Source: Rothia uropygialis
GTDB taxonomy: Bacteria; Actinomycetota; Actinomycetes; Actinomycetales; Micrococcaceae
Assembly: GCF_004137765.1 (NCBI RefSeq)
Contig: NZ_NOIS01000001.1
Span: forward strand, 1 to 64,000
Reading direction: 5' to 3'
DNA: 64,000 nucleotides
This document shows positions 1-64,000 of the stretch, piece after piece. How positions within the stretch are numbered: the stretch's first letter is position 1; every line of letters begins with the position of its first letter. The notes beneath the pieces were generated by a model. That model made no database searches, was not told the origin of the DNA, and saw only the letters and a program-made list of their open reading frames with translations. Both the position numbers and the translations under genes were made by a program.

Positions 1-1
1 T

Positions 2-100
2 CCCGCCGATGTGGAGCTCGAAGATGTCCTGGCCGCCTACGATGATGCGGAACAACAGATCGACTCATACGCCAAGAGCCGGCGCTCCCAGCCCCGCTGA
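2..100 (+). CDS. C-terminal end of an unidentified protein (partial)
   Basis: An open frame entering from the left edge ends at TGA 98-100 and gives the last 32 residues of a protein. The tail is acidic then basic and ends in SRRSQPR. There is too little to assign a family. The reading frame is inferred only from the absence of stops and from actinobacterial codon choice. The next 240 bases, up to the end of the convergent deacetylase gene, hold no recognisable gene. Confidence 0.5.
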   Translation, partial: PADVELEDVLAAYDDAEQQIDSYAKSRRSQPR

Positions 101-340
101 TCGCACCGGCTCATCTCAGAAAGCCGTCATCGGCGTGACCCCGATACCGGCAGGGAACAAATACAGCGGCGGATCCTAGTCCGTTCCACCGTGTCTAGAG
201 CCGATTGCCCGTCTGTTTCAGCGCTTTCGAGACCATTCTTACCGATGCCTCTGACGGTATTCTCCGCGTGCCCCGCTTGGGGCGCACACTCTGGGTCCGC
301 CAAGGACAAACGGCAGCAGTCATTTGGTTAGCTGCTCATG

Positions 341-1513
341 TCAGCTGGAGGTTCCGGAGATTGACTTCGGGCGTGCGGGATCGATGACGGAATTCGGGTC
401 GAAGAACTCGCGCAGCGTATCGGATGTTCCCTTGACTGCGTGCTTGAGCGAAATCCCGTCCACATTGATCCGGGCCTCGCGGAGATAATTCGGTCCGGCC
501 TGGCCCCACGCCGGGACGGAAGCATCGACGTTGAAGTAAGAATTGAATCCTTGGCCTTTGAGGTACTGGAACTTGTCGTTACCGTATTCCTCGATGCCGC
601 AAATGTCTGCTCCAAAGGGGTAGACGAGCATATCGGTTTTGCCTACGAGCGGTGCGACCTCGGCTTGCCACTTCTCGTTGTCCTCCTGGATGTGCGACAG
701 AGGAGATTTGGTGAAGTTGATGTGCCCCCATGAGTGGCTTGCGAATTCCCAACCGTTTTTTTTGATGGCATCCGCGACCGATTTCGCGATCTTCTTGTCC
801 CTTTCTATGTTCTTGTTCTCGTCTTTGTAGGAGATATCAGAGGTCCGGTAACCGAGTACACCGTTGTAACCGGTGATCGCGATGACGCCCTTCGCACCGT
901 CGTGAGAGAAGTCGGGGTGTTCTTCGAGGAATTCCTCGACGATCGGCAGATGATCGTAGGCGCCGACCTTTTTGTTCCCGTCAGCATCACGGTATTCGTT
1001 GAGGACTTTCCCGCCCTGAACGATCAGTCGGTCAGCGAATCCGTCGCCGTCCATGTATTCGTAGTAGGAGAGATCATCGAAGGACAGGACCAGAGGTTTT
1101 TTGTCTTCCGGAAGGTCCAAGGGTTTGAGTTCTACTTCGCCACCGGGACGGGCCCCGTAAAGCTGGTGCGGACTGACCAGGACGTAATTGCGGTCGTAGA
1201 CCTGTTGGATGATCTTCCTGAATTCATTGACCGTGACCATGTAATCCAGGTAGCCGTTTGCCTCATCGTCGCCGTCAAATGCTCGTTTCGGATCCACGAC
1301 CAGCGAGTGGAAGAACAAGTGCGAAACCTCGGTGTTGTCCTTCCACGTGACTTTGCGTTCGGTCGGTGTGGCCGAAGGGGAAGTCGACGCGGGGGTCGAT
1401 GGTGTGGAGGAGTCGGTCGCAGGCTCGGTGCCCTGGGAGCTGCAGGCGTTGAGCAAGGCAGTCCCTACCAGAGTCGATGAAGAAATAATTGCGGTCCGGC
1501 GGGTGATCTTCAC
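341..1513 (-). CDS. Polysaccharide deacetylase family lipoprotein
   Basis: A 390-residue exported protein. Residues 1-24 form a lipoprotein signal with a basic start, a short hydrophobic stretch and a lipobox ending LLNAC, so Cys24 is the likely lipidated residue. A Ser/Thr/Pro-rich linker follows (about 27-50), then a NodB-like deacetylase domain. The metal-binding features are visible: the SFDD motif gives the Asp pair, and HSWGH gives the HxxxH histidine pair. Family members remove acetyl groups from N-acetylated cell-wall or surface glycans outside the membrane; the substrate here cannot be told. It appears monocistronic and faces away from the aspartokinase operon. Confidence 0.85.
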   Translation of the reverse strand: MKITRRTAIISSSTLVGTALLNACSSQGTEPATDSSTPSTPASTSPSATPTERKVTWKDNTEVSHLFFHSLVVDPKRAFDGDDEANGYLDYMVTVNEFRKIIQQVYDRNYVLVSPHQLYGARPGGEVELKPLDLPEDKKPLVLSFDDLSYYEYMDGDGFADRLIVQGGKVLNEYRDADGNKKVGAYDHLPIVEEFLEEHPDFSHDGAKGVIAITGYNGVLGYRTSDISYKDENKNIERDKKIAKSVADAIKKNGWEFASHSWGHINFTKSPLSHIQEDNEKWQAEVAPLVGKTDMLVYPFGADICGIEEYGNDKFQYLKGQGFNSYFNVDASVPAWGQAGPNYLREARINVDGISLKHAVKGTSDTLREFFDPNSVIDPARPKSISGTSS

Positions 1514-1701
1514 GAGGAGCTCCAGATGCGCGTTTTGAGGGGATTGACGGAAGCATCACCAGGTTTTCACAGGAAGTGAAGATTTTGACCGAAGGTGTCC
1601 CGGGGCATGCCGAGTCGATCGAATCCGGGGTGGCCACCGGGTTATGACAGACGGACGGGAATCGGCGCCACTGATCCCCGCAGCTGACGGGGTCCGTGGT
1701 C

Positions 1702-2664
1702 TCAGGACAGCGACGAGGAGTCTGCGCGCTCCAGGGTCGACATGAGTCGCCGTCGCAGGATTATTGAGCGCTCAGCGAACTCTCTCTGGAGTGTCGCATA
1801 TTGTTTCTTTCCTCGTGCGGTTTCAACCGGAATGGGCTCGTACCCCCATGATTTCAGATCGTAGGGTGCTGCTCTCATGTCCATTTCACGGACCTGCCAG
1901 GCGAGGTCGAAGCAATCCATGAGGAGAGCGGAGTCCACGAGGGGGAGCAGTTTGTAAGCCCACTTGTACACGTCCATGTTGGCGTGCAGGCACCCCGGCT
2001 GTTCCAGGGATCGCTGTTGCGCGCGTGTCGGCTGGATTTCATTGCGTGGTACGGCTTGCGGCTGGAAAAACCGAAATGCGTCGAAGTGGGTGCAGTGGAT
2101 GCGATGGGTTTCCACCACGGAATCGGTGCCGTCCGCGCCCAGGCGAAGATTCAGGTACTCGTGGCGGATATCGTTTTCTTCTGAGCGATAGGCCATGGCC
2201 CATTCATGCATGCCGAAGCATCCGAAATTTCCGGGTTTGGCTACCGTACGGGAGAGAATTTCCTGAGTGAATTCAACCGCCGCGGAGCGAGCTTCCAAGA
2301 ATGCCTCGACGTCGACCGTCGCCGCCGTCGGACGCTGGATCCGCGCTTCTTCCGGGGAGAGCCCTGTTTTTTGCAGTTCTGTGATACTGGGGCGGCGGTA
2401 GAACTTCCAATCAAGACGGTCGGCGGCGTCAAGGAGTATGACCCAAGGGCCGGGATGCCAGCGAGCCAGCTGGCCCGGCTTGAGCGTGTAGTACGTGAAG
2501 AGGAAATCTTCCACGGGGTGTTTCCGGCCGTGATGACGTCGTTCGAGGAACGGCTCGGTGTAGATCGCGGCGCGTTCCCGGTGCTCCTCGGCGAGGTCGC
2601 GCCAAACCGGCCCCGTCAGGTGGACAGGGCCGGGATGCGTTGTGGTGGAAGACGTGAAACTCAC
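1702..2664 (-). CDS. Conserved actinobacterial protein (often labelled 3-methyladenine DNA glycosylase)
   Basis: A 320-residue soluble protein with a GTG start three bases after the aspartokinase stop, so it is very likely co-transcribed with that gene. It carries the features I associate with an actinobacterial family usually labelled '3-methyladenine DNA glycosylase': HPVEDFLFTYY near the N terminus, then CFGMHEWAM, HCTHFDAFRFF and CLHANMDVYKWAY. I see no helix-hairpin-helix or other known glycosylase motif, so that label should be treated as unproven. The many conserved His, Cys and Trp residues suggest an enzyme. Its pairing with aspartokinase gives no obvious functional link. Confidence 0.7.
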   Translation of the reverse strand: MSFTSSTTTHPGPVHLTGPVWRDLAEEHRERAAIYTEPFLERRHHGRKHPVEDFLFTYYTLKPGQLARWHPGPWVILLDAADRLDWKFYRRPSITELQKTGLSPEEARIQRPTAATVDVEAFLEARSAAVEFTQEILSRTVAKPGNFGCFGMHEWAMAYRSEENDIRHEYLNLRLGADGTDSVVETHRIHCTHFDAFRFFQPQAVPRNEIQPTRAQQRSLEQPGCLHANMDVYKWAYKLLPLVDSALLMDCFDLAWQVREMDMRAAPYDLKSWGYEPIPVETARGKKQYATLQREFAERSIILRRRLMSTLERADSSSLS

Positions 2665-2667
2665 CGG

Positions 2668-3186
2668 TTAGCGGCCGGTGCCTCCGTACACCGTGGCCTC
2701 GCCGTCGGCATCGAGGTCGAACGCGGTGTGGACGGCGCGCACGGCGTCGTCGAGCAGGTCCGCTCGGGTGATCACCGAGATGCGGATCTCTGAGGTCGAG
2801 ATCATGTCGATGTTCACGCCGGCCCTGGAGAGGGCATCGAAGAAATGGAACGAGACGCCGGGGTTGGACTTCATCCCAGCTCCCACGAGGGAGAGCTTGC
2901 CGATCGCGTCGTTGTATTCGATGTCTGCGAACCCGATCTCGGCCTGGACGCCCTTGAGAACTTCGATTGCGGTATCGCCCTGATCCTGGGGGAGGGTGAA
3001 AGAAATGTCGGTGCGAGCTTCGGAACGTGTCGAGACGTTCTGCACGATCATGTCCAGGTTGATCTTGGCGTCGTTGAGGGAACCGAAGATCTTGGCGGCG
3101 TAACCGGGCACGTCTGGGACGTCGACGACGGTGACCTTCGCCTGGGTTCGATCATGGGCCACACCGGAGATGAGGGGCTGTTCCAA
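2668..3186 (-). CDS. lysC: Probable internally initiated aspartokinase beta subunit
   Basis: Inside the aspartokinase gene an AAGGAG sequence lies six bases before an in-frame TTG (3184-3186). Initiation there would give a 172-residue polypeptide made of the two ACT domains and beginning [12 protein letters not shown]. In Corynebacterium glutamicum and Bacillus the beta regulatory subunit is made from exactly this kind of in-frame internal start, at the equivalent position. The ribosome site and frame are seen directly; expression of the short form is inferred. Confidence 0.6.
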
Positions 3187-3963
3187 GGGGATCTCCTTAG
3201 TCAGGTCGGGGGCGTCTGCATCCGATTCGGTGGGTATGACCCACGTGCCTTCTAGGTCGCTGAACGAGGAGCGGACGTGCAGTTTTATTTTGAATCGGCG
3301 AGCGTACTCGACGCAACGCAGGTGAAGGATTTTGGCTCCGTTGGCGGCCATTTCGAGCATCTCTTCGCTGGAGACCCCGTTGAGCTTATGCGCGGTCGAT
3401 ACAATTCGTGGATCCGCGGTGAAGACTCCGTCGACATCCGAGTAGATCTCGCAATAGTCGGCCCCGAGGGCGGATGCGAGGGCGACGGCAGTGGTGTCCG
3501 AGCCTCCGCGCCCCAAGGTTGTGATGTCCCGTGTCTGGCGGTTCATGCCTTGGAACCCGGCGACGATGGCGATGTTTCCCTCCTCGAGGGAGTCCCGGAT
3601 TCGGTCCGGGTGGACTTCGACGAGGCGGGCCGATCCGTGGACGCCGTCGGTGATGATTCCGGCTTGAGAGCCGGTGAACGACTGGGCTGGAGCCCCGAGC
3701 TCGTGGACGGCCATGGCCAGCACGGCCATGGAAATGCGTTCGCCGGCGGTGAGGAGCATGTCCAGTTCGCGGCTGGGGCCAGGCCTGGACGAAACTTCGT
3801 TGGCGAGGTCGAGAAGATCATCGGTCGTGTCGCCCATGGCGGAGACCACGACGACGACGTCGTTGCCTCGGTTTTTGGTTTCGACTACGCGTTGGGCGAC
3901 CCGTTTGACACCTTCGGCGTCTGAAACAGACGAACCGCCGAATTTCTGAACGATAAGGCTCAT
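2668..3963 (-). CDS. lysC: Aspartate kinase, alpha subunit
   Basis: A 431-residue enzyme that phosphorylates aspartate, the first step toward lysine, methionine, threonine and diaminopimelate. The start at 3963 puts [13 protein letters not shown] at the N terminus, with GGGAG upstream in the mRNA. The kinase domain (about 1-250) has KFGGSS and the later GRGGSDTTA motif. Two ACT domains follow (about 265-340 and 345-425); [15 protein letters not shown] in the first resembles the lysine/threonine feedback site of Corynebacterium LysC and keeps the Thr of the TDI motif. No asd follows, unlike the classical ask-asd operon; the conserved protein at 1702-2664 follows instead. Confidence 0.95.
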
Positions 3964-4190
3964 GGTGTCTCCCTTGGTGATAGGAGTCTGACAAAAGTTA
4001 AGGTCTGGCGTTATGGCCGGGCGCAACCGGAAGCGGGGAACTCGGGCCGTCTATCAGACTATCCGGTGCCGTGGTCCCACGCTCAAATGAGTCGGGTATT
4101 CCACTATGTGACACATCAAGGCGCGATTGAGTACGTCGTCACGTCACATACGCGTCGCGGGTCACCTTTGAGCCGGTTCCTGAAGCGATT

Positions 4191-5006
4191 TCAGTCGGCC
4201 CAAGGGTTGGCGAACTTCTCTCCTCGCCGTGGCGTGGGATACCGACGGTTGGGGTCTGCTTGTTCCGCGGGGGCCTCGATTTTTCCCTCGTTGGTCTTCG
4301 GCGGTTCGTCGACGGGCTCGTCGCTGGTCACGGCGGTTTCCTCGGTGGCGTTTCCCGAAGGAGAATCCTCCGTCTCCGGAGTTTCGGGCGATGCGGTTTG
4401 ACGCTGGCCCGCGGTAAGTATTCTGCGGCCTTCCATAGCGCGACCGAGCGTGATCTCGTCGGCGTATTCGAGGTCACCACCGACGGGGAGGCCGGATGCG
4501 AGCCTGGACACGGTGATGCCGATGGGCGTGAGCATGCGAGAAAGGTAGGTCGCCGTGGCCTCGCCTTCGAGGTTGGGGTCCATGGCCAGAATGATCTCCT
4601 GGACCTCCTCGTCGGCCAACCGTGTCACGAGTTCGCGAATGCGCAGTCGCTCCGGCCCGATGCCCTGCATGGGGTTAATCGAGCCTCCCAGGACGTGATA
4701 GCGACCGGTGAAGCTGCCAGTTCGTTCAATGGCGGAAACATCCTTAGGCTCTTCGACAACGCAAATGAGCGACGAATCGCGACGGGCGTCCCGACAGATC
4801 GAGCATTTCGGTGTCTCGGAGATGTTGCCGCAGATTTCGCAGAAGGAAACTTTGGCCTTGACAGTGGTGATGGCTGCGGAAAGTTTCTCCATCTCGTCCG
4901 CGGGCGAATTGAGGATGTAAAAGGCGATGCGCTGAGCGGACTTGGGCCCGACGCCGGGCAGGCGCCCAAGTTCGTCGATCAAGTCCTGAACTGCTCCTTG
5001 GTACAA
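4191..5006 (-). CDS. recR: Recombination mediator RecR with C-terminal extension
   Basis: RecR acts with RecO and RecF to load RecA at single-strand gaps. The TTG at 5006 is chosen because it gives the family N terminus (M)[17 protein letters not shown], with GAGG just upstream. It encodes 271 residues: a helix-hairpin-helix (about 10-30, GVGPKSAQR), a C4 zinc finger (Cys56, 59, 68, 71) and a Toprim domain (about 80-175). The usual RecR is about 198 residues. Here a 70-residue tail rich in Glu, Pro, Thr and Ser follows GRRIL. It lies 60 bases after dnaX with no ybaB between, and probably shares its transcript. Confidence 0.93.
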
Positions 5007-5066
5007 GAATCCTCGCTCTTCCGGAGGGTCTCCACGACCCACCCAATGTGTTGTTGACCAGGGGAA

Positions 5067-8000
5067 TTACCCCCGGTGATTCGGCCGTTCTTCGAGCACA
5101 CGGCCACCCAGGATGGTCTCGATCGCTGCCTGTCCGAAGACTGAGGAATCCTCGATGTCTTCATCGTGAGGCGATGGAACGAAGTCGTCCCATTCGTCGT
5201 CCGGAGGCTCTGGGGCGTTCGGATCGACGGGGACGTTGCCGTTTCTGCCACGGACCATTGCGGGTTCCGACGGGCTGGCGGATCCCGCCTCAATAGCATC
5301 CGCGTGCCGTTCTCGGAACGGTGCGGACTGCTCCCCGGGTGCGTTGCCTGAGCCGTTCTGCTCAGCATGGCTCGAGGCCGGGCCTTGAGACCTGCCCGGC
5401 TGAGCCTCTTCATCATCCCGCACGGCGTGCAGATGACGTGATTTCTCTCCGCCCGGGACAGGGGGATTCTGGTTCGTGGCCGCAGTCGTTTGGGTCTCGC
5501 GCTCCGGTGCGCCGCCGTCGACTTCGGTGAGATGCGGCATACGCTGCCCCCACTTGGAGGGATGTTCGCTGGCGCTTTCCTCCGACTCGGGGCCCGAATA
5601 ACGCCAACCGCACTCCCTGCCGTCGACAGCTTTTCCGGGAGCCCCGGCTTGGCGTGCGGCTACGGACCAGTCGTGCGACGACAGACGTTCTTCTGTCGCC
5701 CGTGCCGAGGGGTGTCCCCCGCGCGCTTCGGCCTCAGTGGAGTCGTCGCCGATCGCCTCAGAACCCTGGGGCCCCGCCTCCACGGGGGCGGCGATGGCTT
5801 CGCTGTCCCCGGACGACTGCGTGCCCAAAGAGTCTGTGTCCTCAGAAGGCTGACCATCGTGGTTTGTGTGCTCGTCTTCTTTGACAACGTGCAGGTGAGC
5901 AGAAGAATTCCCCGCCGGGGCGGTCGAAGATTCCGTGGGTTCCGGGCCCGCCGAGCCAGCAGTCTCCGAAGCCGATCCCTCTCGTCTGCCACCATCGGGC
6001 CGAGGGGCGTCGTCGCTGGGTATCGGAGCGACTTTCCAGCCGGTAAAGGACTCGCCCGAGGAGTCCTCGGACCATTCAGGCTCATCGGAATCTTCATCGG
6101 GGGAGCGCGGAATGCCGTGTTTCTGCCAGGCTTCTTCCCCGCCTCGACTGCCTTCCGGGATGATCGGGCCAGGACCGCCGGCCCCGGTTGACGCGGATTG
6201 TGCGATTCCCGGCGACGAAAGCGAGGAGTCGGTGGCCTCAGGGGCGGGCTGATCCTTCGACTGCGCCTGACGGGCGGCTTGATTCCATGTTTCTTCTCCA
6301 GGCCAGTCGTCCGCCTCGGTCACGGCAGTCTGCGCGTTCTGGACTGGCGTATTCTCAGGGGGCCGACCTTGAGCAACGTGGGAATTCCGGTCCCTGGCGG
6401 ACGAGCCTTGGCTGCTGGGACCGCTGCCGTTGGGCTCGGAACTGCCACGACCGGGCCCGCCTCCGGGGCGACCGTCGTCGAGTGCAACGGTGCATTCAAC
6501 GCCCAAGGTGTCTTTGAGCGCACCGCTCAGCGCGGAGGCAAAGCGTTCGACACGGCTCTGAATACCTGGCCCGCTCGAGGTCACATACAGTACGCCGTTT
6601 TCGAAGCGTGTTGGCCGGCATTCACGGAAAGTGGCCTGGCCGACCTTGGAGTACTTTCCGACTGCGGCCACGACGTCGGCCCAGGAACGTTCGATCATGT
6701 TCACCTGGCCTGAGTCGAGAGCGGAAGTCTCCTGCGCTGGGGCGGCTGCGGACTGCTCTCGGTCTGCCGAGGCGGGCGGGGCTTGCTCGGCCTCTTCGTT
6801 CGGAAGCGGCTGCGGCCCATTAGCGGCCTCGGCGTGGTCTTCCAGAGGCTCTTTCACGGTTTGCTCGGCCGACAATTCCGCTTCGTCCGTTGCGGGCTCG
6901 CGGTTCTTGCGAGCCAAAGACAGGGCCGCTTCGCGTGCGCTCGCGCCGGGTGCAGGGACTTCTTCGGTGGGCTCCGGGCCGTGGCTGTCAGTCTCGGCGG
7001 CAATGTGTTGGGCCGGGGTTTCCGGTGTGGTGGCCGCCGCCGGGTCCGATTGCAGCGGCGCCTGCACGGCCCCGACGGAACCGAAGTTGATGCGACGCTC
7101 AAGTCGATCCACTCGCGCGTTGACGCCACGTGACGTGTCGTCCGCAGTAGGCAGGAGGATTCTGGCGCAGAGAAGTTCGAGGTGCAGCTGAGGGCTGGTG
7201 GCCCCGGTCATTTCCGTCAGAGCGGTATTGGCTATATCGGCCGCCCGGGACAGCTCCGACGCGCCCAACTGAGTGGCCTGTCCGCGCATCCGATCGATCT
7301 GATCCTCGGGCATACCGTGCAAAATCTGTGCCGCGGATTCGGGAACGGCTTTGACGATGATCAGGTCCCGGAAACGCTCGAGGAGGTCTTCGACGAAACG
7401 ACGTGGATCCTGGCCGGTCTGAACAACGCGGTCCACGGCATGGAATACGGCGGGGGAGTCTCCGGCCGCAAATGCATCCACGACCCCGTCGAGCAATTCG
7501 GCGTGTGTGAAACCGAGAAGGGCGACGGCGAGGTCGTATGTGATTCCGCCTTCGGAAGCTCCGGCCATGAGCTGATCGAGTACCGACAGCGAATCCCGGA
7601 CGGAACCGCCACCGGCTCGCACGACTAAGGGCAAAACCCCTTGTTCGACCTGGATGCTTTCCTTGTCGCACAGGTGGTTGAGATAGCCCCGCAGGACTTC
7701 GGGAGCCACCAGGCGGAACGGGTAGTGGTGCGTGCGTGACCGAATGGTTCCGAGGACCTTATTCGGTTCGGTGGTCGCAAAGATGAATTTGATGTGCTCG
7801 GGGGGCTCTTCGACGATCTTGAGCAGAGCGTTGAAACCCTCTCGAGTGACCATGTGGGCCTCGTCGATGATGAAGATCTTGTAGCGATCTCGAACAGGAG
7901 CGAACGTTGCGCGCTCGCGAAGGTCGCGCGCGTGGTCGACGCCGCCGTGCGATGCGGCATCCATCTCGATGACGTCCAGCGACCCCGCGCCATCACGAGC

Positions 8001-8243
8001 GAGTTCGATGCAGGACGCGCATTGGCCACACGGATGTGCGGTAGGACCTTCGGCGCAGTTGAGGCAGCGGGCGAGGATCCGCGCGGAGGTGGTTTTTCCG
8101 CATCCGCGCGGGCCGGAGAAGAGATAAGCGTGATTCACGCGATTCTTCTGCAACGCTGTCATGAGGGGGTTGGTCACGTGCTCTTGCCCGATGACATCTT
8201 CGAACGTCTCGGGTCGATAACGGCGGTACAGGGCTGTGCTCAC
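5067..8243 (-). CDS. dnaX: DNA polymerase III subunit gamma/tau
   Basis: The clamp-loader ATPase subunit of the replisome. The GTG at 8243 gives the family N terminus (M)STALYRRYRPETF, so the 39 upstream in-frame codons are probably untranslated. The 1,058-residue product has Walker A GPRGCGKT (44-51), a zinc module with cysteines near 60, 63, 72, 75 and 78, and Walker B with DEAH (127-130). Conserved clamp-loader sequence runs to about residue 370. The remaining residues form a long low-complexity region rich in Glu, Ser, Pro and Gly, with a short folded segment (about 515-600) resembling the tau C-terminal region. A TAGGGT box lies 7 bases before the GTG, suggesting a leaderless or near-leaderless mRNA. 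Confidence 0.95.
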   Translation of the reverse strand: MSTALYRRYRPETFEDVIGQEHVTNPLMTALQKNRVNHAYLFSGPRGCGKTTSARILARCLNCAEGPTAHPCGQCASCIELARDGAGSLDVIEMDAASHGGVDHARDLRERATFAPVRDRYKIFIIDEAHMVTREGFNALLKIVEEPPEHIKFIFATTEPNKVLGTIRSRTHHYPFRLVAPEVLRGYLNHLCDKESIQVEQGVLPLVVRAGGGSVRDSLSVLDQLMAGASEGGITYDLAVALLGFTHAELLDGVVDAFAAGDSPAVFHAVDRVVQTGQDPRRFVEDLLERFRDLIIVKAVPESAAQILHGMPEDQIDRMRGQATQLGASELSRAADIANTALTEMTGATSPQLHLELLCARILLPTADDTSRGVNARVDRLERRINFGSVGAVQAPLQSDPAAATTPETPAQHIAAETDSHGPEPTEEVPAPGASAREAALSLARKNREPATDEAELSAEQTVKEPLEDHAEAANGPQPLPNEEAEQAPPASADREQSAAAPAQETSALDSGQVNMIERSWADVVAAVGKYSKVGQATFRECRPTRFENGVLYVTSSGPGIQSRVERFASALSGALKDTLGVECTVALDDGRPGGGPGRGSSEPNGSGPSSQGSSARDRNSHVAQGRPPENTPVQNAQTAVTEADDWPGEETWNQAARQAQSKDQPAPEATDSSLSSPGIAQSASTGAGGPGPIIPEGSRGGEEAWQKHGIPRSPDEDSDEPEWSEDSSGESFTGWKVAPIPSDDAPRPDGGRREGSASETAGSAGPEPTESSTAPAGNSSAHLHVVKEDEHTNHDGQPSEDTDSLGTQSSGDSEAIAAPVEAGPQGSEAIGDDSTEAEARGGHPSARATEERLSSHDWSVAARQAGAPGKAVDGRECGWRYSGPESEESASEHPSKWGQRMPHLTEVDGGAPERETQTTAATNQNPPVPGGEKSRHLHAVRDDEEAQPGRSQGPASSHAEQNGSGNAPGEQSAPFRERHADAIEAGSASPSEPAMVRGRNGNVPVDPNAPEPPDDEWDDFVPSPHDEDIEDSSVFGQAAIETILGGRVLEERPNHRG

Positions 8244-8379
8244 ATAGGAAACCCTACTGGTTCCGACTGACAGTTTAAGCAGTGGGGCAGGACCTGTGGA
8301 CAGAACCGCTCGACGTACGCTGCGGCAACCCTTGAGCGAGACGGGATATGCCGGGGTCATAGGGCTTTAACGTTGAAGA

Positions 8380-8463
8380 CCCCTCGCGCACCCGTCAGAG
8401 CCCGAATACCCTTGCTACCTTCCGGTCCTGGGGGAGTTTTTCAAGATGACGCCACGCGAGGGG
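8380..8463 (-). ncRNA. ffs: Signal recognition particle RNA (4.5S type)
   Basis: Read on the minus strand, this 84-base segment holds the SRP RNA core CAGGACCGGAAGGTAGCAA: the GGA-tetraloop domain with both internal loops that bind Ffh. The ends CCCCTCGCG and CGCGAGGGG pair to close the hairpin. It is the short bacterial form without an Alu domain. It sits directly upstream of dnaX in the same direction, an arrangement seen in many Gram-positive genomes. Exact ends are estimated from the closing stem. Confidence 0.9.
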
Positions 8464-8542
8464 CTTCCGATAGCTTAGCTCAGCCGCCGTTCACCTGTCA
8501 CACCGACGAATCGTGTTCTGCGCCACCTTTGATTCACGCGAG

Positions 8543-8572
8543 TTGTCACTGTCGGTCCCGCTTGTGTAAGCT
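8543..8572 (+). promoter_or_regulatory. Possible promoter for tRNA-Ser(GGA)
   Basis: TTGTCA (8543-8548) and TAAGCT (8567-8572) are separated by 18 bases and lie about 50 bases upstream of the tRNA. They match a sigma-70 -35 box and a TANNNT -10 box. No experimental support. Confidence 0.35.
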
Positions 8573-8625
8573 CGAATCCGTTCGCTTTCGTGAGGTTCCG
8601 GTATCACCGGGATCGAGCAACACAT

Positions 8626-8713
8626 GGAGGATTCGCCTAGCGGCCTATGGCGCACGCCTGGAACGCGTGTTGGGTTCACGCCCTCGGGGGTTCAAATCCC
8701 CCATCCTCCGCCA
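8626..8713 (+). tRNA. tRNA-Ser (anticodon GGA)
   Basis: A complete 88-base class II tRNA with acceptor stem GGAGGAT/ATCCTCC, discriminator G and an encoded CCA end. The anticodon arm is CACGC-CTGGAAC-GCGTG with anticodon GGA (reads UCC and UCU). It has the long variable arm typical of tRNA-Ser and the T arm GGGGGTTCAAATCCCCC. It is the first of three tRNA-Ser genes in the window. Confidence 0.95.
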
Positions 8714-8716
8714 GCC

Positions 8717-8759
8717 AAGCCCCTGGGCTTTTTGATTCGTCAGAAGCTCAGGGGCTTTT
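8717..8759 (+). terminator. Intrinsic terminator after tRNA-Ser(GGA)
   Basis: AAGCCCCTG and CAGGGGCTT form a hairpin followed by a short T run, immediately downstream of the tRNA 3' end. Confidence 0.7.
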
Positions 8760-8781
8760 GCGTTCCGGATCTCGACACTGT

Positions 8782-9265
8782 TCAGGGGGTCATGGACTGT
8801 GGTGGCCTGATCACCCTGATCTCGCTGATGTGGAACCTCTCGTCGAATACCCGTGTTCCGTCGGCCATGAAACCATGCTTGGTGTAGAAGGCTTGAGCCC
8901 GCGGGTTCGGGTCCGCCACCCACAACGAGGTTTCTTCGTCGATCCTCGTCACGGCTCCATGTACCACGTTGTATGTGTAAAGGACACGGAGAACAGCGTC
9001 GCTGCTGGGGTCGTTGTCTCTCGGCACCCGCCATCGCTACGCCTGCGATGCGGCCTTCGAGCTCGGCGACCGAAATCCTGTCCTCGCGCCATCGATCCTC
9101 CATGAGAGAGGCTTTCCACATCTCAAGACGACGATCCGGCAGATCCGGGGCATCGAGGATTTCATTGGGCATCAACCCACGATAGGTTTCCCGCCAAGAT
9201 CCGATATGCACTTGGGCTATTCCGGGTGCATCTCGCACGATCGCGGGGCACACGGTAATGGTCAT
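8782..9265 (-). pseudogene. Frameshifted GNAT acetyltransferase remnant
   Basis: From the ATG at 9265 one frame encodes a typical GNAT N terminus (MTITVCPAIVRDAPGIAQVH, then a GSWRETYRGLMP stretch) up to about GVAMAG near 9030. The protein then continues in another frame with LYTYNVVHGAV, WVADPNPRAQAFYTKHGF and a normal C terminus ending at 8782. The frame change lies near 9020. The acetyl-CoA binding loop expected between LYTYN and the DEETSLWV strand is also shortened, with no GxGxG/A. The gene therefore looks doubly damaged. A sequencing error could explain the frameshift but not the missing loop. It is divergent from the intact GNAT gene at 9308. Confidence 0.75.
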
Positions 9266-9272
9266 GCAGCAA

Positions 9273-9301
9273 TTTTGTGGTTTTGCTGCCCGACCTATAG
9301 T
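9273..9301 (+). promoter_or_regulatory. Promoter of a leaderless acetyltransferase gene
   Basis: TATAGT at 9296-9301 occupies exactly -12 to -7 relative to the ATG at 9308, so transcription would begin at the start codon. It lies in a CCGAC-ctata-GTCGG inverted repeat (9290-9304). A second inverted repeat, GCAGCAA...TTGCTGC (9266-9289), overlaps the weak -35 zone and the start of the divergent pseudogene. Confidence 0.5.
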
Positions 9302-9307
9302 CGGACC

Positions 9308-9856
9308 ATGATTGAAACTTCCCGGCTCAGGTTGCGGCTGCCTCGCACGGAAGACGTTGAAGACGTGCTGTCTTACCGCTCTCGACCCGATGTGGCACGG
9401 TACCTTCGCGGGGGAATCTGGACGCGCCAGAAAACGCGAAGGGAGATTGCGGTGTATTCATCCGCCGATTTTATGGAGTCGGGAGATGAACTGGTCCTTT
9501 TGGTCGAACTGCGGAGTCCAGCCGTCGTCGTGGGCGAGGTCGGTCTGGTCCGTGGGAAGGATCCCCGGGAGGCTGAGCTCGGATTCGTGTTCAACCCAGA
9601 TTTCGGGTCACAGGGATATGCGACCGAGGCGGTTGGTGGTGTCCTGGCCGAAGCGCGCCAGCGGTGGGGGCTCGATCACGTCATCGCCGTTGCCGACGAG
9701 GCGAACTCGGCATCCCGTTCACTGTGCGAGCGCATAGGCATGCACCTGGAGTCTATCGCCATGAGCCAAGATGGCCGGCGGGTCAGCGAGTGCACGTACT
9801 CCTTGGGACTGTCAGACTACGAGAAATACTCACACCGAAGCAAAAATTTGAAGTGA
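9308..9856 (+). CDS. GNAT family N-acetyltransferase (RimJ/RimL type)
   Basis: A 182-residue acetyltransferase starting MIETSRLRLRLPRTED, the usual RimJ/RimL opening. The fold is recognisable from ELGFVFNPDFGSQGYATEA, which covers beta-4 and the acetyl-CoA pyrophosphate loop (G-S-Q-G-Y-A), followed by the ANSASRSLCERIGM helix. RimJ/RimL relatives acetylate N termini of ribosomal proteins, but many members act on small molecules or antibiotics, so the substrate is open. No Shine-Dalgarno precedes the ATG and the mRNA is probably leaderless. It is monocistronic and divergent from the damaged GNAT gene. Confidence 0.85.
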   Translation: MIETSRLRLRLPRTEDVEDVLSYRSRPDVARYLRGGIWTRQKTRREIAVYSSADFMESGDELVLLVELRSPAVVVGEVGLVRGKDPREAELGFVFNPDFGSQGYATEAVGGVLAEARQRWGLDHVIAVADEANSASRSLCERIGMHLESIAMSQDGRRVSECTYSLGLSDYEKYSHRSKNLK

Positions 9857-10245
9857 TTTTAATCACCGGTGTCGCGATTGTTCGACGAGGGGTGATCGGC
9901 CCGGAGCTGTCGCCCCACTTGGGCCTGGGCCACTTGAATAGCCCCGGACGATCAGTATGCCACCGTCGGAAGGCCTGGTTACGGACGTACCCGGGGGCCG
10001 GTATCCTCTGAAGACACGTCGTGCATTGACAACAGCTCGGGCCACACGCGACGCGGCGGCATTGCGCCGGCCCTTTCATCTTCGGCCACAAGCCGGGGAG
10101 GCCTCCGGGGAGGTGTCCCTCCAATTCCCTTCCGGCATTCGTCTCAATGTCGAGCAACGAAGCCGACTTTCGCGGAGGCCGGGTGGGGCTGCGTCGTATA
10201 TCTTGGCCCGACGCCGCCCCCCTTCGCTGTCCGGAATACGAAGGT
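9857..10245. other. Intergenic stretch without a supported gene
   Basis: These 389 bases separate two convergent genes. A short inverted repeat GTGATT-TT-AATCAC (9853-9866) overlaps the stop codon of the acetyltransferase. Frames open in this stretch give compositionally odd, unrecognisable peptides. I see no RNA gene or strong terminator. Confidence 0.5.
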
Positions 10246-11592
10246 TCACTCCAGGGCCCGACCCCTCAGCTCGGGGAGGACGAGCGCGGCGACCGCGGCG
10301 GCCAGGAAGGCGGACGCGAAGACCCCGAAGAGGGCCAGGGGTCCACCGAAGAGGAGGATCGGGGGAGCGATGAGTGGAGCAATGATGGAAGCGATGCGTC
10401 CGAATCCCGCAGCGGCTCCGGTCCCTGTGCCGCGGATGGCCGTGGGGTACAGCTCAGGACCGATGGCATACAAGGCGCCCCATGCCCCCAGATTGAAGAA
10501 GGATAGGAGGCATCCCGTGAGGATGATGGACCAGTCGCTGGTCGAGACGCCGAAGAGGGCCGCGGCGCCCGCGGATCCCATCAGGAAAGTTGAAAGGGTT
10601 GAGCGCCGACCCCATCTCTCGATCAGGAACGCCGACAACGCATAGCCGGGGATCTGGGCGAGGGTCATGATCAGCGTGAAACTGAAAGACTTGACCAGTG
10701 TGAATCCCTGGGCGTGGAGAAGCGACGGAATCCAAATGAAGGCTCCGTAATAGGACAGGTTGATGCAGAACCAAATAACCCAGAAGGCCAGGGTTCTCCG
10801 ACGCAGGCGTGGTGACCAGATCGACTCCGCTCCTGAGGACTTGCCCGTTTTTGTGCTCCTGACCGGTTGAGGGGAGTGCTCCGGATCCGAGTGCCGGTCC
10901 TGTCCTGACGCTGTCTCAAAAGAACGGACGATTCTCTCGGCCTCTTGGTGTCGGCCCCTGGATTCCAAAAATCGCACGGACTCGGGGAATCCGAAGCGAA
11001 CCGCCAATGCATAGAGCGCCGGGATGCATCCTAGGGCGAGGGCCCACCTCCATCCGTCGGGCGACGTCGTGACGACGAATGTTCCGATCAACGCCGCGGC
11101 AATCCAGCCGATGGCCCAAAAAGCCTCGAGAATCACGACCATCCGGCCGCGGATCGAGCGCGGGGAGAATTCGGATACGAGCGTCGAGGCGACCGGCAAC
11201 TCGGCGCCAAGACCCAAACCCACGACAAATCGCAAGGCCAATAACATGCCCAATCCGGCCGAAAGGGCTGATGCCCCTGTGGCCAGGCCGTAGACCAACA
11301 GTGTCAGGGCGAAGACCTTGCGTCTGCCGAATTTGTCGGCCAGCAGGCCCCCGAGTGCGGCCCCGAGCGCCATGCCGACAAATCCGATGGAACCCAGCCA
11401 CGACGTCTCCGTGGCGCTCAACCCCCAATGCGTCGCGAGTGCGGCCATGATGAAGGAAATGAGCCCGACGTCCATGGCGTCGAGAGCCCAACCGATTCCT
11501 GATCCGCCAAGCAGGCGCAGGTGCTTTTGCGACAACGGCAAATGGTCGAGCCGTTCGGCACGGGAGGCAGTGACTGAGGTGACAGCGGTCAT
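10246..11592 (-). CDS. MFS transporter (metabolite:proton symporter type)
   Basis: A 448-residue membrane protein with about 12 hydrophobic segments in two six-helix halves and a basic loop near the middle (about 205-245). The opening GWALDAMDVGLISF and the loop GGLLADKFGRRKVF (the MFS D-R-x-G-R-R signature between helices 2 and 3) place it with symporters related to sugar, aromatic-acid and NaiP-like carriers. The matching IERWGRRSTL signature begins the second half. The substrate cannot be read from the sequence. It is monocistronic, and the start has only a weak ribosome site. Confidence 0.85.
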   Translation of the reverse strand: MTAVTSVTASRAERLDHLPLSQKHLRLLGGSGIGWALDAMDVGLISFIMAALATHWGLSATETSWLGSIGFVGMALGAALGGLLADKFGRRKVFALTLLVYGLATGASALSAGLGMLLALRFVVGLGLGAELPVASTLVSEFSPRSIRGRMVVILEAFWAIGWIAAALIGTFVVTTSPDGWRWALALGCIPALYALAVRFGFPESVRFLESRGRHQEAERIVRSFETASGQDRHSDPEHSPQPVRSTKTGKSSGAESIWSPRLRRRTLAFWVIWFCINLSYYGAFIWIPSLLHAQGFTLVKSFSFTLIMTLAQIPGYALSAFLIERWGRRSTLSTFLMGSAGAAALFGVSTSDWSIILTGCLLSFFNLGAWGALYAIGPELYPTAIRGTGTGAAAGFGRIASIIAPLIAPPILLFGGPLALFGVFASAFLAAAVAALVLPELRGRALE

Positions 11593-11722
11593 GGCGTACT
11601 TTCAAGGCCAGGGGCACCTGGGCCCACGAGTTTTTGTCAATCGTACCTTAAGTAAAATGCTGCATGACCTGCGGACATATCGGGGCCGACGCCGACTTCG
11701 CCCGAACCTTGACCGTGTCGAG

Positions 11723-12160
11723 CTACTGTCCCTCGGGTGCTTCCAGATTGATCATCCAACGAATGCCGAATTGATCCGTGAAGGACCCGAATACGTCACC
11801 CCAGGGGGCTTTTTCCAGGGGCATCGTGACTTCTCCGTCCTGGGAAAGGCCTTCGAACCAGCCTCGAGCGGCATTCTCGTCTTCCGAGGCGCTGCCCAGG
11901 AGCGTCACTTCGACCTGCGGGTTACCCAAGCCAGGGGCCACCTGGTCCATGATCCCTCCATCCGAGGCGAGAATGGTGATTCCGTTTCGGGTCACCAATT
12001 GGCCGTGCATGACCAGGTCGGCGGCATCCTGGGGGACTGGGGCCTCGAAGTCCGCGAAGGTGGCGATCGTCAGTTCGCCGCCGAGGGCTTCGTGATAGAA
12101 GTTCAGGGCCGCACGGGCGTCACCGGAGAACGTCAAATAGGGATTCAGGGTCAGGGACAT
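11723..12160 (-). CDS. VOC superfamily protein (PhnB-like)
   Basis: A 145-residue single-domain protein of the glyoxalase/bleomycin-resistance fold, in the PhnB-like subgroup. It starts MSLTLNPYLTFSGDARAALN with GAGGAG upstream and contains FYHEALGGE and the C-terminal WGDVFGSFTDQFGIRWMINL typical of that subgroup. These proteins dimerise to form metal-dependent enzymes or binding proteins. The usual metal ligands are not complete here, so a catalytic role is uncertain. Monocistronic. Confidence 0.85.
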   Translation of the reverse strand: MSLTLNPYLTFSGDARAALNFYHEALGGELTIATFADFEAPVPQDAADLVMHGQLVTRNGITILASDGGIMDQVAPGLGNPQVEVTLLGSASEDENAARGWFEGLSQDGEVTMPLEKAPWGDVFGSFTDQFGIRWMINLEAPEGQ

Positions 12161-12282
12161 GGGAGCTCCTCGTCATTCTTGCGGGCCGGCCCTGCCATCG
12201 GACCGGGCTGATGCGCTCACGCTATGCACCGGATGCGCGCACGGGAAGAGCCGCCACCCACAAACCTCGCAAAAGGCGTACG

Positions 12283-12468
12283 TCACCTCGGGCCGTCGCG
12301 TCGGTTTCTCCACCTCACCAGCAGGACGGATGCAGGAACGGAGAGGAGGACGACGACCACGAGGATCCACGGGCTGATGCCGCCGATATAGGACATGATG
12401 AGCTCCGCGACGAGCGCTATGCCGAATACGCAGAGGCACACGAGGAATACGTCGGACATGTTTTTCAC
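12283..12468 (-). CDS. Small two-helix membrane protein
   Basis: A 61-residue protein if started at the GTG at 12468, which has AGGAG six bases upstream; the ATG at 12459 is the alternative. It has two hydrophobic helices (about 5-25 and 31-50) separated by YIGGISPW, and a basic C terminus RWRNRRDGPR expected in the cytoplasm. No family is recognised. Its own ribosome site and the membrane-protein pattern support it as real. Confidence 0.6.
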   Translation of the reverse strand: MKNMSDVFLVCLCVFGIALVAELIMSYIGGISPWILVVVVLLSVPASVLLVRWRNRRDGPR

Positions 12469-12669
12469 GGCTATCTCCTGACGGTGGTCGGGGTGGACTG
12501 CTGAAGACCCGAAGCTACGGACGAGGGAGCGATCTCGCACGCCCACGGAGCCAGCCTATCTTCCGGGGAACTCGCGATGCGCCTCGTCAGCAATCAGTGC
12601 AGGATTGAATGGGGGAGTATCGAATTGGATATCCACAATTTCTCCGGAGACGCTCCGGCGGGCCGCTGA

Positions 12670-14268
12670 ATGGGTAACGTATGTGACATGGCCAATGACG
12701 AACAGCTCGAAAAAATCGTGAACGGATATAGATTCCCAGGAGAAACGATAAGCCTCGGTGTGGCGATGAGCGACGCCGGACCGCAACCGGATATTCCGGT
12801 GGACCTTCCCCTTTCCATGATGAACCGCCACGGGCTGGTGGCAGGGGCGACCGGCACCGGAAAGACCAAAACACTTCAGTCGATGGCCGAGCAACTCTCT
12901 GCGAATGGTGTCCCAGTCTTCTTGGCCGACGTCAAAGGTGATCTGTCAGGTCTGGCGGAGCCTGGCGAGTCCAGTGAAAAGCTGAAGAGCCGGAGCTCGG
13001 CTATCGGGCAGCAATGGGAAGCACAGTCTTACCCCACGGAGTTCTACTCCCTCGGCGGAGTCGGCAAGGGAATCCCGATTCGTTCCACGATCCATTCCTT
13101 CGGCCCGATCCTGCTCTCGCGCGTGATGGACCTCAACGAAACCCAGGAATCCAGCCTTCAGCTGATCTTTCATTACGCGGACCAACACGAACTCGAGCTA
13201 TACAACCTTGCCGACCTCCGGGCAGTGATTCAATTCCTGACCTCTGACGAGGGAAAGCAGGCCCTCGGAGAGCTGGGAGGATTATCCAAGGCAACGGCAG
13301 GCGTGATCCTCCGGAAGATCGTGGGCCTTGAGTCCGACGGCATGGACAAGTTCTTCGGCGAACCTCAATTCGATACGGAAGAGCTGCTCCGCACGGCTCA
13401 GGACGGCCGAGGGATCATCTCGGCGCTCGAATTGGTCAACCTGCAATCCAAGCCTCAGCTTTTCTCCACGTTCCTCATGTGGTTGCTGGCGGACCTCTTC
13501 GAACACCTGCCGGAAGTAGGCGACGTCGACAAACCGAAGCTCGTGTTCTTTCTCGATGAGGCCCATCTGCTGTTCAACGGAGCCTCCAAGGCGTTCCTCG
13601 AATCCATCACTCAGACCGTGCGGCTCATCCGCTCCAAAGGCGTCGGCCTTTTCTTCATCACACAGACGCCGAAGGACGTTCCGGGAGACGTCCTGGGGCA
13701 GCTGGCCAACAGGGTTCAGCATGCGTTGCGCGCATTCACTCCGGAAGATGCCAAGGCACTCAAAGCAACGGTCTCGACTTTCCCCAAGTCTGCCTACGAT
13801 CTCGAGTCGCTGCTGACTTCTGCAGGAATCGGTGAGGCGATCGTGACGGTCATGACCGATACGGGAGCGCCTTCGCCCGTCGCGTGGACGCGTATGTACG
13901 CGCCGCAGTCGCGAATGGCGCCCGCCTCACCGGAAAAAATGGATGACGTGGTGCACAACAGCGAGCTCGCCCCCAAGTACTCCACGGTCGTCGACTCCTA
14001 TTCCGCCTTCGAGAAACTCAATGAGAAGGACCAATCGGCGGAGCTGCAGGAGAAGGAACCGGACGCGGGAAAAGCCGATCAGTCCGACCGCGCACAGTCC
14101 ACGAAAGAGCCACAGCAGGACGAGGACCGCGATCGTCGCAAACGCAACGACGCCATCATGCGGGTCGGCACGAATGTTGCTTCCCAGGTCGGGCGCGAGC
14201 TCGTTCGGGGGCTGTTCGGGACCTCGCGCCGAGGCGGCAGGCGCCGCGGAGGCGGGCTGTTCGGCTAG
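12670..14268 (+). CDS. HerA-like / DUF853 (YjgR-type) ATPase
   Basis: A 532-residue P-loop protein of the HerA-helicase-like DUF853 group. Walker A is GATGTGKT (about residues 59-66) and Walker B is LVFFLDEAH (about 292-300), followed by FITQTPKDVPGDVLGQLANRVQHALRAF, the usual signature of YjgR proteins. The N terminus could instead be the ATG at 12688 (MANDEQLEKIV); neither has a clear ribosome site. The tail (about 455-532) is charged and low in complexity and ends in a Gly/Arg-rich RRGGRRRGGGLFG, which may bind nucleic acid. The cellular role of the family is not established. Confidence 0.85.
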   Translation: MGNVCDMANDEQLEKIVNGYRFPGETISLGVAMSDAGPQPDIPVDLPLSMMNRHGLVAGATGTGKTKTLQSMAEQLSANGVPVFLADVKGDLSGLAEPGESSEKLKSRSSAIGQQWEAQSYPTEFYSLGGVGKGIPIRSTIHSFGPILLSRVMDLNETQESSLQLIFHYADQHELELYNLADLRAVIQFLTSDEGKQALGELGGLSKATAGVILRKIVGLESDGMDKFFGEPQFDTEELLRTAQDGRGIISALELVNLQSKPQLFSTFLMWLLADLFEHLPEVGDVDKPKLVFFLDEAHLLFNGASKAFLESITQTVRLIRSKGVGLFFITQTPKDVPGDVLGQLANRVQHALRAFTPEDAKALKATVSTFPKSAYDLESLLTSAGIGEAIVTVMTDTGAPSPVAWTRMYAPQSRMAPASPEKMDDVVHNSELAPKYSTVVDSYSAFEKLNEKDQSAELQEKEPDAGKADQSDRAQSTKEPQQDEDRDRRKRNDAIMRVGTNVASQVGRELVRGLFGTSRRGGRRRGGGLFG

Positions 14269-14305
14269 GGCACTCTTAAGGATGGCGCCGCCTCTAGCGC
14301 ACGAA

Positions 14306-14339
14306 AAACGGCCCCCGGTTTTGAAACCGGGGGCCGTTT
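14306..14339. terminator. Bidirectional terminator, module copy 1
   Basis: A perfect 16-bp stem, AAACGGCCCCCGGTTT with its complement and a 2-base loop. It is A-rich on the left arm and T-rich on the right, so it can terminate the convergent transcripts on both sides. It is followed by a tail shared with the terminator at 16923 (see the repeat entries). Confidence 0.9.
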
Positions 14340-14341
14340 CT

Positions 14342-14385
14342 CGTCAATCACTCGCACCTATAAGGTAGTCCCTAATATAGGGATC
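14342..14385. repeat. Conserved tail of terminator module, copy 1
   Basis: CGTCAATCACTCGCACCT here is identical to the sequence after the terminator at 16923-16957. It continues ATAAGGTA (TTGAGGTA in copy 2) and then a small CCCTA-ATA-TAGGG palindrome. Both copies sit between convergent genes. Confidence 0.7.
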
Positions 14386-14468
14386 CGAACTGAACGTGAA
14401 CTGCTAAGAGCCTTGTCGCAGGCAGGCAAAACTCTGCCAGAGACCTCAGAACGGGCCCGCAAGCAGCG

Positions 14469-15215
14469 CTATCGCTGCTCTGCAAGCCATTCGTCGAGGG
14501 CTGGCGCGAGAAGGTCCGAGCCTGCCGGGGCCAGCAGCTTCCCGTCTCCCAAGCCTGGAAGCGGTGGTTCCTCAACCTTCACCGGTCGGTTGTCACCACG
14601 GTGACGCAGTACGGCTTCCGTGAGCTCAGGGAGGCGAAGCGTGTCAGGACCGCAGACCGTGACCACGCCGTCGCCATGTTCTCCGAGTGCCGCTCGGACC
14701 AAGTATCGGGCCACACTGCGAGCCGCCGCGGGCTGGATGTACCAGTTTTGGGCCATCACCGCGTCTTCCTCCTCGACAACGGCCGCCGGATTGAGCGCGA
14801 ATTCGAACCACTGGGAGCTTCTCACGATCGTGTGCACCAGACCGGATTCAACGACAGCCTTTTCCTGCCGGGCGCGGGCGTCGTAGAACGGAAACTGTCG
14901 CAGTCCGTCATCCTGAACGCCATTGATCGACAGCATCACGAGGCGCCCCACGCCAGTGGACCGGCATGCCTCGATCAGATTCCGTGCTGCAGTCAGGACG
15001 GGGGTTACCGGGTCCTGCGTCGTCGGGTCCCCTACTTGAGACGCGTCAATCACCGCGGTGACCCCATCGAGCTTCCCTTCGAGTCCCCCTGCCGACAGCA
15101 GATCGACGCCGTGGGACCGGCTCAGTGGGACAACGCCCACACCATTGTCCTCGGCTGCTTCCACGATGAGCCGTCCGATGGATCCCGTGGCTCCTGCTAC
15201 TGCGATCCGGGTCAT
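14469..15215 (-). CDS. NAD(P)-binding protein, NmrA/SDR-like
   Basis: A 248-residue single-domain Rossmann protein. The N terminus MTRIAVAGATGSIGRLIVEA has the GATGxxG dinucleotide-binding motif of atypical short-chain dehydrogenases, and the RSSQWFEFAL region matches NAD(P)H-binding NmrA-like relatives. The catalytic YxxxK is not evident, so it may sense or bind NAD(P) rather than act as a standard dehydrogenase. A strong GGGAGGAAGAGG precedes the ATG. It is monocistronic and convergent with the ATPase gene at 12670. Confidence 0.8.
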   Translation of the reverse strand: MTRIAVAGATGSIGRLIVEAAEDNGVGVVPLSRSHGVDLLSAGGLEGKLDGVTAVIDASQVGDPTTQDPVTPVLTAARNLIEACRSTGVGRLVMLSINGVQDDGLRQFPFYDARARQEKAVVESGLVHTIVRSSQWFEFALNPAAVVEEEDAVMAQNWYIQPAAARSVARYLVRAALGEHGDGVVTVCGPDTLRLPELTEAVLRHRGDNRPVKVEEPPLPGLGDGKLLAPAGSDLLAPALDEWLAEQR

Positions 15216-15436
15216 GACCTCTTCCTCCCTTTTCCGAGATGAATCAACTTTTAGCCTAGTCCGGACCTTGTTTCGGAAGCCGATGCACCGTGCCGGTGTT
15301 CGAATTCAAGACGTGAGACGGGCCGAGGGCCGCCTCGAGGATTCGAGGCAACACAGAGTAACCTGACACCTGAGCCCGAAGGCGGACACGCCTTCCCTGA
15401 CCGACCAATCGATCGCACAAAGGAACCACGCCGCAC

Positions 15437-16825
15437 ATGGCACAGAAAGCGCCGCACAAGAGCCGGAACGGGGTCGTCATCGTCATCGCAGCGATGATGC
15501 TTTTCTCCATGTTTTTCGGGGCAGGTAACCTCATTATTCCTCCCATCACGGGGGTCGAATCCGGAGAGAACTTCTTGCCCGCAATCCTGGGATTCATCAG
15601 TACGGGGGTCTTGCTCCCCGTGCTCGCGGTGCTCGCCGTGGCCATCACCGGCAATGACGTCCAGGACCTCGCGCGACGAGGAGGACGAATCTTCGGGTTG
15701 GTCTTCCCGATTCTGGCGTATCTGTCCATCGGGGCGTTCTACGCCTTGCCCAGGACCGCGACCGTAAGCTTCTCTTCGGCGGCAACTCCGATATTCGGAT
15801 GGCATTCCACGTGGGCCGCCGCTGGATTCTCCGCGGCGTTCTTCATCGTCGCGTTCCTGATGTCACTGAATCCCAACGGTTTGGCGGACAAACTCGGCAA
15901 GTACCTCACCCCGGCGCTGTTGCTCCTGCTGGTCCTGTTGATCGTCCTGGGTATTTTCACGATCGATCACCAGACCGGATCCGCCGTGGACGACTACGCG
16001 TCACATCCCGCGGCCACAGGCTTCGTCAATGGGTATCTGACCATGGACTCGATTGCAGCCCTTGCGTTCGGCATTCTCGTGGTCTCCGCTCTGCGGTACA
16101 AAGGCTTGCCGACCGGCCCAAAGTTGGTGCGCGGTGTCGGACTCTCCGCGATCGTGGCCGGCATCTTCCTTGCGGTGATCTATTTGGGTCTCGGATACAT
16201 CGGTAATTTCATTCCTCATGGAGCAGAATATTCCGACGGTGCCGCGCTTCTTGCCGCTGCGGCCAACCAGACCATGGGGATGCCGGGAGGGATCGTTTTC
16301 GGGCTGATCGTGGTGCTCGCGTGCTTGTCGACGGCGGTCGGCCTTCTGGGGGCAACCTCCGAATTCTTCAACAAGCTCGTTCCCAGCGTGTCCTACCGGG
16401 TTTGGCTCGTCATCTTCTGCCTCATCTCTTTTGCAGTATCGACCACCGGGATCGAGACGGTCTTGGCAATTGCCGCCCCGATCGTTGGGTTCTTGTACCC
16501 TCCGGCCATCACTTTGATCCTGTTGACCTTGATCGAGCCGTTGATCCGGCGCCGTCTCCAGTGGACGTTCGTCTTCGCACTGACCATCGCCAGCATCTGG
16601 GCTGCACTCATGACCTTGGAATCCCTCAATGTGGGCGCCTCGATCATCTCGCCGCTGATCGGGTGGTCCCCAGGACACTCGCAGGACCTCGGCTGGTTCG
16701 TGCCGACCTTCGTGGCGGCGATTGTCGGCGTGATAGTGGATCTGACCGGTGGGGCGAAGAAGGGTGTGCCGCTGGGCGGCGAATCCGTCGCCGACGCCGA
16801 GGTACGTACCGGAGCCATCTCGTAG
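15437..16825 (+). CDS. brnQ: Branched-chain amino acid transporter BrnQ (LIVCS family)
   Basis: A 462-residue membrane protein with about 12 helices. The family hallmarks are near the N terminus: LFSMFFGAGNLIIPP (about 22-36), and then GAFYALPRTATVSF (about 98-111), which holds the conserved region of the sodium-coupled leucine/isoleucine/valine carriers. AGGAA precedes the ATG. It imports branched-chain amino acids using the sodium gradient. The gene stands alone between a divergent NmrA-like gene and a convergent acyl-CoA ligase. Confidence 0.93.
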   Translation: MAQKAPHKSRNGVVIVIAAMMLFSMFFGAGNLIIPPITGVESGENFLPAILGFISTGVLLPVLAVLAVAITGNDVQDLARRGGRIFGLVFPILAYLSIGAFYALPRTATVSFSSAATPIFGWHSTWAAAGFSAAFFIVAFLMSLNPNGLADKLGKYLTPALLLLLVLLIVLGIFTIDHQTGSAVDDYASHPAATGFVNGYLTMDSIAALAFGILVVSALRYKGLPTGPKLVRGVGLSAIVAGIFLAVIYLGLGYIGNFIPHGAEYSDGAALLAAAANQTMGMPGGIVFGLIVVLACLSTAVGLLGATSEFFNKLVPSVSYRVWLVIFCLISFAVSTTGIETVLAIAAPIVGFLYPPAITLILLTLIEPLIRRRLQWTFVFALTIASIWAALMTLESLNVGASIISPLIGWSPGHSQDLGWFVPTFVAAIVGVIVDLTGGAKKGVPLGGESVADAEVRTGAIS

Positions 16826-16922
16826 TTCAGAGCGGGTACCGCGCAGCTTCATCGTGCCGTGGCCGCATCGTCGCCGACGGCACTCGATGGGCCCTCCGGT
16901 GATCGGGTCTCAACGATTAAGA

Positions 16923-16957
16923 AGAGCGGCCCCCGGAACAAATCCGGGGGCCGCTCT
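16923..16957. terminator. Bidirectional terminator, module copy 2
   Basis: A perfect 15-bp stem AGAGCGGCCCCCGGA with its complement around an ACAAA loop, between brnQ and the convergent acyl-CoA ligase. The core GGCCCCCGG is shared with the terminator at 14306. Confidence 0.9.
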
Positions 16958-16958
16958 C

Positions 16959-17003
16959 CGTCAATCACTCGCACCTTTGAGGTACTTTCGACTCTAGAGT
17001 TCG
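16959..17003. repeat. Conserved tail of terminator module, copy 2
   Basis: CGTCAATCACTCGCACCT repeats the tail seen at 14342, followed by TTGAGGTA and a short CTCTAGAG-centred palindrome in place of CCCTAATATAGGG. The sequences diverge beyond that. Confidence 0.7.
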
Positions 17004-17062
17004 AGACTGTGCTCCAGCTGTGGAACAAGTCTTAAAGAACTCGGAGTCAGGGCAGAAAAGCC

Positions 17063-18739
17063 TTAGTTGGCTTGGGCGGACGTGTAATCCGCGCGCATCT
17101 GGCGCTTGTTGAGCTTGCCCACCGACGTGCGGGGAAGCTGTGAGGAAACGATGACTTGTTCCGGCAGCTGCCACTTGGCGAACCTCTGGGACAACAGATC
17201 GATGACGCTGTCTTCCGTGACGGTCTGTCCCTCCTTGGGAACCACGTAAGCCACGGGTCGCTCCTGCCACTTGGGGTCAGGAACTCCGATCACCGCGGCT
17301 TCCGCGACCCTCGGATTGTCCAGAATCGAATTCTCCATATCGATGGAAGAAATCCATTCGCCACCTGACTTGATCACGTCTTTGAGTCGGTCGGTCAACT
17401 TGAGATACCCGTTTTCGTTGATGACACCGACGTCTCCAGAACGCCACCAACCGTCCTCGAAGTTGTCCGCCGAATCCGGGCGGTTGTAGTACGACGTCGC
17501 AATCCAAGGCCCCCGGATCAACAGCTCCCCGGCCGATTCTCCGTCGTGCGGCTGGGGCTGACCGTCGAGGGCCTCGATCTTGATCTCGACGCCCAGCATC
17601 GGCACACCCTGATAACGCCTGATGTCCCATCCGTCCTCGTCGGACAGGTCGGAGAGGGCCGGCGGCAGGTCCCCGTTGGTCGTGACCAACGGCGAGGTTT
17701 CGGAAGCTCCGTAGGCGTGGATGATCTCCCCGCCGGTCAGTTCCTTGAAACCTTGCATCAGTGACAGGGGAGGCTCGCTCGCGCCGCACACTATGCTCAG
17801 ACCAGTCAGATCCGGGGCCTCAGGCAGCGAACGGTAGTACTCCAGCATCGGGGTGAGGATCGACGGGGCGCCGTTGGCGAGTGTGACGTTCTCATCGTTG
17901 AGGGCCTGCGCGAGAACGGCAATGTCCTGGGCCTGCCAACGTCCCGGAAGAACGATCTTGGCCGCAGCCGCGACCGCGGCCTGAGGGAAACCCCAGCACA
18001 TCACGTGGAACATGGGTGTCACCAGCATTACGGTCGCGTTGTAGTCGACCGCGTGGGAAGAAACCACGGCAAGCGAGTGCAGATACATGGACCGATGCGA
18101 ATAGAGGATGCCTTTGGGTCGGCCCGTGGTACCGGTCGTGTACCCGGCGTAAGCGGCCGTTTGCTCCGCGATCCATTCAAAGGGGTAGTCTTCCGGTTCA
18201 TCCCTCATCAGATCTTCCAGGAAAACCGGGTTGGGCAACGTGGTTTCCACCTGATCGCTGGGCCGGTCCGACATGACGATCCACCCCTTGACGCCGGGGG
18301 CATCGCGGTGGGCCTCGGCGACGGGCAAGAGCGACTCGTCAACACAGACCCAGGACGCGCCCGAGTGCTCGATTACGTACCCCAGGTCCTCGGTGGCGAG
18401 ACGCAGATTGAGCTGCAGCATGGTGGCGGCCAACCCGGGAACCGCGAAGTAGAGCTCGAAATGACGCTGGGAATTCCAGTCGAGCACCCCGACCATGTCT
18501 CCAGGGCCGATGCCCACACGTGAGAGTGCTCCGGCCATCTTGCCGACTCGAGCGAATTCACGACGGTAATTCGTTCTGTTCCACGATCCGTTCAAGTCCC
18601 GGTACACCACCTCATTCTCGGGGAAGGTGGTTGCGGCATAGCGCAAGAGCGAAATCATGTTGAGGGGATAATCGTCGCCTGTGGTGGCAGGGAGTCCTTC
18701 GAGCATGGGGGTCCTCGTCACTGTTGTCGTGGGCATCAT
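17063..18739 (-). CDS. Acyl-CoA ligase (AMP-binding, FadD/AlkK type)
   Basis: A 558-residue ANL-superfamily enzyme that activates a fatty or carboxylic acid through an acyl-AMP to the CoA thioester. Motifs seen are YTTGTTGRPKG (phosphate-binding P-loop, about 199-209), YGASETSP (about 355) and the hinge region DRLKDVIKSGGEWIS with the catalytic C-terminal lysine region GKLNKRQMR. The overall pattern, including TPMFHV, resembles medium- and long-chain ligases of the AlkK group. Two adjacent ATG codons follow an AGGCGG site. A hotdog thioesterase gene follows divergent spacing upstream in the same direction, so acyl-CoA metabolism may be shared. Confidence 0.9.
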   Translation of the reverse strand: MMPTTTVTRTPMLEGLPATTGDDYPLNMISLLRYAATTFPENEVVYRDLNGSWNRTNYRREFARVGKMAGALSRVGIGPGDMVGVLDWNSQRHFELYFAVPGLAATMLQLNLRLATEDLGYVIEHSGASWVCVDESLLPVAEAHRDAPGVKGWIVMSDRPSDQVETTLPNPVFLEDLMRDEPEDYPFEWIAEQTAAYAGYTTGTTGRPKGILYSHRSMYLHSLAVVSSHAVDYNATVMLVTPMFHVMCWGFPQAAVAAAAKIVLPGRWQAQDIAVLAQALNDENVTLANGAPSILTPMLEYYRSLPEAPDLTGLSIVCGASEPPLSLMQGFKELTGGEIIHAYGASETSPLVTTNGDLPPALSDLSDEDGWDIRRYQGVPMLGVEIKIEALDGQPQPHDGESAGELLIRGPWIATSYYNRPDSADNFEDGWWRSGDVGVINENGYLKLTDRLKDVIKSGGEWISSIDMENSILDNPRVAEAAVIGVPDPKWQERPVAYVVPKEGQTVTEDSVIDLLSQRFAKWQLPEQVIVSSQLPRTSVGKLNKRQMRADYTSAQAN

Positions 18740-18828
18740 TGCCGCCTGGTTTCCGTAGCAAAACCCTACGCTTCAGTGACCCAGGACACAATTGGCTCGG
18801 TTGGCCGTCGCTGCATCGGCCTCTTCCG

Positions 18829-19278
18829 TCAGTGGCTCACCGGAGCCACCGAGAGGTCGGTCGGGTTCTCGGGGTCAAAAGTTCCGTATCTACCGAGAAG
18901 TTCTCGCTCTTGGCCGCTGAGTATGCGTGGGGCGAGGTTCTCAGGATCCACGCCAACCAAGATGTTCAGTCCGTCGAAGACCACTGCGTCCTCCTGGATC
19001 CCGCGGAACGTCACGGTGTAGGAGGTGCTGCCCACGTGACCGATGCCGAGTTCGATCACGAGTTCAGGCCCGTAATGGACCGGGCGCCGGTAATTGATCT
19101 CGGTGCGGACGACGACGGTGGGGTTGACGTCGCGGTCCCATCCGTTGAGGGATCGCAGCCACATGACGCGGGCTTCCTCGATAAGGGTCAGCACGCGCGC
19201 ATTATTCACGTGCCCCATGAGGTCTTGATCGGACCAACGGATTTCGAGAGGTCGGGCGAAAGCGGGGTATTCGGTCAT
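18829..19278 (-). CDS. Acyl-CoA thioesterase (4HBT hotdog family)
   Basis: A 149-residue hotdog-fold protein. The N-terminal pattern IRWSDQDLMGHVNNARVLTL carries the catalytic Asp and the GHVNN helix start of the 4-hydroxybenzoyl-CoA thioesterase group. Such enzymes hydrolyse acyl-CoA thioesters. It lies 89 bases upstream of the acyl-CoA ligase on the same strand, so the two may form a small acyl-CoA operon. The acyl substrate is unknown. Confidence 0.88.
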   Translation of the reverse strand: MTEYPAFARPLEIRWSDQDLMGHVNNARVLTLIEEARVMWLRSLNGWDRDVNPTVVVRTEINYRRPVHYGPELVIELGIGHVGSTSYTVTFRGIQEDAVVFDGLNILVGVDPENLAPRILSGQERELLGRYGTFDPENPTDLSVAPVSH

Positions 19279-19464
19279 CGGGGGTCCTTCCGGTTTATTG
19301 CCTCATCGATACTAGCCAGTCTGGGTGCGCAAACTCCTTGCGGCGTCATCGTCCTCGGTATGGTGGATTATTCGACAAGCTCGTCCAGCGCGCATCCGCG
19401 AGCGAACCTGTAGAAATAATCATGAGGGAACGCGGGTTATGCCCGGTAACGAAAGGAGAACACC

Positions 19465-19923
19465 ATGGGTCTGAAAATCGTCGTCGGTGGCGACAACGCA
19501 GGATTCAACTACAAAGAGGCTCTCAAAGCCGATCTCGAGGCCGACGAGCGGGTCGACGAAGTGATCGACGTCGGTGTGACCGGCACGGAAGACGAGACGT
19601 ACTACCCCAACGTGGCCACCGCGGCCGGGGAGAAGATTGTTGCGGGCGAGGCGGATCGGGCCTTGCTCATTTGCGGAACCGGCCTCGGCGTCGCAATTTC
19701 CGCCAATAAGGTCAAGGGGATCCGTGCCGTCACGGCCCACGACATCTACTCGGTTCAGAGGTCCGTGCTGTCCAATAACGCTCAGGTTCTGTGCATGGGG
19801 GAGCGCGTCGTCGGGCTCGAGCTGGCTCGCACCCTCGTCAAAGAATGGTTGGGGTTGGAATTCGACCCGAATTCCTCCTCGGCGGCAAAAGTCGACGCGA
19901 TCTGTGCCTACGAGGGCGACTAG
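19465..19923 (+). CDS. rpiB: RpiB/LacAB-type sugar-phosphate isomerase
   Basis: A 152-residue enzyme with AAAGGAG before the ATG. It has [14 protein letters not shown] at the N terminus and the active-site segment [20 protein letters not shown] with the catalytic Cys and the anion-binding GTGxG loop, then NNAQVLCMG. Members interconvert aldose and ketose phosphates: ribose 5-phosphate, allose 6-phosphate, or D-erythrulose 4-phosphate in some actinobacteria. The local context does not choose between these; no erythritol genes are nearby. Confidence 0.88.
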
Positions 19924-20036
19924 ATCCCTCTGGGGCGGGTTGGAAAATACTCGCACAAGAAGGACTCCTGTGTTGCACGACACATAGAAGTGTATGGTGA
20001 CTAGTGAATACGCCATATCTCTCAGGGGAGTTGGAC

Positions 20037-20267
20037 ATGAATCAGTCAGAGTATCAAAGAGGCCATAAACAACTCGTACTTGTCCTGTTGCTGGCCACGA
20101 GTGCGGCAGCGGCAGTGATCATTATCGGCTCGACGGTTCTGGTCCCGAAATTTTCTTTCTTCGCCCCATGGGTCGCCGGAATATGGGCGGTCATAGTGAT
20201 CTGGACCCTGATTCTCGAGCGAGGCACACTGTTCCACCGTGATCAACACCGTACTTCGGAACAGTAA
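20037..20267 (+). CDS. Small two-helix membrane protein
   Basis: A 76-residue protein starting at the ATG at 20037, chosen because GGGGAG lies six bases upstream; the in-frame ATG 11 codons earlier lacks a site. It has a hydrophilic N terminus, two transmembrane segments (about 13-34 and 40-58) and a polar tail with His and Arg. No family is recognised. It lies 113 bases after the isomerase and before a strong terminator. Confidence 0.65.
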   Translation: MNQSEYQRGHKQLVLVLLLATSAAAAVIIIGSTVLVPKFSFFAPWVAGIWAVIVIWTLILERGTLFHRDQHRTSEQ

Positions 20268-20297
20268 CGCCCCAGCCGGCGTGCAGTCGTCAGGAAC

Positions 20298-20338
20298 AAC
20301 TGCAACGGGCCCCTGGCCAACGCCAGGGGCCCGTTGCC
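20298..20338. terminator. Bidirectional terminator
   Basis: CAACGGGCCCCTGGC and GCCAGGGGCCCGTTG form a near-perfect stem with a short loop, between the small membrane protein gene and the convergent TspO fusion gene. Confidence 0.85.
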
Positions 20339-20342
20339 GCAC

Positions 20343-21803
20343 TTAGCGCTTATTCGGCCGGTTCCGTCGGGCAATCGCTCCGTTCAGGACCGTGGCAAAA
20401 CCTGACCACGCCGCATAAGGGGCCAGGAGGACGCCCCGTTCGGGAGACGAGCGGTGTGCGCGCCGCACCATGTCGATCGAGCTTGCCGTGAGGGCGGCAG
20501 CCCACACGGTCGAGAGCGCGGGCTTCTTGCTCCGAAAGAACATTCCGGGCCAGCCGGCATTGAGCGCAAGATTTACACCCAACGCCGCCGCATGCCGCCG
20601 GGCCCCGCGCCGATCGTCGTTCTCCAGGAGGTCCGCAATGGCCAACGCGCTGATTGCCGCAATATCCACGTACAAGGCGCTCCAGGCCCAAGGGAAAAGC
20701 GCAGCCGGCGGCTGCCACGAAGGCAACTCCAGACTCTGGTACCAAGAATTCTTCGGGTCGGTGAGGGTCGAGCCGAGGACGGCGCACGCGCCGACTGCCA
20801 GGGAAACCCCCGTGAAAACCTTGGTCCACCGGCGAGTTCGGGGACGGTCGAGAGCATCATGAACTGCCTCTTCGAAAGACTGGTTCCCTCCGGGCGGCCT
20901 GCCGACCATCGCCTCGAGGTCGCGCTCCTCCAGGACCGTGTCGTGCAGAAGGCTCGAGATCAACGGACTGATCAAAGACCGATCGACCGGCGTGACCAAG
21001 GAGATCCAATACGAGGCGAGCTGGGGAGTGGTTACGGGGGCGGTGATCACGACACGCGGGATCTTGCCCCAGGTTCTGGCGTAGCGCTTCATCATGTCGA
21101 TATACGGCAAAGTGTCCGGTCCGCCTATGTCAAAGGTCCGGTTCACGTCTTCGGGCAGATCGGCAGCGCTTGCCAAATAGAACACCGCATCCCTGACGGA
21201 GATCGGGGTGATCTCGTGCTGAATCCATGATGGACCTATTGCCCCGGGCAGACGTTCCGACAGATGACGAAGCATCTGGAATGACGAGGACTGCGCGCCC
21301 AGAACGACTCCTGCTTGCAAAGCCGCCGTCGGTACACCCGAATCTATGAGAACCTCGCCCACTGCCACGCGAGAAGCCAAATGCTCCGAGAGCTCCTTGT
21401 CATCGGGATGCAGGCCTCCGAGGAAGACGAGCCGTCGGATGCCCGCCGCGCGGGCCGCGGCACCGAAGGTCTCGGCCATCTGCTTCTCATCACGCATGAA
21501 GTCATCGCCGGAGGACATCGAATGCAGGAGGTACCAGGCCGTGTGCGCACCGGAGAGAGCGCGTTTCACGTCTTCGGCCGCAGATGCATCGCCCTCCACG
21601 ACTTCCACCTGCCCCGCCCGGGCGCTCGTGCCCTCAGGCACAATCCGTTCGCCCCAAGGCATGGACAACGCTTTGTCCCGGCTTCGGGAAAGAGTCCTAA
21701 CTGCCCATCCCCGGTCCAGTAGCTCTGTCACGACATTGCTTCCGACATATCCCGTCGCGCCCGTGACCAGACCGAGTCGGGTCCCATGCTGTTCGACAGT
21801 CAT
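20343..21803 (-). CDS. Fusion of NAD(P)-binding (NmrA/DUF2867-like) and TspO/MBR domains
   Basis: A 486-residue two-part protein. Residues 8-300 form an extended Rossmann domain: GLVTGATGYVGSNV at the N terminus, LVFLGGLHP, and the ITPISVRDAVFYL strand typical of nucleoside-diphosphate-sugar epimerase-like proteins. Residues about 325-480 form a five-helix TspO/tryptophan-rich sensory domain with all three family signatures: WYQSLELPSWQPP (354-366), LNAGWPGMFF (414-423) and PYAAWSGFATVLN (462-474). TspO proteins bind porphyrins and cholesterol-like ligands and modulate pigment synthesis in Rhodobacter. Its position beside the carotenoid genes crtB-crtI makes a role in pigment or redox control plausible. 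It diverges from the CPBP gene. Confidence 0.88.
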   Translation of the reverse strand: MTVEQHGTRLGLVTGATGYVGSNVVTELLDRGWAVRTLSRSRDKALSMPWGERIVPEGTSARAGQVEVVEGDASAAEDVKRALSGAHTAWYLLHSMSSGDDFMRDEKQMAETFGAAARAAGIRRLVFLGGLHPDDKELSEHLASRVAVGEVLIDSGVPTAALQAGVVLGAQSSSFQMLRHLSERLPGAIGPSWIQHEITPISVRDAVFYLASAADLPEDVNRTFDIGGPDTLPYIDMMKRYARTWGKIPRVVITAPVTTPQLASYWISLVTPVDRSLISPLISSLLHDTVLEERDLEAMVGRPPGGNQSFEEAVHDALDRPRTRRWTKVFTGVSLAVGACAVLGSTLTDPKNSWYQSLELPSWQPPAALFPWAWSALYVDIAAISALAIADLLENDDRRGARRHAAALGVNLALNAGWPGMFFRSKKPALSTVWAAALTASSIDMVRRAHRSSPERGVLLAPYAAWSGFATVLNGAIARRNRPNKR

Positions 21804-21873
21804 ATGCTCTCCTTTCGTGGTTCACCCTGAGTCTAAACTGTTTCTCCTAGCCAGCCGTGGAATACTGAGGTAT

Positions 21874-22515
21874 ATGCCCACTGCATCCGTATCGGTGATT
21901 CCACGAGCGCTCGTCGTCCTGGTTCCTGCCCTTGTGGGCGCTGGTGGACTCCTGACTGCGTCCACTGCGGGCAAAGGATCGGTGCTCTTCTACGTCGCAA
22001 CCTTCTTCACCGCGGCGGTTTACGTTCTGGCTTGGTGCTTCGAAGGACGCAGCCGAGAGAGTTTCTCCCGAACCGCCTCGGGCCGAGACATTGCCCGAGG
22101 CGCAGCCCTAGGTCTCATTTTCTTGGCAATCTTTGCCCTCGGAGCACTGATGATCCGGCCATTCCCGGTTTTGGCCGATCCAGTCATTTCCCTCCTCGAG
22201 AACGTTCGGCAAGGTGCGTTATGGCTGACGGTCCTGACAACGGCCGTCAACGGTGTTGCAGAAGAGCTTTTTTTCAGGGATGTGGTCCCGCGCAATATCA
22301 CGGGGCGCCCGAGCCTCGTCGCCGTCTGCTCCGTCGGTCTCTACACCGCGGTGACGATCGCGATGGGCGTGCCCCTCCTGGTATTCGCCGCGGTGATTAT
22401 CGGCGGGGCGACGTACTTCGAGGCCCGCTCGACGCGTCGCTTGTTCTCGCCCATAGCCCTGCACCTGGTCTGGAGCCTGGGCATGCTGGTCGTCCTGCCT
22501 CCGCTCATGGCCTAG
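21874..22515 (+). CDS. CPBP family intramembrane metalloprotease
   Basis: A 213-residue membrane protein with six or more helices, starting at the ATG at 21874 (TGAGG upstream). The CPBP/Abi signatures are present: AEELFFRD (motif EExxxR, about residue 130) and ALHLVWS (conserved His, about 196). In eukaryotes this family includes CAAX prenyl endopeptidase Rce1; in bacteria it includes bacteriocin-immunity and protein-processing enzymes. It lies 70 bases upstream of crtB in the same direction and may be co-transcribed with the carotenoid genes. Confidence 0.82.
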   Translation: MPTASVSVIPRALVVLVPALVGAGGLLTASTAGKGSVLFYVATFFTAAVYVLAWCFEGRSRESFSRTASGRDIARGAALGLIFLAIFALGALMIRPFPVLADPVISLLENVRQGALWLTVLTTAVNGVAEELFFRDVVPRNITGRPSLVAVCSVGLYTAVTIAMGVPLLVFAAVIIGGATYFEARSTRRLFSPIALHLVWSLGMLVVLPPLMA

Positions 22516-22585
22516 TGAGCAATGTTCCTCGACATCCAATCAACCTCGGGGCGGCGGCCGCGCCGTTGTACGGAAGGAATTGACC

Positions 22586-23494
22586 ATGGGTAATCTCAGC
22601 AGATATTCAGCGACTTGCCACGCCGTGTCGACGGGGGTGATCGGACGCTATTCGACGTCCTTCGGCAACGCCACGCGCCTTCTTAGGGAACCCGTGAAAT
22701 CCCGGGTTCGGGATCTTTACGCCGTAGTTCGGCTGGCCGATGAGATCGTCGACGGGCCTGCGGCAGAAGCGGGCCTGAGCATCGAGCAAATATCCGAGGA
22801 ACTCAATCGTTTCGAAGCCGACATCATGCAGGCCATCGAGACCGGTTTCTCCTCCAACCCCGTGGTGCAGGCCTTCAGTGACACCGTCCGCACGTGCGCG
22901 ATCCAGGAGAAACACATCCGTGCATTCTTCAGATCCATGCGCGCCGATACGGACACGAGCTCCTACACTGGCCGGGAGCTCGACGAATACATTTATGGTT
23001 CGGCCGAGGTCATCGGGCTCATGTGCCTGGATATTTTCTTGGCCGAGCGATCCAAGCAAGCTCCGGACCATCAGGTCCTTGTCGACGGTGCCCGGCATCT
23101 CGGGTCGGCCTTCCAGAAAATCAATTTCCTGAGGGACCTCGCGGAGGATCAGGAACAGCTCGGGCGTGACTACCTGGGTCTGGAAACCGAAGGAGACAAA
23201 GCCGAAGCCCTCGCCGATATCCGGCGGGATCTCAGCATTGCCCGAAGGTCTCTCCCGGCTCTTCCCGCATCGTCCCGGACTGGCGTGACGGCGGCCTACT
23301 TGCTCTTCGGCGAACTCGTCCGTCGGCTCGATAGGACTCCCCTTGCGCTGTTGCGGCATCGACGTGTGCGAGTTCCCGACGCCGTGAAGGCCAGGATCCT
23401 GGCCCAAGCGGTCGTGGACGCCCGCACCGCGAGGTTCAGATCGTCCCGACCCGGTCCGGTGGACGGGACCTCCCCCGTGAAGGAAAAACGATGA
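22586..23494 (+). CDS. crtB: Phytoene synthase
   Basis: A 302-residue enzyme that condenses two geranylgeranyl diphosphates to phytoene, the committed carotenoid step. The ATG at 22586 has GGAAGG eight bases upstream, better than the TTG two codons before. The two Asp-rich substrate motifs are DEIVD (52-56) and RDLAED (183-188, within NFLRDLAED), which bind magnesium-diphosphate, and YGSAEVIGLMC lies between them. The gene overlaps crtI by four bases (ATGA), so the two are translationally coupled. Confidence 0.95.
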   Translation: MGNLSRYSATCHAVSTGVIGRYSTSFGNATRLLREPVKSRVRDLYAVVRLADEIVDGPAAEAGLSIEQISEELNRFEADIMQAIETGFSSNPVVQAFSDTVRTCAIQEKHIRAFFRSMRADTDTSSYTGRELDEYIYGSAEVIGLMCLDIFLAERSKQAPDHQVLVDGARHLGSAFQKINFLRDLAEDQEQLGRDYLGLETEGDKAEALADIRRDLSIARRSLPALPASSRTGVTAAYLLFGELVRRLDRTPLALLRHRRVRVPDAVKARILAQAVVDARTARFRSSRPGPVDGTSPVKEKR

Positions 23495-25149
23495 CGGGTC
23501 CCCAGAGAGGTCAAGAGGACCCCAGTATGTCGGCTCGGGCCGTGGTCATCGGTGCCGGTGTCGCGGGACTGGCGACGGCGATCCTGCTCTCACGCGAGGG
23601 CTACACCGTTACTGTCCTGGAGAAGAACCTCGAGGTCGGCGGCCGCGCCGGAACGTTGGCTGAGGGCGAATTTCGATGGGACCGTGGGCCTTCCTGGTAC
23701 CTGATGCCGGATGCTTTCGAACATTTCTACCGGCTCATCGGCACCACGGCTGAACGTGAGTTGAACCTGGTCCCTCTCAACGATCCCGCGTACCGAGTGT
23801 ACTCGGGTGACCACGAGCCGTTGGACGTGGTCTCGGGGGAGGACGCCGCCGCCGAGCTGTTCGAACGCATCGAACCGGGGGCCGGCGAGAAGCTCCGTCG
23901 CTACCTCGCCGAGGGGGCGGAGACGTATCGTCTCGCGGTAGCGAACTTCCTCTACACCACTTTTTCCTCCCCTCGATCCGTGCTGACTCCGGAGATTCTC
24001 CGGAAGATTCCTCGCCTGATCAAGCTGCTCCTCGGTTCGATGGAAGGCGCCGTCTCGCGGAGGTTCGAAGATTCCCGGCTTCGCCAGATCCTGAACTATC
24101 CTGCGGTCTTCCTCTCGAACCAGCCTCGGAAGACGCCCGCGATGTACGGGCTCATGAGCCATACCGACCTCGTCCAGGGAGTGCTGTATCCGCAGGGCGG
24201 CTTTGGCACGTTCGTCGAATCCTTGGTGCGGTTGGCCGAAGAAGCCGGTGTGGAGATTCGCACCGGCTCCGAAGCTCTGGCCATCGACACGGCGCCATTA
24301 GGTCGGTCATGGGGCGCCAAGAGCCAGGTCTGCGGTATCCGTTACCGGGGCCCGGACGGCTCCCCGGAGACGGCTGTGGCGGACGCGGTGGTCTCCGCCG
24401 CAGATCTGCACCATACCGAGACTGCCTTGTTGCCTCGGGGACTGCGCTCTTATCCCGAAGCTGTCTGGAAGCTCAGGAACCCGGGCATCGGATGCGTTCT
24501 GGCTTATCTCGGGGTCGACGGCGAATTGCCCGAACTGGCCCACCACACTCTGGTCTTCAGTCAGGACTGGGACCCGGATTTCCGCGCGATCTTTCGACGT
24601 GGAAAAGGCCGGGGGGACGGCTCGGATGCGCCCGACGGTCGGTACTCGGAGTCGATCTACGTGTGTCGTCCGTCGGCCACCGATCCATCGGTCGCGCCGG
24701 AGGGTAAGGAGAACCTCTTCGTTCTCATTCCGGTTCCGGCTATCGCGGCCGGCATCGCTTCCGGGGATGAATCCCTGGAAACGATCGTCGACGCGGTGAT
24801 CGACATGATCGGACGAAGAGCAGGGATCCCCGACCTCGCCGGCAGGATCGTCGTCCGCCACACCACCGGTCCCGGCGACTTCGAACACGAATACAATGCG
24901 TGGCGGGGCAACGCACTGGGACTGGCTCACACCCTGGGACAATCTGCTTTCCTGCGCGGATCGAATGCTTCCCGCAAAGTCAAGGGCCTCTACTATGCCG
25001 GGTCGACGACGGCCCCGGGCGTGGGATTGCCCATGTGTTTGATCTCCGCAGAGAACGTGATCAAAAGACTGCGCCACGACACCACACCGGGACCGTTGCC
25101 CGAAGACCCCGATGATTCCGGACCCAATCTACGGCCGGGTCCGGGCTAG
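23491..25149 (+). CDS. crtI: Phytoene desaturase
   Basis: A 552-residue FAD-dependent enzyme that converts phytoene stepwise to lycopene. It has the N-terminal dinucleotide-binding GAGVAG (21-26), GGRAGTLAEGEFRWDRGPSWYLMPD, and the C-terminal signature AGSTTAPGVGLPMCLISAENV. The start overlaps the crtB stop (ATGA, with AAGGA upstream); an in-frame ATG at 23527 is a possible alternative. The gene converges on galK and the two coding regions overlap by four bases with no terminator between, so read-through antisense pairing is likely. Confidence 0.95.
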   Translation: MTGPQRGQEDPSMSARAVVIGAGVAGLATAILLSREGYTVTVLEKNLEVGGRAGTLAEGEFRWDRGPSWYLMPDAFEHFYRLIGTTAERELNLVPLNDPAYRVYSGDHEPLDVVSGEDAAAELFERIEPGAGEKLRRYLAEGAETYRLAVANFLYTTFSSPRSVLTPEILRKIPRLIKLLLGSMEGAVSRRFEDSRLRQILNYPAVFLSNQPRKTPAMYGLMSHTDLVQGVLYPQGGFGTFVESLVRLAEEAGVEIRTGSEALAIDTAPLGRSWGAKSQVCGIRYRGPDGSPETAVADAVVSAADLHHTETALLPRGLRSYPEAVWKLRNPGIGCVLAYLGVDGELPELAHHTLVFSQDWDPDFRAIFRRGKGRGDGSDAPDGRYSESIYVCRPSATDPSVAPEGKENLFVLIPVPAIAAGIASGDESLETIVDAVIDMIGRRAGIPDLAGRIVVRHTTGPGDFEHEYNAWRGNALGLAHTLGQSAFLRGSNASRKVKGLYYAGSTTAPGVGLPMCLISAENVIKRLRHDTTPGPLPEDPDDSGPNLRPGPG

Positions 25150-26471
25150 AGATCCCGCCGCGCCGCGGGCGAGGGAACAGCCTCGAGGAAGACCGGAGAA
25201 CGGAACCGGGATCTCTCGAACGCCTCGGCAACCGACGAGGCCACGGCCTCGACGTCTTCGTTTCGGACCAATGCGATCGCTGAGCCGCCGAAACCGCCAC
25301 CCGTCATCCGGGCGCCCAACGCGCCCGCGGTCCGGGCGGCGTCGACCGCGAGGTCCAGTTCGGCGCAACTGACGCGATAGTCGTCCCGCAAAGAGTCGTG
25401 GGAACCATTCAGGATATCGCCCAGCGACACCCATGCCTCGTCCCCGGCCTGGGGGGCGGCGCCGTCGAAGAGCCTGATGCACTGGTCCACGCGGAGAACT
25501 TCGGTCCAGATGTGTCTGACCAGGCCCCGCATCGACGAGGCATCGTGCCCTTCAGGGAAGCTGATCGAACCCTCCGCGGCCATCGCATCCCATTCCTTCA
25601 GGCGACGATCGACCTCTTCCGGGTTTGGGTGTTCGCCGAGCGCATCGCGAAGCGTCGGAACGTCGAGAGCTTCGGCCGCGGCCTCGCAGCCTATTCTCCG
25701 TTTGGCATACTGGCCATCGACCAGACGGTGCGGCGCCTGAGTGTCGATCACCAACAGTGAGAGTCCGGCTTGAGCCACATCGACCTTCAGGGGGCTCGAC
25801 GAAAAGTCCCTGCAATCAATGGTCAGGACGGAGCCTTGACGGGCTCGAAGGGAAATGGACTGGTCCATGCCGCCCGTGCTGGCACCCGCGATCTCGTTCT
25901 CAGCGCGAATACAGGCCGTGGCGAGCCGAGCCCTGCCCTCCTCCGAATCCGCGAGCAAGGTCCTGGATTCATCGGCCTCGGAGGCCAACGCGTCAAAGGC
26001 CAAGGCCACCGAGCATTCTAGCGCGGCCGACGAGGACAACCCCGCACCCACGGGCACGGAGGACCGGATCGCGAGGTCCGCACCCGTCATCTCCTTGCCG
26101 TCAGCGCCCCCGCCGAGAGATTCCTCGATCATGGCCCAGGGGACCCCGACCACGTAGGCCAGCCAACTGTTCAACCGTCCGGGGCCGACCTCGTCGAGAC
26201 CGATGACCAAAGAGCCACCGGGCTCCTCCGCCGAAACGGCTCGGATCACGCGGTCCTGACGGGGGGACGCGGCAACATAAGTGCGGTGCGGGAGCGCGAG
26301 CGGAACCACCGTTCCCCCGTTGTAATCCACGTGCTCTCCGATCAGGTTGACCCTTCCGGGAGCCGAGAAGACAGCCCACGGTTGAGCCTCGTAAGCCTTG
26401 GCGAAGAGAGTGCGGACGCCCTCGATCTGTTCCTGGGGGTCCGGAGCTGAATTCCATGCGAGCGTGTTCAC
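25146..26471 (-). CDS. galK: Galactokinase
   Basis: A 441-residue GHMP kinase that phosphorylates galactose at C1 (Leloir pathway). Signatures: GRVNLIGEHVDYNGG (about 39-53), the phosphate-binding PVGAGLSSSAALE (about 137-149) and the C-terminal MTGGGFGGSAIAL (about 395-407). The start GTG overlaps the galT stop as GTGA. At 441 residues it is longer than the usual ~390. It forms the operon deoR-galT-galK, all coupled by overlapping stop and start codons. Confidence 0.95.
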   Translation of the reverse strand: MNTLAWNSAPDPQEQIEGVRTLFAKAYEAQPWAVFSAPGRVNLIGEHVDYNGGTVVPLALPHRTYVAASPRQDRVIRAVSAEEPGGSLVIGLDEVGPGRLNSWLAYVVGVPWAMIEESLGGGADGKEMTGADLAIRSSVPVGAGLSSSAALECSVALAFDALASEADESRTLLADSEEGRARLATACIRAENEIAGASTGGMDQSISLRARQGSVLTIDCRDFSSSPLKVDVAQAGLSLLVIDTQAPHRLVDGQYAKRRIGCEAAAEALDVPTLRDALGEHPNPEEVDRRLKEWDAMAAEGSISFPEGHDASSMRGLVRHIWTEVLRVDQCIRLFDGAAPQAGDEAWVSLGDILNGSHDSLRDDYRVSCAELDLAVDAARTAGALGARMTGGGFGGSAIALVRNEDVEAVASSVAEAFERSRFRSPVFLEAVPSPAARRDL

Positions 26472-27595
26472 TGGGCAACTTCCTGGAATCGGCGGGCAAT
26501 GCGTTCGGGGGTTGTGTCACTGATCCATGCGGCCATCGCGGACTCCGAGCCGGCCAGGTATTTCAATTTGCCGGGAGACCTGAGCAACGAGAACACATGC
26601 AGCCACATGCGGGAAATGTCATCCCCGCCGGCCACGGGAACCTGATGCCAGGCCGAAATATACGGAAGCTGGTCGACGCCTTCGAAGAAGCGGTTCAGTC
26701 GACCCAGGAGGTCCAAATACAGGTCCGCGAGCTCGTCTTTCTCCTGTCCGGTCAATTCCGTGAAGTCCTTCGCGGTGCGACGGGGAACCACCATGAATTC
26801 GACAGGCCATTTGGCTGCGAAGGGAACATAAGCAACCCAATGCTCTGTCTCCGAGATGATCCGGGCCTTCTCCTCGAGCTCCGCGGCCAATACGTCGCCG
26901 ATCAGATCCCCGCCCGTGGACTGACGCCATTCGTGGGCCTGCCTCTGAACGGCCGCGGTATGCGGAGGCAAATACGAATAGGCATAGATCTGACCGTGCG
27001 GGTGGTGCAGCGTCACCCCGATCTCTTCGCCCCTGTTCTCGAACGGAACCACCTGAACCACGCCCTCGATCGCGGACAGCTCGCGCGTGCGGTGCGCCCA
27101 GGCTTCGATGACCGTGCGAGCGCGTTGGTGGCCCAGCTCAGCGAAGGAGCCTTCCTGATGGGAAGTGAAGCAGACGACTTCACACCGTCCCGCGGGGGAG
27201 GCCTCCTGGAACAAGGGTTCGTCTCGATACTGCTCGAAGGGGCCCTGCAGCGAAGGGAATCGATTCTCGAACACGACGACGTCGTACTCCGGCTCCGGGA
27301 CCTCGGACGGAACGGTACCTTGTCCGGCGGGCGCGAGAGGATCCTCGTCCGCCGGTGGCAGGAACGTGCGGTTCATGCGGTGGGCGGCCAGCGCAACATG
27401 TTCGCCGGTGAGGGGGTCTACGCGGATGCTTGCCGATTCGCGCGGAGGAACCTGGCGAGGCTCGAGGGGACGCGGATCGTGAATTGATCGAATTCTGGTC
27501 CCTGAAATATAGGGTTCCGAGTCATCGAAGAAGATGATCTCCCGACCGTCGGCGAGTTCCCCTCGTGTGACGCGGGGTAGGGCGTTCTTCATCAT
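26468..27595 (-). CDS. galT: Galactose-1-phosphate uridylyltransferase
   Basis: A 375-residue enzyme exchanging UDP-glucose and galactose 1-phosphate. The active-site motif HPHGQIY carries the nucleophilic His of the HxHxQ signature, with a matching C-terminal HIT-like half (PVEFMVVPRR, SAWHQVPV). Its ATG overlaps the stop of the upstream regulator. No galE lies in the window, so the epimerase must be encoded elsewhere. Confidence 0.94.
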   Translation of the reverse strand: MMKNALPRVTRGELADGREIIFFDDSEPYISGTRIRSIHDPRPLEPRQVPPRESASIRVDPLTGEHVALAAHRMNRTFLPPADEDPLAPAGQGTVPSEVPEPEYDVVVFENRFPSLQGPFEQYRDEPLFQEASPAGRCEVVCFTSHQEGSFAELGHQRARTVIEAWAHRTRELSAIEGVVQVVPFENRGEEIGVTLHHPHGQIYAYSYLPPHTAAVQRQAHEWRQSTGGDLIGDVLAAELEEKARIISETEHWVAYVPFAAKWPVEFMVVPRRTAKDFTELTGQEKDELADLYLDLLGRLNRFFEGVDQLPYISAWHQVPVAGGDDISRMWLHVFSLLRSPGKLKYLAGSESAMAAWISDTTPERIARRFQEVAQ

Positions 27596-28392
27596 GATGC
27601 AATGACCACCTTGTCAATTTTTTCTTCCAAGAATTCCAGGGCGTCCTCTGGCAGGCCGGGGCTGGTTACCACGACGTCGACCTCAGACCAGTCGGCGAAT
27701 CCCGCGAGGCCGGTGATGCCCCACTTGGTGTGGTCGAATACCGCGACGACGGTGCGAGCCGAATGGACCAGCACCTTGTTGGTGCGGGCCTCCGCAAGGT
27801 TCGGAGTCGTCAGCCCGGAGCGCCCGACGCCATGTGCTCCGATGAAGAGGGTGTCCACGTGCAGATACCCCAACGTCGCGTCGGCCAGCGGTCCCACGAG
27901 CGCGTCCGAGGGTGTACGTTCTCCACCCGTCAGAAGCACTTGCTGCGGGCTCGAATGTTTTCTGTCGGCCGTCTCCTGGACGTCCTGGGCCCTGAAGAAT
28001 TCATCGGCTACCGGCAACGAGTTGGTCACCACCGTCAGATTCGCGAGGTGATGCCTTCCCGTGATCGCTTGGGCAAGCCGTGTGCAGGTTGTTCCGGCCG
28101 AGAACCCAATGGATTGATTCGTGCCGACCATGTCGGCCGCCGTTCGGGCGATCGCGGATTTGGCCTCGGCGTTCAGAGTCATCTTCTCCGCATACGCGGG
28201 TTCGAGAGTTGAGGCCGTGGATTCGGCCCCGCCGTGAATTCTGGTCAGGAATCCTTGGTCGTCCAGTTCAGCGAGGTCCCTCCGGACCGTCATAGGGGAT
28301 ACATCCAGCAGTTTGGCGAGGTCCTGTACGTGAACTGCGCCGTTTTTCTGGACCTCTTGGACTATGCGCTTCTTGCGTTGTTCGGCGAGCAT
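27592..28392 (-). CDS. DeoR/GlpR family repressor of the galactose genes
   Basis: A 266-residue regulator. The start at 28392 gives MLAEQRKKRIVQEV, the standard DeoR-family N terminus with AAAGGTG upstream. The winged-helix DNA-binding domain covers about 1-60, with VSPMTVRRDLAEL as the recognition helix. The C-terminal domain (about 75-250) is a sugar-phosphate sensor of the DeoRC fold. It heads the galT-galK operon and diverges from the symporter operon. It therefore most likely represses both until a galactose-derived phosphate accumulates. Candidate operators lie in 28441-28583. Confidence 0.9.
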   Translation of the reverse strand: MLAEQRKKRIVQEVQKNGAVHVQDLAKLLDVSPMTVRRDLAELDDQGFLTRIHGGAESTASTLEPAYAEKMTLNAEAKSAIARTAADMVGTNQSIGFSAGTTCTRLAQAITGRHHLANLTVVTNSLPVADEFFRAQDVQETADRKHSSPQQVLLTGGERTPSDALVGPLADATLGYLHVDTLFIGAHGVGRSGLTTPNLAEARTNKVLVHSARTVVAVFDHTKWGITGLAGFADWSEVDVVVTSPGLPEDALEFLEEKIDKVVIAS

Positions 28393-28440
28393 CGTCACCT
28401 TTCCGCTGACACGACGGGACTGTGGACCAGCAACAGTATG

Positions 28441-28464
28441 GCACAAAACGAACAAAAAGGAACA
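28441..28464. promoter_or_regulatory. Candidate DeoR-type operator, regulator side
   Basis: Three half-sites, GCACA (28441-28445), GAACA (28450-28454) and GAACA (28460-28464), are spaced 9-10 bases, about one helical turn. They lie 49 bases upstream of the regulator start. Tandem half-sites of this kind are typical of DeoR/GlpR repressors. Confidence 0.55.
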
Positions 28465-28506
28465 TAGCTATTTGGGTGGGTTATTGGGGATTCTGTGGGT
28501 GGATAG

Positions 28507-28534
28507 TTGACAGCATCACACTCCCGTGTAGGCT
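28507..28534 (+). promoter_or_regulatory. Promoter of the galactose symporter operon
   Basis: A perfect -35 TTGACA (28507-28512) is separated by 16 bases from TAGGCT (28529-28534), a TANNNT -10. Transcription would start near 28541, right at the first of two operator-like palindromes. Confidence 0.65.
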
Positions 28535-28540
28535 AAGCTC

Positions 28541-28583
28541 CAGAAATCAACATTTCTGAACAGCAGTGCACATTTTTGTGCAC
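28541..28583. promoter_or_regulatory. Two palindromic operators in the symporter leader
   Basis: CAGAAAT-CAAC-ATTTCTG (28541-28558) and GTGCACA-TTTT-TGTGCAC (28566-28583) are both perfect inverted repeats with 7-base arms and 4-base centres. Between and within them, GAACA (28558-28562) and GCACA (28568-28572) repeat the half-site and 10-base period seen on the regulator side. They lie just downstream of the promoter, where a bound repressor would block transcription. Confidence 0.6.
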
Positions 28584-28608
28584 TCCCGAGCACTCCAGGA
28601 GGCAAGCG

Positions 28609-30285
28609 ATGATGCTTGCAGACGCCACTTCCGGCATCCGGTTGTCCCTCTCATGGGTCGATTACCTGATGCTTTTCCTCTACTTCGCGACGGTCCTCGG
28701 TATCGGTATCGCGGCCAAGCGCAAGGTCAAGACCAGTATGGACTTCTTCCTTTCGGGAAGATCGATGCCAGCCTGGATCACCGGCCTCGCCTTCGTTTCC
28801 GCGAACCTCGGAGCTACCGAGATTTTGGGTATGGCGGCCAACGGCGCGGAGATCGGCATGGCCACGTTGCACTACTACATCGTGGGCGCCGTGCCGGCGA
28901 TGGTTTTCCTCGGCCTGGTCATGATGCCGTTCTACTACGGCTCCAAGGTTCGGTCGGTTCCGCAGTTCATGCTGAGGCGCTTCGGGAAGCCCGCGCATGT
29001 GGTCAATTCCATTGCTTTTGCGATATCCAACGTCCTGATCGCCGGAATCAACCTCTATGCGATGGCGATCATCATCGAAGCGATGCTGGGCTGGCCCCAG
29101 TGGGTCGCGATCATCATCTCCGCCGGTTTCGTTCTCCTGTACATCACCCTCGGCGGCTTGTCCGGGGCGATCTACAACGAGGTCATGCAGTTCTTCGTGA
29201 TCATCGCGGGCTTGGTCCCGCTGACCATCGTCGGGCTGCACCGGGTGCACGGTTGGTCCGGTTTGAAAGAAGCTCTCATGAACACCGAGGGTGTGAGCCG
29301 CCTTCACTTGTCTGCATGGCAGGGAACCGGAATCGGCGACGTCACCAACCCCATCGGGGCCAACTGGCTCGCCATCGTCCTCGGGCTCGGATTTGTTCTC
29401 GGTTTCGGGTACTGGACAACCAACTTCACCGAAGTTCAGCGAGCATTTTCGGCCAAGAACATGTCAGCAGCGCGGCGTACGCCGCTGATCGGTGCATTCC
29501 CGAAGCTCTTCATCCCGTTCATCGTGGTGGTTCCCGGGCTGATTGCCGCGGCAACGGTGGGCAACCAGTTCGCTGACGGAAGCCTGACGTACAACGAGGC
29601 GATCCCCAAACTGATTCAGATGTACCTGCCCTCGGGCGTTCTCGGTGTGGCCGTTACGGGGCTCATGGCCTCGTTCATGGCTGGTATGGCGGCCAACGTG
29701 TCCAGCTTCAATACCGTGTTCACGTATGACATCTGGCAGGAATACATCAAGCCGAAGATGCCCGACCACTACTACCTCTCCGTCGGGCGTTGGGTTACGG
29801 TCATCGGCGTCATTGTCGGAATCGGAACCGCGTTCCTCGCCGCCCAGTTCGGGAACATCATGACCTACATGCAGACGTTGTTCTCGTTCTTCAACGCGCC
29901 GCTGTTCGCGGTCTTCATCCTGGGGCTCTTGTGGAAGCGGATGTCGCCGGCGGCCGGCCTGTGGGGTTACCTTGCGGGGATCGTTGCGCCGACGATTGTT
30001 TGGATCGCGTATCTGAATGACGAGTCCCTCTTCGGGTCGGCGACGGCGGAGACTATGTACGGAGCGATCTACTCCTTCGTAGCCGTTATCGTCGTCTCGG
30101 TGATCGTCACATTCTTCACTCGAGCCAAGCCCACCGAGGAACTCAAGGGGCTCGTCTACGGTGTCGGAACCATTGACGTGAAATCCGATGTCGTCGCCGG
30201 CGATGCCGCGTGGTACCGATCGCCCGCCCTGTTGGGCACCGTAGCCTTGGTCCTATGCGTCCTGCTCTATCTGCCCTTCCTGTAA
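28609..30285 (+). CDS. Sodium:solute symporter, probable galactose carrier (SSS family)
   Basis: A 558-residue membrane protein with about 14 helices. The ATG at 28609 follows AGGAGG with ideal spacing. DYLMLFLYFATVLGIGI, FFLSGRSMPAWITGLAFVSANLGATEILG and the later GFGYWTTNFTEVQRAFSAKN are typical of the SGLT-like branch that includes the Vibrio sodium/galactose transporter. Substrate assignment rests on the context: divergent from deoR-galT-galK and followed by galM. It imports the sugar with sodium. Confidence 0.9.
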   Translation: MMLADATSGIRLSLSWVDYLMLFLYFATVLGIGIAAKRKVKTSMDFFLSGRSMPAWITGLAFVSANLGATEILGMAANGAEIGMATLHYYIVGAVPAMVFLGLVMMPFYYGSKVRSVPQFMLRRFGKPAHVVNSIAFAISNVLIAGINLYAMAIIIEAMLGWPQWVAIIISAGFVLLYITLGGLSGAIYNEVMQFFVIIAGLVPLTIVGLHRVHGWSGLKEALMNTEGVSRLHLSAWQGTGIGDVTNPIGANWLAIVLGLGFVLGFGYWTTNFTEVQRAFSAKNMSAARRTPLIGAFPKLFIPFIVVVPGLIAAATVGNQFADGSLTYNEAIPKLIQMYLPSGVLGVAVTGLMASFMAGMAANVSSFNTVFTYDIWQEYIKPKMPDHYYLSVGRWVTVIGVIVGIGTAFLAAQFGNIMTYMQTLFSFFNAPLFAVFILGLLWKRMSPAAGLWGYLAGIVAPTIVWIAYLNDESLFGSATAETMYGAIYSFVAVIVVSVIVTFFTRAKPTEELKGLVYGVGTIDVKSDVVAGDAAWYRSPALLGTVALVLCVLLYLPFL

Positions 30286-30312
30286 GAATTCGCACTGACG
30301 AGGAGAATCAAA

Positions 30313-30657
30313 ATGAATGAGAACTCAGAGGAGACTCCGGGCCTCGTGCAGCTGAGCGAGGCGGAGAAGAAGAATCTGATCCGCTCAACCCGTCGCACGG
30401 ACCTTCGTCGCATCATCGGTGGGTTGTTCCTGATCTACGGCATCCTGGTGACGATCATGGGGATCGCGGACCCGGTTGCCGATGCGGCCAAGACAGGCGG
30501 TATCCATATCAATTTGTGGACCGGTATCTCGATGCTTGTAGTTTCGGGCCTGTTCTTCCTGTGGGACCGGCTCGCCCCGGTGCCCGCAGAAGACATCGTG
30601 GCCAGCGCCGAATACGTGGAGGTCAAAAAGGCGGAAGGCGAAGGGAAGCTGGGCTAG
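30313..30657 (+). CDS. Small two-helix membrane protein partnered with the symporter
   Basis: A 114-residue protein with AGGAG before the ATG, 27 bases after the symporter gene. It has a polar, charged N terminus (1-33), two transmembrane helices (about 35-53 and 69-86) and an acidic, lysine-containing C-terminal tail. Its stop overlaps the galM start (TAGTG). Small membrane proteins encoded beside SSS symporters occur in other actinobacteria and might stabilise or regulate the carrier; that role is inferred. Confidence 0.75.
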   Translation: MNENSEETPGLVQLSEAEKKNLIRSTRRTDLRRIIGGLFLIYGILVTIMGIADPVADAAKTGGIHINLWTGISMLVVSGLFFLWDRLAPVPAEDIVASAEYVEVKKAEGEGKLG

Positions 30658-31595
30658 TGTCCGGGCCGCAAGGAAAGCGTTGCGCGATCTCCGCCGGGGG
30701 CTACTCGGCGGAGATCGCCGTGGTCGGGGCGAGTCTTGCCTCGTTGCAGGGTCCGGGGGGACACCTGGTCAGATCGACGCCGCCCGAGGGTCTGCGTCCG
30801 GGGTGCAGCGGGGCGATCCTGGCTCCGTGGCCCAATCGCATTCAAGACGGACGCTACGAATTCGCTGGCACGCCCCACCAACTGCCTCTGACCGAACCCG
30901 AGCGCAATAATGCTGCTCACGGACTTGTCCTCTGGGAACGGTGGGAGGTCCTGTCCCATACCGCGGCCGAGGTGATTTTGGGATTGGATCTGGTTCCCCA
31001 ACCCGGCTATCCCTTCGAATTGAGACTCAAAGCGGTCTACTCTCTGACGTCCGACGGGCTCGAATGGCGGGTATCTGCGACCAACGTCAGTGACCAGCCC
31101 GTCCCGTACGCGGTCGCAGGCCACCCGTATCTCGTCGCCGATGGTTCGGGCACCCAGCAATCCGGTGCGCTGAATGACTGGAACCTGAAAGTTCCCGCAT
31201 CGGTATATATCGATGCCGACATGGACAGGTTGCTGCCCCTCGGAACGTACCCGGTGGACAATACCCACTTTGATTTCCGGTCGGGCCGGCGCCTGGACGA
31301 TTTCTCCTATGACGTCGCCCTCGGCGGGCTCGGGCGCGACGCGGACAGACGGACGGTCTGCGAACTCACGGCGCCGAATGGCGACGGCGTGGTTCTGGAA
31401 TGCGGGCCCGAGGTCAACTGGATTCAGGTGTACACCGACGATCAGGTCGCGGGGGAGCCGGGGCGGCGGGCTGTCGCGGTCGAGCCCATGACGGCGCCGG
31501 CCAACGCTTTTCGCTCGGGCCAAGACCTGACGGTCATCGAGCCGGGGCAGACGCACAGCGCATGGTGGCGTCTTGCCGCATTATCCGAAGGGTGA
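30657..31595 (+). CDS. galM: Aldose 1-epimerase (galactose mutarotase)
   Basis: A 312-residue enzyme that interconverts alpha and beta galactose so that galactokinase receives its substrate. The GTG at 30657 overlaps the previous stop by one base (TAGTG). It shows the family pattern: PWPNRIQDGRYEFAG, the catalytic histidines in NNAAHGLV and AGHPYLV, and the general-base Glu in VEPMTAPANAF near the C terminus. It completes the import-epimerise-phosphorylate route with galK and galT. Confidence 0.92.
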   Translation: MSGPQGKRCAISAGGYSAEIAVVGASLASLQGPGGHLVRSTPPEGLRPGCSGAILAPWPNRIQDGRYEFAGTPHQLPLTEPERNNAAHGLVLWERWEVLSHTAAEVILGLDLVPQPGYPFELRLKAVYSLTSDGLEWRVSATNVSDQPVPYAVAGHPYLVADGSGTQQSGALNDWNLKVPASVYIDADMDRLLPLGTYPVDNTHFDFRSGRRLDDFSYDVALGGLGRDADRRTVCELTAPNGDGVVLECGPEVNWIQVYTDDQVAGEPGRRAVAVEPMTAPANAFRSGQDLTVIEPGQTHSAWWRLAALSEG

Positions 31596-31754
31596 CCCCG
31601 TCTTTTACCGTTCTCGTTGCTCTCTGCGGGTACCTTGGTGAGTGAATGGGGTTACCCCGTGGTGTTTGTTGCGATGCGGGGGACTCCCGACGTCCATTCT
31701 CGCCCCGAGATCGTGAGAGATCGAAAAACAGGCTTCTGACTAGTAGCGATTTGG

Positions 31755-31760
31755 TACGGT
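31755..31760 (+). promoter_or_regulatory. -10 box of the crtYc operon (leaderless start)
   Basis: TACGGT lies exactly at -12 to -7 relative to the ATG at 31767, so the mRNA may begin at that ATG. No good -35 hexamer is visible. Confidence 0.4.
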
Positions 31761-31766
31761 GTTGTT

Positions 31767-31841
31767 ATGTTTGACGCCAGCCGGTCCGAGGGAGAGCTTG
31801 TCGCGTCGTCGTCATGCGAAGAACTTGACGGACGCGCCTGA
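31767..31841 (+). CDS. Possible 24-residue leader peptide upstream of crtYc
   Basis: An ATG at 31767 opens a frame of 24 codons rich in Ser and Glu. Its TGA (31839-31841) overlaps the ATG of crtYc as TGATG. The tight stop-start overlap and the -10 box at the leaderless distance suggest a translated upstream frame that couples ribosomes into crtYc. It has no ribosome site and no recognisable family, so it may instead be chance. Confidence 0.4.
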   Translation: MFDASRSEGELVASSSCEELDGRA

Positions 31842-32197
31842 TGGCCGAGTGGACTTACGTCATCGTCCTGGTGTTGTGCCTCGCGCTCACGTTTCCCTTG
31901 GAATTCGTTTTCCGACTCAAGGTCTATCGGAGTCCACTTCGGTTGATCCTGTCGCTGCTTCCGGTCGTCATCATCTTTTCCATCTGGGACGCCGTGGCAG
32001 TCGCCCGGGGGTATTGGACGTATGACCCTGTGCAGACATTGGGGATCGACCTCTTGGGTGCCCTGCCGTTTGAGGAAGTTGCCTTCTTCGTTGCCATTCC
32101 CATTTGTGCGATTCTCACCTTCGAAGCGATCGGCAGAGTCCTTGAACTCATCCGCCGGCTGATAGCTCGCCGGAAAGGTGGTGGCGGCCGTGCTTGA
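31841..32197 (+). CDS. crtYc: Lycopene cyclase subunit CrtYc
   Basis: A 118-residue, three-helix membrane protein of the lycopene cyclase domain family. The hallmark helix-helix segment IWDAVAVARGYWTYDP (about 50-65) and the motif LPFEEVAFFVAIP (about 78-90), with the conserved Glu pair, are present. Together with the next gene it forms the heterodimeric actinobacterial cyclase that closes beta rings on lycopene. CrtU downstream argues for a beta-cyclase rather than the C50 cyclase pair CrtYe/CrtYf, but sequence alone does not fully separate them. Confidence 0.9.
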   Translation: MAEWTYVIVLVLCLALTFPLEFVFRLKVYRSPLRLILSLLPVVIIFSIWDAVAVARGYWTYDPVQTLGIDLLGALPFEEVAFFVAIPICAILTFEAIGRVLELIRRLIARRKGGGGRA

Positions 32198-32555
32198 ATA
32201 CACCGTCGGAACCGTGCTGACGATGTTGGTCGTCATCGCTCTTGAGCTGTTCTGGCTCAAAACGGGCATCTTCGGAACCGTGAAGTATTGGCTCTCGATC
32301 ATCGTGATGGTTTCTTTCCAGATCCCCATGGACGGTTTCCTGACCCGTCTGTCGAATCCGATCGTGCGCTATGCGCCGGACGAATTCTTGGGAATTCGCT
32401 GGCCGTTAGACATTCCGATCGAGGATTTCGGTTTCGGATTCGCCGTCATCACATTGACCCTGATGCTATGGACCTCTCGGAGCGGCCCATCTCGCTCGGC
32501 ACGCCCAGGCTCACGAGAAGAGGAAGCGGCACATGACCCCCACCATTCGCGATAA
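32178..32555 (+). CDS. crtYd: Lycopene cyclase subunit CrtYd
   Basis: A 125-residue membrane protein, the second half of the heterodimeric cyclase. It overlaps crtYc by 20 bases. GTG codons at 32178, 32181 and 32190 are all possible starts; the last gives MLEYTVGTVLTM with GGAAAGG upstream. The conserved DIPIEDFGFGFAVITLTLM segment (about 78-96) carries the family Glu/Asp motif. The tail runs on as a polar, low-complexity extension overlapping the start of crtU. Confidence 0.9.
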   Translation: MVAAVLEYTVGTVLTMLVVIALELFWLKTGIFGTVKYWLSIIVMVSFQIPMDGFLTRLSNPIVRYAPDEFLGIRWPLDIPIEDFGFGFAVITLTLMLWTSRSGPSRSARPGSREEEAAHDPHHSR

Positions 32556-34131
32556 GCACGCACAACGAATCGAGGCGACGCCCGGAGCCCTGAGGCCCGA
32601 CGCCGAGCGGCATGTCCTGGTCATTGGCGGAGGGATTGCCGGCTTGTCGGCCGCGACCGGCTTGGCCGAAAGAGGCATCCACGTCACTGTGGCCGAGCCG
32701 CAGCCCCAGCTCGGCGGTCGCGTGAGATCGTGGACTGTCGAGGGGGCAGCGGGCACGGTCACCATGAGCCGGGGCTTCCACGCATTCTTCCGCCAGTACT
32801 ACAACTTGCGTTCCCTTTTGGAACGGATACCGTCCAAGGGTCCAAGCCCGAGTACGAGTCCGTTGCGGGCCGTCCCCGACTACCCTCTGCGCTCTTCGGA
32901 CGGACTGGCCGATTCCTTCGCGAAGATCCCCCGCACTCCTCCCTGGAGTTTCATCGGATTCGTGGTGCAGAGCCCGAGCTTCCGCGCCCGGGATCTGCTC
33001 GGGGTGGATCTGGACGCCGCTCTGTCGCTTCTGGACGTCGATTTCCCGGAAACCTACCGTCGGCACGACGGCCAGAGCGCCCAGGATTTCCTGGACCGCC
33101 TGGGCTTTCCGGAGCGAGCCCGTCACCTTGCCCTAGAAGTCTTTGCGCGCAGTTTCTTTGCCAAGCCCACGGAATTCGCGGCCGGGGAAATGCTGGCCAT
33201 GTTCCACACCTATTTCCTGGGATCATCCGAAGGGCTGCTCTTCGACACGGCGTCCGACGACTTCGATACGGCACTCTGGTCGCCGCTTCGGGATTATTTG
33301 TCCGGATTGGGCGTTCAATGGCGCGGGACCAGCGTCGAATCCTTGGACATGAAGTCCGAGGGGGCGAGGGCTCTGATGGGCGACGGCACGAGCGAGGACT
33401 ACGACGCCGTCGTGCTCGCGGCAGGACCTGCCGCGACGCGTCGCCTGGGCGCGGAGACCACGGGGATTAATGCCCCTCAATGGTCCGACCGGATGCGCAG
33501 TATTCGACAGGCGCCGGCCTTTGCCGTGTGGAGGTTATGGCTAGACCGGCCGGTCGGGTCGAATCGTCCCGCGTTCCTCGGAACGACCGGGTTCGGGCCG
33601 CTGGATAACGTGAGCGTCCTTGAACGCTTCGAGAAAGGAGCGGCGCGCTGGTCCGAAGAACACGGTGGCAGCGTCGTCGAGCTACACGCATATGCGCTTG
33701 ACGAGCCCGTGGACGAGCAATCTCTTCAGCGCAGGCTCCGGGACGAGCTGTCACGGGTCTACCCGGAGACGCGCACCGCATCGATCATGGACGATGTGCT
33801 CCTCATCGAGAACGACTGCCCCTTGGTCGGCCTCGAGCCCTGGAACGACCGTCCAGAAGTTCGGACTCCGCACCCGTCCCTCGTGCTGGCGGGAGACACG
33901 ATTCGGTGCGAATATCCCGTCGCTCTGATGGAACGGGCCGCGACCACGGGGTGGCAGGCGGCAAATGCCCTCCTGGAAGGTTGGGCGGTTCAGGGACATG
34001 AGCTATGGACCCCGCCGTTGGTTTCGCGGCACGCTTATCCCCGAACACTGAGGAAACTACTTGACTCCGGCCGACGGGCACGTCGTCTCGTGACCCGAGG
34101 CAGACCACGCCCATGGGGACGTGACTCTTAG
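32533..34131 (+). CDS. crtU: Beta-carotene desaturase/methyltransferase (isorenieratene synthase)
   Basis: A 532-residue FAD enzyme that converts beta rings to aromatic rings, moving a methyl group, to yield isorenieratene. It has the N-terminal VIGGGIAGLSAATGLAERG (FAD, GGGIAG at 32-37), LGGRVRSWTVEG, and SRGFHAFFRQYYNLRSLL, a segment characteristic of CrtU rather than CrtI. GDTIRCEYPVALMERAATTGW near the C terminus is the matching FAD-contact region. It overlaps crtYd by 23 bases. The ordering crtYc-crtYd-crtU matches the Brevibacterium linens aromatic-carotenoid genes. Confidence 0.88.
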   Translation: MTPTIRDKHAQRIEATPGALRPDAERHVLVIGGGIAGLSAATGLAERGIHVTVAEPQPQLGGRVRSWTVEGAAGTVTMSRGFHAFFRQYYNLRSLLERIPSKGPSPSTSPLRAVPDYPLRSSDGLADSFAKIPRTPPWSFIGFVVQSPSFRARDLLGVDLDAALSLLDVDFPETYRRHDGQSAQDFLDRLGFPERARHLALEVFARSFFAKPTEFAAGEMLAMFHTYFLGSSEGLLFDTASDDFDTALWSPLRDYLSGLGVQWRGTSVESLDMKSEGARALMGDGTSEDYDAVVLAAGPAATRRLGAETTGINAPQWSDRMRSIRQAPAFAVWRLWLDRPVGSNRPAFLGTTGFGPLDNVSVLERFEKGAARWSEEHGGSVVELHAYALDEPVDEQSLQRRLRDELSRVYPETRTASIMDDVLLIENDCPLVGLEPWNDRPEVRTPHPSLVLAGDTIRCEYPVALMERAATTGWQAANALLEGWAVQGHELWTPPLVSRHAYPRTLRKLLDSGRRARRLVTRGRPRPWGRDS

Positions 34132-34206
34132 CCGTGCGGCACACGATCCGTGACCCCACAACGGGGCCCGGACATACCCCTGAACCACGAACCACACGGA
34201 AGAATA

Positions 34207-35310
34207 ATGAACTCAGTGTCACCGACCACCGGCTCAGTCCAATGGCAGAAAAGTGGGATCCCCGTGAACGACGGGGACCTCGAGGCCGTCGACCGGCGCC
34301 TTAAAGAAGTTCTCAGGGCTGCCGCCCGGAAGGTGCCCTCGATGACGGGTTCCTTCAAGGACCTCTTTGACTGCATGGAAGCCATGGCGCTCAACGGCAA
34401 GAAAGTACGCCCTCTCCTGCTCCTCCGCGCATTCCACGATTTGGGTGGAAAAGATGCTGGGGAAGCCGTGGAAGCCGCCTGTGCCTCGGAGTTTCTCCAT
34501 CTCGCGCTTCTTGCGCACGACGACGTCATCGACGGGGACTTGTTCCGACGTGGGGCGCCGAATATCTACGGGCGATTCCATGCCGAGGCATCAGCACGAG
34601 GAAGCTCTGCTGAGGAAGCGGAAACCTGGGGCAAGGCCTCCGCGATCCTGGCCGGTGACATGCTCTTGTCTCTAGCTCAAGGCCTTCTCTCGCGCCTGAA
34701 TGTGCCCGAAGAGCGGCGCTTGTCGGCATTGGACATTTACGAGGAAGCGATTCTTCGCAGTGCCGGGGGAGAACACGCTGACGTATGGCTGACCATGGAG
34801 GCTCGAACGCCGTCTACTTCCAGCATTCTCGGGATGATGAAGGACAAGACCGCGGTCTATTCCTTCGAACTGCCTCTTCGGGTCGGAGCGGTTCTCGCCG
34901 GGGCCGATCCGCGGCTCACCGACTCGCTCGCACGAATCGGTGGGGACCTGGGGTCCATTTACCAGTTGCGGGACGATCTTCTGGGTGTTTTCGGCAACGA
35001 GTCGAGAACCGGTAAATCCGTGATTTCGGATTTGAGGGAAGGCAAGCAGACTCTTCTGGTTGCGTTCGCTCGATCGCACGAGGCGTGGAGCGAGGCCGAG
35101 CCGTATTTCGGCGATCCCGACCTGCGCCCCGAAGGTGCGGAGACGATCCGTGAGGCTTTGCTGGCCTCCGGAGCCCGGGATCGCGTTGAACAATTGATCC
35201 GTGACGCCGCGTGTTCTCTGGAGAAACGTATCGCCTCCTCTGGGGCTCCGAGCGCCCTCGTCGCGACCCTCACCGATATGACCAGATACAGCGCCTCGAG
35301 GGTTTCATGA
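34207..35310 (+). CDS. crtE: Geranylgeranyl diphosphate synthase
   Basis: A 367-residue trans-prenyltransferase making the C20 precursor used by CrtB. The ATG at 34207 is preferred because GGAAG lies just upstream. The first Asp-rich motif is DDVID (105-109, in LLAHDDVIDGD); the second is YQLRDDLLGVFG (about 252-263), where the usual last Asp is Gly, as in several actinobacterial homologues. GKKVRP and GEHADVWLTME are also family patterns. Its stop overlaps the P450 start (ATGA). Confidence 0.92.
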   Translation: MNSVSPTTGSVQWQKSGIPVNDGDLEAVDRRLKEVLRAAARKVPSMTGSFKDLFDCMEAMALNGKKVRPLLLLRAFHDLGGKDAGEAVEAACASEFLHLALLAHDDVIDGDLFRRGAPNIYGRFHAEASARGSSAEEAETWGKASAILAGDMLLSLAQGLLSRLNVPEERRLSALDIYEEAILRSAGGEHADVWLTMEARTPSTSSILGMMKDKTAVYSFELPLRVGAVLAGADPRLTDSLARIGGDLGSIYQLRDDLLGVFGNESRTGKSVISDLREGKQTLLVAFARSHEAWSEAEPYFGDPDLRPEGAETIREALLASGARDRVEQLIRDAACSLEKRIASSGAPSALVATLTDMTRYSASRVS

Positions 35311-36536
35311 CGTTTTCGGAACGTGACGCCTCCCGGGCGGATGGCAATCAGAGGTGGGCCTTGCCTCCGGACGAGCCGAGGTGCCCGGTACATGGGCTAC
35401 GGCGCGAGAAATACCGCGTGGTGGTCGGTTCCTACGATGCGGCCCGTGAATTCCTGCGGGCTGGGCGTGCATCCCTTCAAGCAGGCTTCACGGCCGAGCG
35501 GATTCCGGACCGGCTGTTCCGCAGACGACCGCTCCTCATTTCGGACGGCGAACTGCACGACCAACAACGCCGCGAATTGGCTCGATTCTTCGCCCCCGCG
35601 ACGATCGACAAGCGCTATACCGGGGACATCGATGCAAAAGCTTCCGCGGCGGTTGACGGGTTGGTGGGCCGAGGGTCATTCCGCCTCGATGACGTCAGCC
35701 TTCATTACTCGGTCGCCGTCGCGGCGGAGATCGTTGGCCTCACGGCTTCTTCCACGCGTGGACTCGCGCGGAGGCTTGAATTGTTCTTCCGCCAGCCACC
35801 CGCGGACTATTCCCGACCTGACTTGGGGCGGCGTCGTCGTGACTGGGCGATGGCCGCGGTCCGGGGACTGCGCGCGGTCGCTGCTCTGTACATCCGGGAC
35901 GTCGCGCCGGCTATCTCGCAGCACAAGCGCACTCCTCGCCCCGACGTGATGGGCCATCTCATGAGCACCGGGGCCAGCCGCTTCGACATTCTGGTCGAGT
36001 CCATGACCTACGGGACCGCCGGAATGGTCACGACCCGCGAGTTCATGGTGATGGCCTGTTGGCATATGCTGCGCGACCCAGAGCTGCGGGGCCGCTACGT
36101 TGCGGCCAACCGACCGGAGCGAGAACGAATTCTGCGAGAGATCATTCGTCTCGAACCTGTTGTGGGGCATCTCTACCGCAGGGTTGTTTCCGGGGAGGAG
36201 GCCCCCGAGGGTTTTGCGAACGGTGACCTCGTGGATATCGACGTCCGGGCGATCAACGTCGATCCGGAACTGGCCGGCGAATGCCCGTTCGCGGTAGACC
36301 CTGACCGACGGACAGGTGGGGCCAAGGCTGCCGGAATGAGTTTCGGAGCCGGTTCGCACAAGTGCCCCGGTGAGAACTTGGCCATTCGGGAGACGGACGC
36401 TCTGCTGATCCGGCTCTTGGCCCTCGATCCCGTGATCGTGCAGGAACCGGTAGTCGAATGGGACTCGGTGATCGCCGGCTATCGGCTCCGGGGCCTCATC
36501 CTCGACGTCGGAGGGCCTGCGCGGGAAGAGGTCTAG
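35307..36536 (+). CDS. Cytochrome P450 of the carotenoid operon
   Basis: A 409-residue P450 beginning at the ATG that overlaps the crtE stop. The heme-binding loop is FGAGSHKCPG (346-355) with Cys353 as the iron ligand; the ExxR helix is seen in ILREIIRLEP, and the I-helix threonine region in TYGTAGMVTTREF. It is the last gene of crtYc-Yd-U-E-P450. In Brevibacterium linens a P450-like gene accompanies crtU and the organism makes hydroxylated isorenieratene, so ring hydroxylation of the aromatic carotenoid is the likely role (inference). Confidence 0.88.
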   Translation: MTFSERDASRADGNQRWALPPDEPRCPVHGLRREKYRVVVGSYDAAREFLRAGRASLQAGFTAERIPDRLFRRRPLLISDGELHDQQRRELARFFAPATIDKRYTGDIDAKASAAVDGLVGRGSFRLDDVSLHYSVAVAAEIVGLTASSTRGLARRLELFFRQPPADYSRPDLGRRRRDWAMAAVRGLRAVAALYIRDVAPAISQHKRTPRPDVMGHLMSTGASRFDILVESMTYGTAGMVTTREFMVMACWHMLRDPELRGRYVAANRPERERILREIIRLEPVVGHLYRRVVSGEEAPEGFANGDLVDIDVRAINVDPELAGECPFAVDPDRRTGGAKAAGMSFGAGSHKCPGENLAIRETDALLIRLLALDPVIVQEPVVEWDSVIAGYRLRGLILDVGGPAREEV

Positions 36537-37261
36537 TCCTCAGAATTGCCGTTGGTGTCGTTGCTCGGCGAAGCCTCGCGACGTTGAGCTTTCTTACGTT
36601 CGCGCATGACCTCGATCGCGATGGGGATGACGGAAACGAGAACCAGGACGATGACGATCATGTCGACGTTGTCGCGGATCCACGTGACGTTTCCCAGCCA
36701 GACTCCCGCGAAAGTCAGCAGGAAGCACCAGAGCAACGCACCTGAGATATTCCACTTGGCGAAGTCGGCATAGCGATACTTGGCCATTCCCGCGGTCAAA
36801 GGAACGAAGGTGCGCACGATCGGCACGAATCGTGCCAAGACCAGTGCCTTGCCGCCGTAGCGGTTGAAGAAGTTGTGCGCGCGATCCAGATTCTCGTAAT
36901 TGAGAATTTTTCCGTGCTGGGAGAACATCTTGCGTCCGAAGTAGTGGCCGAGCATGTATCCGACCTGGTCGCCCAAGATCGCTGCGATGCTCACGGAGAC
37001 CAACAGAATCCACAGGTTCAATCCGAGCTGTTCGTGAAGAAGGCCGGTCGTGAAGAGGAGAGAGTCGCCCGGTAAGAACGGGAAAAGCACCCCTGATTCG
37101 ATGAAAATGATCAGACTCACGAGTCCCAGAACCCAAGGGCCCGCGTTGGCCAGAACATCTTCGAGATTGAATCCCAGAAGACCGAGACTCGGGGTCGGCA
37201 GCGCACTCAGCGCGTGGAGGTGCTGGGGCATCTGAATGCTGAGGTCCGCAATGGCTGACAT
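36533..37261 (-). CDS. DedA family membrane protein
   Basis: A 242-residue protein with about five membrane segments. Hallmarks are FIESGVLFPFLPGDSLLFTTGLL (the re-entrant loop with the conserved Glu, Pro-Gly-Asp), the membrane Asp/Tyr region GDQVGYMLGHYFGR and the basic FVPIVRTFVPLTAGM motif. DedA proteins are thought to move lipids across the membrane. AAGGTAG precedes the ATG. It converges on the P450 with a four-base overlap of coding ends, so the carotenoid operon has no terminator before it. Confidence 0.92.
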   Translation of the reverse strand: MSAIADLSIQMPQHLHALSALPTPSLGLLGFNLEDVLANAGPWVLGLVSLIIFIESGVLFPFLPGDSLLFTTGLLHEQLGLNLWILLVSVSIAAILGDQVGYMLGHYFGRKMFSQHGKILNYENLDRAHNFFNRYGGKALVLARFVPIVRTFVPLTAGMAKYRYADFAKWNISGALLWCFLLTFAGVWLGNVTWIRDNVDMIVIVLVLVSVIPIAIEVMRERKKAQRREASPSNDTNGNSED

Positions 37262-37415
37262 GAAGCTACCTTGTATCGAATCGAGGGGAACGCAGGCTTC
37301 AGTCTACTGTAGGGAACCTGTGTGCCGACTGTGGGCCGGTTCGTGAAGCTCCGGGGCCGGATCTCTTGTCCACAGGCGCGTTCGGCAGGGTTCTCGGGCC
37401 TGTCAGACTGGATGC

Positions 37416-39656
37416 ATGACCGTTGCACCTTCCGCCTCAGAACTCTATGACCGCGCTCGGCAGCATCTTCGTGCCCTGACCGGAAACGAGGAAGCTGATT
37501 TCCACCCGGGTCAGTTCGAATCCATCCGCGCTCTCGTCCAAGACCGTGCACGAGCTCTCGTGGTTCAGCGCACCGGCTGGGGCAAATCTGCCGTTTACTT
37601 CATCTCGTCGTTGCTCATGAGGGAACTCGGCGGGGGCCCGGCGCTCATCATCTCCCCCCTGCTCGCCTTGATGAGGGACCAAGTTTCCGCCGCCGAACGA
37701 GCCGGTGTGCGGGCGGCCGCAGTGAATTCGGCCAACGCCACCGAATGGAACGAGATCCGTGATCTCATTCGAGCCGGCGAACTCGATGTCCTGCTGGTCA
37801 GTCCGGAGCGATTGAACAACCCCCGGTTCCGTGACGAGTGGATGCCCACATTGATGAATACGTGCTCCCTTCTGGTGATCGACGAGGCGCATTGCATCTC
37901 GGACTGGGGACACGATTTCCGCCCGGATTACCGGAGAATCAAGGATGTGATCGCCGGCTTGCCTCCGTCGGTGCCGGTCTTGGCAACCACGGCCACGGCC
38001 AATCAGCGAGTGGTAACGGATGTACAGGAGCAGTTGGATGTCAACGCGCAACAGTCTCCCGTGTCCCGGGGAGGCCCCCAGTCCGAAGGACGTGGCGAAA
38101 ACGCAACGGCCGAGCAGCAGCCGGACGGGCCGACGGCGCAACCGGATGGCGTCTTCACGCTCAGGGGGCCGCTGTCCCGCGAAAGCCTGCGTCTAGGCGT
38201 GCTGACCCTGCCGGACAATGCGTCGCGCATCGCTTGGCTGATCGAGCACTTGAAAGATTTGCCCGGCAGCGGGATCGTTTATGCACTGACCGTTTCCGCG
38301 GCAGAAGACACCGCCCGGATCCTGAGCGAGTCCGGTTACCACGTCAGGGCCTACACCGGACGTACGGATACGGCCGAGCGCGAGGCGGCCGAAGAAGATC
38401 TCAAGACCAACAAGGTCAAGGCCCTCGTCGCTACCAGCGCTCTGGGAATGGGCTTTGACAAACCGGATCTGGGGTTCGTGGTTCACCTCGGCGCGCCCTC
38501 ATCCCCGGTCGCCTATTACCAGCAAGTCGGCCGTGCAGGCCGCGCGACCGACAGCGCGGACGTCCTCCTGCTGCCCGGGCGGGAGGACCCGGAGATCTGG
38601 AGGTACTTCGCGACCGCCTCCATGCCCACACGGGAGAATTCGGAGGCCATCCTGGAGGCCTTGGGTAAATCCTCCGGCGCCCTGTCCGTCGCCGCCCTGG
38701 AGTCGGCGGTCAACGTCAAGCGGACCTCCTTGGAACTCTTGCTGAAAGTCCTCGCGGTAGAGGAAGCCGTCGAGCGGACACCGGGTGGGTGGACAGCAAC
38801 GGGGAGACCGTGGAGCTACGATGCCGAACGGTACGAGCGCATTGCCGAGGCTCGGCGCCGGGAACAAGATGCCATGCTGGCCTACGAGGCCGGACGGATG
38901 TGCCGCATGCAGTTCCTTGCCGATCAGCTTGACGACCGCACCGCACGACCCTGTGGACGATGCGATGTCTGCGCCGGTCCCTGGTACCCAGAGAATGTGG
39001 ACGACGAGGCCTCCCGTCGAGCCAAGCACGGACTGATCCGCGTGGGCGTTCCGGTCGAGCCTCGGGCTCAGTGGCCCAGCGGGTTACCCAAACTCGGAAT
39101 CGATCACAAGGGCAAAATCCCCGAGGACGAGCGTTATCACAGAGGACGGGCCTTGGCGCGGCTCACCGACCTCGGTTGGGGCAACCGCCTGCGTGAGGTA
39201 TTTGTGCGTGACGAAAGAGGAGCCCCGATCGACACCGAGGTTCCCGCAGATTTGGGCAAGGCATGCGTCGCGGTCTTGGCCGAGTGGGACTGGTCCGTCC
39301 GCCCAGCCGGAGTCGTCTCCATCCCGTCGACCACCAGACCCCGTCTGACCGGGTCCCTGGCGCGTGGCCTGGCTGAAGCCGGCAGGCTTCCGTACCTGGG
39401 GGACCTCGGCCTTGCACCTGATGCCGCCACATCGTCCGGGCAAGGAGGCGGCAACAGCGCATTCTCCGTCGCGGCCATATGGGACAGGTTCCACGTGGGG
39501 CCAGAACTTGCGGATCGGATCCGCGACCTGAATGGTCCGGTCCTCCTGGTCGACGACCTCATCGATTCCCGCTGGACCATGACCATCGCCGCCAGGGAGA
39601 TTCGCCGCGCGGGTGCGAGCGGAGTCCTACCGTTTGCCCTCGCCTTGCAAGGGTGA
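37416..39656 (+). CDS. recQ: RecQ-family DNA helicase with C-terminal phosphoribosyltransferase-like domain
   Basis: A 746-residue protein. Helicase core: HPGQFESIRAL (Q-like motif), Walker A TGWGKS (53-58), DEAH (156-159), TATAN, and the motif VI segment YYQQVGRAGRA. It continues through a RecQ zinc-binding domain with CRMQF...CGRCDVC (about 490-520). A C-terminal module (about 560-746) ends with VLLVDDLIDSRWTMTIAA (709-726), which reads as a PRPP-binding loop of type I phosphoribosyltransferases. An internal low-complexity insert (about 205-245) splits the helicase core. No ribosome site; CAGACT at the -12 position suggests a leaderless mRNA. Confidence 0.88.
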   Translation: MTVAPSASELYDRARQHLRALTGNEEADFHPGQFESIRALVQDRARALVVQRTGWGKSAVYFISSLLMRELGGGPALIISPLLALMRDQVSAAERAGVRAAAVNSANATEWNEIRDLIRAGELDVLLVSPERLNNPRFRDEWMPTLMNTCSLLVIDEAHCISDWGHDFRPDYRRIKDVIAGLPPSVPVLATTATANQRVVTDVQEQLDVNAQQSPVSRGGPQSEGRGENATAEQQPDGPTAQPDGVFTLRGPLSRESLRLGVLTLPDNASRIAWLIEHLKDLPGSGIVYALTVSAAEDTARILSESGYHVRAYTGRTDTAEREAAEEDLKTNKVKALVATSALGMGFDKPDLGFVVHLGAPSSPVAYYQQVGRAGRATDSADVLLLPGREDPEIWRYFATASMPTRENSEAILEALGKSSGALSVAALESAVNVKRTSLELLLKVLAVEEAVERTPGGWTATGRPWSYDAERYERIAEARRREQDAMLAYEAGRMCRMQFLADQLDDRTARPCGRCDVCAGPWYPENVDDEASRRAKHGLIRVGVPVEPRAQWPSGLPKLGIDHKGKIPEDERYHRGRALARLTDLGWGNRLREVFVRDERGAPIDTEVPADLGKACVAVLAEWDWSVRPAGVVSIPSTTRPRLTGSLARGLAEAGRLPYLGDLGLAPDAATSSGQGGGNSAFSVAAIWDRFHVGPELADRIRDLNGPVLLVDDLIDSRWTMTIAAREIRRAGASGVLPFALALQG

Positions 39657-39723
39657 GAGCCGAATCGGGGGCGGCGTGAGGACACACCACGAGAAGGTGT
39701 GTTCAACCGACCGGAGCGGGGAA

Positions 39724-42294
39724 CTATCTTTTCCGCGAGGCGTTCTTGGTCTTCGCCGTGGCCGGTGCGTTCCACGGATCCTCGGGCCACGGGTGCTTGA
39801 TGTATCTGCCACGATTCTCCGCCCGGACTTGTGGATATACGCGTTCCCAAAAATTGGTGAGATCCTGGGTGACCGCCAGCGGCCGGCGTGCGGGGGAGAG
39901 CAGATGCAGCGTCACGGGTACGTGGCCGTCGCAGACTGAGGGACCCGTTGCCCAGCCAAAACATTCTTGTAATTTCACAGCAAGGACGGGTGGGACGGTC
40001 TGCCCATGGTCATGCTCTTCCGGCGTGGGCCATTGGAGTCGCACGTGTGAGCCGCTGGGGACCAGAATGCGTTCCGGGACCAGCTCATCGAAGCGCGCGG
40101 CCTCCGGCCACGGCATCAGACCCCTCAGGGCAGAAGTCGCATCGATGTTTTGGGGAGATCCGCCGGAAGCAATGACGTCGAGTCGATTTCCCAGCCACTC
40201 TTCGGCCCGGAGCGAGAGTTTCTCTAGCCTGACATCCGGCCACGGCGCACCGAATACTGCATGCAGGAGGCCCATCCGGGCGCGGAGCGATTCGAAGGAA
40301 TCGTTGGGCTTCAGAACTTCCCGCAGACCATACTTGGCCAATGCGTTTGCGACGGCCGTGCGTCCGGCTTCTCGCGATGGTTTGCAGGGCGTCGAGGACA
40401 ATTCGATGGACCCGAGTGCTTTGACCTGACGGGAGGTGACCCTGTGGGCGCCCCCGATGGGATCAAAGATTGCGATTTCACCCTCTTGGAGGAGCTCAGC
40501 GCCCGCCAGCTGGGCGGCGTCGAAGTCCAGAACGGAAGCTGCCCGGATGAGCGGGTGCCCGTTGGCCAGTCCGACCTCCGCGACCGCGAGCCATTCCTGT
40601 CCCCTGAGAGACGAGCCATGAGGAAGTGATGCCCCCGTTCCCGAGGCCATGAGATAGTCGGCGCTTCCCGCAGCTCTCAGGCGAGCGATCCGGTCCGGGA
40701 ACGCTAGTGCCGTGACCAAAGCGGCGTCGGACTCGGCAGCCGGGGCCGAACCCGGGGCGGTTGCCACCTCGTTCTCGAGGCGCCGTACCTCGTGCCGCCA
40801 TGTGGCATTGCCTTCACGTCTCAGATCGCAGATGAGTCGCCAAATATCGGACCCCGGTGCACGATGATCCGATCCGAGGGCAGCCACGGTTTCTGCGGCG
40901 GCGCGCGAACCGACCAACTGCGCACCGTCGAACAGTGCGCGCGCCAAACGCGGGTCCGCGGGTACGCTCGCGAGCTTGCGGCCCAGTTCGGTCGCGCGCT
41001 CGCCGTCATCGACGGCACCGAGAGCGTGCAGGACCTCACGCGCGTTCGTATGGGCGCGTTCCGGAAGCGGATCCGGGAGTCTGAGCCCGTCTCCGCCCGG
41101 GGTGCCCCAGCATGCGAGGTCAAGCGTCGCGGAGGTCAGATCGTTCGTGACGATTTCGGGTGGTGTTGTGGTAGGTCGTGCCGCGAAATCCGCAGAGCTC
41201 AGGCACCGCACGACGACGCCCGGGCCCTCGCGGGCGGCACGCCCCGCACGCTGGGCCATCGCAGCTTTCGACGCGCCGACGGTCACCAGACCGCTCATTC
41301 CGCGCATAGCGTCGAGACGTTGCTGTCGGTCCAGCCCGGCGTCGACGGCGAGCCGGACTCCGGGAACCGTCACGGCGGATTCGGCGACATTGGTGGTCAG
41401 CACAATGCGTTGCGGTCCACCCGATGCCCCTTTCAGGATGCGGTCCTGCTCCCGAGGAGGAGTCCTGCCCATGAGCGTCAGCACTTCGGCGTCGCTGCCC
41501 AAAAGATTCCTGAGGTCCCCGGCCATGCGGTCGATCTCTCGGGCACCCGGCAGGAAGACCAGAACGTCACCGTCGACGTGACCCCGATGACGTTCGACCG
41601 TCGAGGCCACGTGCTGCAGAAAATCGGTTGTCACCCCTCGTGCGTCGAAGGCCGGTGCAGGGGGAGGCGCCCACAATTCCGTGAGCGGGAATGCGGTGCT
41701 CGCGACGGACGCGACCGGAACGGGAGCGTCGTCATCGCCCAAGAGCTTGGCCCACTGTGCGGCGTCCAGTGTTGCGGACATCGCGATCAGCGAGAGATCG
41801 TCACGGAGCTCCGCCAGTTGCCTGAGCATGCCGAAAGCCAAATCGGAGTCCAGATGACGCTCGTGGACCTCGTCGAGGATCACACAGGAGACGTCCGCCA
41901 ACGCGGGATCGCGGACGAGTCGTCTGAGGAGTACGCCCGTCGTCACGAATTCCACGCGTGTTGAGGCCGAGACTTTGCGTTCGCCTCGGACCGTGTAACC
42001 GACGTGTCCGCCGATGCTGCTCTTCGAGAGCTGCGCCAGGCGGTGAGCGGCGGAACGGGCCGCCATGCGTCGCGGCTGGGTCACCACCACTCGTCCTGCG
42101 GCCTCTCCGCGGACGGCCTGCTCGTGGATCCAATTGGCCATGTACGGCGGGACCAGAGTCGTCTTGCCCGTACCCGGTGGCGCTTCGACTACGGCCCGGA
42201 TTGTTCCTCGGGCGCTGCTCGAGGTGCCCAGCGCGGGCAGAAGCCCCGCGGCAGGCAGGGTAGTGCTCATGGTTTCGAGGTCGAAGATGCTCAC
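39724..42294 (-). CDS. hrpB: ATP-dependent RNA helicase HrpB
   Basis: An 856-residue DEAH-box helicase if begun at the GTG at 42294, which gives (M)SIFDLETMSTTLPAAGLLPAL, the usual HrpB opening. Walker A APPGTGKTT (about 38-46), VTQPRRMAARSAA, DEVH in VILDEVHERHLDSDL, SATLDAAQW and the QRAGRAARE motif VI are all present. The HrpB-specific C-terminal domain follows, with ALRGLMPWPEAARFDELVPERILVPSG. The cellular role of HrpB is poorly known. The start is only about 45 bases from the end of the next gene upstream, so the two may be one transcript. Confidence 0.92.
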   Translation of the reverse strand: MSIFDLETMSTTLPAAGLLPALGTSSSARGTIRAVVEAPPGTGKTTLVPPYMANWIHEQAVRGEAAGRVVVTQPRRMAARSAAHRLAQLSKSSIGGHVGYTVRGERKVSASTRVEFVTTGVLLRRLVRDPALADVSCVILDEVHERHLDSDLAFGMLRQLAELRDDLSLIAMSATLDAAQWAKLLGDDDAPVPVASVASTAFPLTELWAPPPAPAFDARGVTTDFLQHVASTVERHRGHVDGDVLVFLPGAREIDRMAGDLRNLLGSDAEVLTLMGRTPPREQDRILKGASGGPQRIVLTTNVAESAVTVPGVRLAVDAGLDRQQRLDAMRGMSGLVTVGASKAAMAQRAGRAAREGPGVVVRCLSSADFAARPTTTPPEIVTNDLTSATLDLACWGTPGGDGLRLPDPLPERAHTNAREVLHALGAVDDGERATELGRKLASVPADPRLARALFDGAQLVGSRAAAETVAALGSDHRAPGSDIWRLICDLRREGNATWRHEVRRLENEVATAPGSAPAAESDAALVTALAFPDRIARLRAAGSADYLMASGTGASLPHGSSLRGQEWLAVAEVGLANGHPLIRAASVLDFDAAQLAGAELLQEGEIAIFDPIGGAHRVTSRQVKALGSIELSSTPCKPSREAGRTAVANALAKYGLREVLKPNDSFESLRARMGLLHAVFGAPWPDVRLEKLSLRAEEWLGNRLDVIASGGSPQNIDATSALRGLMPWPEAARFDELVPERILVPSGSHVRLQWPTPEEHDHGQTVPPVLAVKLQECFGWATGPSVCDGHVPVTLHLLSPARRPLAVTQDLTNFWERVYPQVRAENRGRYIKHPWPEDPWNAPATAKTKNASRKR

Positions 42295-42338
42295 CGAGTC
42301 AGTGTGCCTCTCGGTTACCGCGACACAAAACGGCGAGC

Positions 42339-43277
42339 CTAGCCCGGGAGGTTCTCGAACAGGGCCTTCGCGGTGACGAGGTCCTGCCATCCCATCCCGA
42401 CGGTCTTGAACAACGCGGGTCGAGACGGATCGCGTTTCCCGTCGAGTACGAGCGAGGAAAGATCGTGCAGATCTCCACGGCGGATGAGGTGCCGTTGGAT
42501 CGCGATGACGGCGTCCCCCGCTTCCCGCAACGCCGTTTCCACATCCTCGACGTAGAATGCAGCGCGTCGGGCCAGAGCATCGTCTGTCTCTCGCGCATCC
42601 GGTGTGTGCGAGCCCATCGCGACGACGACGGCGCCATCCTGCACCGTTTCACCGTCGAAAAGCGGTTCTTTGGCGCTCGTACAACAAGCGATGATGTCGG
42701 CCTGGGCGACATCTTCCGCGGTGCCCGCCTTGGCATTGAATCCTTCAGCGAGCAGCGTTTCCACGAGGCGCCCTGTCTTGTTGGCACTCCTGCCGATGAC
42801 CTTGACGTTGGAGATTTCCCGAACCGCCGCGGCCGCGCGAACGTGATATTCGGCTTGAGGTCCCGTCCCGAACACCACGAGCCGGCTTGCATCGGGAGCG
42901 GCCAACATTTCGATGCCCAGCGCCGAAACGGCAGGGGTGCGAATTGCGGTCAATGCCACGCCGTCGATCACGGCCAGCGGGGTGAGAGACTCCGAATCGA
43001 AGAGCATGTAGTTGCCCTGAATCAGGGGAATTCCATTACTGGGATTGTCCGGTCCGACAGTCAGGATTTTGATGCCGGCGTAGTCGCCGAACTCACCTGG
43101 CATCATCAGGAATTCGCCGTGGAGCAGCTTGGCCGAAGTGCGGGGGTGCGCCTGAGCCGGATCGTAACCCTGGAGAAGCGCTTGCTTCAGGGCGTCGACC
43201 GCGGCTCTCATCGGCAAATGAGCCAACACTTGTTCGGCGTTGATGTTTCTGATGTCGGGCGATGCCAATTCGGACAT
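42339..43277 (-). CDS. Ornithine cyclodeaminase / mu-crystallin family enzyme
   Basis: A 312-residue NAD(P)-dependent enzyme starting at 43277 (GGAGGATCA before the ATG). It has GIKILTVGPDNPSNGIPLIQG, the VALTAIRTPAVSAL active-site Arg segment, and the nucleotide-binding VVFGTGPQAEYHV (GTGxQ). The family includes ornithine cyclodeaminase, alanine dehydrogenase and ketimine reductases. Without neighbours in amino-acid metabolism the exact substrate is open; delta-pyrroline carboxylate reductase-type activity is possible. Confidence 0.88.
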   Translation of the reverse strand: MSELASPDIRNINAEQVLAHLPMRAAVDALKQALLQGYDPAQAHPRTSAKLLHGEFLMMPGEFGDYAGIKILTVGPDNPSNGIPLIQGNYMLFDSESLTPLAVIDGVALTAIRTPAVSALGIEMLAAPDASRLVVFGTGPQAEYHVRAAAAVREISNVKVIGRSANKTGRLVETLLAEGFNAKAGTAEDVAQADIIACCTSAKEPLFDGETVQDGAVVVAMGSHTPDARETDDALARRAAFYVEDVETALREAGDAVIAIQRHLIRRGDLHDLSSLVLDGKRDPSRPALFKTVGMGWQDLVTAKALFENLPG

Positions 43278-43403
43278 TGATCCTCCACGGCTCGCTCTGG
43301 TCTGCGGGCCGACTAGCGCGTCTGTCTGCACACGTGAGTCTACCGATCTCTCGGAGGTCGTGTGCCCTCACAAGGGATGAAGATCCCGCGGCTGAAGGAA
43401 AAA

Positions 43404-43431
43404 GGCCGGCCCCTCGGAGAAGGAGCCGGCC
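43404..43431 (-). terminator. Terminator of the large surface-protein gene
   Basis: On the minus strand GGCCGGCTCCT and AGGGGCCGGCC form a hairpin followed by TTTTTCC, beginning just after the stop codon at 43438. Confidence 0.85.
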
Positions 43432-43437
43432 GAAGGA

Positions 43438-46380
43438 TCAGGTCTCGGCGTCCGTCCGGGCGTTCTGGCGACGTCGGTACGCCGTCACTCCGATGAGTGT
43501 CGAGCCGATCAGCAGGGCGCAGATCATGACGGCGCGGGGGATATTGATCGATGCGCCTGTCTTGGCCAACGAATCTCCGGCCTGGGCCGGAGGAGCGTGA
43601 GACGGCTTCGAGCCGAAGAGGTTCCCGTCGGTGATCCCGTGGTTCCCTGATTCTCCGCGGTCATCAGGGAGCGACTTGCCGGATTCGGAGGCGAAGACGT
43701 GGCTGCTCCCCGTGCGGGGCGCGGGATCCGCCGCGTTGGCGGCGGGGTCCGGATTTCCGGAGGCCCGTCCAAGCGAGGTCTGCGGCGCCGGACCGACCAC
43801 GGATCCGGAAACGCGAGTGCCGCTGTCGGAACCGCGGTTTCCCGAAATCTCGCCGTCGGAGCCTGCAATGCGTACGCTTTCACCGTCGGTTCCCTGATCG
43901 CTCTGACCGCCATCCCCGGCGGAGGCTCCTCCGTGATGATCGGCGTGGCTACCGGGGTGGTCGGAATCGGGCCGAGCGTCGTCCTTCCCGTGGGTATTGC
44001 CCGTTGTTTTGCCGTCACCGGGCCCCTCCGCGGGACCGGTCGGGCCGGTGCCGCACTGATCACCGGCGGGATTCCCGACGACAACCCGCAGGTTCTGCGT
44101 TTCGGATCGGACTGACGTGCCGTCTCTGCTCTTCCCTGAGTAGGAGACATCAAAGGAATAGACACCCGGTTTGGTAAAGACCCAGTTCGCGTGGGCATGT
44201 GTTCCGTTGGTGATGTTGATATCGGTCTTGTTCTTCGTGGAGTCGAGCATCACGTTGACCTTGCCTCCCAGATTTCCGTCCGAGAACATTCCGAAGTGTG
44301 CATCCTTCGGCATCTGGGTGGGCTTGATGGACAGGTTCACGCCGTTCTGGTCGAAGGTCGAAAAATCGATGCCTTGGGTGTTGTACCCGGGCCAGATGGT
44401 TCCCGGGCTCTGCGTCTGGGACAGACCATAGAACTGCGTGCCTTCGGGCCCGATGAAATCCAGTGCCGGGTCCTTCATCACGCCGCCGTGCCTCTTGTGG
44501 CGGGCATGGTTCGAGACCACGAACTTGACGTCGTTCAGGTTGCGTTCGACCGTGCTCTTGTCGTGTTGGCCCGTCTCGTCGCTCAGGGCAATCGAAAGCC
44601 CTTTGCTCGATCCCTTTCCGGCGATGTCAACGTGTCCGTCGTCCAAGGCCAGACGCCGATCGAGGTCGGGATCCTCGCACTTGTCATCGTTCGAGGGCTC
44701 TTTCGGATTGGGGCCGCCCGGCCGGTCCGAAGGGGAAGGCTCGGGTGAGGGGGCGAGGGTGGGGGACGCGGATGCCGAGGGCTCAGGTTGCGGGGAATCC
44801 GTGTCGGAGGGTGTGTCGAGGGTCAGGGTGCCGGGGATTGACTGGGGTTTGTCCTTGGTGACAGGGCCCTCGAGGAGCCGTGTATCGGCGAAGGCATTCA
44901 TATCCGGGTGAGGTATGACGGTGCTTCGGAATACGCTGGATTCTTCGATGAAGTCGGTCTCGTAGAACGCGGTTCCGACGCCATCCGTGACCTGAGTTTC
45001 AAAGGTCGACGTCGGATGCTTGGAGTCGGCGTTGTCGTAGATCCCGCCGGTGACCAAGCCGCGGAATTTCGGGTCCTTGAAGCGGACTGTGACTTTGGTG
45101 TAGTCATGCCCCTCGACCGGTGTCAGCTCGATGGTGTAGTCGGTGTTCTCGGGCGTGTAGTGCTCGGTCGGCAACGCGATGTTTGCCGGTTCAGGGAGCT
45201 TGTCGGGCCAGGGGCCGTGCCCCTGATCCGAAGAGACGTGGGCCTGCTTGCCTGGGGCGTACTTCAATTCGGGGCTGATCCAGCGGGGCGCGGAACCGTC
45301 TTTGGGAACGAAGATGCCCTGGAGGGACGAATCCTCGAATCCCATGAGCTCATCCCACGACGCCCTGCCATTTTCCACGGGCAGGTCGGTCAGGAAGTAG
45401 CCCTGATTGTAAAGGGTCAGGGTGCCCTCGACCGGTTTCCCGGCCTCGAAGGATATTGTGCTGAGTTTCTCGTCGCCGTCATTCTTCTGTCCCGTGTGGG
45501 GAGAAACGGCCAATCGATATTTCGCGGTTTTCAACCCCGCGTCAGATGCTTTGTCGAAACTCTCCTTGAGGGGGGCGGTGGCGGTGTCCAATGGTTTCTG
45601 CCCACCGACTTGGACCACCATTGTGGTCGGCTTGGACTGGATGGTACTTCCGTCCGTACCCCGGGCAACGGCCCGGTAGGTCAGTTCGTAGCGACCGGGC
45701 CTGGAGTAAAGGGTCGCGTTGTGAGTGTGTGAGCCGGGCACGAGGCGTTGCGAGTGCCACCCTTGGTCGGATGAGCTCAGCATACGGTTGACGTCCTGAG
45801 GGTAGATATCGGCCGTGTAGTTGAGCATTTCCACGCGACCCGGCCCGTCGACCGAGAGCAGATCGAGGAAGAATGACTTGTCGCGGAATTTCTCGATCGG
45901 AATGTCGGTGTCCGCACCGAAGCCCATCCAAATGGGGTCGTGGTTGTTGATCGGCAGACCGGGCGCCATGTACCAGGTCTTGCCGGCGCTTTTCAGGAAG
46001 TCGAGGTTTGGGCTGTCCGGAACCGTGAATTGGTATTGGTTCTTTCCGGAGCGGTTCCAGCCCTTGCCAACCCATGCGACGGTCGATTCCAACGGTAGTT
46101 CTTGTCCCCGGTACTCGTTGAAGAGAGTGAACTGGTCGTTCTTCCAGTACGTCTTGGGAGCATCCACGTGCGCCCTGGTGGTCACGGTGCGTCCGTCGTC
46201 GGGACCCGCCCACGCGGGGGTCGACCCTAGCATCAGGGCGAGGGCGGCCATACAAGCCGTGACCCATTGCGTTCCTCGTGGCCACGGGTTTGTAGCCCGG
46301 GACGTTCGAGTCGAATCCTTCGCGCCCGAGGGCGGAGGAGTGAATCGTGGACCGGAGAAGCGGCTCCTGGCTGTGGGCAT
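43438..46380 (-). CDS. Large wall-anchored repeat protein of the metal transporter system (LAKTG anchor)
   Basis: A 980-residue secreted surface protein with GAGAGG before the ATG. A long basic N-region precedes the signal helix, with likely cleavage after TPAWA (about residue 58). Domain 1 (about 65-260) and domain 3 (about 570-790) are the repeat shared across this locus: HVD start, W-x-G...TQ middle and a THAHANWVFTKPG-type end (PGSHTHNATLYSRPG in domain 1). A different beta-rich domain lies between them (about 270-520), and a Pro/Ser/Asp-rich linker and stalk separate and follow the domains. The sorting signal is LAKTG (938-942), then a membrane helix and basic tail, a class E sortase-type motif. 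Matches the TIGRFAM description of 'anchored repeat' wall proteins. Confidence 0.85.
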   Translation of the reverse strand: MPTARSRFSGPRFTPPPSGAKDSTRTSRATNPWPRGTQWVTACMAALALMLGSTPAWAGPDDGRTVTTRAHVDAPKTYWKNDQFTLFNEYRGQELPLESTVAWVGKGWNRSGKNQYQFTVPDSPNLDFLKSAGKTWYMAPGLPINNHDPIWMGFGADTDIPIEKFRDKSFFLDLLSVDGPGRVEMLNYTADIYPQDVNRMLSSSDQGWHSQRLVPGSHTHNATLYSRPGRYELTYRAVARGTDGSTIQSKPTTMVVQVGGQKPLDTATAPLKESFDKASDAGLKTAKYRLAVSPHTGQKNDGDEKLSTISFEAGKPVEGTLTLYNQGYFLTDLPVENGRASWDELMGFEDSSLQGIFVPKDGSAPRWISPELKYAPGKQAHVSSDQGHGPWPDKLPEPANIALPTEHYTPENTDYTIELTPVEGHDYTKVTVRFKDPKFRGLVTGGIYDNADSKHPTSTFETQVTDGVGTAFYETDFIEESSVFRSTVIPHPDMNAFADTRLLEGPVTKDKPQSIPGTLTLDTPSDTDSPQPEPSASASPTLAPSPEPSPSDRPGGPNPKEPSNDDKCEDPDLDRRLALDDGHVDIAGKGSSKGLSIALSDETGQHDKSTVERNLNDVKFVVSNHARHKRHGGVMKDPALDFIGPEGTQFYGLSQTQSPGTIWPGYNTQGIDFSTFDQNGVNLSIKPTQMPKDAHFGMFSDGNLGGKVNVMLDSTKNKTDINITNGTHAHANWVFTKPGVYSFDVSYSGKSRDGTSVRSETQNLRVVVGNPAGDQCGTGPTGPAEGPGDGKTTGNTHGKDDARPDSDHPGSHADHHGGASAGDGGQSDQGTDGESVRIAGSDGEISGNRGSDSGTRVSGSVVGPAPQTSLGRASGNPDPAANAADPAPRTGSSHVFASESGKSLPDDRGESGNHGITDGNLFGSKPSHAPPAQAGDSLAKTGASINIPRAVMICALLIGSTLIGVTAYRRRQNARTDAET

Positions 46381-46489
46381 TGGTGTCCTCTCTCAGAAGG
46401 CGGGTGACTGCGACGAGACGGCCGAAGACCGTGCCCGGTCGCTTGTTGTCCGTGGCGAGCCCGATGTTGCGTTAGGGGAACGGCACGAC

Positions 46490-46555
46490 CATAAGTCAAG
46501 ATGCGAATGAGTTTTATTAATTATGTACTATAAAGTAGTCAACATTTCGACATGC
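46490..46555. promoter_or_regulatory. AT-rich divergent control region of the metal transporter locus
   Basis: The 218 bases between the two divergent surface-protein genes contain a markedly AT-rich core. It holds TACTAT (46526-46531) as a plus-strand -10 candidate, TTGACT on the minus strand 17 bases before TAATAA, and a small palindrome ACTATAAAGTAGT (46527-46539). One regulator could control both directions. No recognised Zur or MntR consensus can be assigned with confidence. Confidence 0.45.
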
Positions 46556-46598
46556 TGTTCTCTGCCGCGGTGTCGCCCGTCGCATGGAAAGGACCTCG

Positions 46599-47681
46599 AT
46601 GAATCGCACATCTTCAGTACACGACTGTGGCCAAAGCCGACGTTGGGGACGTCGCGTGACCGCCACCTCACTGGCTTCGCTCGCGCTCGCGGCAGGCCTC
46701 ATTGCACAACCGCTGGCCGTGTCATCGGCCATCGCCGCAGACCTGCCCGAGGTCTGCTCGTCGAACCAGGCTCCCGCAGCCGAAGTCGTCCATGACGGCC
46801 ACTTCGATTTCGGGGCGCGGTTGATGGATGGGACTCTCAAGAGCGCGGTCAAGGATGACCGGAGCCACCCTGCACAGTGGAAGATCGGGCAAAACCTCGT
46901 ATTCGCTCTGGGAGACGCCGCGAAGAAGAAGATGCCTGCGGGTATGGAGGACATCGCACAACAGGGCTCGGAGGTTTACCTCATCGGAGCCAGCCAGGAA
47001 GCGAACGTGCCGTGGCTGGGGTGGAACACTCAGGACGCGGCACTGGTTGATCAGGGTGCCGGGGACGTGACGATGTCGCTGGATTCGGTCGACGGTCCAG
47101 GAGATCTGAGCGTCTTCCTGACCGGGAACTTCGGCAGTGGCGCAACTCCGGTGTTCTCGACCAAGGGACAGAATTCGTACACGGTCCCCCTCAACACCCA
47201 CCAGCACGGTAACTGGGTCTTTACGAAGCCGGGGGACTACACCGCGACCGTGACTTTCACCGCGAAGCTCAAGACCGGTGAGCAGAAGACTTCTACGGGC
47301 AAACTGCGCTTCGCGGTCGGCGAAGCCGCCGTCGCCAATGCCCAGAAGAATCCCGGTGCCGGCGCTTACCCCGACGAGTGCTCGACCGGAGACGACAAGG
47401 CTGGCGGCAACAAAGCTGCGGCCCAGGATCCCAACAACCACCAGCAGGGCACCGGCGGTACGGACAGCGGTTCCTCGAAGGGAGGATCAGGCGCCACCGG
47501 GACGAACGCGGCAGACATCTCCGACAACCAAGCGCAGCAATCAAGTTCGGCCCGGGGGCAACTTGCCGAGACCGGACCGGTTGAAGACGCCATGATCGTC
47601 AACGCGCTCTACGGCGTGACGCTGCTACTCTGCGGCGGTCTCCTCGTGTGGGCACTGCGCGGCGGACGTCGGCGGGCGTGA
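46599..47681 (+). CDS. Wall-anchored single-repeat surface protein (LAETG anchor)
   Basis: A 360-residue secreted protein. The ATG at 46599 follows GGAAAGGA with good spacing. The signal peptide ends near AIAADLPE (about residue 45-48). One copy of the shared repeat runs from HDGHFDFG through WLGWNTQ to THQHGNWVFTKPG (about 60-245). A Gln/Gly/Ser/Thr-rich stalk follows, then LAETG (322-326), a membrane helix and RRRA. Two cysteines flank the domain (CSSNQ, DECSTG) and may form a disulphide. It is the first gene of the transporter operon, and its stop overlaps the next start (GTGA). Confidence 0.87.
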   Translation: MNRTSSVHDCGQSRRWGRRVTATSLASLALAAGLIAQPLAVSSAIAADLPEVCSSNQAPAAEVVHDGHFDFGARLMDGTLKSAVKDDRSHPAQWKIGQNLVFALGDAAKKKMPAGMEDIAQQGSEVYLIGASQEANVPWLGWNTQDAALVDQGAGDVTMSLDSVDGPGDLSVFLTGNFGSGATPVFSTKGQNSYTVPLNTHQHGNWVFTKPGDYTATVTFTAKLKTGEQKTSTGKLRFAVGEAAVANAQKNPGAGAYPDECSTGDDKAGGNKAAAQDPNNHQQGTGGTDSGSSKGGSGATGTNAADISDNQAQQSSSARGQLAETGPVEDAMIVNALYGVTLLLCGGLLVWALRGGRRRA

Positions 47682-49288
47682 CCGGGCGCGGTCGCGTTCG
47701 CGCAGTCGTCGCGGTTCTGACCCTGGTGACGATCGGGGCGCTGAGCGGATGTTCGGTCGTTCCGGATGCAGTCGGCACCTCACCCGCCGGGAGCGAGCCG
47801 TTGCGTGTGGTCGCGACGACCCCCATTCTGGCCGACCTGGCCCAGAGGATCGGCGGAAACGAGGTCTGTGCGACATCACTGGTTCCGACGGGGGCGGATC
47901 CGCACTCCTACGAACCAGGTTTGAGGGACATTCGCGACATCGCGTACGCCGATCTGGCCCTCACCAACGGGATGTTGCTCGAACAACAGAAATTGCGTCG
48001 CACGGTGCAATCGAACCTCTCTGACAGCGCGAACGGAATCGTCCCCGTCGCCGAGAGGATCGAGAAGTACGGTGGGAGCTTGCGTCCGATGACGGAGGAC
48101 CTCTCCCTGGACACGGTGTGGCTGGGGCTCAGGTCAGAAGGCGGGCGGCAGGACCCATCCGGAAGAAGCAACGAGCCTTCCGTGACGTTCCGAACTGACC
48201 GCATCAAGGGCGATGGGCATACGGCGGCGTTCGTCTCGGGGACGTTCGGTCGTGTCAGGAAGGTCGCTGACTCAGCGGCCGACGGAGCCCGCCGGCGTTC
48301 CGACGGGAACGTCACCGGCGACTTGGGATCAATCGACCTGCCTCCGGATGCCCACACTCACCTGTCCTGGGGATTCACCGAATCCGGCCTGCACGAGGTT
48401 GAGATCCGGGCCCAGGCCCCCGGCGTTGATGTTCCTCCGTCCACCGTGTACTTCGCGGTGGGCACGGACGCCCATGAAGCCGCTACGAGCATCGGGCCGC
48501 ATACCCAGGTACTCGACGGTGGCCATGTGGACGTCACGGCGGATCTCACCAGAAGCCGCATGGTACTCCGTGCGGACACCGACCACGGGGCCAAGGAATA
48601 CGACCCGTCTCAAACCGTGATCGCCGTTCCGGCCAAGGCTTTGCAGGAGTTGCCCGCGGGCGCTCAATACCGTTTCCTGGGTCGCCCGGGGGAGCAGGTC
48701 TATCTGTTGGCGCAGGCAGTCCTCGGCGAGCACGTTCACGGTGAGATCGACCCTCACTTCTGGCATTCGGTGCCCAATGTGAAGGCCGCCGCCGAGGTGA
48801 TCCGGGACCAGATGATTGCCGCTGCACCTTCGCGGGCCAGTCTCTTCGAATCCAACACGCGTGACCTGCTGCGGAACCTTGACGATGTGGACCGGGAACT
48901 CCACACGGTCTATGACGCGATCCCGAAGCAACGGCGCAGTCTGATCACGACTCACGACGGCTACGGCTACCTCGCTGATACCTACGGGTTGAAAGTGGAA
49001 GGTTTCGTGGCCCCGGTCCCCGGCACCGAACCGGGTTTGCAACAACGTCGGCGCTTGTCCCGAGCCATCACAGACCTGCACATTCCAGCCGTGTTCGTGG
49101 ACAAAGGAACCATGGGCCGCGGAAACGTTCTGCAACAGGTTGCCCGTGAGCAGGATGTCAAGGTCTGTGAGCTCTATTCGGACACCTTGGACAAGCAGGC
49201 GCCTCACTACGAAGACATGATGCGGGCTAACGCCACCACGATTTCCCGGTGCCTCGAACCCAGGGACCCGGGGAAGTCTGCCCACTGA
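47678..49288 (+). CDS. Metal-binding lipoprotein of the anchored-repeat ABC importer with inserted repeat domain
   Basis: A 536-residue substrate-binding protein. The GTG at 47678 overlaps the previous stop, and the lipobox ALSGC puts the lipidated Cys at residue 25. The flanking sequence is a TroA/ZnuA-type (cluster A-I) metal-binding protein, with likely ligands His76 (GADPHSYEP), His360 (DPHFWH), His426 (TTHDGYGY) and Asp502 (YSDTL). Residues about 145-347 are an insertion made of the same repeat found in the surface proteins, but with its C-terminal half first and its N-terminal half second. The insertion replaces the His-rich loop of ZnuA. Zinc or manganese is the expected substrate. Confidence 0.88.
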   Translation: MTGRGRVRAVVAVLTLVTIGALSGCSVVPDAVGTSPAGSEPLRVVATTPILADLAQRIGGNEVCATSLVPTGADPHSYEPGLRDIRDIAYADLALTNGMLLEQQKLRRTVQSNLSDSANGIVPVAERIEKYGGSLRPMTEDLSLDTVWLGLRSEGGRQDPSGRSNEPSVTFRTDRIKGDGHTAAFVSGTFGRVRKVADSAADGARRRSDGNVTGDLGSIDLPPDAHTHLSWGFTESGLHEVEIRAQAPGVDVPPSTVYFAVGTDAHEAATSIGPHTQVLDGGHVDVTADLTRSRMVLRADTDHGAKEYDPSQTVIAVPAKALQELPAGAQYRFLGRPGEQVYLLAQAVLGEHVHGEIDPHFWHSVPNVKAAAEVIRDQMIAAAPSRASLFESNTRDLLRNLDDVDRELHTVYDAIPKQRRSLITTHDGYGYLADTYGLKVEGFVAPVPGTEPGLQQRRRLSRAITDLHIPAVFVDKGTMGRGNVLQQVAREQDVKVCELYSDTLDKQAPHYEDMMRANATTISRCLEPRDPGKSAH

Positions 49289-49307
49289 ACCGTTGAAAAC
49301 AGAGAAC

Positions 49308-50288
49308 ATGAGAAAACACCACAAGACTGCGATACGGGTGCTTGCCCTGGCAATGTTGCTCGGCCCCGTCGGATTGGGCCTGCCGAGCGCATCGGCCTCC
49401 CCGTCTGCGGGAACCAACCAGTTCGTCGAAGACAAGGCACTCGAACAGAAACTGTCCACCGAAGAAAAGATCGGCCACGAGCGGACCGTGATCGATCACG
49501 GACACGTTGATATGGGGCCGAAATTTGTGGACGGAGCGTGGACGCTCATGATCCACGACGACCACAACCGTGAGCCCGTATGGCGGCGGCCGGGCGACGT
49601 CGTGCTCCGTGCCGGGGATACGTCCCGGCTGCCCACCCCAGACGATCCCCGTTATGACTTCGTGGGGACGCCAGCGGGACAGGACGTATACGTGATACCC
49701 CAGACCGAGGCCCGGGGCGTCGTCTGGCCGGGGTGGAACACTCAGGACCCGGAGGTACAGGACCGTCTGGGGACGGGAGCCAACCTGACTTTCGAGGGCG
49801 TGGAAGGTCCGGGCCGGTTCAGCCTGTACCTTGAGAACGGCAATTTTTCCGGTCCCCAGGTTCTCTGGACTTCCGACAAGGAGGAGCCACAGGACATCTG
49901 GGTTCCGACCAACACGCATACCCATGCCAATTGGGTTTTCACCTTACCCGGAACGTACTTCGTGACGGTCAGGGTCCACGGCAAACTCTCCGACGGGACG
50001 GAAGTATCCGATACTCAGCGGTTGCAGTTCGCGGTCGGCGATTCGACCGACCCTGACCAGGTGTTCAACAAGGCCGCCCTGCTGGGCGATCCCGCCCCGC
50101 CGAAGAACGAGGACCATCACGATCAGGATGCGAAGAACGAGGCGCAAGCCCTCTCGGCACCTGTGATCGTCTTGGCCGTCGTCCTCGTCGGGGGAGGCGT
50201 GCTGCTGTGGTGGGTCGTCCGGGATCGACGGGCCAAGAAGGCGGTGCTGAACCAGCAACGGAACGCGGGGAACACCCATGACCGATAA
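49308..50288 (+). CDS. Membrane-anchored repeat protein of the transporter operon
   Basis: A 326-residue exported protein. The ATG at 49308 (MRKHHKTAIRVLALAMLL) starts a signal peptide cleaved near ASASPS. One shared repeat follows: IDHGHVDMG, VVWPGWNTQ and THTHANWVFTLPG (about 65-250). After a short acidic, His-containing linker (DHHDQD) a transmembrane helix (about 284-305) and a basic tail end the protein; there is no LAxTG motif. It would therefore be held in the membrane rather than the wall. Its end overlaps the ATPase start by 11 bases. Confidence 0.85.
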   Translation: MRKHHKTAIRVLALAMLLGPVGLGLPSASASPSAGTNQFVEDKALEQKLSTEEKIGHERTVIDHGHVDMGPKFVDGAWTLMIHDDHNREPVWRRPGDVVLRAGDTSRLPTPDDPRYDFVGTPAGQDVYVIPQTEARGVVWPGWNTQDPEVQDRLGTGANLTFEGVEGPGRFSLYLENGNFSGPQVLWTSDKEEPQDIWVPTNTHTHANWVFTLPGTYFVTVRVHGKLSDGTEVSDTQRLQFAVGDSTDPDQVFNKAALLGDPAPPKNEDHHDQDAKNEAQALSAPVIVLAVVLVGGGVLLWWVVRDRRAKKAVLNQQRNAGNTHDR

Positions 50289-51039
50289 CCGCTTGGAAAT
50301 CTCCGGTCTCACCGTCTCACTGGGTGGTCGCATAGTCCTCGATTCGCTGGACTGGGAGGTCGAAGCCGGGGAATTCGTCGCGCTGATCGGCCCCAACGGA
50401 ACCGGAAAGACCACCCTGCTCCGAACAATATTGGGTTTGGTCTCACCGGTGGCCGGGAAGATCACCGTCGGAAGCCACGCGCCAGCCCGTGCCCGTGCCG
50501 CATTGGGTTATGTGCCGCAGAAGCACCACTTCGCATGGGACTACCCGTTGACCGTCGAAGACGCCGTGATGATCGGACGGACCCGCAAGATCGGGTGGTT
50601 CCGTCGACCGAAAACCGCGGACTGGGCTGCGGTTCATGAAGCCCTGGAACGGGTAGGCCTGGTTGATCAGCGTCGTCGCTCCATCGGCGAGCTCTCGGGA
50701 GGACAGAGGCAACGGGTGCTCCTCGCACGGACGCTCGCAACCGACCCCCGGTTTCTGCTGCTCGACGAGCCCTTCACCGGAGTCGACGCCCCGACCCAGG
50801 ACAAGCTCGGCCAGCTGTACACAGCGCTCGCCAGGGATGGGCTCGGCATCGTCATGAGCACCCATGATGTCCTGGGTGCCCTGACCGATTGCTCACGGAT
50901 CTGCGGGCTGAGGGGACACATCGACCTGGATGCGCCGCCCTCGGAGCTCGACGCCGCCTCCCTCAACACATGGCTGCGCGGTCGTCCCCTGGCATCGTGT
51001 GGAATCACTCGTTCCGACGTACGGGAGCAACACTCATGA
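50278..51039 (+). CDS. Metal ABC importer ATP-binding protein (anchored-repeat type)
   Basis: A 253-residue ABC ATPase with intact motifs: Walker A GPNGTGKT (38-45), signature LSGGQ (139-143), Walker B FLLLDEP (159-165) and the switch His in STHD. It resembles the ZnuC/MntB group. It powers import through the permease encoded next, whose ATG overlaps this stop (ATGA). The last ~20 residues are a family-variable tail. Confidence 0.93.
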   Translation: MTDNRLEISGLTVSLGGRIVLDSLDWEVEAGEFVALIGPNGTGKTTLLRTILGLVSPVAGKITVGSHAPARARAALGYVPQKHHFAWDYPLTVEDAVMIGRTRKIGWFRRPKTADWAAVHEALERVGLVDQRRRSIGELSGGQRQRVLLARTLATDPRFLLLDEPFTGVDAPTQDKLGQLYTALARDGLGIVMSTHDVLGALTDCSRICGLRGHIDLDAPPSELDAASLNTWLRGRPLASCGITRSDVREQHS

Positions 51040-51893
51040 TCACCCCGTGGGAGTTCGTGATCGACCTCTTCAACCCGAATCTGACGTTCTTATCGCGGGC
51101 CTTGGCGGCCGTCGTGATCTCCTCGATCGTGTGCGGCGTCGTCGGGTGCCACGTCGTGATGCGAGGAATGGTCTTCATTGGCGACGCCGTGGCCCACTCG
51201 GTGTTTCCCGGGCTCGCGGTGGCCTTTGTCGTTGGCGGGAACATGGTCCTCGGGGGATTGGTCGCCGGTGTGCTGACCGCGGTGCTCGTTGCCGTCTTCA
51301 GCCAGAATCGGCGGCTGAAGGAGGATTCGGTCATCGGTATTCTTTTTGCCGGCGCCTTTGCCTTGGGCATTGTGATCATCTCGCGGGCACCGGGGTACTC
51401 CGGCTCAGTCGAGGATTTTCTGTTCGGCTCGATCGTCGGGGTCTCCGACCACGACGTCATGATGGCAGCGGTCGCCGGTGCGGGACTGCTGCTGGTCCTG
51501 GCGCTTTTTCACAAGGAGATCGTGACGGTCAGCGTGGACAAGGAGACTGCCCGGGCGTTGGGGCTTCCGGTTTTGGGGCTGGATATCCTTCTGTCCGTGG
51601 TGGTGACCGTGAGCGTTGTCATCTCGTTGCAAACTATCGGCAACGTGCTGATTCTGGCACTCATCGTGATCCCTGCGGCGACGACGCGCCTACTCTGCCA
51701 GCGACTCGGTTCCATGCTCGTCCTCGCCCCCGCGTTCGGTACGGTCTGCGCCACGACAGGGTTATACATATCCTGGTCGATGAATCTTCCCGTCGGGGGA
51801 ACCATAGTTCTGACGATGGTTGCCGGATTCTTTGTCAGCTGGGCGCTCGCGGGGCTTCGTGCCCGAGCCCGAGGAGCAGCCGTGAGCGCCTGA
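51036..51893 (+). CDS. Metal ABC importer permease (anchored-repeat type)
   Basis: A 285-residue membrane protein with about eight helices, starting at the ATG overlapping the ATPase stop. It shows the cluster 9 (zinc/manganese) permease pattern: VMRGMVFIGDAVAHSVFPG near residue 42-60, EDSVIGILFAGAFALGIVI, and the LQTIGNVLILALIVIPAATTRLL segment (about 195-217) that contacts the ATPase. It closes the operon begun at 46599. A strong terminator lies about 110 bases downstream. Confidence 0.93.
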   Translation: MITPWEFVIDLFNPNLTFLSRALAAVVISSIVCGVVGCHVVMRGMVFIGDAVAHSVFPGLAVAFVVGGNMVLGGLVAGVLTAVLVAVFSQNRRLKEDSVIGILFAGAFALGIVIISRAPGYSGSVEDFLFGSIVGVSDHDVMMAAVAGAGLLLVLALFHKEIVTVSVDKETARALGLPVLGLDILLSVVVTVSVVISLQTIGNVLILALIVIPAATTRLLCQRLGSMLVLAPAFGTVCATTGLYISWSMNLPVGGTIVLTMVAGFFVSWALAGLRARARGAAVSA

Positions 51894-52000
51894 GACGCTG
51901 AGAACCCGAGCGCGAGTCATGCTGGTACGCGAATTTCTGGATACCTGGACGAGTCGGATGCACGCTTCGGCCCAAAGCAGGCGGCCTGACAGAGAACTCA

Positions 52001-52046
52001 AAAAGCCCTCACATCCTGTGGCAAATCACAGGATGTGAGGGCTTTT
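52001..52046. terminator. Strong bidirectional terminator
   Basis: A perfect 20-bp stem AAAAGCCCTCACATCCTGTG with its complement around a 6-base loop. It serves the transporter operon on one side and tRNA-Ser(CGA) on the other, with A and T tracts built into the stem ends. Confidence 0.92.
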
Positions 52047-52053
52047 CGCTGAG

Positions 52054-52141
52054 CGGTGACGGAGGGATTTGAACCCTCGGTACGGGGTTACCGTACACGA
52101 CATTTCGAGTGTCGCACCTTCGGCCGCTCGGACACGTCACC
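52054..52141 (-). tRNA. tRNA-Ser (anticodon CGA)
   Basis: An 88-base class II tRNA on the minus strand. The acceptor stem is GGTGACG/CGTCACC with discriminator G and no encoded CCA. The anticodon arm GACAC-TCGAAAT-GTC region carries CGA (reads UCG), with a long variable arm and the T arm GAGGGTTCAAATCCCTC. Confidence 0.95.
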
Positions 52142-52204
52142 AACTTCGGTTACTTTACCGGCTCATCGGTGCCGACTCAACTTGAGAGGCTGTGCCTTCG
52201 GGCA

Positions 52205-52873
52205 TCACGGTATCGTTTTGGTCACGTCCGACCTTCGCCCGACGATGTATCCGTCGACGATCTTCAGCGCCGCACGGGCTGCGTCCTGGGTGGTCCGCAC
52301 CGACAGATTCATCTCTCGGTCCATGGCCAGCATGAAGGTTGAACCGAAGAGGGCGACGGCAATTGACCGGCTATCCGGATGTTCCTCGGTTTCATAGCTC
52401 TCGTCCAGGTCGTCCACCAGGTCCGTGACCCGGTCGATGATCACAGAACGCTGTTCTGCCAAGACTTCCGAGGCGCCTCCGTGAGGCCGCCACATCTCCG
52501 CGACAGCGAGGCGCGCGAAGCCAGGTTGTCCTTCCAGGAAGCGCAGCGAAGCGATGACGCCTCGAGCGATCCGATCCCGGGGGTCGGTGATTCCTTCGCC
52601 TGCGTCCTCGATGGTCTCCAGGACCAACTTGACGCCGTACCGCAACAAGCCGTCGACCATCGATTTCTTGGAACCGAAGTTGTAGTACACGGTCCCTTTC
52701 GATACCCCGGCCTTTGCGGCGACCTCCTCGACCGTCGTCGCGGTGGGTCCCTTTTCGCTCATGATCACCATCGCCGCTTCGAAGAGCTTGAGCTGGGTCC
52801 GGTTGGTACGCCCCGGGCGACGTCGGATCGGCCCCGGATTCTCTGCGAGGTTCTGGTTCTCGACGTTCGTCAC
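52205..52873 (-). CDS. TetR family transcriptional regulator
   Basis: A 222-residue regulator. The GTG at 52873 overlaps the stop of the upstream YhgE/Pip gene and has GGAGG seven bases before it. The helix-turn-helix is clear (about 35-72): TVEEVAAKAGVSKGTVYYNFGSKKSM. The C-terminal ligand domain is of TetR_C type. As the last gene of an ABC-YhgE-TetR operon it is likely an autorepressor that responds to a membrane-active or lipophilic compound. Confidence 0.92.
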   Translation of the reverse strand: MTNVENQNLAENPGPIRRRPGRTNRTQLKLFEAAMVIMSEKGPTATTVEEVAAKAGVSKGTVYYNFGSKKSMVDGLLRYGVKLVLETIEDAGEGITDPRDRIARGVIASLRFLEGQPGFARLAVAEMWRPHGGASEVLAEQRSVIIDRVTDLVDDLDESYETEEHPDSRSIAVALFGSTFMLAMDREMNLSVRTTQDAARAALKIVDGYIVGRRSDVTKTIP

Positions 52874-55332
52874 AGTTCTACCTCCGGGTTGAGCTTTTTG
52901 AGGGTCCATGTGCGGTCCTTGACCGATCCGAGGAGTCCGATGAGTAATCCGACCACCAGATAGACCACGAGGATCAACACCAAGGAGGGAACAGAGCCCT
53001 CATTGACCCCGTAGGCGAGGCGGCGAACCCCAGTGATCGCGTAACCCATGGGCAATATGTGGTGCAGCCATTTCAAGGACTCGGGCAGGGTCTCGTACGG
53101 CATCATGCCTCCGGAGGTGACCAGTTGCACGATCAAAAGAATCAGAACCAGTAGCTTGCCCGGAGCGCCGAGCAGTGAGATCAGTCCCTGCCCCAATGCG
53201 CTGAAGGCGGTCGAGGTCAGCAGCAGGAACCAGAATACGAGCCAAGGGTGTTCCATCTGGAATCCGAGACCGAATTTCACGACGGCGAATAGAACCACCG
53301 TTTGGGCCAGGCCAACCACCGCGAACGGAACCCAGGAACCGAGGGCGACCCTGAAACTCGAAGTATTGGAGGCCAGAGCCCGGTCGTTACTGGCTCGGAG
53401 GAACTGACCGGCCATCAGGATGCCGATCCACAGGGCCAACACGATGAAGAACGGTCCCATACCCTCGCCGTAGTTGCGGGCGCTGGCCAAGGAGCTGTGA
53501 TCGTCGGAGACCGGATCGGACATGACCGAAGCCAGGGAGGACTGTTCGTCCTTGTTCAGATTGGGGACCTGATCGGTACCGCTCTTGAGGCCATTCGTCA
53601 GATCTTGGGAACCTTTGGAGAGCTCGGACGAGCCATTCTGGAGTTGGCCGGCACCGTCGTCGAGCTGAGTCGATCCGTTCACTGCCTCACTGGTTCCGTC
53701 GGCAAGCTGCTGGGCTCCGTCACGGGCCTTGACCTGGTTGTCGTACAGCTGTTGCGAGCCATCGACCAAAGTTCCGGTCGAGCCAGCGAGTGTGCCCGTT
53801 CCGTCCTTGAGCTGTTGTGCCCCGTCGTTGACCTGGGAGGCCCCTGAAGCGAGTTCACCGGTCTTCTGGTCCAGGGTCGACGCGCCACCAGCCAATTCCT
53901 GCGCGGCATCATGGGCGCTCTTCGCACCGTCTGCGACTCCGGAGGCCCCGTCATTCAACTGCGAGATTCCTGTGGTGAGCTCGGAGATCTTCCCGGCCAC
54001 CAATGAAGATCCGTCCGAGGCGCAACTTGAATCGCGCAATTTCTGCAGCGAGGCACCTGCGTCGGTGTTCTCCACTGAGTTGAGCCGATCGGTCGTGGCC
54101 TTGGAGACACGCGACTTGGTCTGCTCACCGGAGACCGAATCCACGACCTTTTTCGCCTGGTCCTGATCCAACACACCTTGGTCAACGAGCTGTTGTACCT
54201 GCTCCGAGGTGGCCGCGCCGACCTCTGAGACCACGGAATTGGATACGTCCTCTCCGAGGCGGCCGGAAGGATCGGAGGTATTGACTTCGGAGAGGTCCTT
54301 GCACATCGCAGTCAGGTCATTGCCGATGTCGTTGATTCCCGACTGCTGCACCTTCTGGTTGAGCGTCGTGACTCCTTGTGAGAGCTGGCCGGCGCCGTCC
54401 GAGAGCTTGGATGTGCCGTCGGCGAGTTGTGATGAGCCGGAAGAAAGCGACGACGTCCCGTCCTTGAGCTGCGACGAACCATCGGCCAACTGGGACGTTC
54501 CATCCGCCAGAGTCGTGGCGCCCCCGTTCAGCTGTTGGGCGCCGCTGTCTAGCTGCTTGGCTCCGTCGAGGGCCTCAGCATTGCCGTCGACCAGCTGGTT
54601 CTCACCGTCGAGCAGGGAATGCGAGCCGTCATTGAGCTGTACCGCGCCGCTGGCCAGTGACGAGGTGCCCTGTTTGAGCTGATCGACCGCCGAAGAAAGA
54701 TTCACCGCACCGTCGGAAAGTCTCTTCGAACCGTCGGTCACCTCGGAAAGCTGACCATGGATATCGGTGAAGCTTGCCAGCATCTGTTGGGCGGTCTCGT
54801 CGCCGACTTCCTGAGCCACCTGGTCGCGAATCGTGGTGCCGGCCTTGGAGACGATATTGGTCAGCAGATAGTTGTTTGCGTCATTGGTGACGAACTCGAG
54901 GCCGGCTTTCTCAGGGTCCACTTTCCCCGGGGTTCCGTCCGCGCTGGGCTTGAACTCGGAGGTCGACAGGAGGCGCTGCGAGAAATCCTTCGGGATCACG
55001 ATCGCGAAGTCAGTGTCGCCTTTCTCGACCTGCTTGACGGCTTCGTCTCGAGAAGAAACATCGTGCCAGTCGAAGTCCTTGGATTCATGGAGCTTGTCCA
55101 CGACGGACTGGCCGGTGTTGACCGACGCGCCGTCCGGCCCCTGAGCTCCGGAGTCGTCCATGGCGATGGCGCCGCTGACGTGGTCAACCTTCCCGTAGGG
55201 GTCCCAGTTGGAGTACAGGTAGATGCCGCCGTAGAGCAGCGGGATGCACGCGAGTGCGACCATGACCAACTTGGGGAAGACCCCTCCGGTCATGCGCTTG
55301 AGCTCGGTGAGTGCGAGGCGAAGGGAAGTCAC
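52870..55332 (-). CDS. YhgE/Pip domain membrane protein
   Basis: An 820-residue protein. One N-terminal helix (about 19-42) anchors a large extracytoplasmic region, and five or six C-terminal helices (about 625-800) form an ABC-2-like permease domain. Residues about 195-600 hold dozens of imperfect repeats of the type LxDGxxxL/LASGxxQL, predicted to form a long helical or coiled stalk. Such proteins include phage-infection protein (Pip) and the EsaA relatives of type VII secretion. It overlaps both the ATPase gene upstream and the TetR gene downstream by four bases. Confidence 0.9.
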   Translation of the reverse strand: MTSLRLALTELKRMTGGVFPKLVMVALACIPLLYGGIYLYSNWDPYGKVDHVSGAIAMDDSGAQGPDGASVNTGQSVVDKLHESKDFDWHDVSSRDEAVKQVEKGDTDFAIVIPKDFSQRLLSTSEFKPSADGTPGKVDPEKAGLEFVTNDANNYLLTNIVSKAGTTIRDQVAQEVGDETAQQMLASFTDIHGQLSEVTDGSKRLSDGAVNLSSAVDQLKQGTSSLASGAVQLNDGSHSLLDGENQLVDGNAEALDGAKQLDSGAQQLNGGATTLADGTSQLADGSSQLKDGTSSLSSGSSQLADGTSKLSDGAGQLSQGVTTLNQKVQQSGINDIGNDLTAMCKDLSEVNTSDPSGRLGEDVSNSVVSEVGAATSEQVQQLVDQGVLDQDQAKKVVDSVSGEQTKSRVSKATTDRLNSVENTDAGASLQKLRDSSCASDGSSLVAGKISELTTGISQLNDGASGVADGAKSAHDAAQELAGGASTLDQKTGELASGASQVNDGAQQLKDGTGTLAGSTGTLVDGSQQLYDNQVKARDGAQQLADGTSEAVNGSTQLDDGAGQLQNGSSELSKGSQDLTNGLKSGTDQVPNLNKDEQSSLASVMSDPVSDDHSSLASARNYGEGMGPFFIVLALWIGILMAGQFLRASNDRALASNTSSFRVALGSWVPFAVVGLAQTVVLFAVVKFGLGFQMEHPWLVFWFLLLTSTAFSALGQGLISLLGAPGKLLVLILLIVQLVTSGGMMPYETLPESLKWLHHILPMGYAITGVRRLAYGVNEGSVPSLVLILVVYLVVGLLIGLLGSVKDRTWTLKKLNPEVEL

Positions 55333-56027
55333 GCGTGCTCCTCCTGGGAGATCTGGGGGGTGAAGAGTTCATCAAGGCTCAGTCCCGACGGGATGTACGG
55401 TTCGGTCGAGGTCTCGCCGAGCGTTGCACGAAGTCCGTGCCACGAGTCGCTGATGTGCGGCACTACCGCGACGACGGCCCGTCGGTGGTTCTCGTCCCGG
55501 GCCAACCGGTGAAGACTGGGAAGCCACGTGTACGAATGGTTGGCGTGGCGAGACGGGGTGTCGAACACGAGAAGATCCGCCCGTTGGTCATGACGTGCCA
55601 AGGCGATCATGAGCTTGATTCTCTGATCGCCGGTCAGCTGCTCGTCCCAAAGGTTGTCCAGGTCCTCGAGGCCATTTTCGTGGAGCCAGCGTGAGGCGTT
55701 CGGGCGATGGAGAAACTTGTGGGGCATGTAGGAAAGCATCTCGGCTACGTAGTCGCGCACGCGCATATGATTTTCCATCTCATTGATGGCCGGGGAATCG
55801 ATCAATGAGGAACTGCGGCGGAGCGTTTTTCGGGAGTCGCTTCCATCCCAAGAGACGCTCCCCGCATCTGGGCGCATTCGTCCGGTGAGCACCAAGGACA
55901 ATGCGGAGCGCTGCAACTGGCTGTTTGCCTGAACCAGGATCAATTCGCCGATTTCCACGGTGAACGAGGTCGGTTCCACCAGTGGAGCATGGCGACCCTT
56001 CGCCTGAACGGCCTCGACTTCGAGCAC
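55329..56027 (-). CDS. Degenerate ABC ATPase-like protein partnered with YhgE/Pip
   Basis: A 232-residue protein that aligns with ABC ATPases along its length but lacks the catalytic motifs. At the Walker A position it reads QANSQLQRS (33-41), with no GxxGxGK. The signature is LTGDQ (131-135). The Walker B aspartate is kept in DLLVFDTPS, but the following catalytic Glu is Thr. The strand TGRMRPDAGSVSWDG and the spacing are otherwise typical. It may act structurally or bind nucleotide without hydrolysis. It is the first gene of the operon with YhgE/Pip and TetR. Confidence 0.8.
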   Translation of the reverse strand: MLEVEAVQAKGRHAPLVEPTSFTVEIGELILVQANSQLQRSALSLVLTGRMRPDAGSVSWDGSDSRKTLRRSSSLIDSPAINEMENHMRVRDYVAEMLSYMPHKFLHRPNASRWLHENGLEDLDNLWDEQLTGDQRIKLMIALARHDQRADLLVFDTPSRHANHSYTWLPSLHRLARDENHRRAVVAVVPHISDSWHGLRATLGETSTEPYIPSGLSLDELFTPQISQEEHA

Positions 56028-56249
56028 GGGTTTATCTCCTCGTGTGGTGCGATGATGATGCGGATAGCCCCACGGGAAGCCAGCCTCAAAAGTGCGTGAA
56101 CACTAGGTCATTGAACGGCAGGTGGACGGCTACGTTTTGACGACTCCCATCCTAGTTGTACTGACCGGTCAGTTCTAGTGAAAGCGGACTTAAATAAAGT
56201 GACACTATGCACTCGGAGTGCCCCGGTCGCCGAATCGTTGCCAGAGTCC

Positions 56250-56720
56250 CTAGGCCAGGCGCTTTTCGGAGAAGAAATCTTGCAGCAGCTGGGCACATTC
56301 CTCCGCCCTGACTTCTGGAAAGACCTCGACCCAGTGGTTGAGTCGGCGCTCGCGGAGAATGTCGAAGACGGACCCTGCGGCCCCGGCCTTGTCGTCCCAG
56401 GCGCCCATGACCACGCGGGGGATCCGAGAGAGGAGGACCGCGCCGGCGCACATCGAACACGGTTCCAACGTAACGACGAGCGTGCAGTCGTCCAGGCGCC
56501 ATCGTCCCAACTGGGCTGCCGCCTCGCGGATGGCGAGCACTTCCGCATGGGCTACGGGGTCGGCGTCGGCCTCGCGTCGGTTTCGACCCCTGCCCACGAC
56601 GCTTCCTGTGGAATCCATGACCACGGCCCCTATGGGTACATCGCCGCTGGCGTGAGTCGCCCTCGCTTCGGCCAGTGCGAGCCCCATCCACGCGTTGTGG
56701 AGATTCGAGAAGTGCTTCAT
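56250..56720 (-). CDS. tadA: tRNA-specific adenosine deaminase
   Basis: A 156-residue zinc deaminase that converts A34 to inosine in tRNA-Arg(ACG). The catalytic HAE motif (with DPVAHAEVLAIREA) and the PCSMC zinc motif are both intact, as is GDVPIGAVV. The start has no ribosome site; GACAAT lies exactly at -12 to -7, suggesting a leaderless mRNA. It diverges from upp with only 29 bases between the start codons. Confidence 0.93.
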   Translation of the reverse strand: MKHFSNLHNAWMGLALAEARATHASGDVPIGAVVMDSTGSVVGRGRNRREADADPVAHAEVLAIREAAAQLGRWRLDDCTLVVTLEPCSMCAGAVLLSRIPRVVMGAWDDKAGAAGSVFDILRERRLNHWVEVFPEVRAEECAQLLQDFFSEKRLA

Positions 56721-56737
56721 GCATCCATTGTCTGCTG

Positions 56738-56743
56738 TAGTTT
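56738..56743 (+). promoter_or_regulatory. -10 box of upp (leaderless)
   Basis: TAGTTT lies at exactly -12 to -7 of the upp ATG. The opposing tadA box (56727-56732, GACAAT on the minus strand) is only six bases away, so the two promoters occupy the same DNA. Confidence 0.5.
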
Positions 56744-56749
56744 GGACCC

Positions 56750-57388
56750 ATGCGAGTCAAGATTCTGGACCACCCCTTGGTCAGCCATAAGATCACCGTG
56801 TTGAGGGACCGAGAAACCTCGTCCCCGCAGTTCCGTCAACTCGTCGATGAACTCGTCACTCTTCTGGCCTACGAGGCCACGCGCAATATCCGTGTGGAGC
56901 CCAAAACCGTTCAGACTCCAGTCTCCGAAGCGCAGGGTGTCGTTATTTCTCGTCCGCGACCCCTCGTCGTCCCCATTCTCCGCGCCGGCTTGGGAATGCT
57001 GGACGGGATGACACGATTGATCCCGACGGCGGAAGTAGGCTTCCTTGGTATGGCTCGCCACGAGGAGACCCTCGACATTGTGACCTACGCCGAGCGCTTG
57101 CCGGACGATCTCACGGGGCGTCAGGTTTATGTTCTCGACCCGATGCTTGCGACCGGCGGAACTCTGATCGAGTCCATTAAATTCTTGCGCGAGAGGGGAG
57201 CCGACCACATTACGTGTCTCTGCATCCTGGCTGCGCCCGAAGGTATCGAAGCCTTGGGTGAGGGCGTTGAACAGTTGGACAATATCGATCTGTTCCTGGC
57301 TGCGCAGGATGAGCGATTGAACGAGAAATCGTACATCGTGCCGGGACTGGGTGATGCCGGGGACCGGCTGTACGGTGTCGTTGACTAA
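56750..57388 (+). CDS. upp: Uracil phosphoribosyltransferase
   Basis: A 212-residue salvage enzyme making UMP from uracil and PRPP. The PRPP loop [15 protein letters not shown] (about 127-141), [12 protein letters not shown] (about 75-86) and the C-terminal uracil-binding [12 protein letters not shown] are intact. No ribosome site precedes the ATG; a leaderless mRNA is likely. A long non-coding stretch follows. Confidence 0.95.
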
Positions 57389-58037
57389 AGGCCGAATCGG
57401 CCCCTGTGACAAATACCACGCACCATAACTTTCCCGATAAAGTTCACCGCCCGCATGTGCTGTCCGAAGTCCCGGCCCCGGAGAAGCTGGCTGGGTGTGG
57501 ATGCGCGTGCGGGCGTTCGCATCATGGAACCATCTCGCGCGGTGAGTGGGTGACATGCTGAAGAGGCGAGTCGCGTACTCGTCAGTTTTGTCAAGACAAA
57601 TCCGCTTGTTCCTGGGCAAAACCTGGATAAGCCGTGAGGCGGGAAAAATATGCGCCGCCGATCCCTTGACAATTCATATTTTCCGTGAAACCGGGATACT
57701 GAGGGCTCATGTCTGCCCGGGTTTGCGGGTTATCCTGCGATGACAAAGGCGCCGCATTGTGGCGGGAGGCTAAATGCAGTATGCATAACCTGAACGTTAC
57801 AATGCATATTTGAGACATATTGTCTCACAGTTCGGACGGTTCAACAGATTGTTACTTGCGGGAAGTTGAGAACGGGTGGAGCATGGAGTGGAAGGTCTGA
57901 TCACTCCATTGGGGAAATCCGCTCGGGTCTCTTCGATCGGTGTCGGTCCGTAGGTCGTGGGCACAACCGCGACCGTCATCAATCATTCCAACGGCATATG
58001 CCGTGCGAGGTCCGAATTGTAGAAGGACGGCGATCTA
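57389..58037. other. Long intergenic region, probable leader of the winged-helix regulator
   Basis: These 649 bases hold no convincing gene. Their second half is AT-richer than the surroundings. TTGACA occurs at 57666-57671 without a well-spaced -10. A perfect inverted repeat TGAGACA-TAT-TGTCTCA (57811-57827) follows a pair of ATGCAT sequences (57781-57808), so the promoter and operator of the downstream regulator are probably here. No known riboswitch was recognised. Confidence 0.5.
57811..57827. promoter_or_regulatory. Perfect palindrome, candidate operator
   Basis: TGAGACATATTGTCTCA is a 17-base inverted repeat with 7-base arms, about 210 bases upstream of the orphan winged-helix gene, which could bind it. 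Confidence 0.45.
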
Positions 58038-58841
58038 ATGTCAGGCGCACCCGGATACGTGCACATTTCCCAGCGCAATCGTGCGAACGGCGCTACTCCG
58101 ATGCGGCCCGGAGGTATGACCGGCCGCGGAGCCATCGGCGAACCCACTGACTACCGGTCCTTGCGTGCGATGAACCCTTCCGTGCCGAGTCATGAAGCCG
58201 AAAACGGCGCATCCATCCGCCCCGTGACGGCCGACAACGAGGCTCGTGGGTTCGTGCTGTATGTCGGGCTCAATGAGGACGTAGCGGCCCAGAACGGCAC
58301 CTCCCTGGTCCGCATGGTCCAGGACATCCGCGCCTACGCGCAGACCTTGGTCCCGCAGGCCGAGTCATATGCTGCTGTTGCGATCGCCCCCGCGGGCGCC
58401 GAGGGCTCCGACCTCGATGTGGTTCGGGACGCGTTGGGCGACCCAACCGCTCCCAAGAGCCATGCTGAAGGCGTGCAGAATGGCCACCCTTCCGCGGCGG
58501 AGACCAAGCCGAGTCAGCCCGCCGGTGTGCTCATTGACTTGTCCCGCCGGGAGGTGTTCCTGGACGGCGAGGTGCTGAACTTGACGTACAAGGAGTTCGA
58601 GCTGTTGAACTACTTGGTCGAGAACTCGAGCCGCACCGCTGGTCGCGAAGAGCTGCTCGAATCCTTGTGGCGCGATGCGGACGAGACTCCGAACGAGCGC
58701 ACGATCGACGTTCACATCAGGCGCCTGCGTTCAAAGCTGGGGCGGCTCTCCAACACGGTCCGCACGGTTCGTGGTCAGGGCTATCGTTTCTACGAGCACC
58801 CCGAGGTCGTCGTATGGGCCGCACCGGAGTATTCCATCTGA
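58038..58841 (+). CDS. Orphan winged-helix (OmpR/PhoB-type) regulator
   Basis: A 267-residue protein lacking a receiver domain. The C-terminal part (about 165-255) is a full OmpR-type DNA-binding domain: LTYKEFELLNYLVEN, ERTIDVHIRRLRSKLG and VRTVRGQGYRFYE. The N-terminal half (about 65-145, RGFVLYVGLNEDVAAQNG and SYAAVAIAPAG) is a small conserved domain found with this architecture in related actinobacteria, possibly a sensor. There is no partner histidine kinase nearby. AGAAGGACGG precedes the ATG. The target genes are unknown. Confidence 0.85.
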   Translation: MSGAPGYVHISQRNRANGATPMRPGGMTGRGAIGEPTDYRSLRAMNPSVPSHEAENGASIRPVTADNEARGFVLYVGLNEDVAAQNGTSLVRMVQDIRAYAQTLVPQAESYAAVAIAPAGAEGSDLDVVRDALGDPTAPKSHAEGVQNGHPSAAETKPSQPAGVLIDLSRREVFLDGEVLNLTYKEFELLNYLVENSSRTAGREELLESLWRDADETPNERTIDVHIRRLRSKLGRLSNTVRTVRGQGYRFYEHPEVVVWAAPEYSI

Positions 58842-58870
58842 CCATCCAGTTACTGTGATTCCGGGCGAGG

Positions 58871-58894
58871 CCTTTGGGCCCCGCCCGGTTTTTT
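58871..58894 (+). terminator. Probable terminator after the winged-helix gene
   Basis: GGGCGAGGCC and GGGCCCCGCCC pair to form a GC-rich hairpin followed by GGTTTTTTG. Confidence 0.7.
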
Positions 58895-58947
58895 GCGCCC
58901 AAGGATGTACGCGTGCGAGGTCGACGTCGATCCTGTGTGCCAGTTTG

Positions 58948-58953
58948 TAGACT
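58948..58953 (+). promoter_or_regulatory. -10 box of the SixA-type gene (leaderless)
   Basis: TAGACT is at exactly -12 to -7 relative to the ATG at 58960, and no ribosome site is present. Confidence 0.45.
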
Positions 58954-58959
58954 TGCCCC

Positions 58960-59493
58960 ATGAGTTCGCTGATCGATCCGCATTCCCAAGCCAAGACCCT
59001 GATGATCATGCGTCATGCCGAGGCAGACATGCCCTGGGGAACCAGCGACTTCGACCGCCCGCTCACGCCGAACGGACATGCCGATGCTCCGCGGGTCGGT
59101 CGGTGGATGGTCGATAACGGTGTCGTGCCCGAGATGATCGTCACCTCTTCCGCGTTGCGAACCCGCCAGACGTGCACGTGGATATGCGACGAGCTGGGGG
59201 ACAAGGCGCCAACGGCGAGCCTCGAGGATCGCTTGTACAACGCGCCGACTCCGGAGTTGCTCGCGGCCATCGGCCGGACCCCAGATACGGTGAACTCCCT
59301 CTTGGTCATTGCTCATTATCCTGCTGTGCAGGACGCCGTGCTGTCCTTGGCCTCCCGGGACTCGGACTACGAAGCCATGATGGACGTCTCGTCGAATTTT
59401 CCACCCGCTGGCCTCGCTGTGCTGAGCTCTCAGAAACCGTGGGCCGCGCTTGATGGGGCGGACGCCATATTGCGCACATTCATCGAGCGTTGA
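58960..59493 (+). CDS. SixA-like histidine phosphatase
   Basis: A 177-residue enzyme of the histidine phosphatase superfamily. The catalytic motif is MRHAEA (RHG-type, with His near residue 19), the second Arg lies in ALRTRQTC, and the late His in VIAHYPAV. The sequence fits the SixA branch, which removes phosphate from phosphohistidine in phosphotransfer or PTS proteins. The protein substrate is not indicated by the neighbours. Leaderless start as noted. Confidence 0.87.
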   Translation: MSSLIDPHSQAKTLMIMRHAEADMPWGTSDFDRPLTPNGHADAPRVGRWMVDNGVVPEMIVTSSALRTRQTCTWICDELGDKAPTASLEDRLYNAPTPELLAAIGRTPDTVNSLLVIAHYPAVQDAVLSLASRDSDYEAMMDVSSNFPPAGLAVLSSQKPWAALDGADAILRTFIER

Positions 59494-59523
59494 TATCTTC
59501 CTCGTGAGGTCTCCACCCAGGCC

Positions 59524-59566
59524 TGCGGACGAGGGAGCAGTACCCGCACCACGACAAGACTGACTC
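59524..59566 (+). ncRNA. Guanidine-III riboswitch (ykkC-III)
   Basis: The core GGACGAGG...TACCCG...GACAAGAC matches the conserved residues I recall for the guanidine-III class. The fold is supported by pairing. P1 is TGCGG (59524-59528) with CCGCA (59544-59548). The pseudoknot is GAGCAGT (59535-59541) with ACTG-a-CTC (59559-59566). The ribosome site GGAGGAG of the SMR gene begins about five bases after the pseudoknot. Ligand binding would therefore control translation initiation. Its position before a paired SMR exporter is the expected context. Confidence 0.88.
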
Positions 59567-59583
59567 GAAGGAGGAGAACTGTC

Positions 59584-59898
59584 GTGGCATGGATCGTTTT
59601 GATCGTCTCCGGCGCGCTGGAGATGGTATGGGCTGCGGCCCTGTCCGCATCGCACGGGTTGCGACGTTGGAAGCCGGCCCTTGTCTTTGTCGTCGCCATG
59701 GTTGTGAGCCTTGCAGGCCTCGCATTCGCCATGAAATCCATCCCCGTGGGCACGGCCTACGCCGTTTGGGTCGGCATTGGCGCTACGTTGACCTTGATCT
59801 GGGGTTTCATGACCCGGCAAGAACGAGCGACTTTTGGTCGTCTCTCATTGCTCGGTTTGCTCATTATTTCCCTCATCGGACTGAAGGTGGCGAGCTAA
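59584..59898 (+). CDS. SMR exporter subunit, probable guanidinium exporter (first of pair)
   Basis: A 104-residue, four-helix small multidrug resistance protein starting at GTG with GGAGGAG seven bases upstream. Glu13 in SGALEMVWAA is the substrate and proton site. MKSIPVGTAYAVWVGIGA is characteristic of the SugE/Gdx branch, which exports guanidinium rather than bulky drugs. The guanidine-III riboswitch immediately upstream supports that. It is three bases upstream of a second SMR gene, so the two likely form a heterodimer. Confidence 0.88.
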   Translation: MAWIVLIVSGALEMVWAAALSASHGLRRWKPALVFVVAMVVSLAGLAFAMKSIPVGTAYAVWVGIGATLTLIWGFMTRQERATFGRLSLLGLLIISLIGLKVAS

Positions 59899-59900
59899 AC

Positions 59901-60275
59901 ATGGCCTGGATCGTATTACTCGTCAGTGCGGCGCTCGAAGCCGTGTGGGCAACAGCCCTGGGGGCATCACACGGATTCACCCATCCCCCAGCAACAATCG
60001 TCTTCGTGCTCGCCCTCATCGGAAGCATGGGCGGTCTTGGCTGGGCCGTCAAGAGCATCCCCATCAGCACCGCGTACGCCATTTGGACCGGAATCGGTGC
60101 CGCACTCACCGTCGTCTACGGCATGATGACAGGGGCCGAATCGGTTTCCGTTCTCAAAATACTCTGCATTCTCGGGATCGTCGGGGCCACGGTAGGCCTG
60201 AAACTCATGCCGTCCAGGCCGGAAAGGAACAAATCCGCCGGCAGCAACGAGACAGTTGGCCACGGCTCCGACTGA
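59901..60275 (+). CDS. SMR exporter subunit, probable guanidinium exporter (second of pair)
   Basis: A 124-residue SMR protein beginning at the ATG at 59901, two bases after the previous stop. It matches its partner closely in the helix 1 Glu13 region (SAALEAVWATALG) and in VKSIPISTAYAIWTGIGA. It has an extra hydrophilic C-terminal tail of about 18 residues. Paired, non-identical SMR subunits often insert in opposite orientations. Co-regulated by the guanidine riboswitch. Confidence 0.88.
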   Translation: MAWIVLLVSAALEAVWATALGASHGFTHPPATIVFVLALIGSMGGLGWAVKSIPISTAYAIWTGIGAALTVVYGMMTGAESVSVLKILCILGIVGATVGLKLMPSRPERNKSAGSNETVGHGSD

Positions 60276-60303
60276 GGCCGGTGCACGACCTCCGAGCGAC
60301 GAT

Positions 60304-60345
60304 GAAAGCTCTTGGACCGCGAATCTTCGCGGTCCAAGAGCTTTC
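60304..60345. terminator. Strong terminator after the SMR pair
   Basis: A perfect 20-bp stem, GAAAGCTCTTGGACCGCGAA with its complement around a 2-base loop, followed by ATTCTT. It ends the riboswitch-controlled operon. Confidence 0.92.
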
Positions 60346-60657
60346 ATTCTTCCGACCAGAGCGGAACCGGGATCCGACGTCGGCATGTCGCTGCCGCGTC
60401 GGAGCAATGAGCATCACGAGAACCCTCGACCTTTCGAGTCCTGGCTTTCCAGGAACCTGAGAGCATCACGTTCGGTATGGGGCCTATTATGCGTCGATAG
60501 GGGCCAGTGCCCCGTCGAGAGGCGGCTCTCTGAGGTGTGAACCCTTCACACTCCGCTGCTGCCGGGTTCCTGATGGCCCGCCCGATAGTTTATTCAATCT
60601 GTGTAATGGCCGGCGGCGCGGTCGGTGTACTAATGAGAACCATGTCAGAATTGGTGG
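60346..60657. other. Intergenic region upstream of the YdcF-type gene
   Basis: No gene is supported. It holds a GGCCTATT...GATAGGGGCC imperfect hairpin (60481-60505) and a perfect palindrome GTGTGAA-CCC-TTCACAC (60535-60551) that could be an operator. A TAGTTT box follows at about 60588. Confidence 0.5.
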
Positions 60658-61698
60658 ATGGAAATTGCGGTCACTCATTCTGCCCTCGCGTGTTTTTTCT
60701 TCCTCCTCTATGCGTGGGGGCGGCGTCGAGACCCTCGGATGATACGCAATGGGGTTTTCTTGACCATTGGTGTAGGCGTTTGCATTCTGCTTGGGCTGAC
60801 CTTGTTGGCGAGGGTCGAGTCGGTGGCATGGCCGGTCGTCGTCACAATGTTTGTCGTGACGCCGATTGCTTTGGTGATTCTGTCGATCGCTTTGATTGCA
60901 AACGGCGTCGTGATGCTGAGATACGAGGGGAGGAGACTGGGAAACCTGCTTTCGCTGTTTGCAGGATTGTTAATGCTGGTTCTGCCTATACTCCTCTGGG
61001 TATTATTCGGCTGGAGTCGAATCCCTTATCCTCTAAGTATTTACGCCGTGGCCCTGGGCGTCCTGATCACTCTTTTGGCCACATACTTCAGTGTTGCTTT
61101 TGTCTCTTTTGCGGTCTACTCGGTTGTGTATGGTCGAATGTCGCGAAAGCTGCATCCTTCTGCGATTGTTGTGCTCGGTTCAGGGCTGATCAATGGGGCG
61201 GTCCCTCCGTTGCTGCGTAGCCGCCTGGACCGGGCGCTTGAGATCTATCGTCTGGGTGCAGACCGGGATGCACGTCCGATTTTGGTGCCGTCTGGTGGAC
61301 AGGGCGGCGACGAGTCGCGGCCGGAGGGGCAGGCAATGGCTGAGTACCTGGTAGAGCACGGCGCTGATCCGGATGATGTGTACCCCGAGGAGAAGTCGCG
61401 CAACACGTGGGAGAACATCCGGTTTTCGACATCGATCATTTCCAATGCGGGGCGGATGCAGGATTGTGTGGTGGTGACCAATAACTATCACGTCTTGAGA
61501 GCCGCGAGTTTGACTCGTCGGGCCGGAATTGAAGCCGCCGTTGTGGGCGCCCCGACAGCTCGTTATTTTATTCCGAGCGCTTTTATCCGTGAGTTCGTCG
61601 CAATTGTCGAACAGCATCGGTGGCTCAATTGTATTGCCTGCTTGCCCTTGGTCGTCGTCACTGTATTGGCTCTCTGGGAATCGCTCCAGCAGCGGTAG
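60658..61698 (+). CDS. YdcF family (DUF218) membrane protein
   Basis: A 346-residue protein. The N-terminal half has about five transmembrane helices (1-165). The DUF218 domain (about 170-315) begins SAIVVLGSGLINGAVPPLL and contains ARPILVPSGGQGGDE, RNTWENIRFS and VVVTNNYHVLRAASL, the family's conserved segments. A final helix lies at about 322-340. Relatives include E. coli SanA/YdcF/ElyC, linked to envelope functions. The codon choice is noticeably less GC-rich than in neighbouring genes, and it has no good ribosome site. Confidence 0.85.
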   Translation: MEIAVTHSALACFFFLLYAWGRRRDPRMIRNGVFLTIGVGVCILLGLTLLARVESVAWPVVVTMFVVTPIALVILSIALIANGVVMLRYEGRRLGNLLSLFAGLLMLVLPILLWVLFGWSRIPYPLSIYAVALGVLITLLATYFSVAFVSFAVYSVVYGRMSRKLHPSAIVVLGSGLINGAVPPLLRSRLDRALEIYRLGADRDARPILVPSGGQGGDESRPEGQAMAEYLVEHGADPDDVYPEEKSRNTWENIRFSTSIISNAGRMQDCVVVTNNYHVLRAASLTRRAGIEAAVVGAPTARYFIPSAFIREFVAIVEQHRWLNCIACLPLVVVTVLALWESLQQR

Positions 61699-61996
61699 GC
61701 ATTCATGAGGACGGGATTCTGCCTCGATGACTCCGAGCGGGGCGTTAAGGTGGGTCCGGTCCGTAGTCGGATGGCGCCCCATGGTGTTGTCGTGGGTGCG
61801 GCGTATCGAGATGATCCGAGTACCGGCCCTGGTCCTGACTGCTCGCTTGTTCTGGATGCCTCGATACTGCTTCTGGTGGCCCATGACCCTCGTCTCATCC
61901 CTCGGGTCCATGCCAGCTGCTCGGGGCAACGGCCCGAAGAGGACGCCAGAGACCGTGATCGGTTCGTTGTTGAGTCAAGGGCCCTGGGATAAAGAA
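61699..61996. other. Intergenic region between ydcF-type gene and tRNA terminator
   Basis: About 300 bases without a supported gene. A 95-codon plus-strand frame (61705-61992) and several minus-strand frames are open but have no ribosome site, no family resemblance and unusual composition. A decayed gene cannot be excluded. Confidence 0.4.
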
Positions 61997-62036
61997 AGCT
62001 CCCGGGGTCCTTGATGTTTCAAGAGCCCCGGGAGCT
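61997..62036 (-). terminator. Terminator of tRNA-Ser(GCT)
   Basis: AGCTCCCGGGG and CCCCGGGAGCT form a stem; on the minus strand it is followed by TTCTTT, just downstream of the tRNA. Confidence 0.85.
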
Positions 62037-62042
62037 ACATGG

Positions 62043-62131
62043 CGGAGACGGGGGGATTTGAACCCCCGGTCGAGTTTAACCCCGACCCTTCATTAGCAGT
62101 GAAGTCCATTCGGCCGCTCTGGCACGTCTCC
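62043..62131 (-). tRNA. tRNA-Ser (anticodon GCT)
   Basis: An 89-base class II tRNA on the minus strand. The acceptor stem is GGAGACG/CGTCTCC with discriminator G and no encoded CCA. The anticodon arm CTTCA-CTGCTAA-TGAAG carries GCT (reads AGC and AGU). It has a long variable arm and the T arm GGGGGTTCAAATCCCCC. Confidence 0.95.
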
Positions 62132-62254
62132 ACGTGAACACGGCTCAACTCGTGATAAACGAATATCGCCGTCGAACAGCCTTAACAGCGTACCGATAAA
62201 CGCACGTCATGGTCAAAACCGAAGCTCCGGGGTCGGGGCACTACTCTTGGAAGC

Positions 62255-64000
62255 ATGGGAAGAACGCAACGCATCGTGGTAATTGGGGCTGGTCCGCGAG
62301 GGCTGTCGACCGTTGAGAGATTGGCCGCTCACGCGGCAAGCCGATCCGACAAGAACGTTGAGGTCCACCTGGTGGACCCTTTCCCTCCGGGCCCGGGGCA
62401 CGTGTGGCGCACAGACCAGTCGAGACTCTTTCTGATGAACACCCCGTCGTTTTTCCCGACGGTCGTTCCCACGGACGCCACGGTCACATCCGTTCCTTCC
62501 GACGGATCCTATCCGCACCCCATTTCTGCGGTCCGGGGCCTCAGCTTCGAGGCGTGGCGAGCCCGGGTCACCGCCGATCCCTCTTTTCCGATCATCGGAC
62601 TCTCCGACGGAGACTTGGCCGAGGTCCATGCTCTGACACGCGAAGGATTCCCGTCTCGGAAGCTCTACGGCACTTATCTTTCTGATATTTTTGCTCGCCT
62701 CCGGGCCGGATTGCCGAAAACCATGAGCTTGAACTATCACCCCCAGGAAGCCGTGCGTATCGCCTATGGGGAGCAAAATACGGGACGGCCTTATCTCGTC
62801 GAACTGGGCGACGGCGTCGTTTTGTCAGCTCATTGCGTCGTACTGGCACTCGGGCACACCGATGCCAAATTGCGTGATGACCAGCAGGACCTCATGGAAT
62901 TCGCCGCGAGCAGGCGATTGCACTATTGGCCGCCTGCCATTCCGGCCGACGTTCGGTGGGGCTCTCTCCCGGAAGGGGAGGAAGTCCTGATCCGTGGTAT
63001 GGGGCTGAACTTCCATGACGTGCTCGCTCAGCTGACCGAAGGGCGCGGAGGATCATTCGAGGTCGACGGGGACCATCCGCATCGCCTCACATACCAACCG
63101 AGCGGCCGTGAGCCCAAGATCTGGGCCGGGTCCCGCCGTGGGACTCCTTACCGGGCCAAAGCCGTCCTGGATTCCTACTATCCGCGCTCCACGCAAAACA
63201 AGTTCTTCACCAGAGACTATGTGGACAGGACCCAACAAAGGGCACGGTCCGAGGGGAGGGAAATCGACTTCGAGGTCGACTACTGGCCGCTGATTCGCAG
63301 GGACGCCCAATGGAATTACTACCGAACCCTTATCCGCACCGATCCCGAGGCGATCCACGGCGACCCAGCCGAATTTCTCGCCCAAGTCGAGGCGATCTTG
63401 TCGGACACCGAGCACAGCTCGTGGTGGAGCCGTCTGGACCGCTTGGTCACGGACCGGGTGGCCCCGAACCTGATTTTGACTCCGGAGCGCCTTTCGAGGC
63501 CGTTCGAGGGGCAGAGCTTCGACTCTCACGAGGAATATGCCGCGGCCGTGGTCCATTTCTTGGACCGCGACGTCGCCGCCTCCTTCTTGGGTGAAGACAG
63601 TCCTATCAAAATGGCTATTGGGTCGATGAATCAGGCACGCGCCATAGTCAAATACGCCGTCCAGGACCATGGAATTTCTGATGAGTCGTGGATCCGTGGG
63701 CTCGAACGCAAATTCGGTGGATTGGTCGAGGGCCTCGCTTCCGGTCCGCCAGTGCTCAGAATCCAACAGATGGCGGCGTTGGCACGGGCCGGCGTCGTAC
63801 GTTTTCTCGGGCCGGACCCTGTTTTCGGCGCTGACGAGAACGCTGGATGTTTCATTGCCTCATCCCCTTGGGTGCGAGGCGAACCGGTCCACTCCGATTG
63901 GCTTGTCGAGGCCCTGGCGCCGGCCAACGACGTTCGGGTGAGCACGTCGCCTTTGCTCGGGCACCTCTTCGAGGACGGGTTTGCACGTCCGTGGCAACTG
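62255..64000 (+). CDS. FAD/NAD(P)-binding protein (partial, runs off the window)
   Basis: An open frame of 582 codons from the ATG at 62255 to the end of the window, with no stop. The N terminus QRIVVIGAGPRGLSTVERL is an FAD/NAD(P)-binding Rossmann motif (GAGPRG at about 11-16), followed by VHLVDPFPPGPGHVWR and LFLMNTPSFFPTVV. CVVLALGHTDAKL is the second nucleotide-contact strand. This matches a family of large actinobacterial FAD-NAD(P)-binding proteins of unknown reaction, usually about 600-650 residues. TACTCT lies 7 bases before the ATG, so a near-leaderless mRNA is likely. Confidence 0.85.
   Translation, partial: MGRTQRIVVIGAGPRGLSTVERLAAHAASRSDKNVEVHLVDPFPPGPGHVWRTDQSRLFLMNTPSFFPTVVPTDATVTSVPSDGSYPHPISAVRGLSFEAWRARVTADPSFPIIGLSDGDLAEVHALTREGFPSRKLYGTYLSDIFARLRAGLPKTMSLNYHPQEAVRIAYGEQNTGRPYLVELGDGVVLSAHCVVLALGHTDAKLRDDQQDLMEFAASRRLHYWPPAIPADVRWGSLPEGEEVLIRGMGLNFHDVLAQLTEGRGGSFEVDGDHPHRLTYQPSGREPKIWAGSRRGTPYRAKAVLDSYYPRSTQNKFFTRDYVDRTQQRARSEGREIDFEVDYWPLIRRDAQWNYYRTLIRTDPEAIHGDPAEFLAQVEAILSDTEHSSWWSRLDRLVTDRVAPNLILTPERLSRPFEGQSFDSHEEYAAAVVHFLDRDVAASFLGEDSPIKMAIGSMNQARAIVKYAVQDHGISDESWIRGLERKFGGLVEGLASGPPVLRIQQMAALARAGVVRFLGPDPVFGADENAGCFIASSPWVRGEPVHSDWLVEALAPANDVRVSTSPLLGHLFEDGFARPWQL

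Follow-up and report, generated by a model that had tools for sequence, protein, structure and literature searches.

By its sequence, the substrate-binding lipoprotein encoded in an uptake locus of Rothia uropygialis contains a circularly permuted copy of the choice_anch_M domain that is also found in the surface proteins encoded beside it, and this permutation is a new observation of the present analysis. The locus represents the same type of system as ZnuAECB/ZnuFG, the zinc system of Corynebacterium diphtheriae published in 2025 (PMC12445094), and the HxD/HxH motif of the latter corresponds to the HVD and paired histidines of the first-pass annotation. We give a probability of roughly 55% to the reading that would account for the whole: a high-affinity zinc importer of the Zur type that extends into the cell wall by zinc-binding outworks, whose domains would deliver zinc to the lipoprotein.

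The window, that is, the whole stretch of DNA that was analysed, has a length of 64,000 nucleotides. The features of the locus are as follows:

43438..46380 (-): wall protein A, 980 aa, two choice_anch_M domains, divergent from the other genes (ORF list, NCBIfam, motif scan)
45607..46182 (-): A domain 1, HVD71 ... HTH218 (NF038134, 132.1 bits)
44077..44646 (-): A domain 2, HVD583 ... HAH728 (NF038134, 157.3 bits)
43555..43569 (-): A sorting signal LAKTG, residues 938-942 (motif scan)
46502..46516 (+): TGCGAATGAGTTTTA, a degenerate Zur box within the divergent promoter region that matches 9 of the 12 specified consensus letters (three mismatches)
46584..47681 (+): wall protein B, 365 aa, one domain, LAETG (ORF, NCBIfam, motif)
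46785..47318 (+): B domain, HFD73 ... HQH206 (NF038134, 155.2 bits)
47562..47576 (+): B sorting signal LAETG, residues 327-331 (motif scan)
47648..49288 (+): substrate-binding lipoprotein C, ZnuA family, TIGR03772, 546 aa, lipobox Cys35
48095..48721 (+): C insert, circularly permuted choice_anch_M domain, residues about 150-358 (NF038134 match, homolog alignment, tandem test)
49293..50288 (+): membrane protein D, ZnuE-like, 331 aa, one domain (ORF, NCBIfam, motif)
49488..50036 (+): D domain, HVD71 ... HTH209 (NF038134, 213.3 bits)
50278..51039 (+): ABC ATPase, TIGR03771 (282.5 bits, cut-off 268.8)
51036..51893 (+): ABC-3 family permease, TIGR03770 (382.4 bits, cut-off 296.8; Pfam ABC-3)

According to the ORF list, the plus strand carries B, C, D, the ATPase and the permease in this order (46584-51893), and A lies on the opposite strand, diverging from them. 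The ATG at 51036, read off the same list, is most likely the start of the permease, and for D the ATG at 49308 is a likelier start than position 49293. The first-pass annotation had described a dedicated ABC importer matching the 'anchored repeat' models, and the locus does belong to that transporter family: TIGR03770, TIGR03771 and TIGR03772 all exceed their curated cut-offs, the lipoprotein with 537.5 bits (cut-off 350.45, NCBIfam), and Pfam recognises ZnuA in C and ABC-3 in the permease. TIGR03773 (cut-off 190.3) is exceeded by B, with 210 bits, and not by D (172.6) or A (132.7). The two wall anchors that had been proposed were confirmed, with LAKTG at residue 938 of A and LAETG at residue 327 of B; in the motif scan, D showed a hydrophobic C-terminal segment and no LxxTG sorting motif. 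Three matches to the sortase family are present in the genome. The tail of A contains a short His-rich stretch (residues about 797-816), and its middle (residues about 280-510) gave nothing above cut-off in NCBIfam or Pfam. The closest named homolog of D is a Rothia uropygioeca protein, 82% identical. Further along the window, a guanidine-III riboswitch (59503-59569, plus strand, 41.3 bits) lies directly upstream of ORF 59589-60275, the product of which, judged by reading alone, resembles a small multidrug resistance exporter and is likely a guanidine exporter.

The choice_anch_M domain occurs five times in the locus, with two copies in A and one each in B, in D and, inside the lipoprotein, in C. 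The cut-off of its NCBIfam model NF038134, which is 55 bits per whole protein, is exceeded by A (275.6 bits, two stretches), D (211.5), B (153) and C (74.1, two stretches), with E-values from 1.4e-20 to 2.1e-82, and all six matches found genome-wide lie within this locus. C reaches the cut-off solely through two pieces in swapped order, which score 39.1 and 37.8 bits. H-x-D and H-x-H were found by motif scan in all five copies, in C with HTH236 (residues 236-238) first and HVD293 (293-295) second. The earlier proposal of one domain shared by three exported proteins and the lipoprotein is thus borne out, with some amendment: the four proteins hold five copies, since A has two; WxGxNTQ and NWxF are missing as worded from A copy 1; and the common order of motifs from start to end holds for A, B and D but not for C, where the halves are swapped. 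For comparison, a genome scan of 515 relatives was used, from which the best 80 of the 515 loci were kept; lipoprotein and domain genes were scored in these. The sharing of the domain is not due to chance, given the E-values and the presence of further domain proteins near the lipoprotein gene in 73 of the 78 related loci that could be scored, namely those with a recognised lipoprotein ORF. Of the near-full copies in the 80 loci, 313 of 338 have HxD/HxH intact (195 shorter rows were excluded from this count), and several W, G, P and F columns of these copies match the histidines in degree of conservation. Searches of PDB sequences with D alone and with a D profile returned no credible match, and among 38 D homologs scanned against Pfam the matches were all weak, the commonest being Y_Y_Y, in 12.

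The evidence for the permutation comes from the order of the two halves. On C, model positions 72-166 of NF038134 match first, followed by positions 1-73, and with this model the swapped order recurs in each of the 11 genus genomes, our own among them, that have both halves listed. A profile of the 38 D homologs found both halves, with the C-half first, in 45 of 45 C homologs, at a detection bar per half that was low (3 bits) and independent of joining the halves. Likewise, 76 of the 78 scorable lipoproteins of the related loci carry both halves in swapped order. When the insert (residues 150-358) was doubled in tandem, the median best domain score of the 45 homologs increased from 29.9 to 56.1 bits, with a gain of more than 5 bits in 39 and a match spanning the junction in all 45. 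This cut was picked after the results were known and the outcome depends on the cut, junction matches being obtained in 41 of 45 homologs with 152-361, in 39 of 45 with 146-365 and in 0 of 45 with the wider 125-361. The permutation cut separates the VYVIPQ strand from the WxGxN strand. In the C. diphtheriae paper, the ZnuA motif is described as reversed, with 45 aa in between, and the stem 'permut' is absent from the text (PMC12445094); that motif would look reversed because the domain is circularly permuted. A literature search, with preprints and most subscription papers outside its scope, brought up, among the papers listed, none on circular permutation of this domain and no other mechanism study of the system.

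Mean-field couplings, calculated from 332 unique near-full copies (Neff 218; kinship of the sequences uncontrolled), agree with the permutation and with the domain site and serve as supporting evidence for both, the pocket being unproven by them. The coupled pairs 76-84 and 76-87 span the permutation cut in a hairpin-like manner. Four pairs among the top 100 couplings connect columns 1-6 with columns 178-193, compared to 0.55 expected, and on this basis the original ends of the domain probably lie next to each other. When only the 307 copies with intact histidines are considered, the HxD strand is coupled to the WxG strand via 13-85, 16-90, 8-82 and 17-92, and WxG to HxH via 89-153; pairs with any of the invariant columns 12, 14, 150 and 152 are uninformative in this run, and after discounting them 4 of 6 HxD-WxG pairs and 1 of 3 WxG-HxH pairs remain. 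Over all copies, H12-H150 and H12-H152 take ranks 12 and 16 among 17578 pairs, a signal that stems from copies in which the whole site was lost together; in intact copies this coupling between the HxD and HxH histidines vanishes by construction. Taken as whole regions, HxD and HxH are not enriched in couplings (8 in the top 400 versus 11.24 expected). In the shuffle control, 12 pairs lie above 1.566, the maximum of 12 column-shuffled runs, including 76-84, 13-85, 86-150, 88-152 and 12-150, and the end pairs (at most 1.54) and 12-152 (1.493) stay under it.

ZnuA proteins in general have, at the position of this insert, a His-rich loop that aids zinc loading. In the canonical ZnuA of the same genome, which encodes three ZnuA-family proteins in total, GHDHDHDSASGHEHDHDHGSFNEHVW is found where C has the insert (placed by eye), suggesting that the permuted domain occupies the site of the loop. 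The insert stops at about residue 358, before HVHGEIDPHFW and about 12 residues ahead of the likely ligand His370. This residue, His86 and His436, which we take to be the likely zinc ligands of C, are invariant in 45 of 45 C homologs, as are H236, H238, H293 and D295 of the insert. The zinc-type ZnuA proteins are recognised by three His ligands, the third being His rather than Glu, and C conforms to this rule both in the 45 homologs and in the alignment with solved substrate-binding proteins, its third pocket His aligning with a His in, for example, 5kzj and 5w56, which are presumably AztC.

The system is rare in the phylum and common in the genus, with like domains at every level of the envelope. 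Among 296 genomes of the phylum, our own included, the lipoprotein was found in 3 and the domain in 4, the 3 being among the 4. Among 35 genomes of the genus, three of them less than 90% complete and all three without the system, the lipoprotein exceeds its cut-off in 20 and the domain was found in 21, that is, in all 20 with the lipoprotein and in 1 of 15 without it (G016). The copy in this last genome, which has no full lipoprotein, is a lone one with an in-frame TAG (G016:C38:4140-4622), perhaps the remnant of a lost system. In the best 80 of 515 loci, 77 of 78 have a strong ZnuE-like domain gene immediately following the lipoprotein gene, and 52 of 78 encode a domain protein with L[PA]xTG near its end; carriers include Rothia, Corynebacterium, Salinispora, Micromonospora and Solirubrobacter, and wall proteins differ widely in how many domains they have among the loci listed. 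Some lipoproteins carry an additional, unpermuted domain, as was the case for 62 of the 120 homologs listed out of 2074; in the genome scan, none of the 78 loci that could be scored has such a lipoprotein. Sixty-one of the 62 fusions are alike in appearance (793-858 aa; P0114, from Actinomyces graevenitzii, is among them) and may represent one fusion event; in the fusion P0063 the additional domain is N-terminal. The four fusions of the P0114 type that were measured have no strongly hydrophobic segment past residue 60.

The box TGCGAATGAGTTTTA in the promoter region of the locus can be aligned gap-free to the Zur box in six Rothia loci, and sites as degenerate as this one are no rarer in the window than expected by chance (6 found versus 8.84 expected). 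When one mismatch is allowed, the Zur pattern has three sites genome-wide, none of them at this locus, which adjoin FecCD-like, CobW-like and ACT-domain ORFs (assigned by reading). The canonical znu genes of the genome also have a box with only 9 of 12 letters, and the near-palindrome TGTGAACGATTCGCA (L092:3132-3146) lies 29 bases ahead of the first start codon of the canonical znuA ORF. In this species, Zur boxes may have diverged from the usual consensus. One of the two Fur-family genes in the genome adjoins these canonical znu genes and is taken, from this context, as zur. In the Rothia loci L009-L018 and L030, 11 or 12 of the 12 Zur letters were found near the start of the gene run in 11 of 11. 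Of the 80 loci, 76 entered the upstream test, L030 and L042 being left out for want of a recognised lipoprotein ORF and L035 and L079 for their short flank; 21 of the 76 have 11 or 12 of 12 letters upstream, and 35 have a match with p<=0.05 compared to other windows of the same locus, L016 being scored as a miss because its gene start was misplaced, despite an 11/12 box there.

Homologs of the system have been studied experimentally. The C. diphtheriae cluster is repressed by zinc and Zur (PMC6711530), and related surface genes have predicted Zur sites (PMC2823685, PMC3022926). ZnuE and its three histidines are required in zinc-limited medium, deletion of znuA has a modest effect only, and deletion of znuF or znuG leaves growth unaffected when ZnuAECB is present (PMC12445094). 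Deletion of the entire znuF-445 operon results in a longer lag, and in strains without ZnuAECB the wall proteins ZnuF and ZnuG lower growth, an effect that for ZnuG is His-dependent (PMC12445094). Zinc induces thermal shifts of ZnuE, ZnuF and ZnuG, and of ZnuE(3xAla) too, with an ambiguous result for the ZnuG mutant; with the His triad mutated, ZnuE and ZnuG no longer exert their cellular effect, and in the published AlphaFold models HxD and HxH share one pocket (PMC12445094). In Gardnerella, homologs are up about 62 to 121 fold when the medium mimics secretions of the genital tract (PMC11979175), and the family was also reported among strongly changed transcripts, with qPCR repeats that differ in sign (PMC10045295). 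By analogy, the experiments on homologs would support zinc regulation, zinc-dependent thermal shifts and a need for ZnuE and its histidines in the Rothia system, for which the shared domain, the permutation, the insertion point, the conserved histidines and the co-occurrence are read from sequence here.

The metal of the system is very probably zinc, and we are confident that the locus serves zinc import with zinc-binding wall proteins. Metal import by a dedicated ABC importer with His-based surface domains, as put forward in the first-pass annotation, is well supported. In the importer with wall outworks that we prefer, each choice_anch_M domain would hold one zinc by the HxD His and both HxH His, the Asp possibly being a fourth ligand. 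A and B would take up zinc at the cell surface, D (ZnuE) and the permuted copy of C would carry it to the pocket formed by His86, His370 and His436, and C would hand it to the ABC-3 permease, the permuted domain standing in for the His-rich zinc-loading loop of an ordinary ZnuA. We infer that each domain holds one zinc, that zinc is handed on between the copies and that it moves from the wall inward; for the stepwise hand-off the odds seem slightly in favour. The permuted copy and the fusions favour close contact between domain and lipoprotein. The relay proposed earlier gains from the need for the ZnuE histidines, the harm done by ZnuF and ZnuG without ZnuAECB and the lag of the znuF-445 mutant, but not from the dispensability of znuF and znuG singly, the modest effect of znuA or the shift still seen with ZnuE(3xAla) (PMC12445094). 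Harm by wall proteins in the absence of the importer is predicted by hand-off, and equally by sequestration that a strong importer relieves. That no relay mechanism had been shown, as stated then, still applies to transfer, the mechanism of which is unreported, but passes over the homologs, which had already been investigated experimentally (PMC12445094). A bolder and less likely reading is that the chain would be homotypic, with wall, membrane and lipoprotein copies relaying zinc and the permuted copy as the receiving gate. Its new ends would be the hinges of the former His-rich loop, and loading of the domain would drive loading of the pocket about 12 residues off in sequence; if true, actinobacteria would have a zinc analogue of the NEAT haem chain whose domain is unrelated to NEAT. 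The permutation poses a concrete question, namely whether the lipoprotein is loaded by its inserted domain.

The same data can be read in other ways. The wall proteins could be a store or buffer that holds scarce zinc and releases it near the membrane, with only D and C acting in uptake. The variable number of domains per wall protein among the loci listed fits capacity better than a fixed chain, znuF and znuG are dispensable and their products seem to sequester zinc without ZnuAECB, and storage is one option named by the authors for the wall proteins (PMC12445094). A mere store, however, needs neither the same domain inside the lipoprotein at the loading-loop position nor its fusion to the lipoprotein in some species, and we consider this reading doubtful. 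It is improbable that the wall domains dock on zinc proteins of a host or neighbour and strip their metal: Salinispora, Micromonospora and Solirubrobacter, which are free-living, also carry the system, and we know of no host partner for the wall domains, although Rothia, Corynebacterium and Actinomyces graevenitzii are animal-dwelling carriers. The induction of the Gardnerella homologs in simulated genital tract secretions would also suit such piracy (PMC11979175). A manganese or iron system is very improbable. The best match of the ATPase after its own family is the manganese family NF053840 (222.8 bits), but the corresponding best matches are zinc AztC for the lipoprotein (181.1) and AztB for the permease (204.1), and the three-His pocket, the Zur boxes and the repression of homologs by zinc (PMC6711530) also speak for zinc. 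Finally, the repeat could be a structural or glycan-binding spacer with its histidines buried in the fold, consistent with the lack of a matched fold and with W, G, P and F columns as conserved as the histidines; this too we regard as highly unlikely, since the ZnuE and ZnuG triad mutants lose their cellular effect and the AlphaFold models bring HxD and HxH into one pocket (PMC12445094).

Compared to known systems, the zinc importer with wall outworks is closest to C. diphtheriae Znu, which has the same order of lipoprotein, ZnuE, ATPase and permease and the HxD/HxH domain in the lipoprotein, ZnuE and wall proteins; NCBI gives identical product names to the lipoprotein, ATPase and permease of the two systems. 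The wall genes (ZnuF, ZnuG, CmrA, CmrA2) lie downstream in C. diphtheriae, whereas those of Rothia are upstream (B) and divergent (A), and the C. diphtheriae cluster is under Zur control, whereas the Zur box of the Rothia window is degenerate. The families TIGR03769-TIGR03773 and NF038134 cover the parts, with the lipoprotein, the ATPase, the permease and B above cut-off and A-D matching NF038134, but A and D are under the TIGR03773 cut-off and the descriptions name parts and no mechanism. AztABC(D) and ZnuABC have in common with the Rothia system a three-His zinc-type lipoprotein and an ABC-3 permease. Rothia differs from them in the permuted domain in place of the His-rich loop and in wall partners instead of AztD, the periplasmic chaperone of AztABC. 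Streptococcal Pht proteins with AdcAII are another case in which surface zinc-binding repeats are proposed to feed a zinc lipoprotein (PMC12445094). The Pht motif is HxxHxH, in contrast to HxD/HxH in Rothia, and the streptococcal His-triad domain had no Pfam match at E<=0.1 in the proteins of the locus. The comparison with NEAT made in the first-pass annotation stands as an analogy only: no NEAT domain was among the Pfam matches at E<=0.1, and ZnuA in C is the only Pfam family that exceeds its cut-off in A-D. In the NEAT (Isd) relays, haem transfer has been experimentally shown; domain and ligand differ from those of Rothia, and the idea is alike, one repeated domain from the wall to the lipoprotein.
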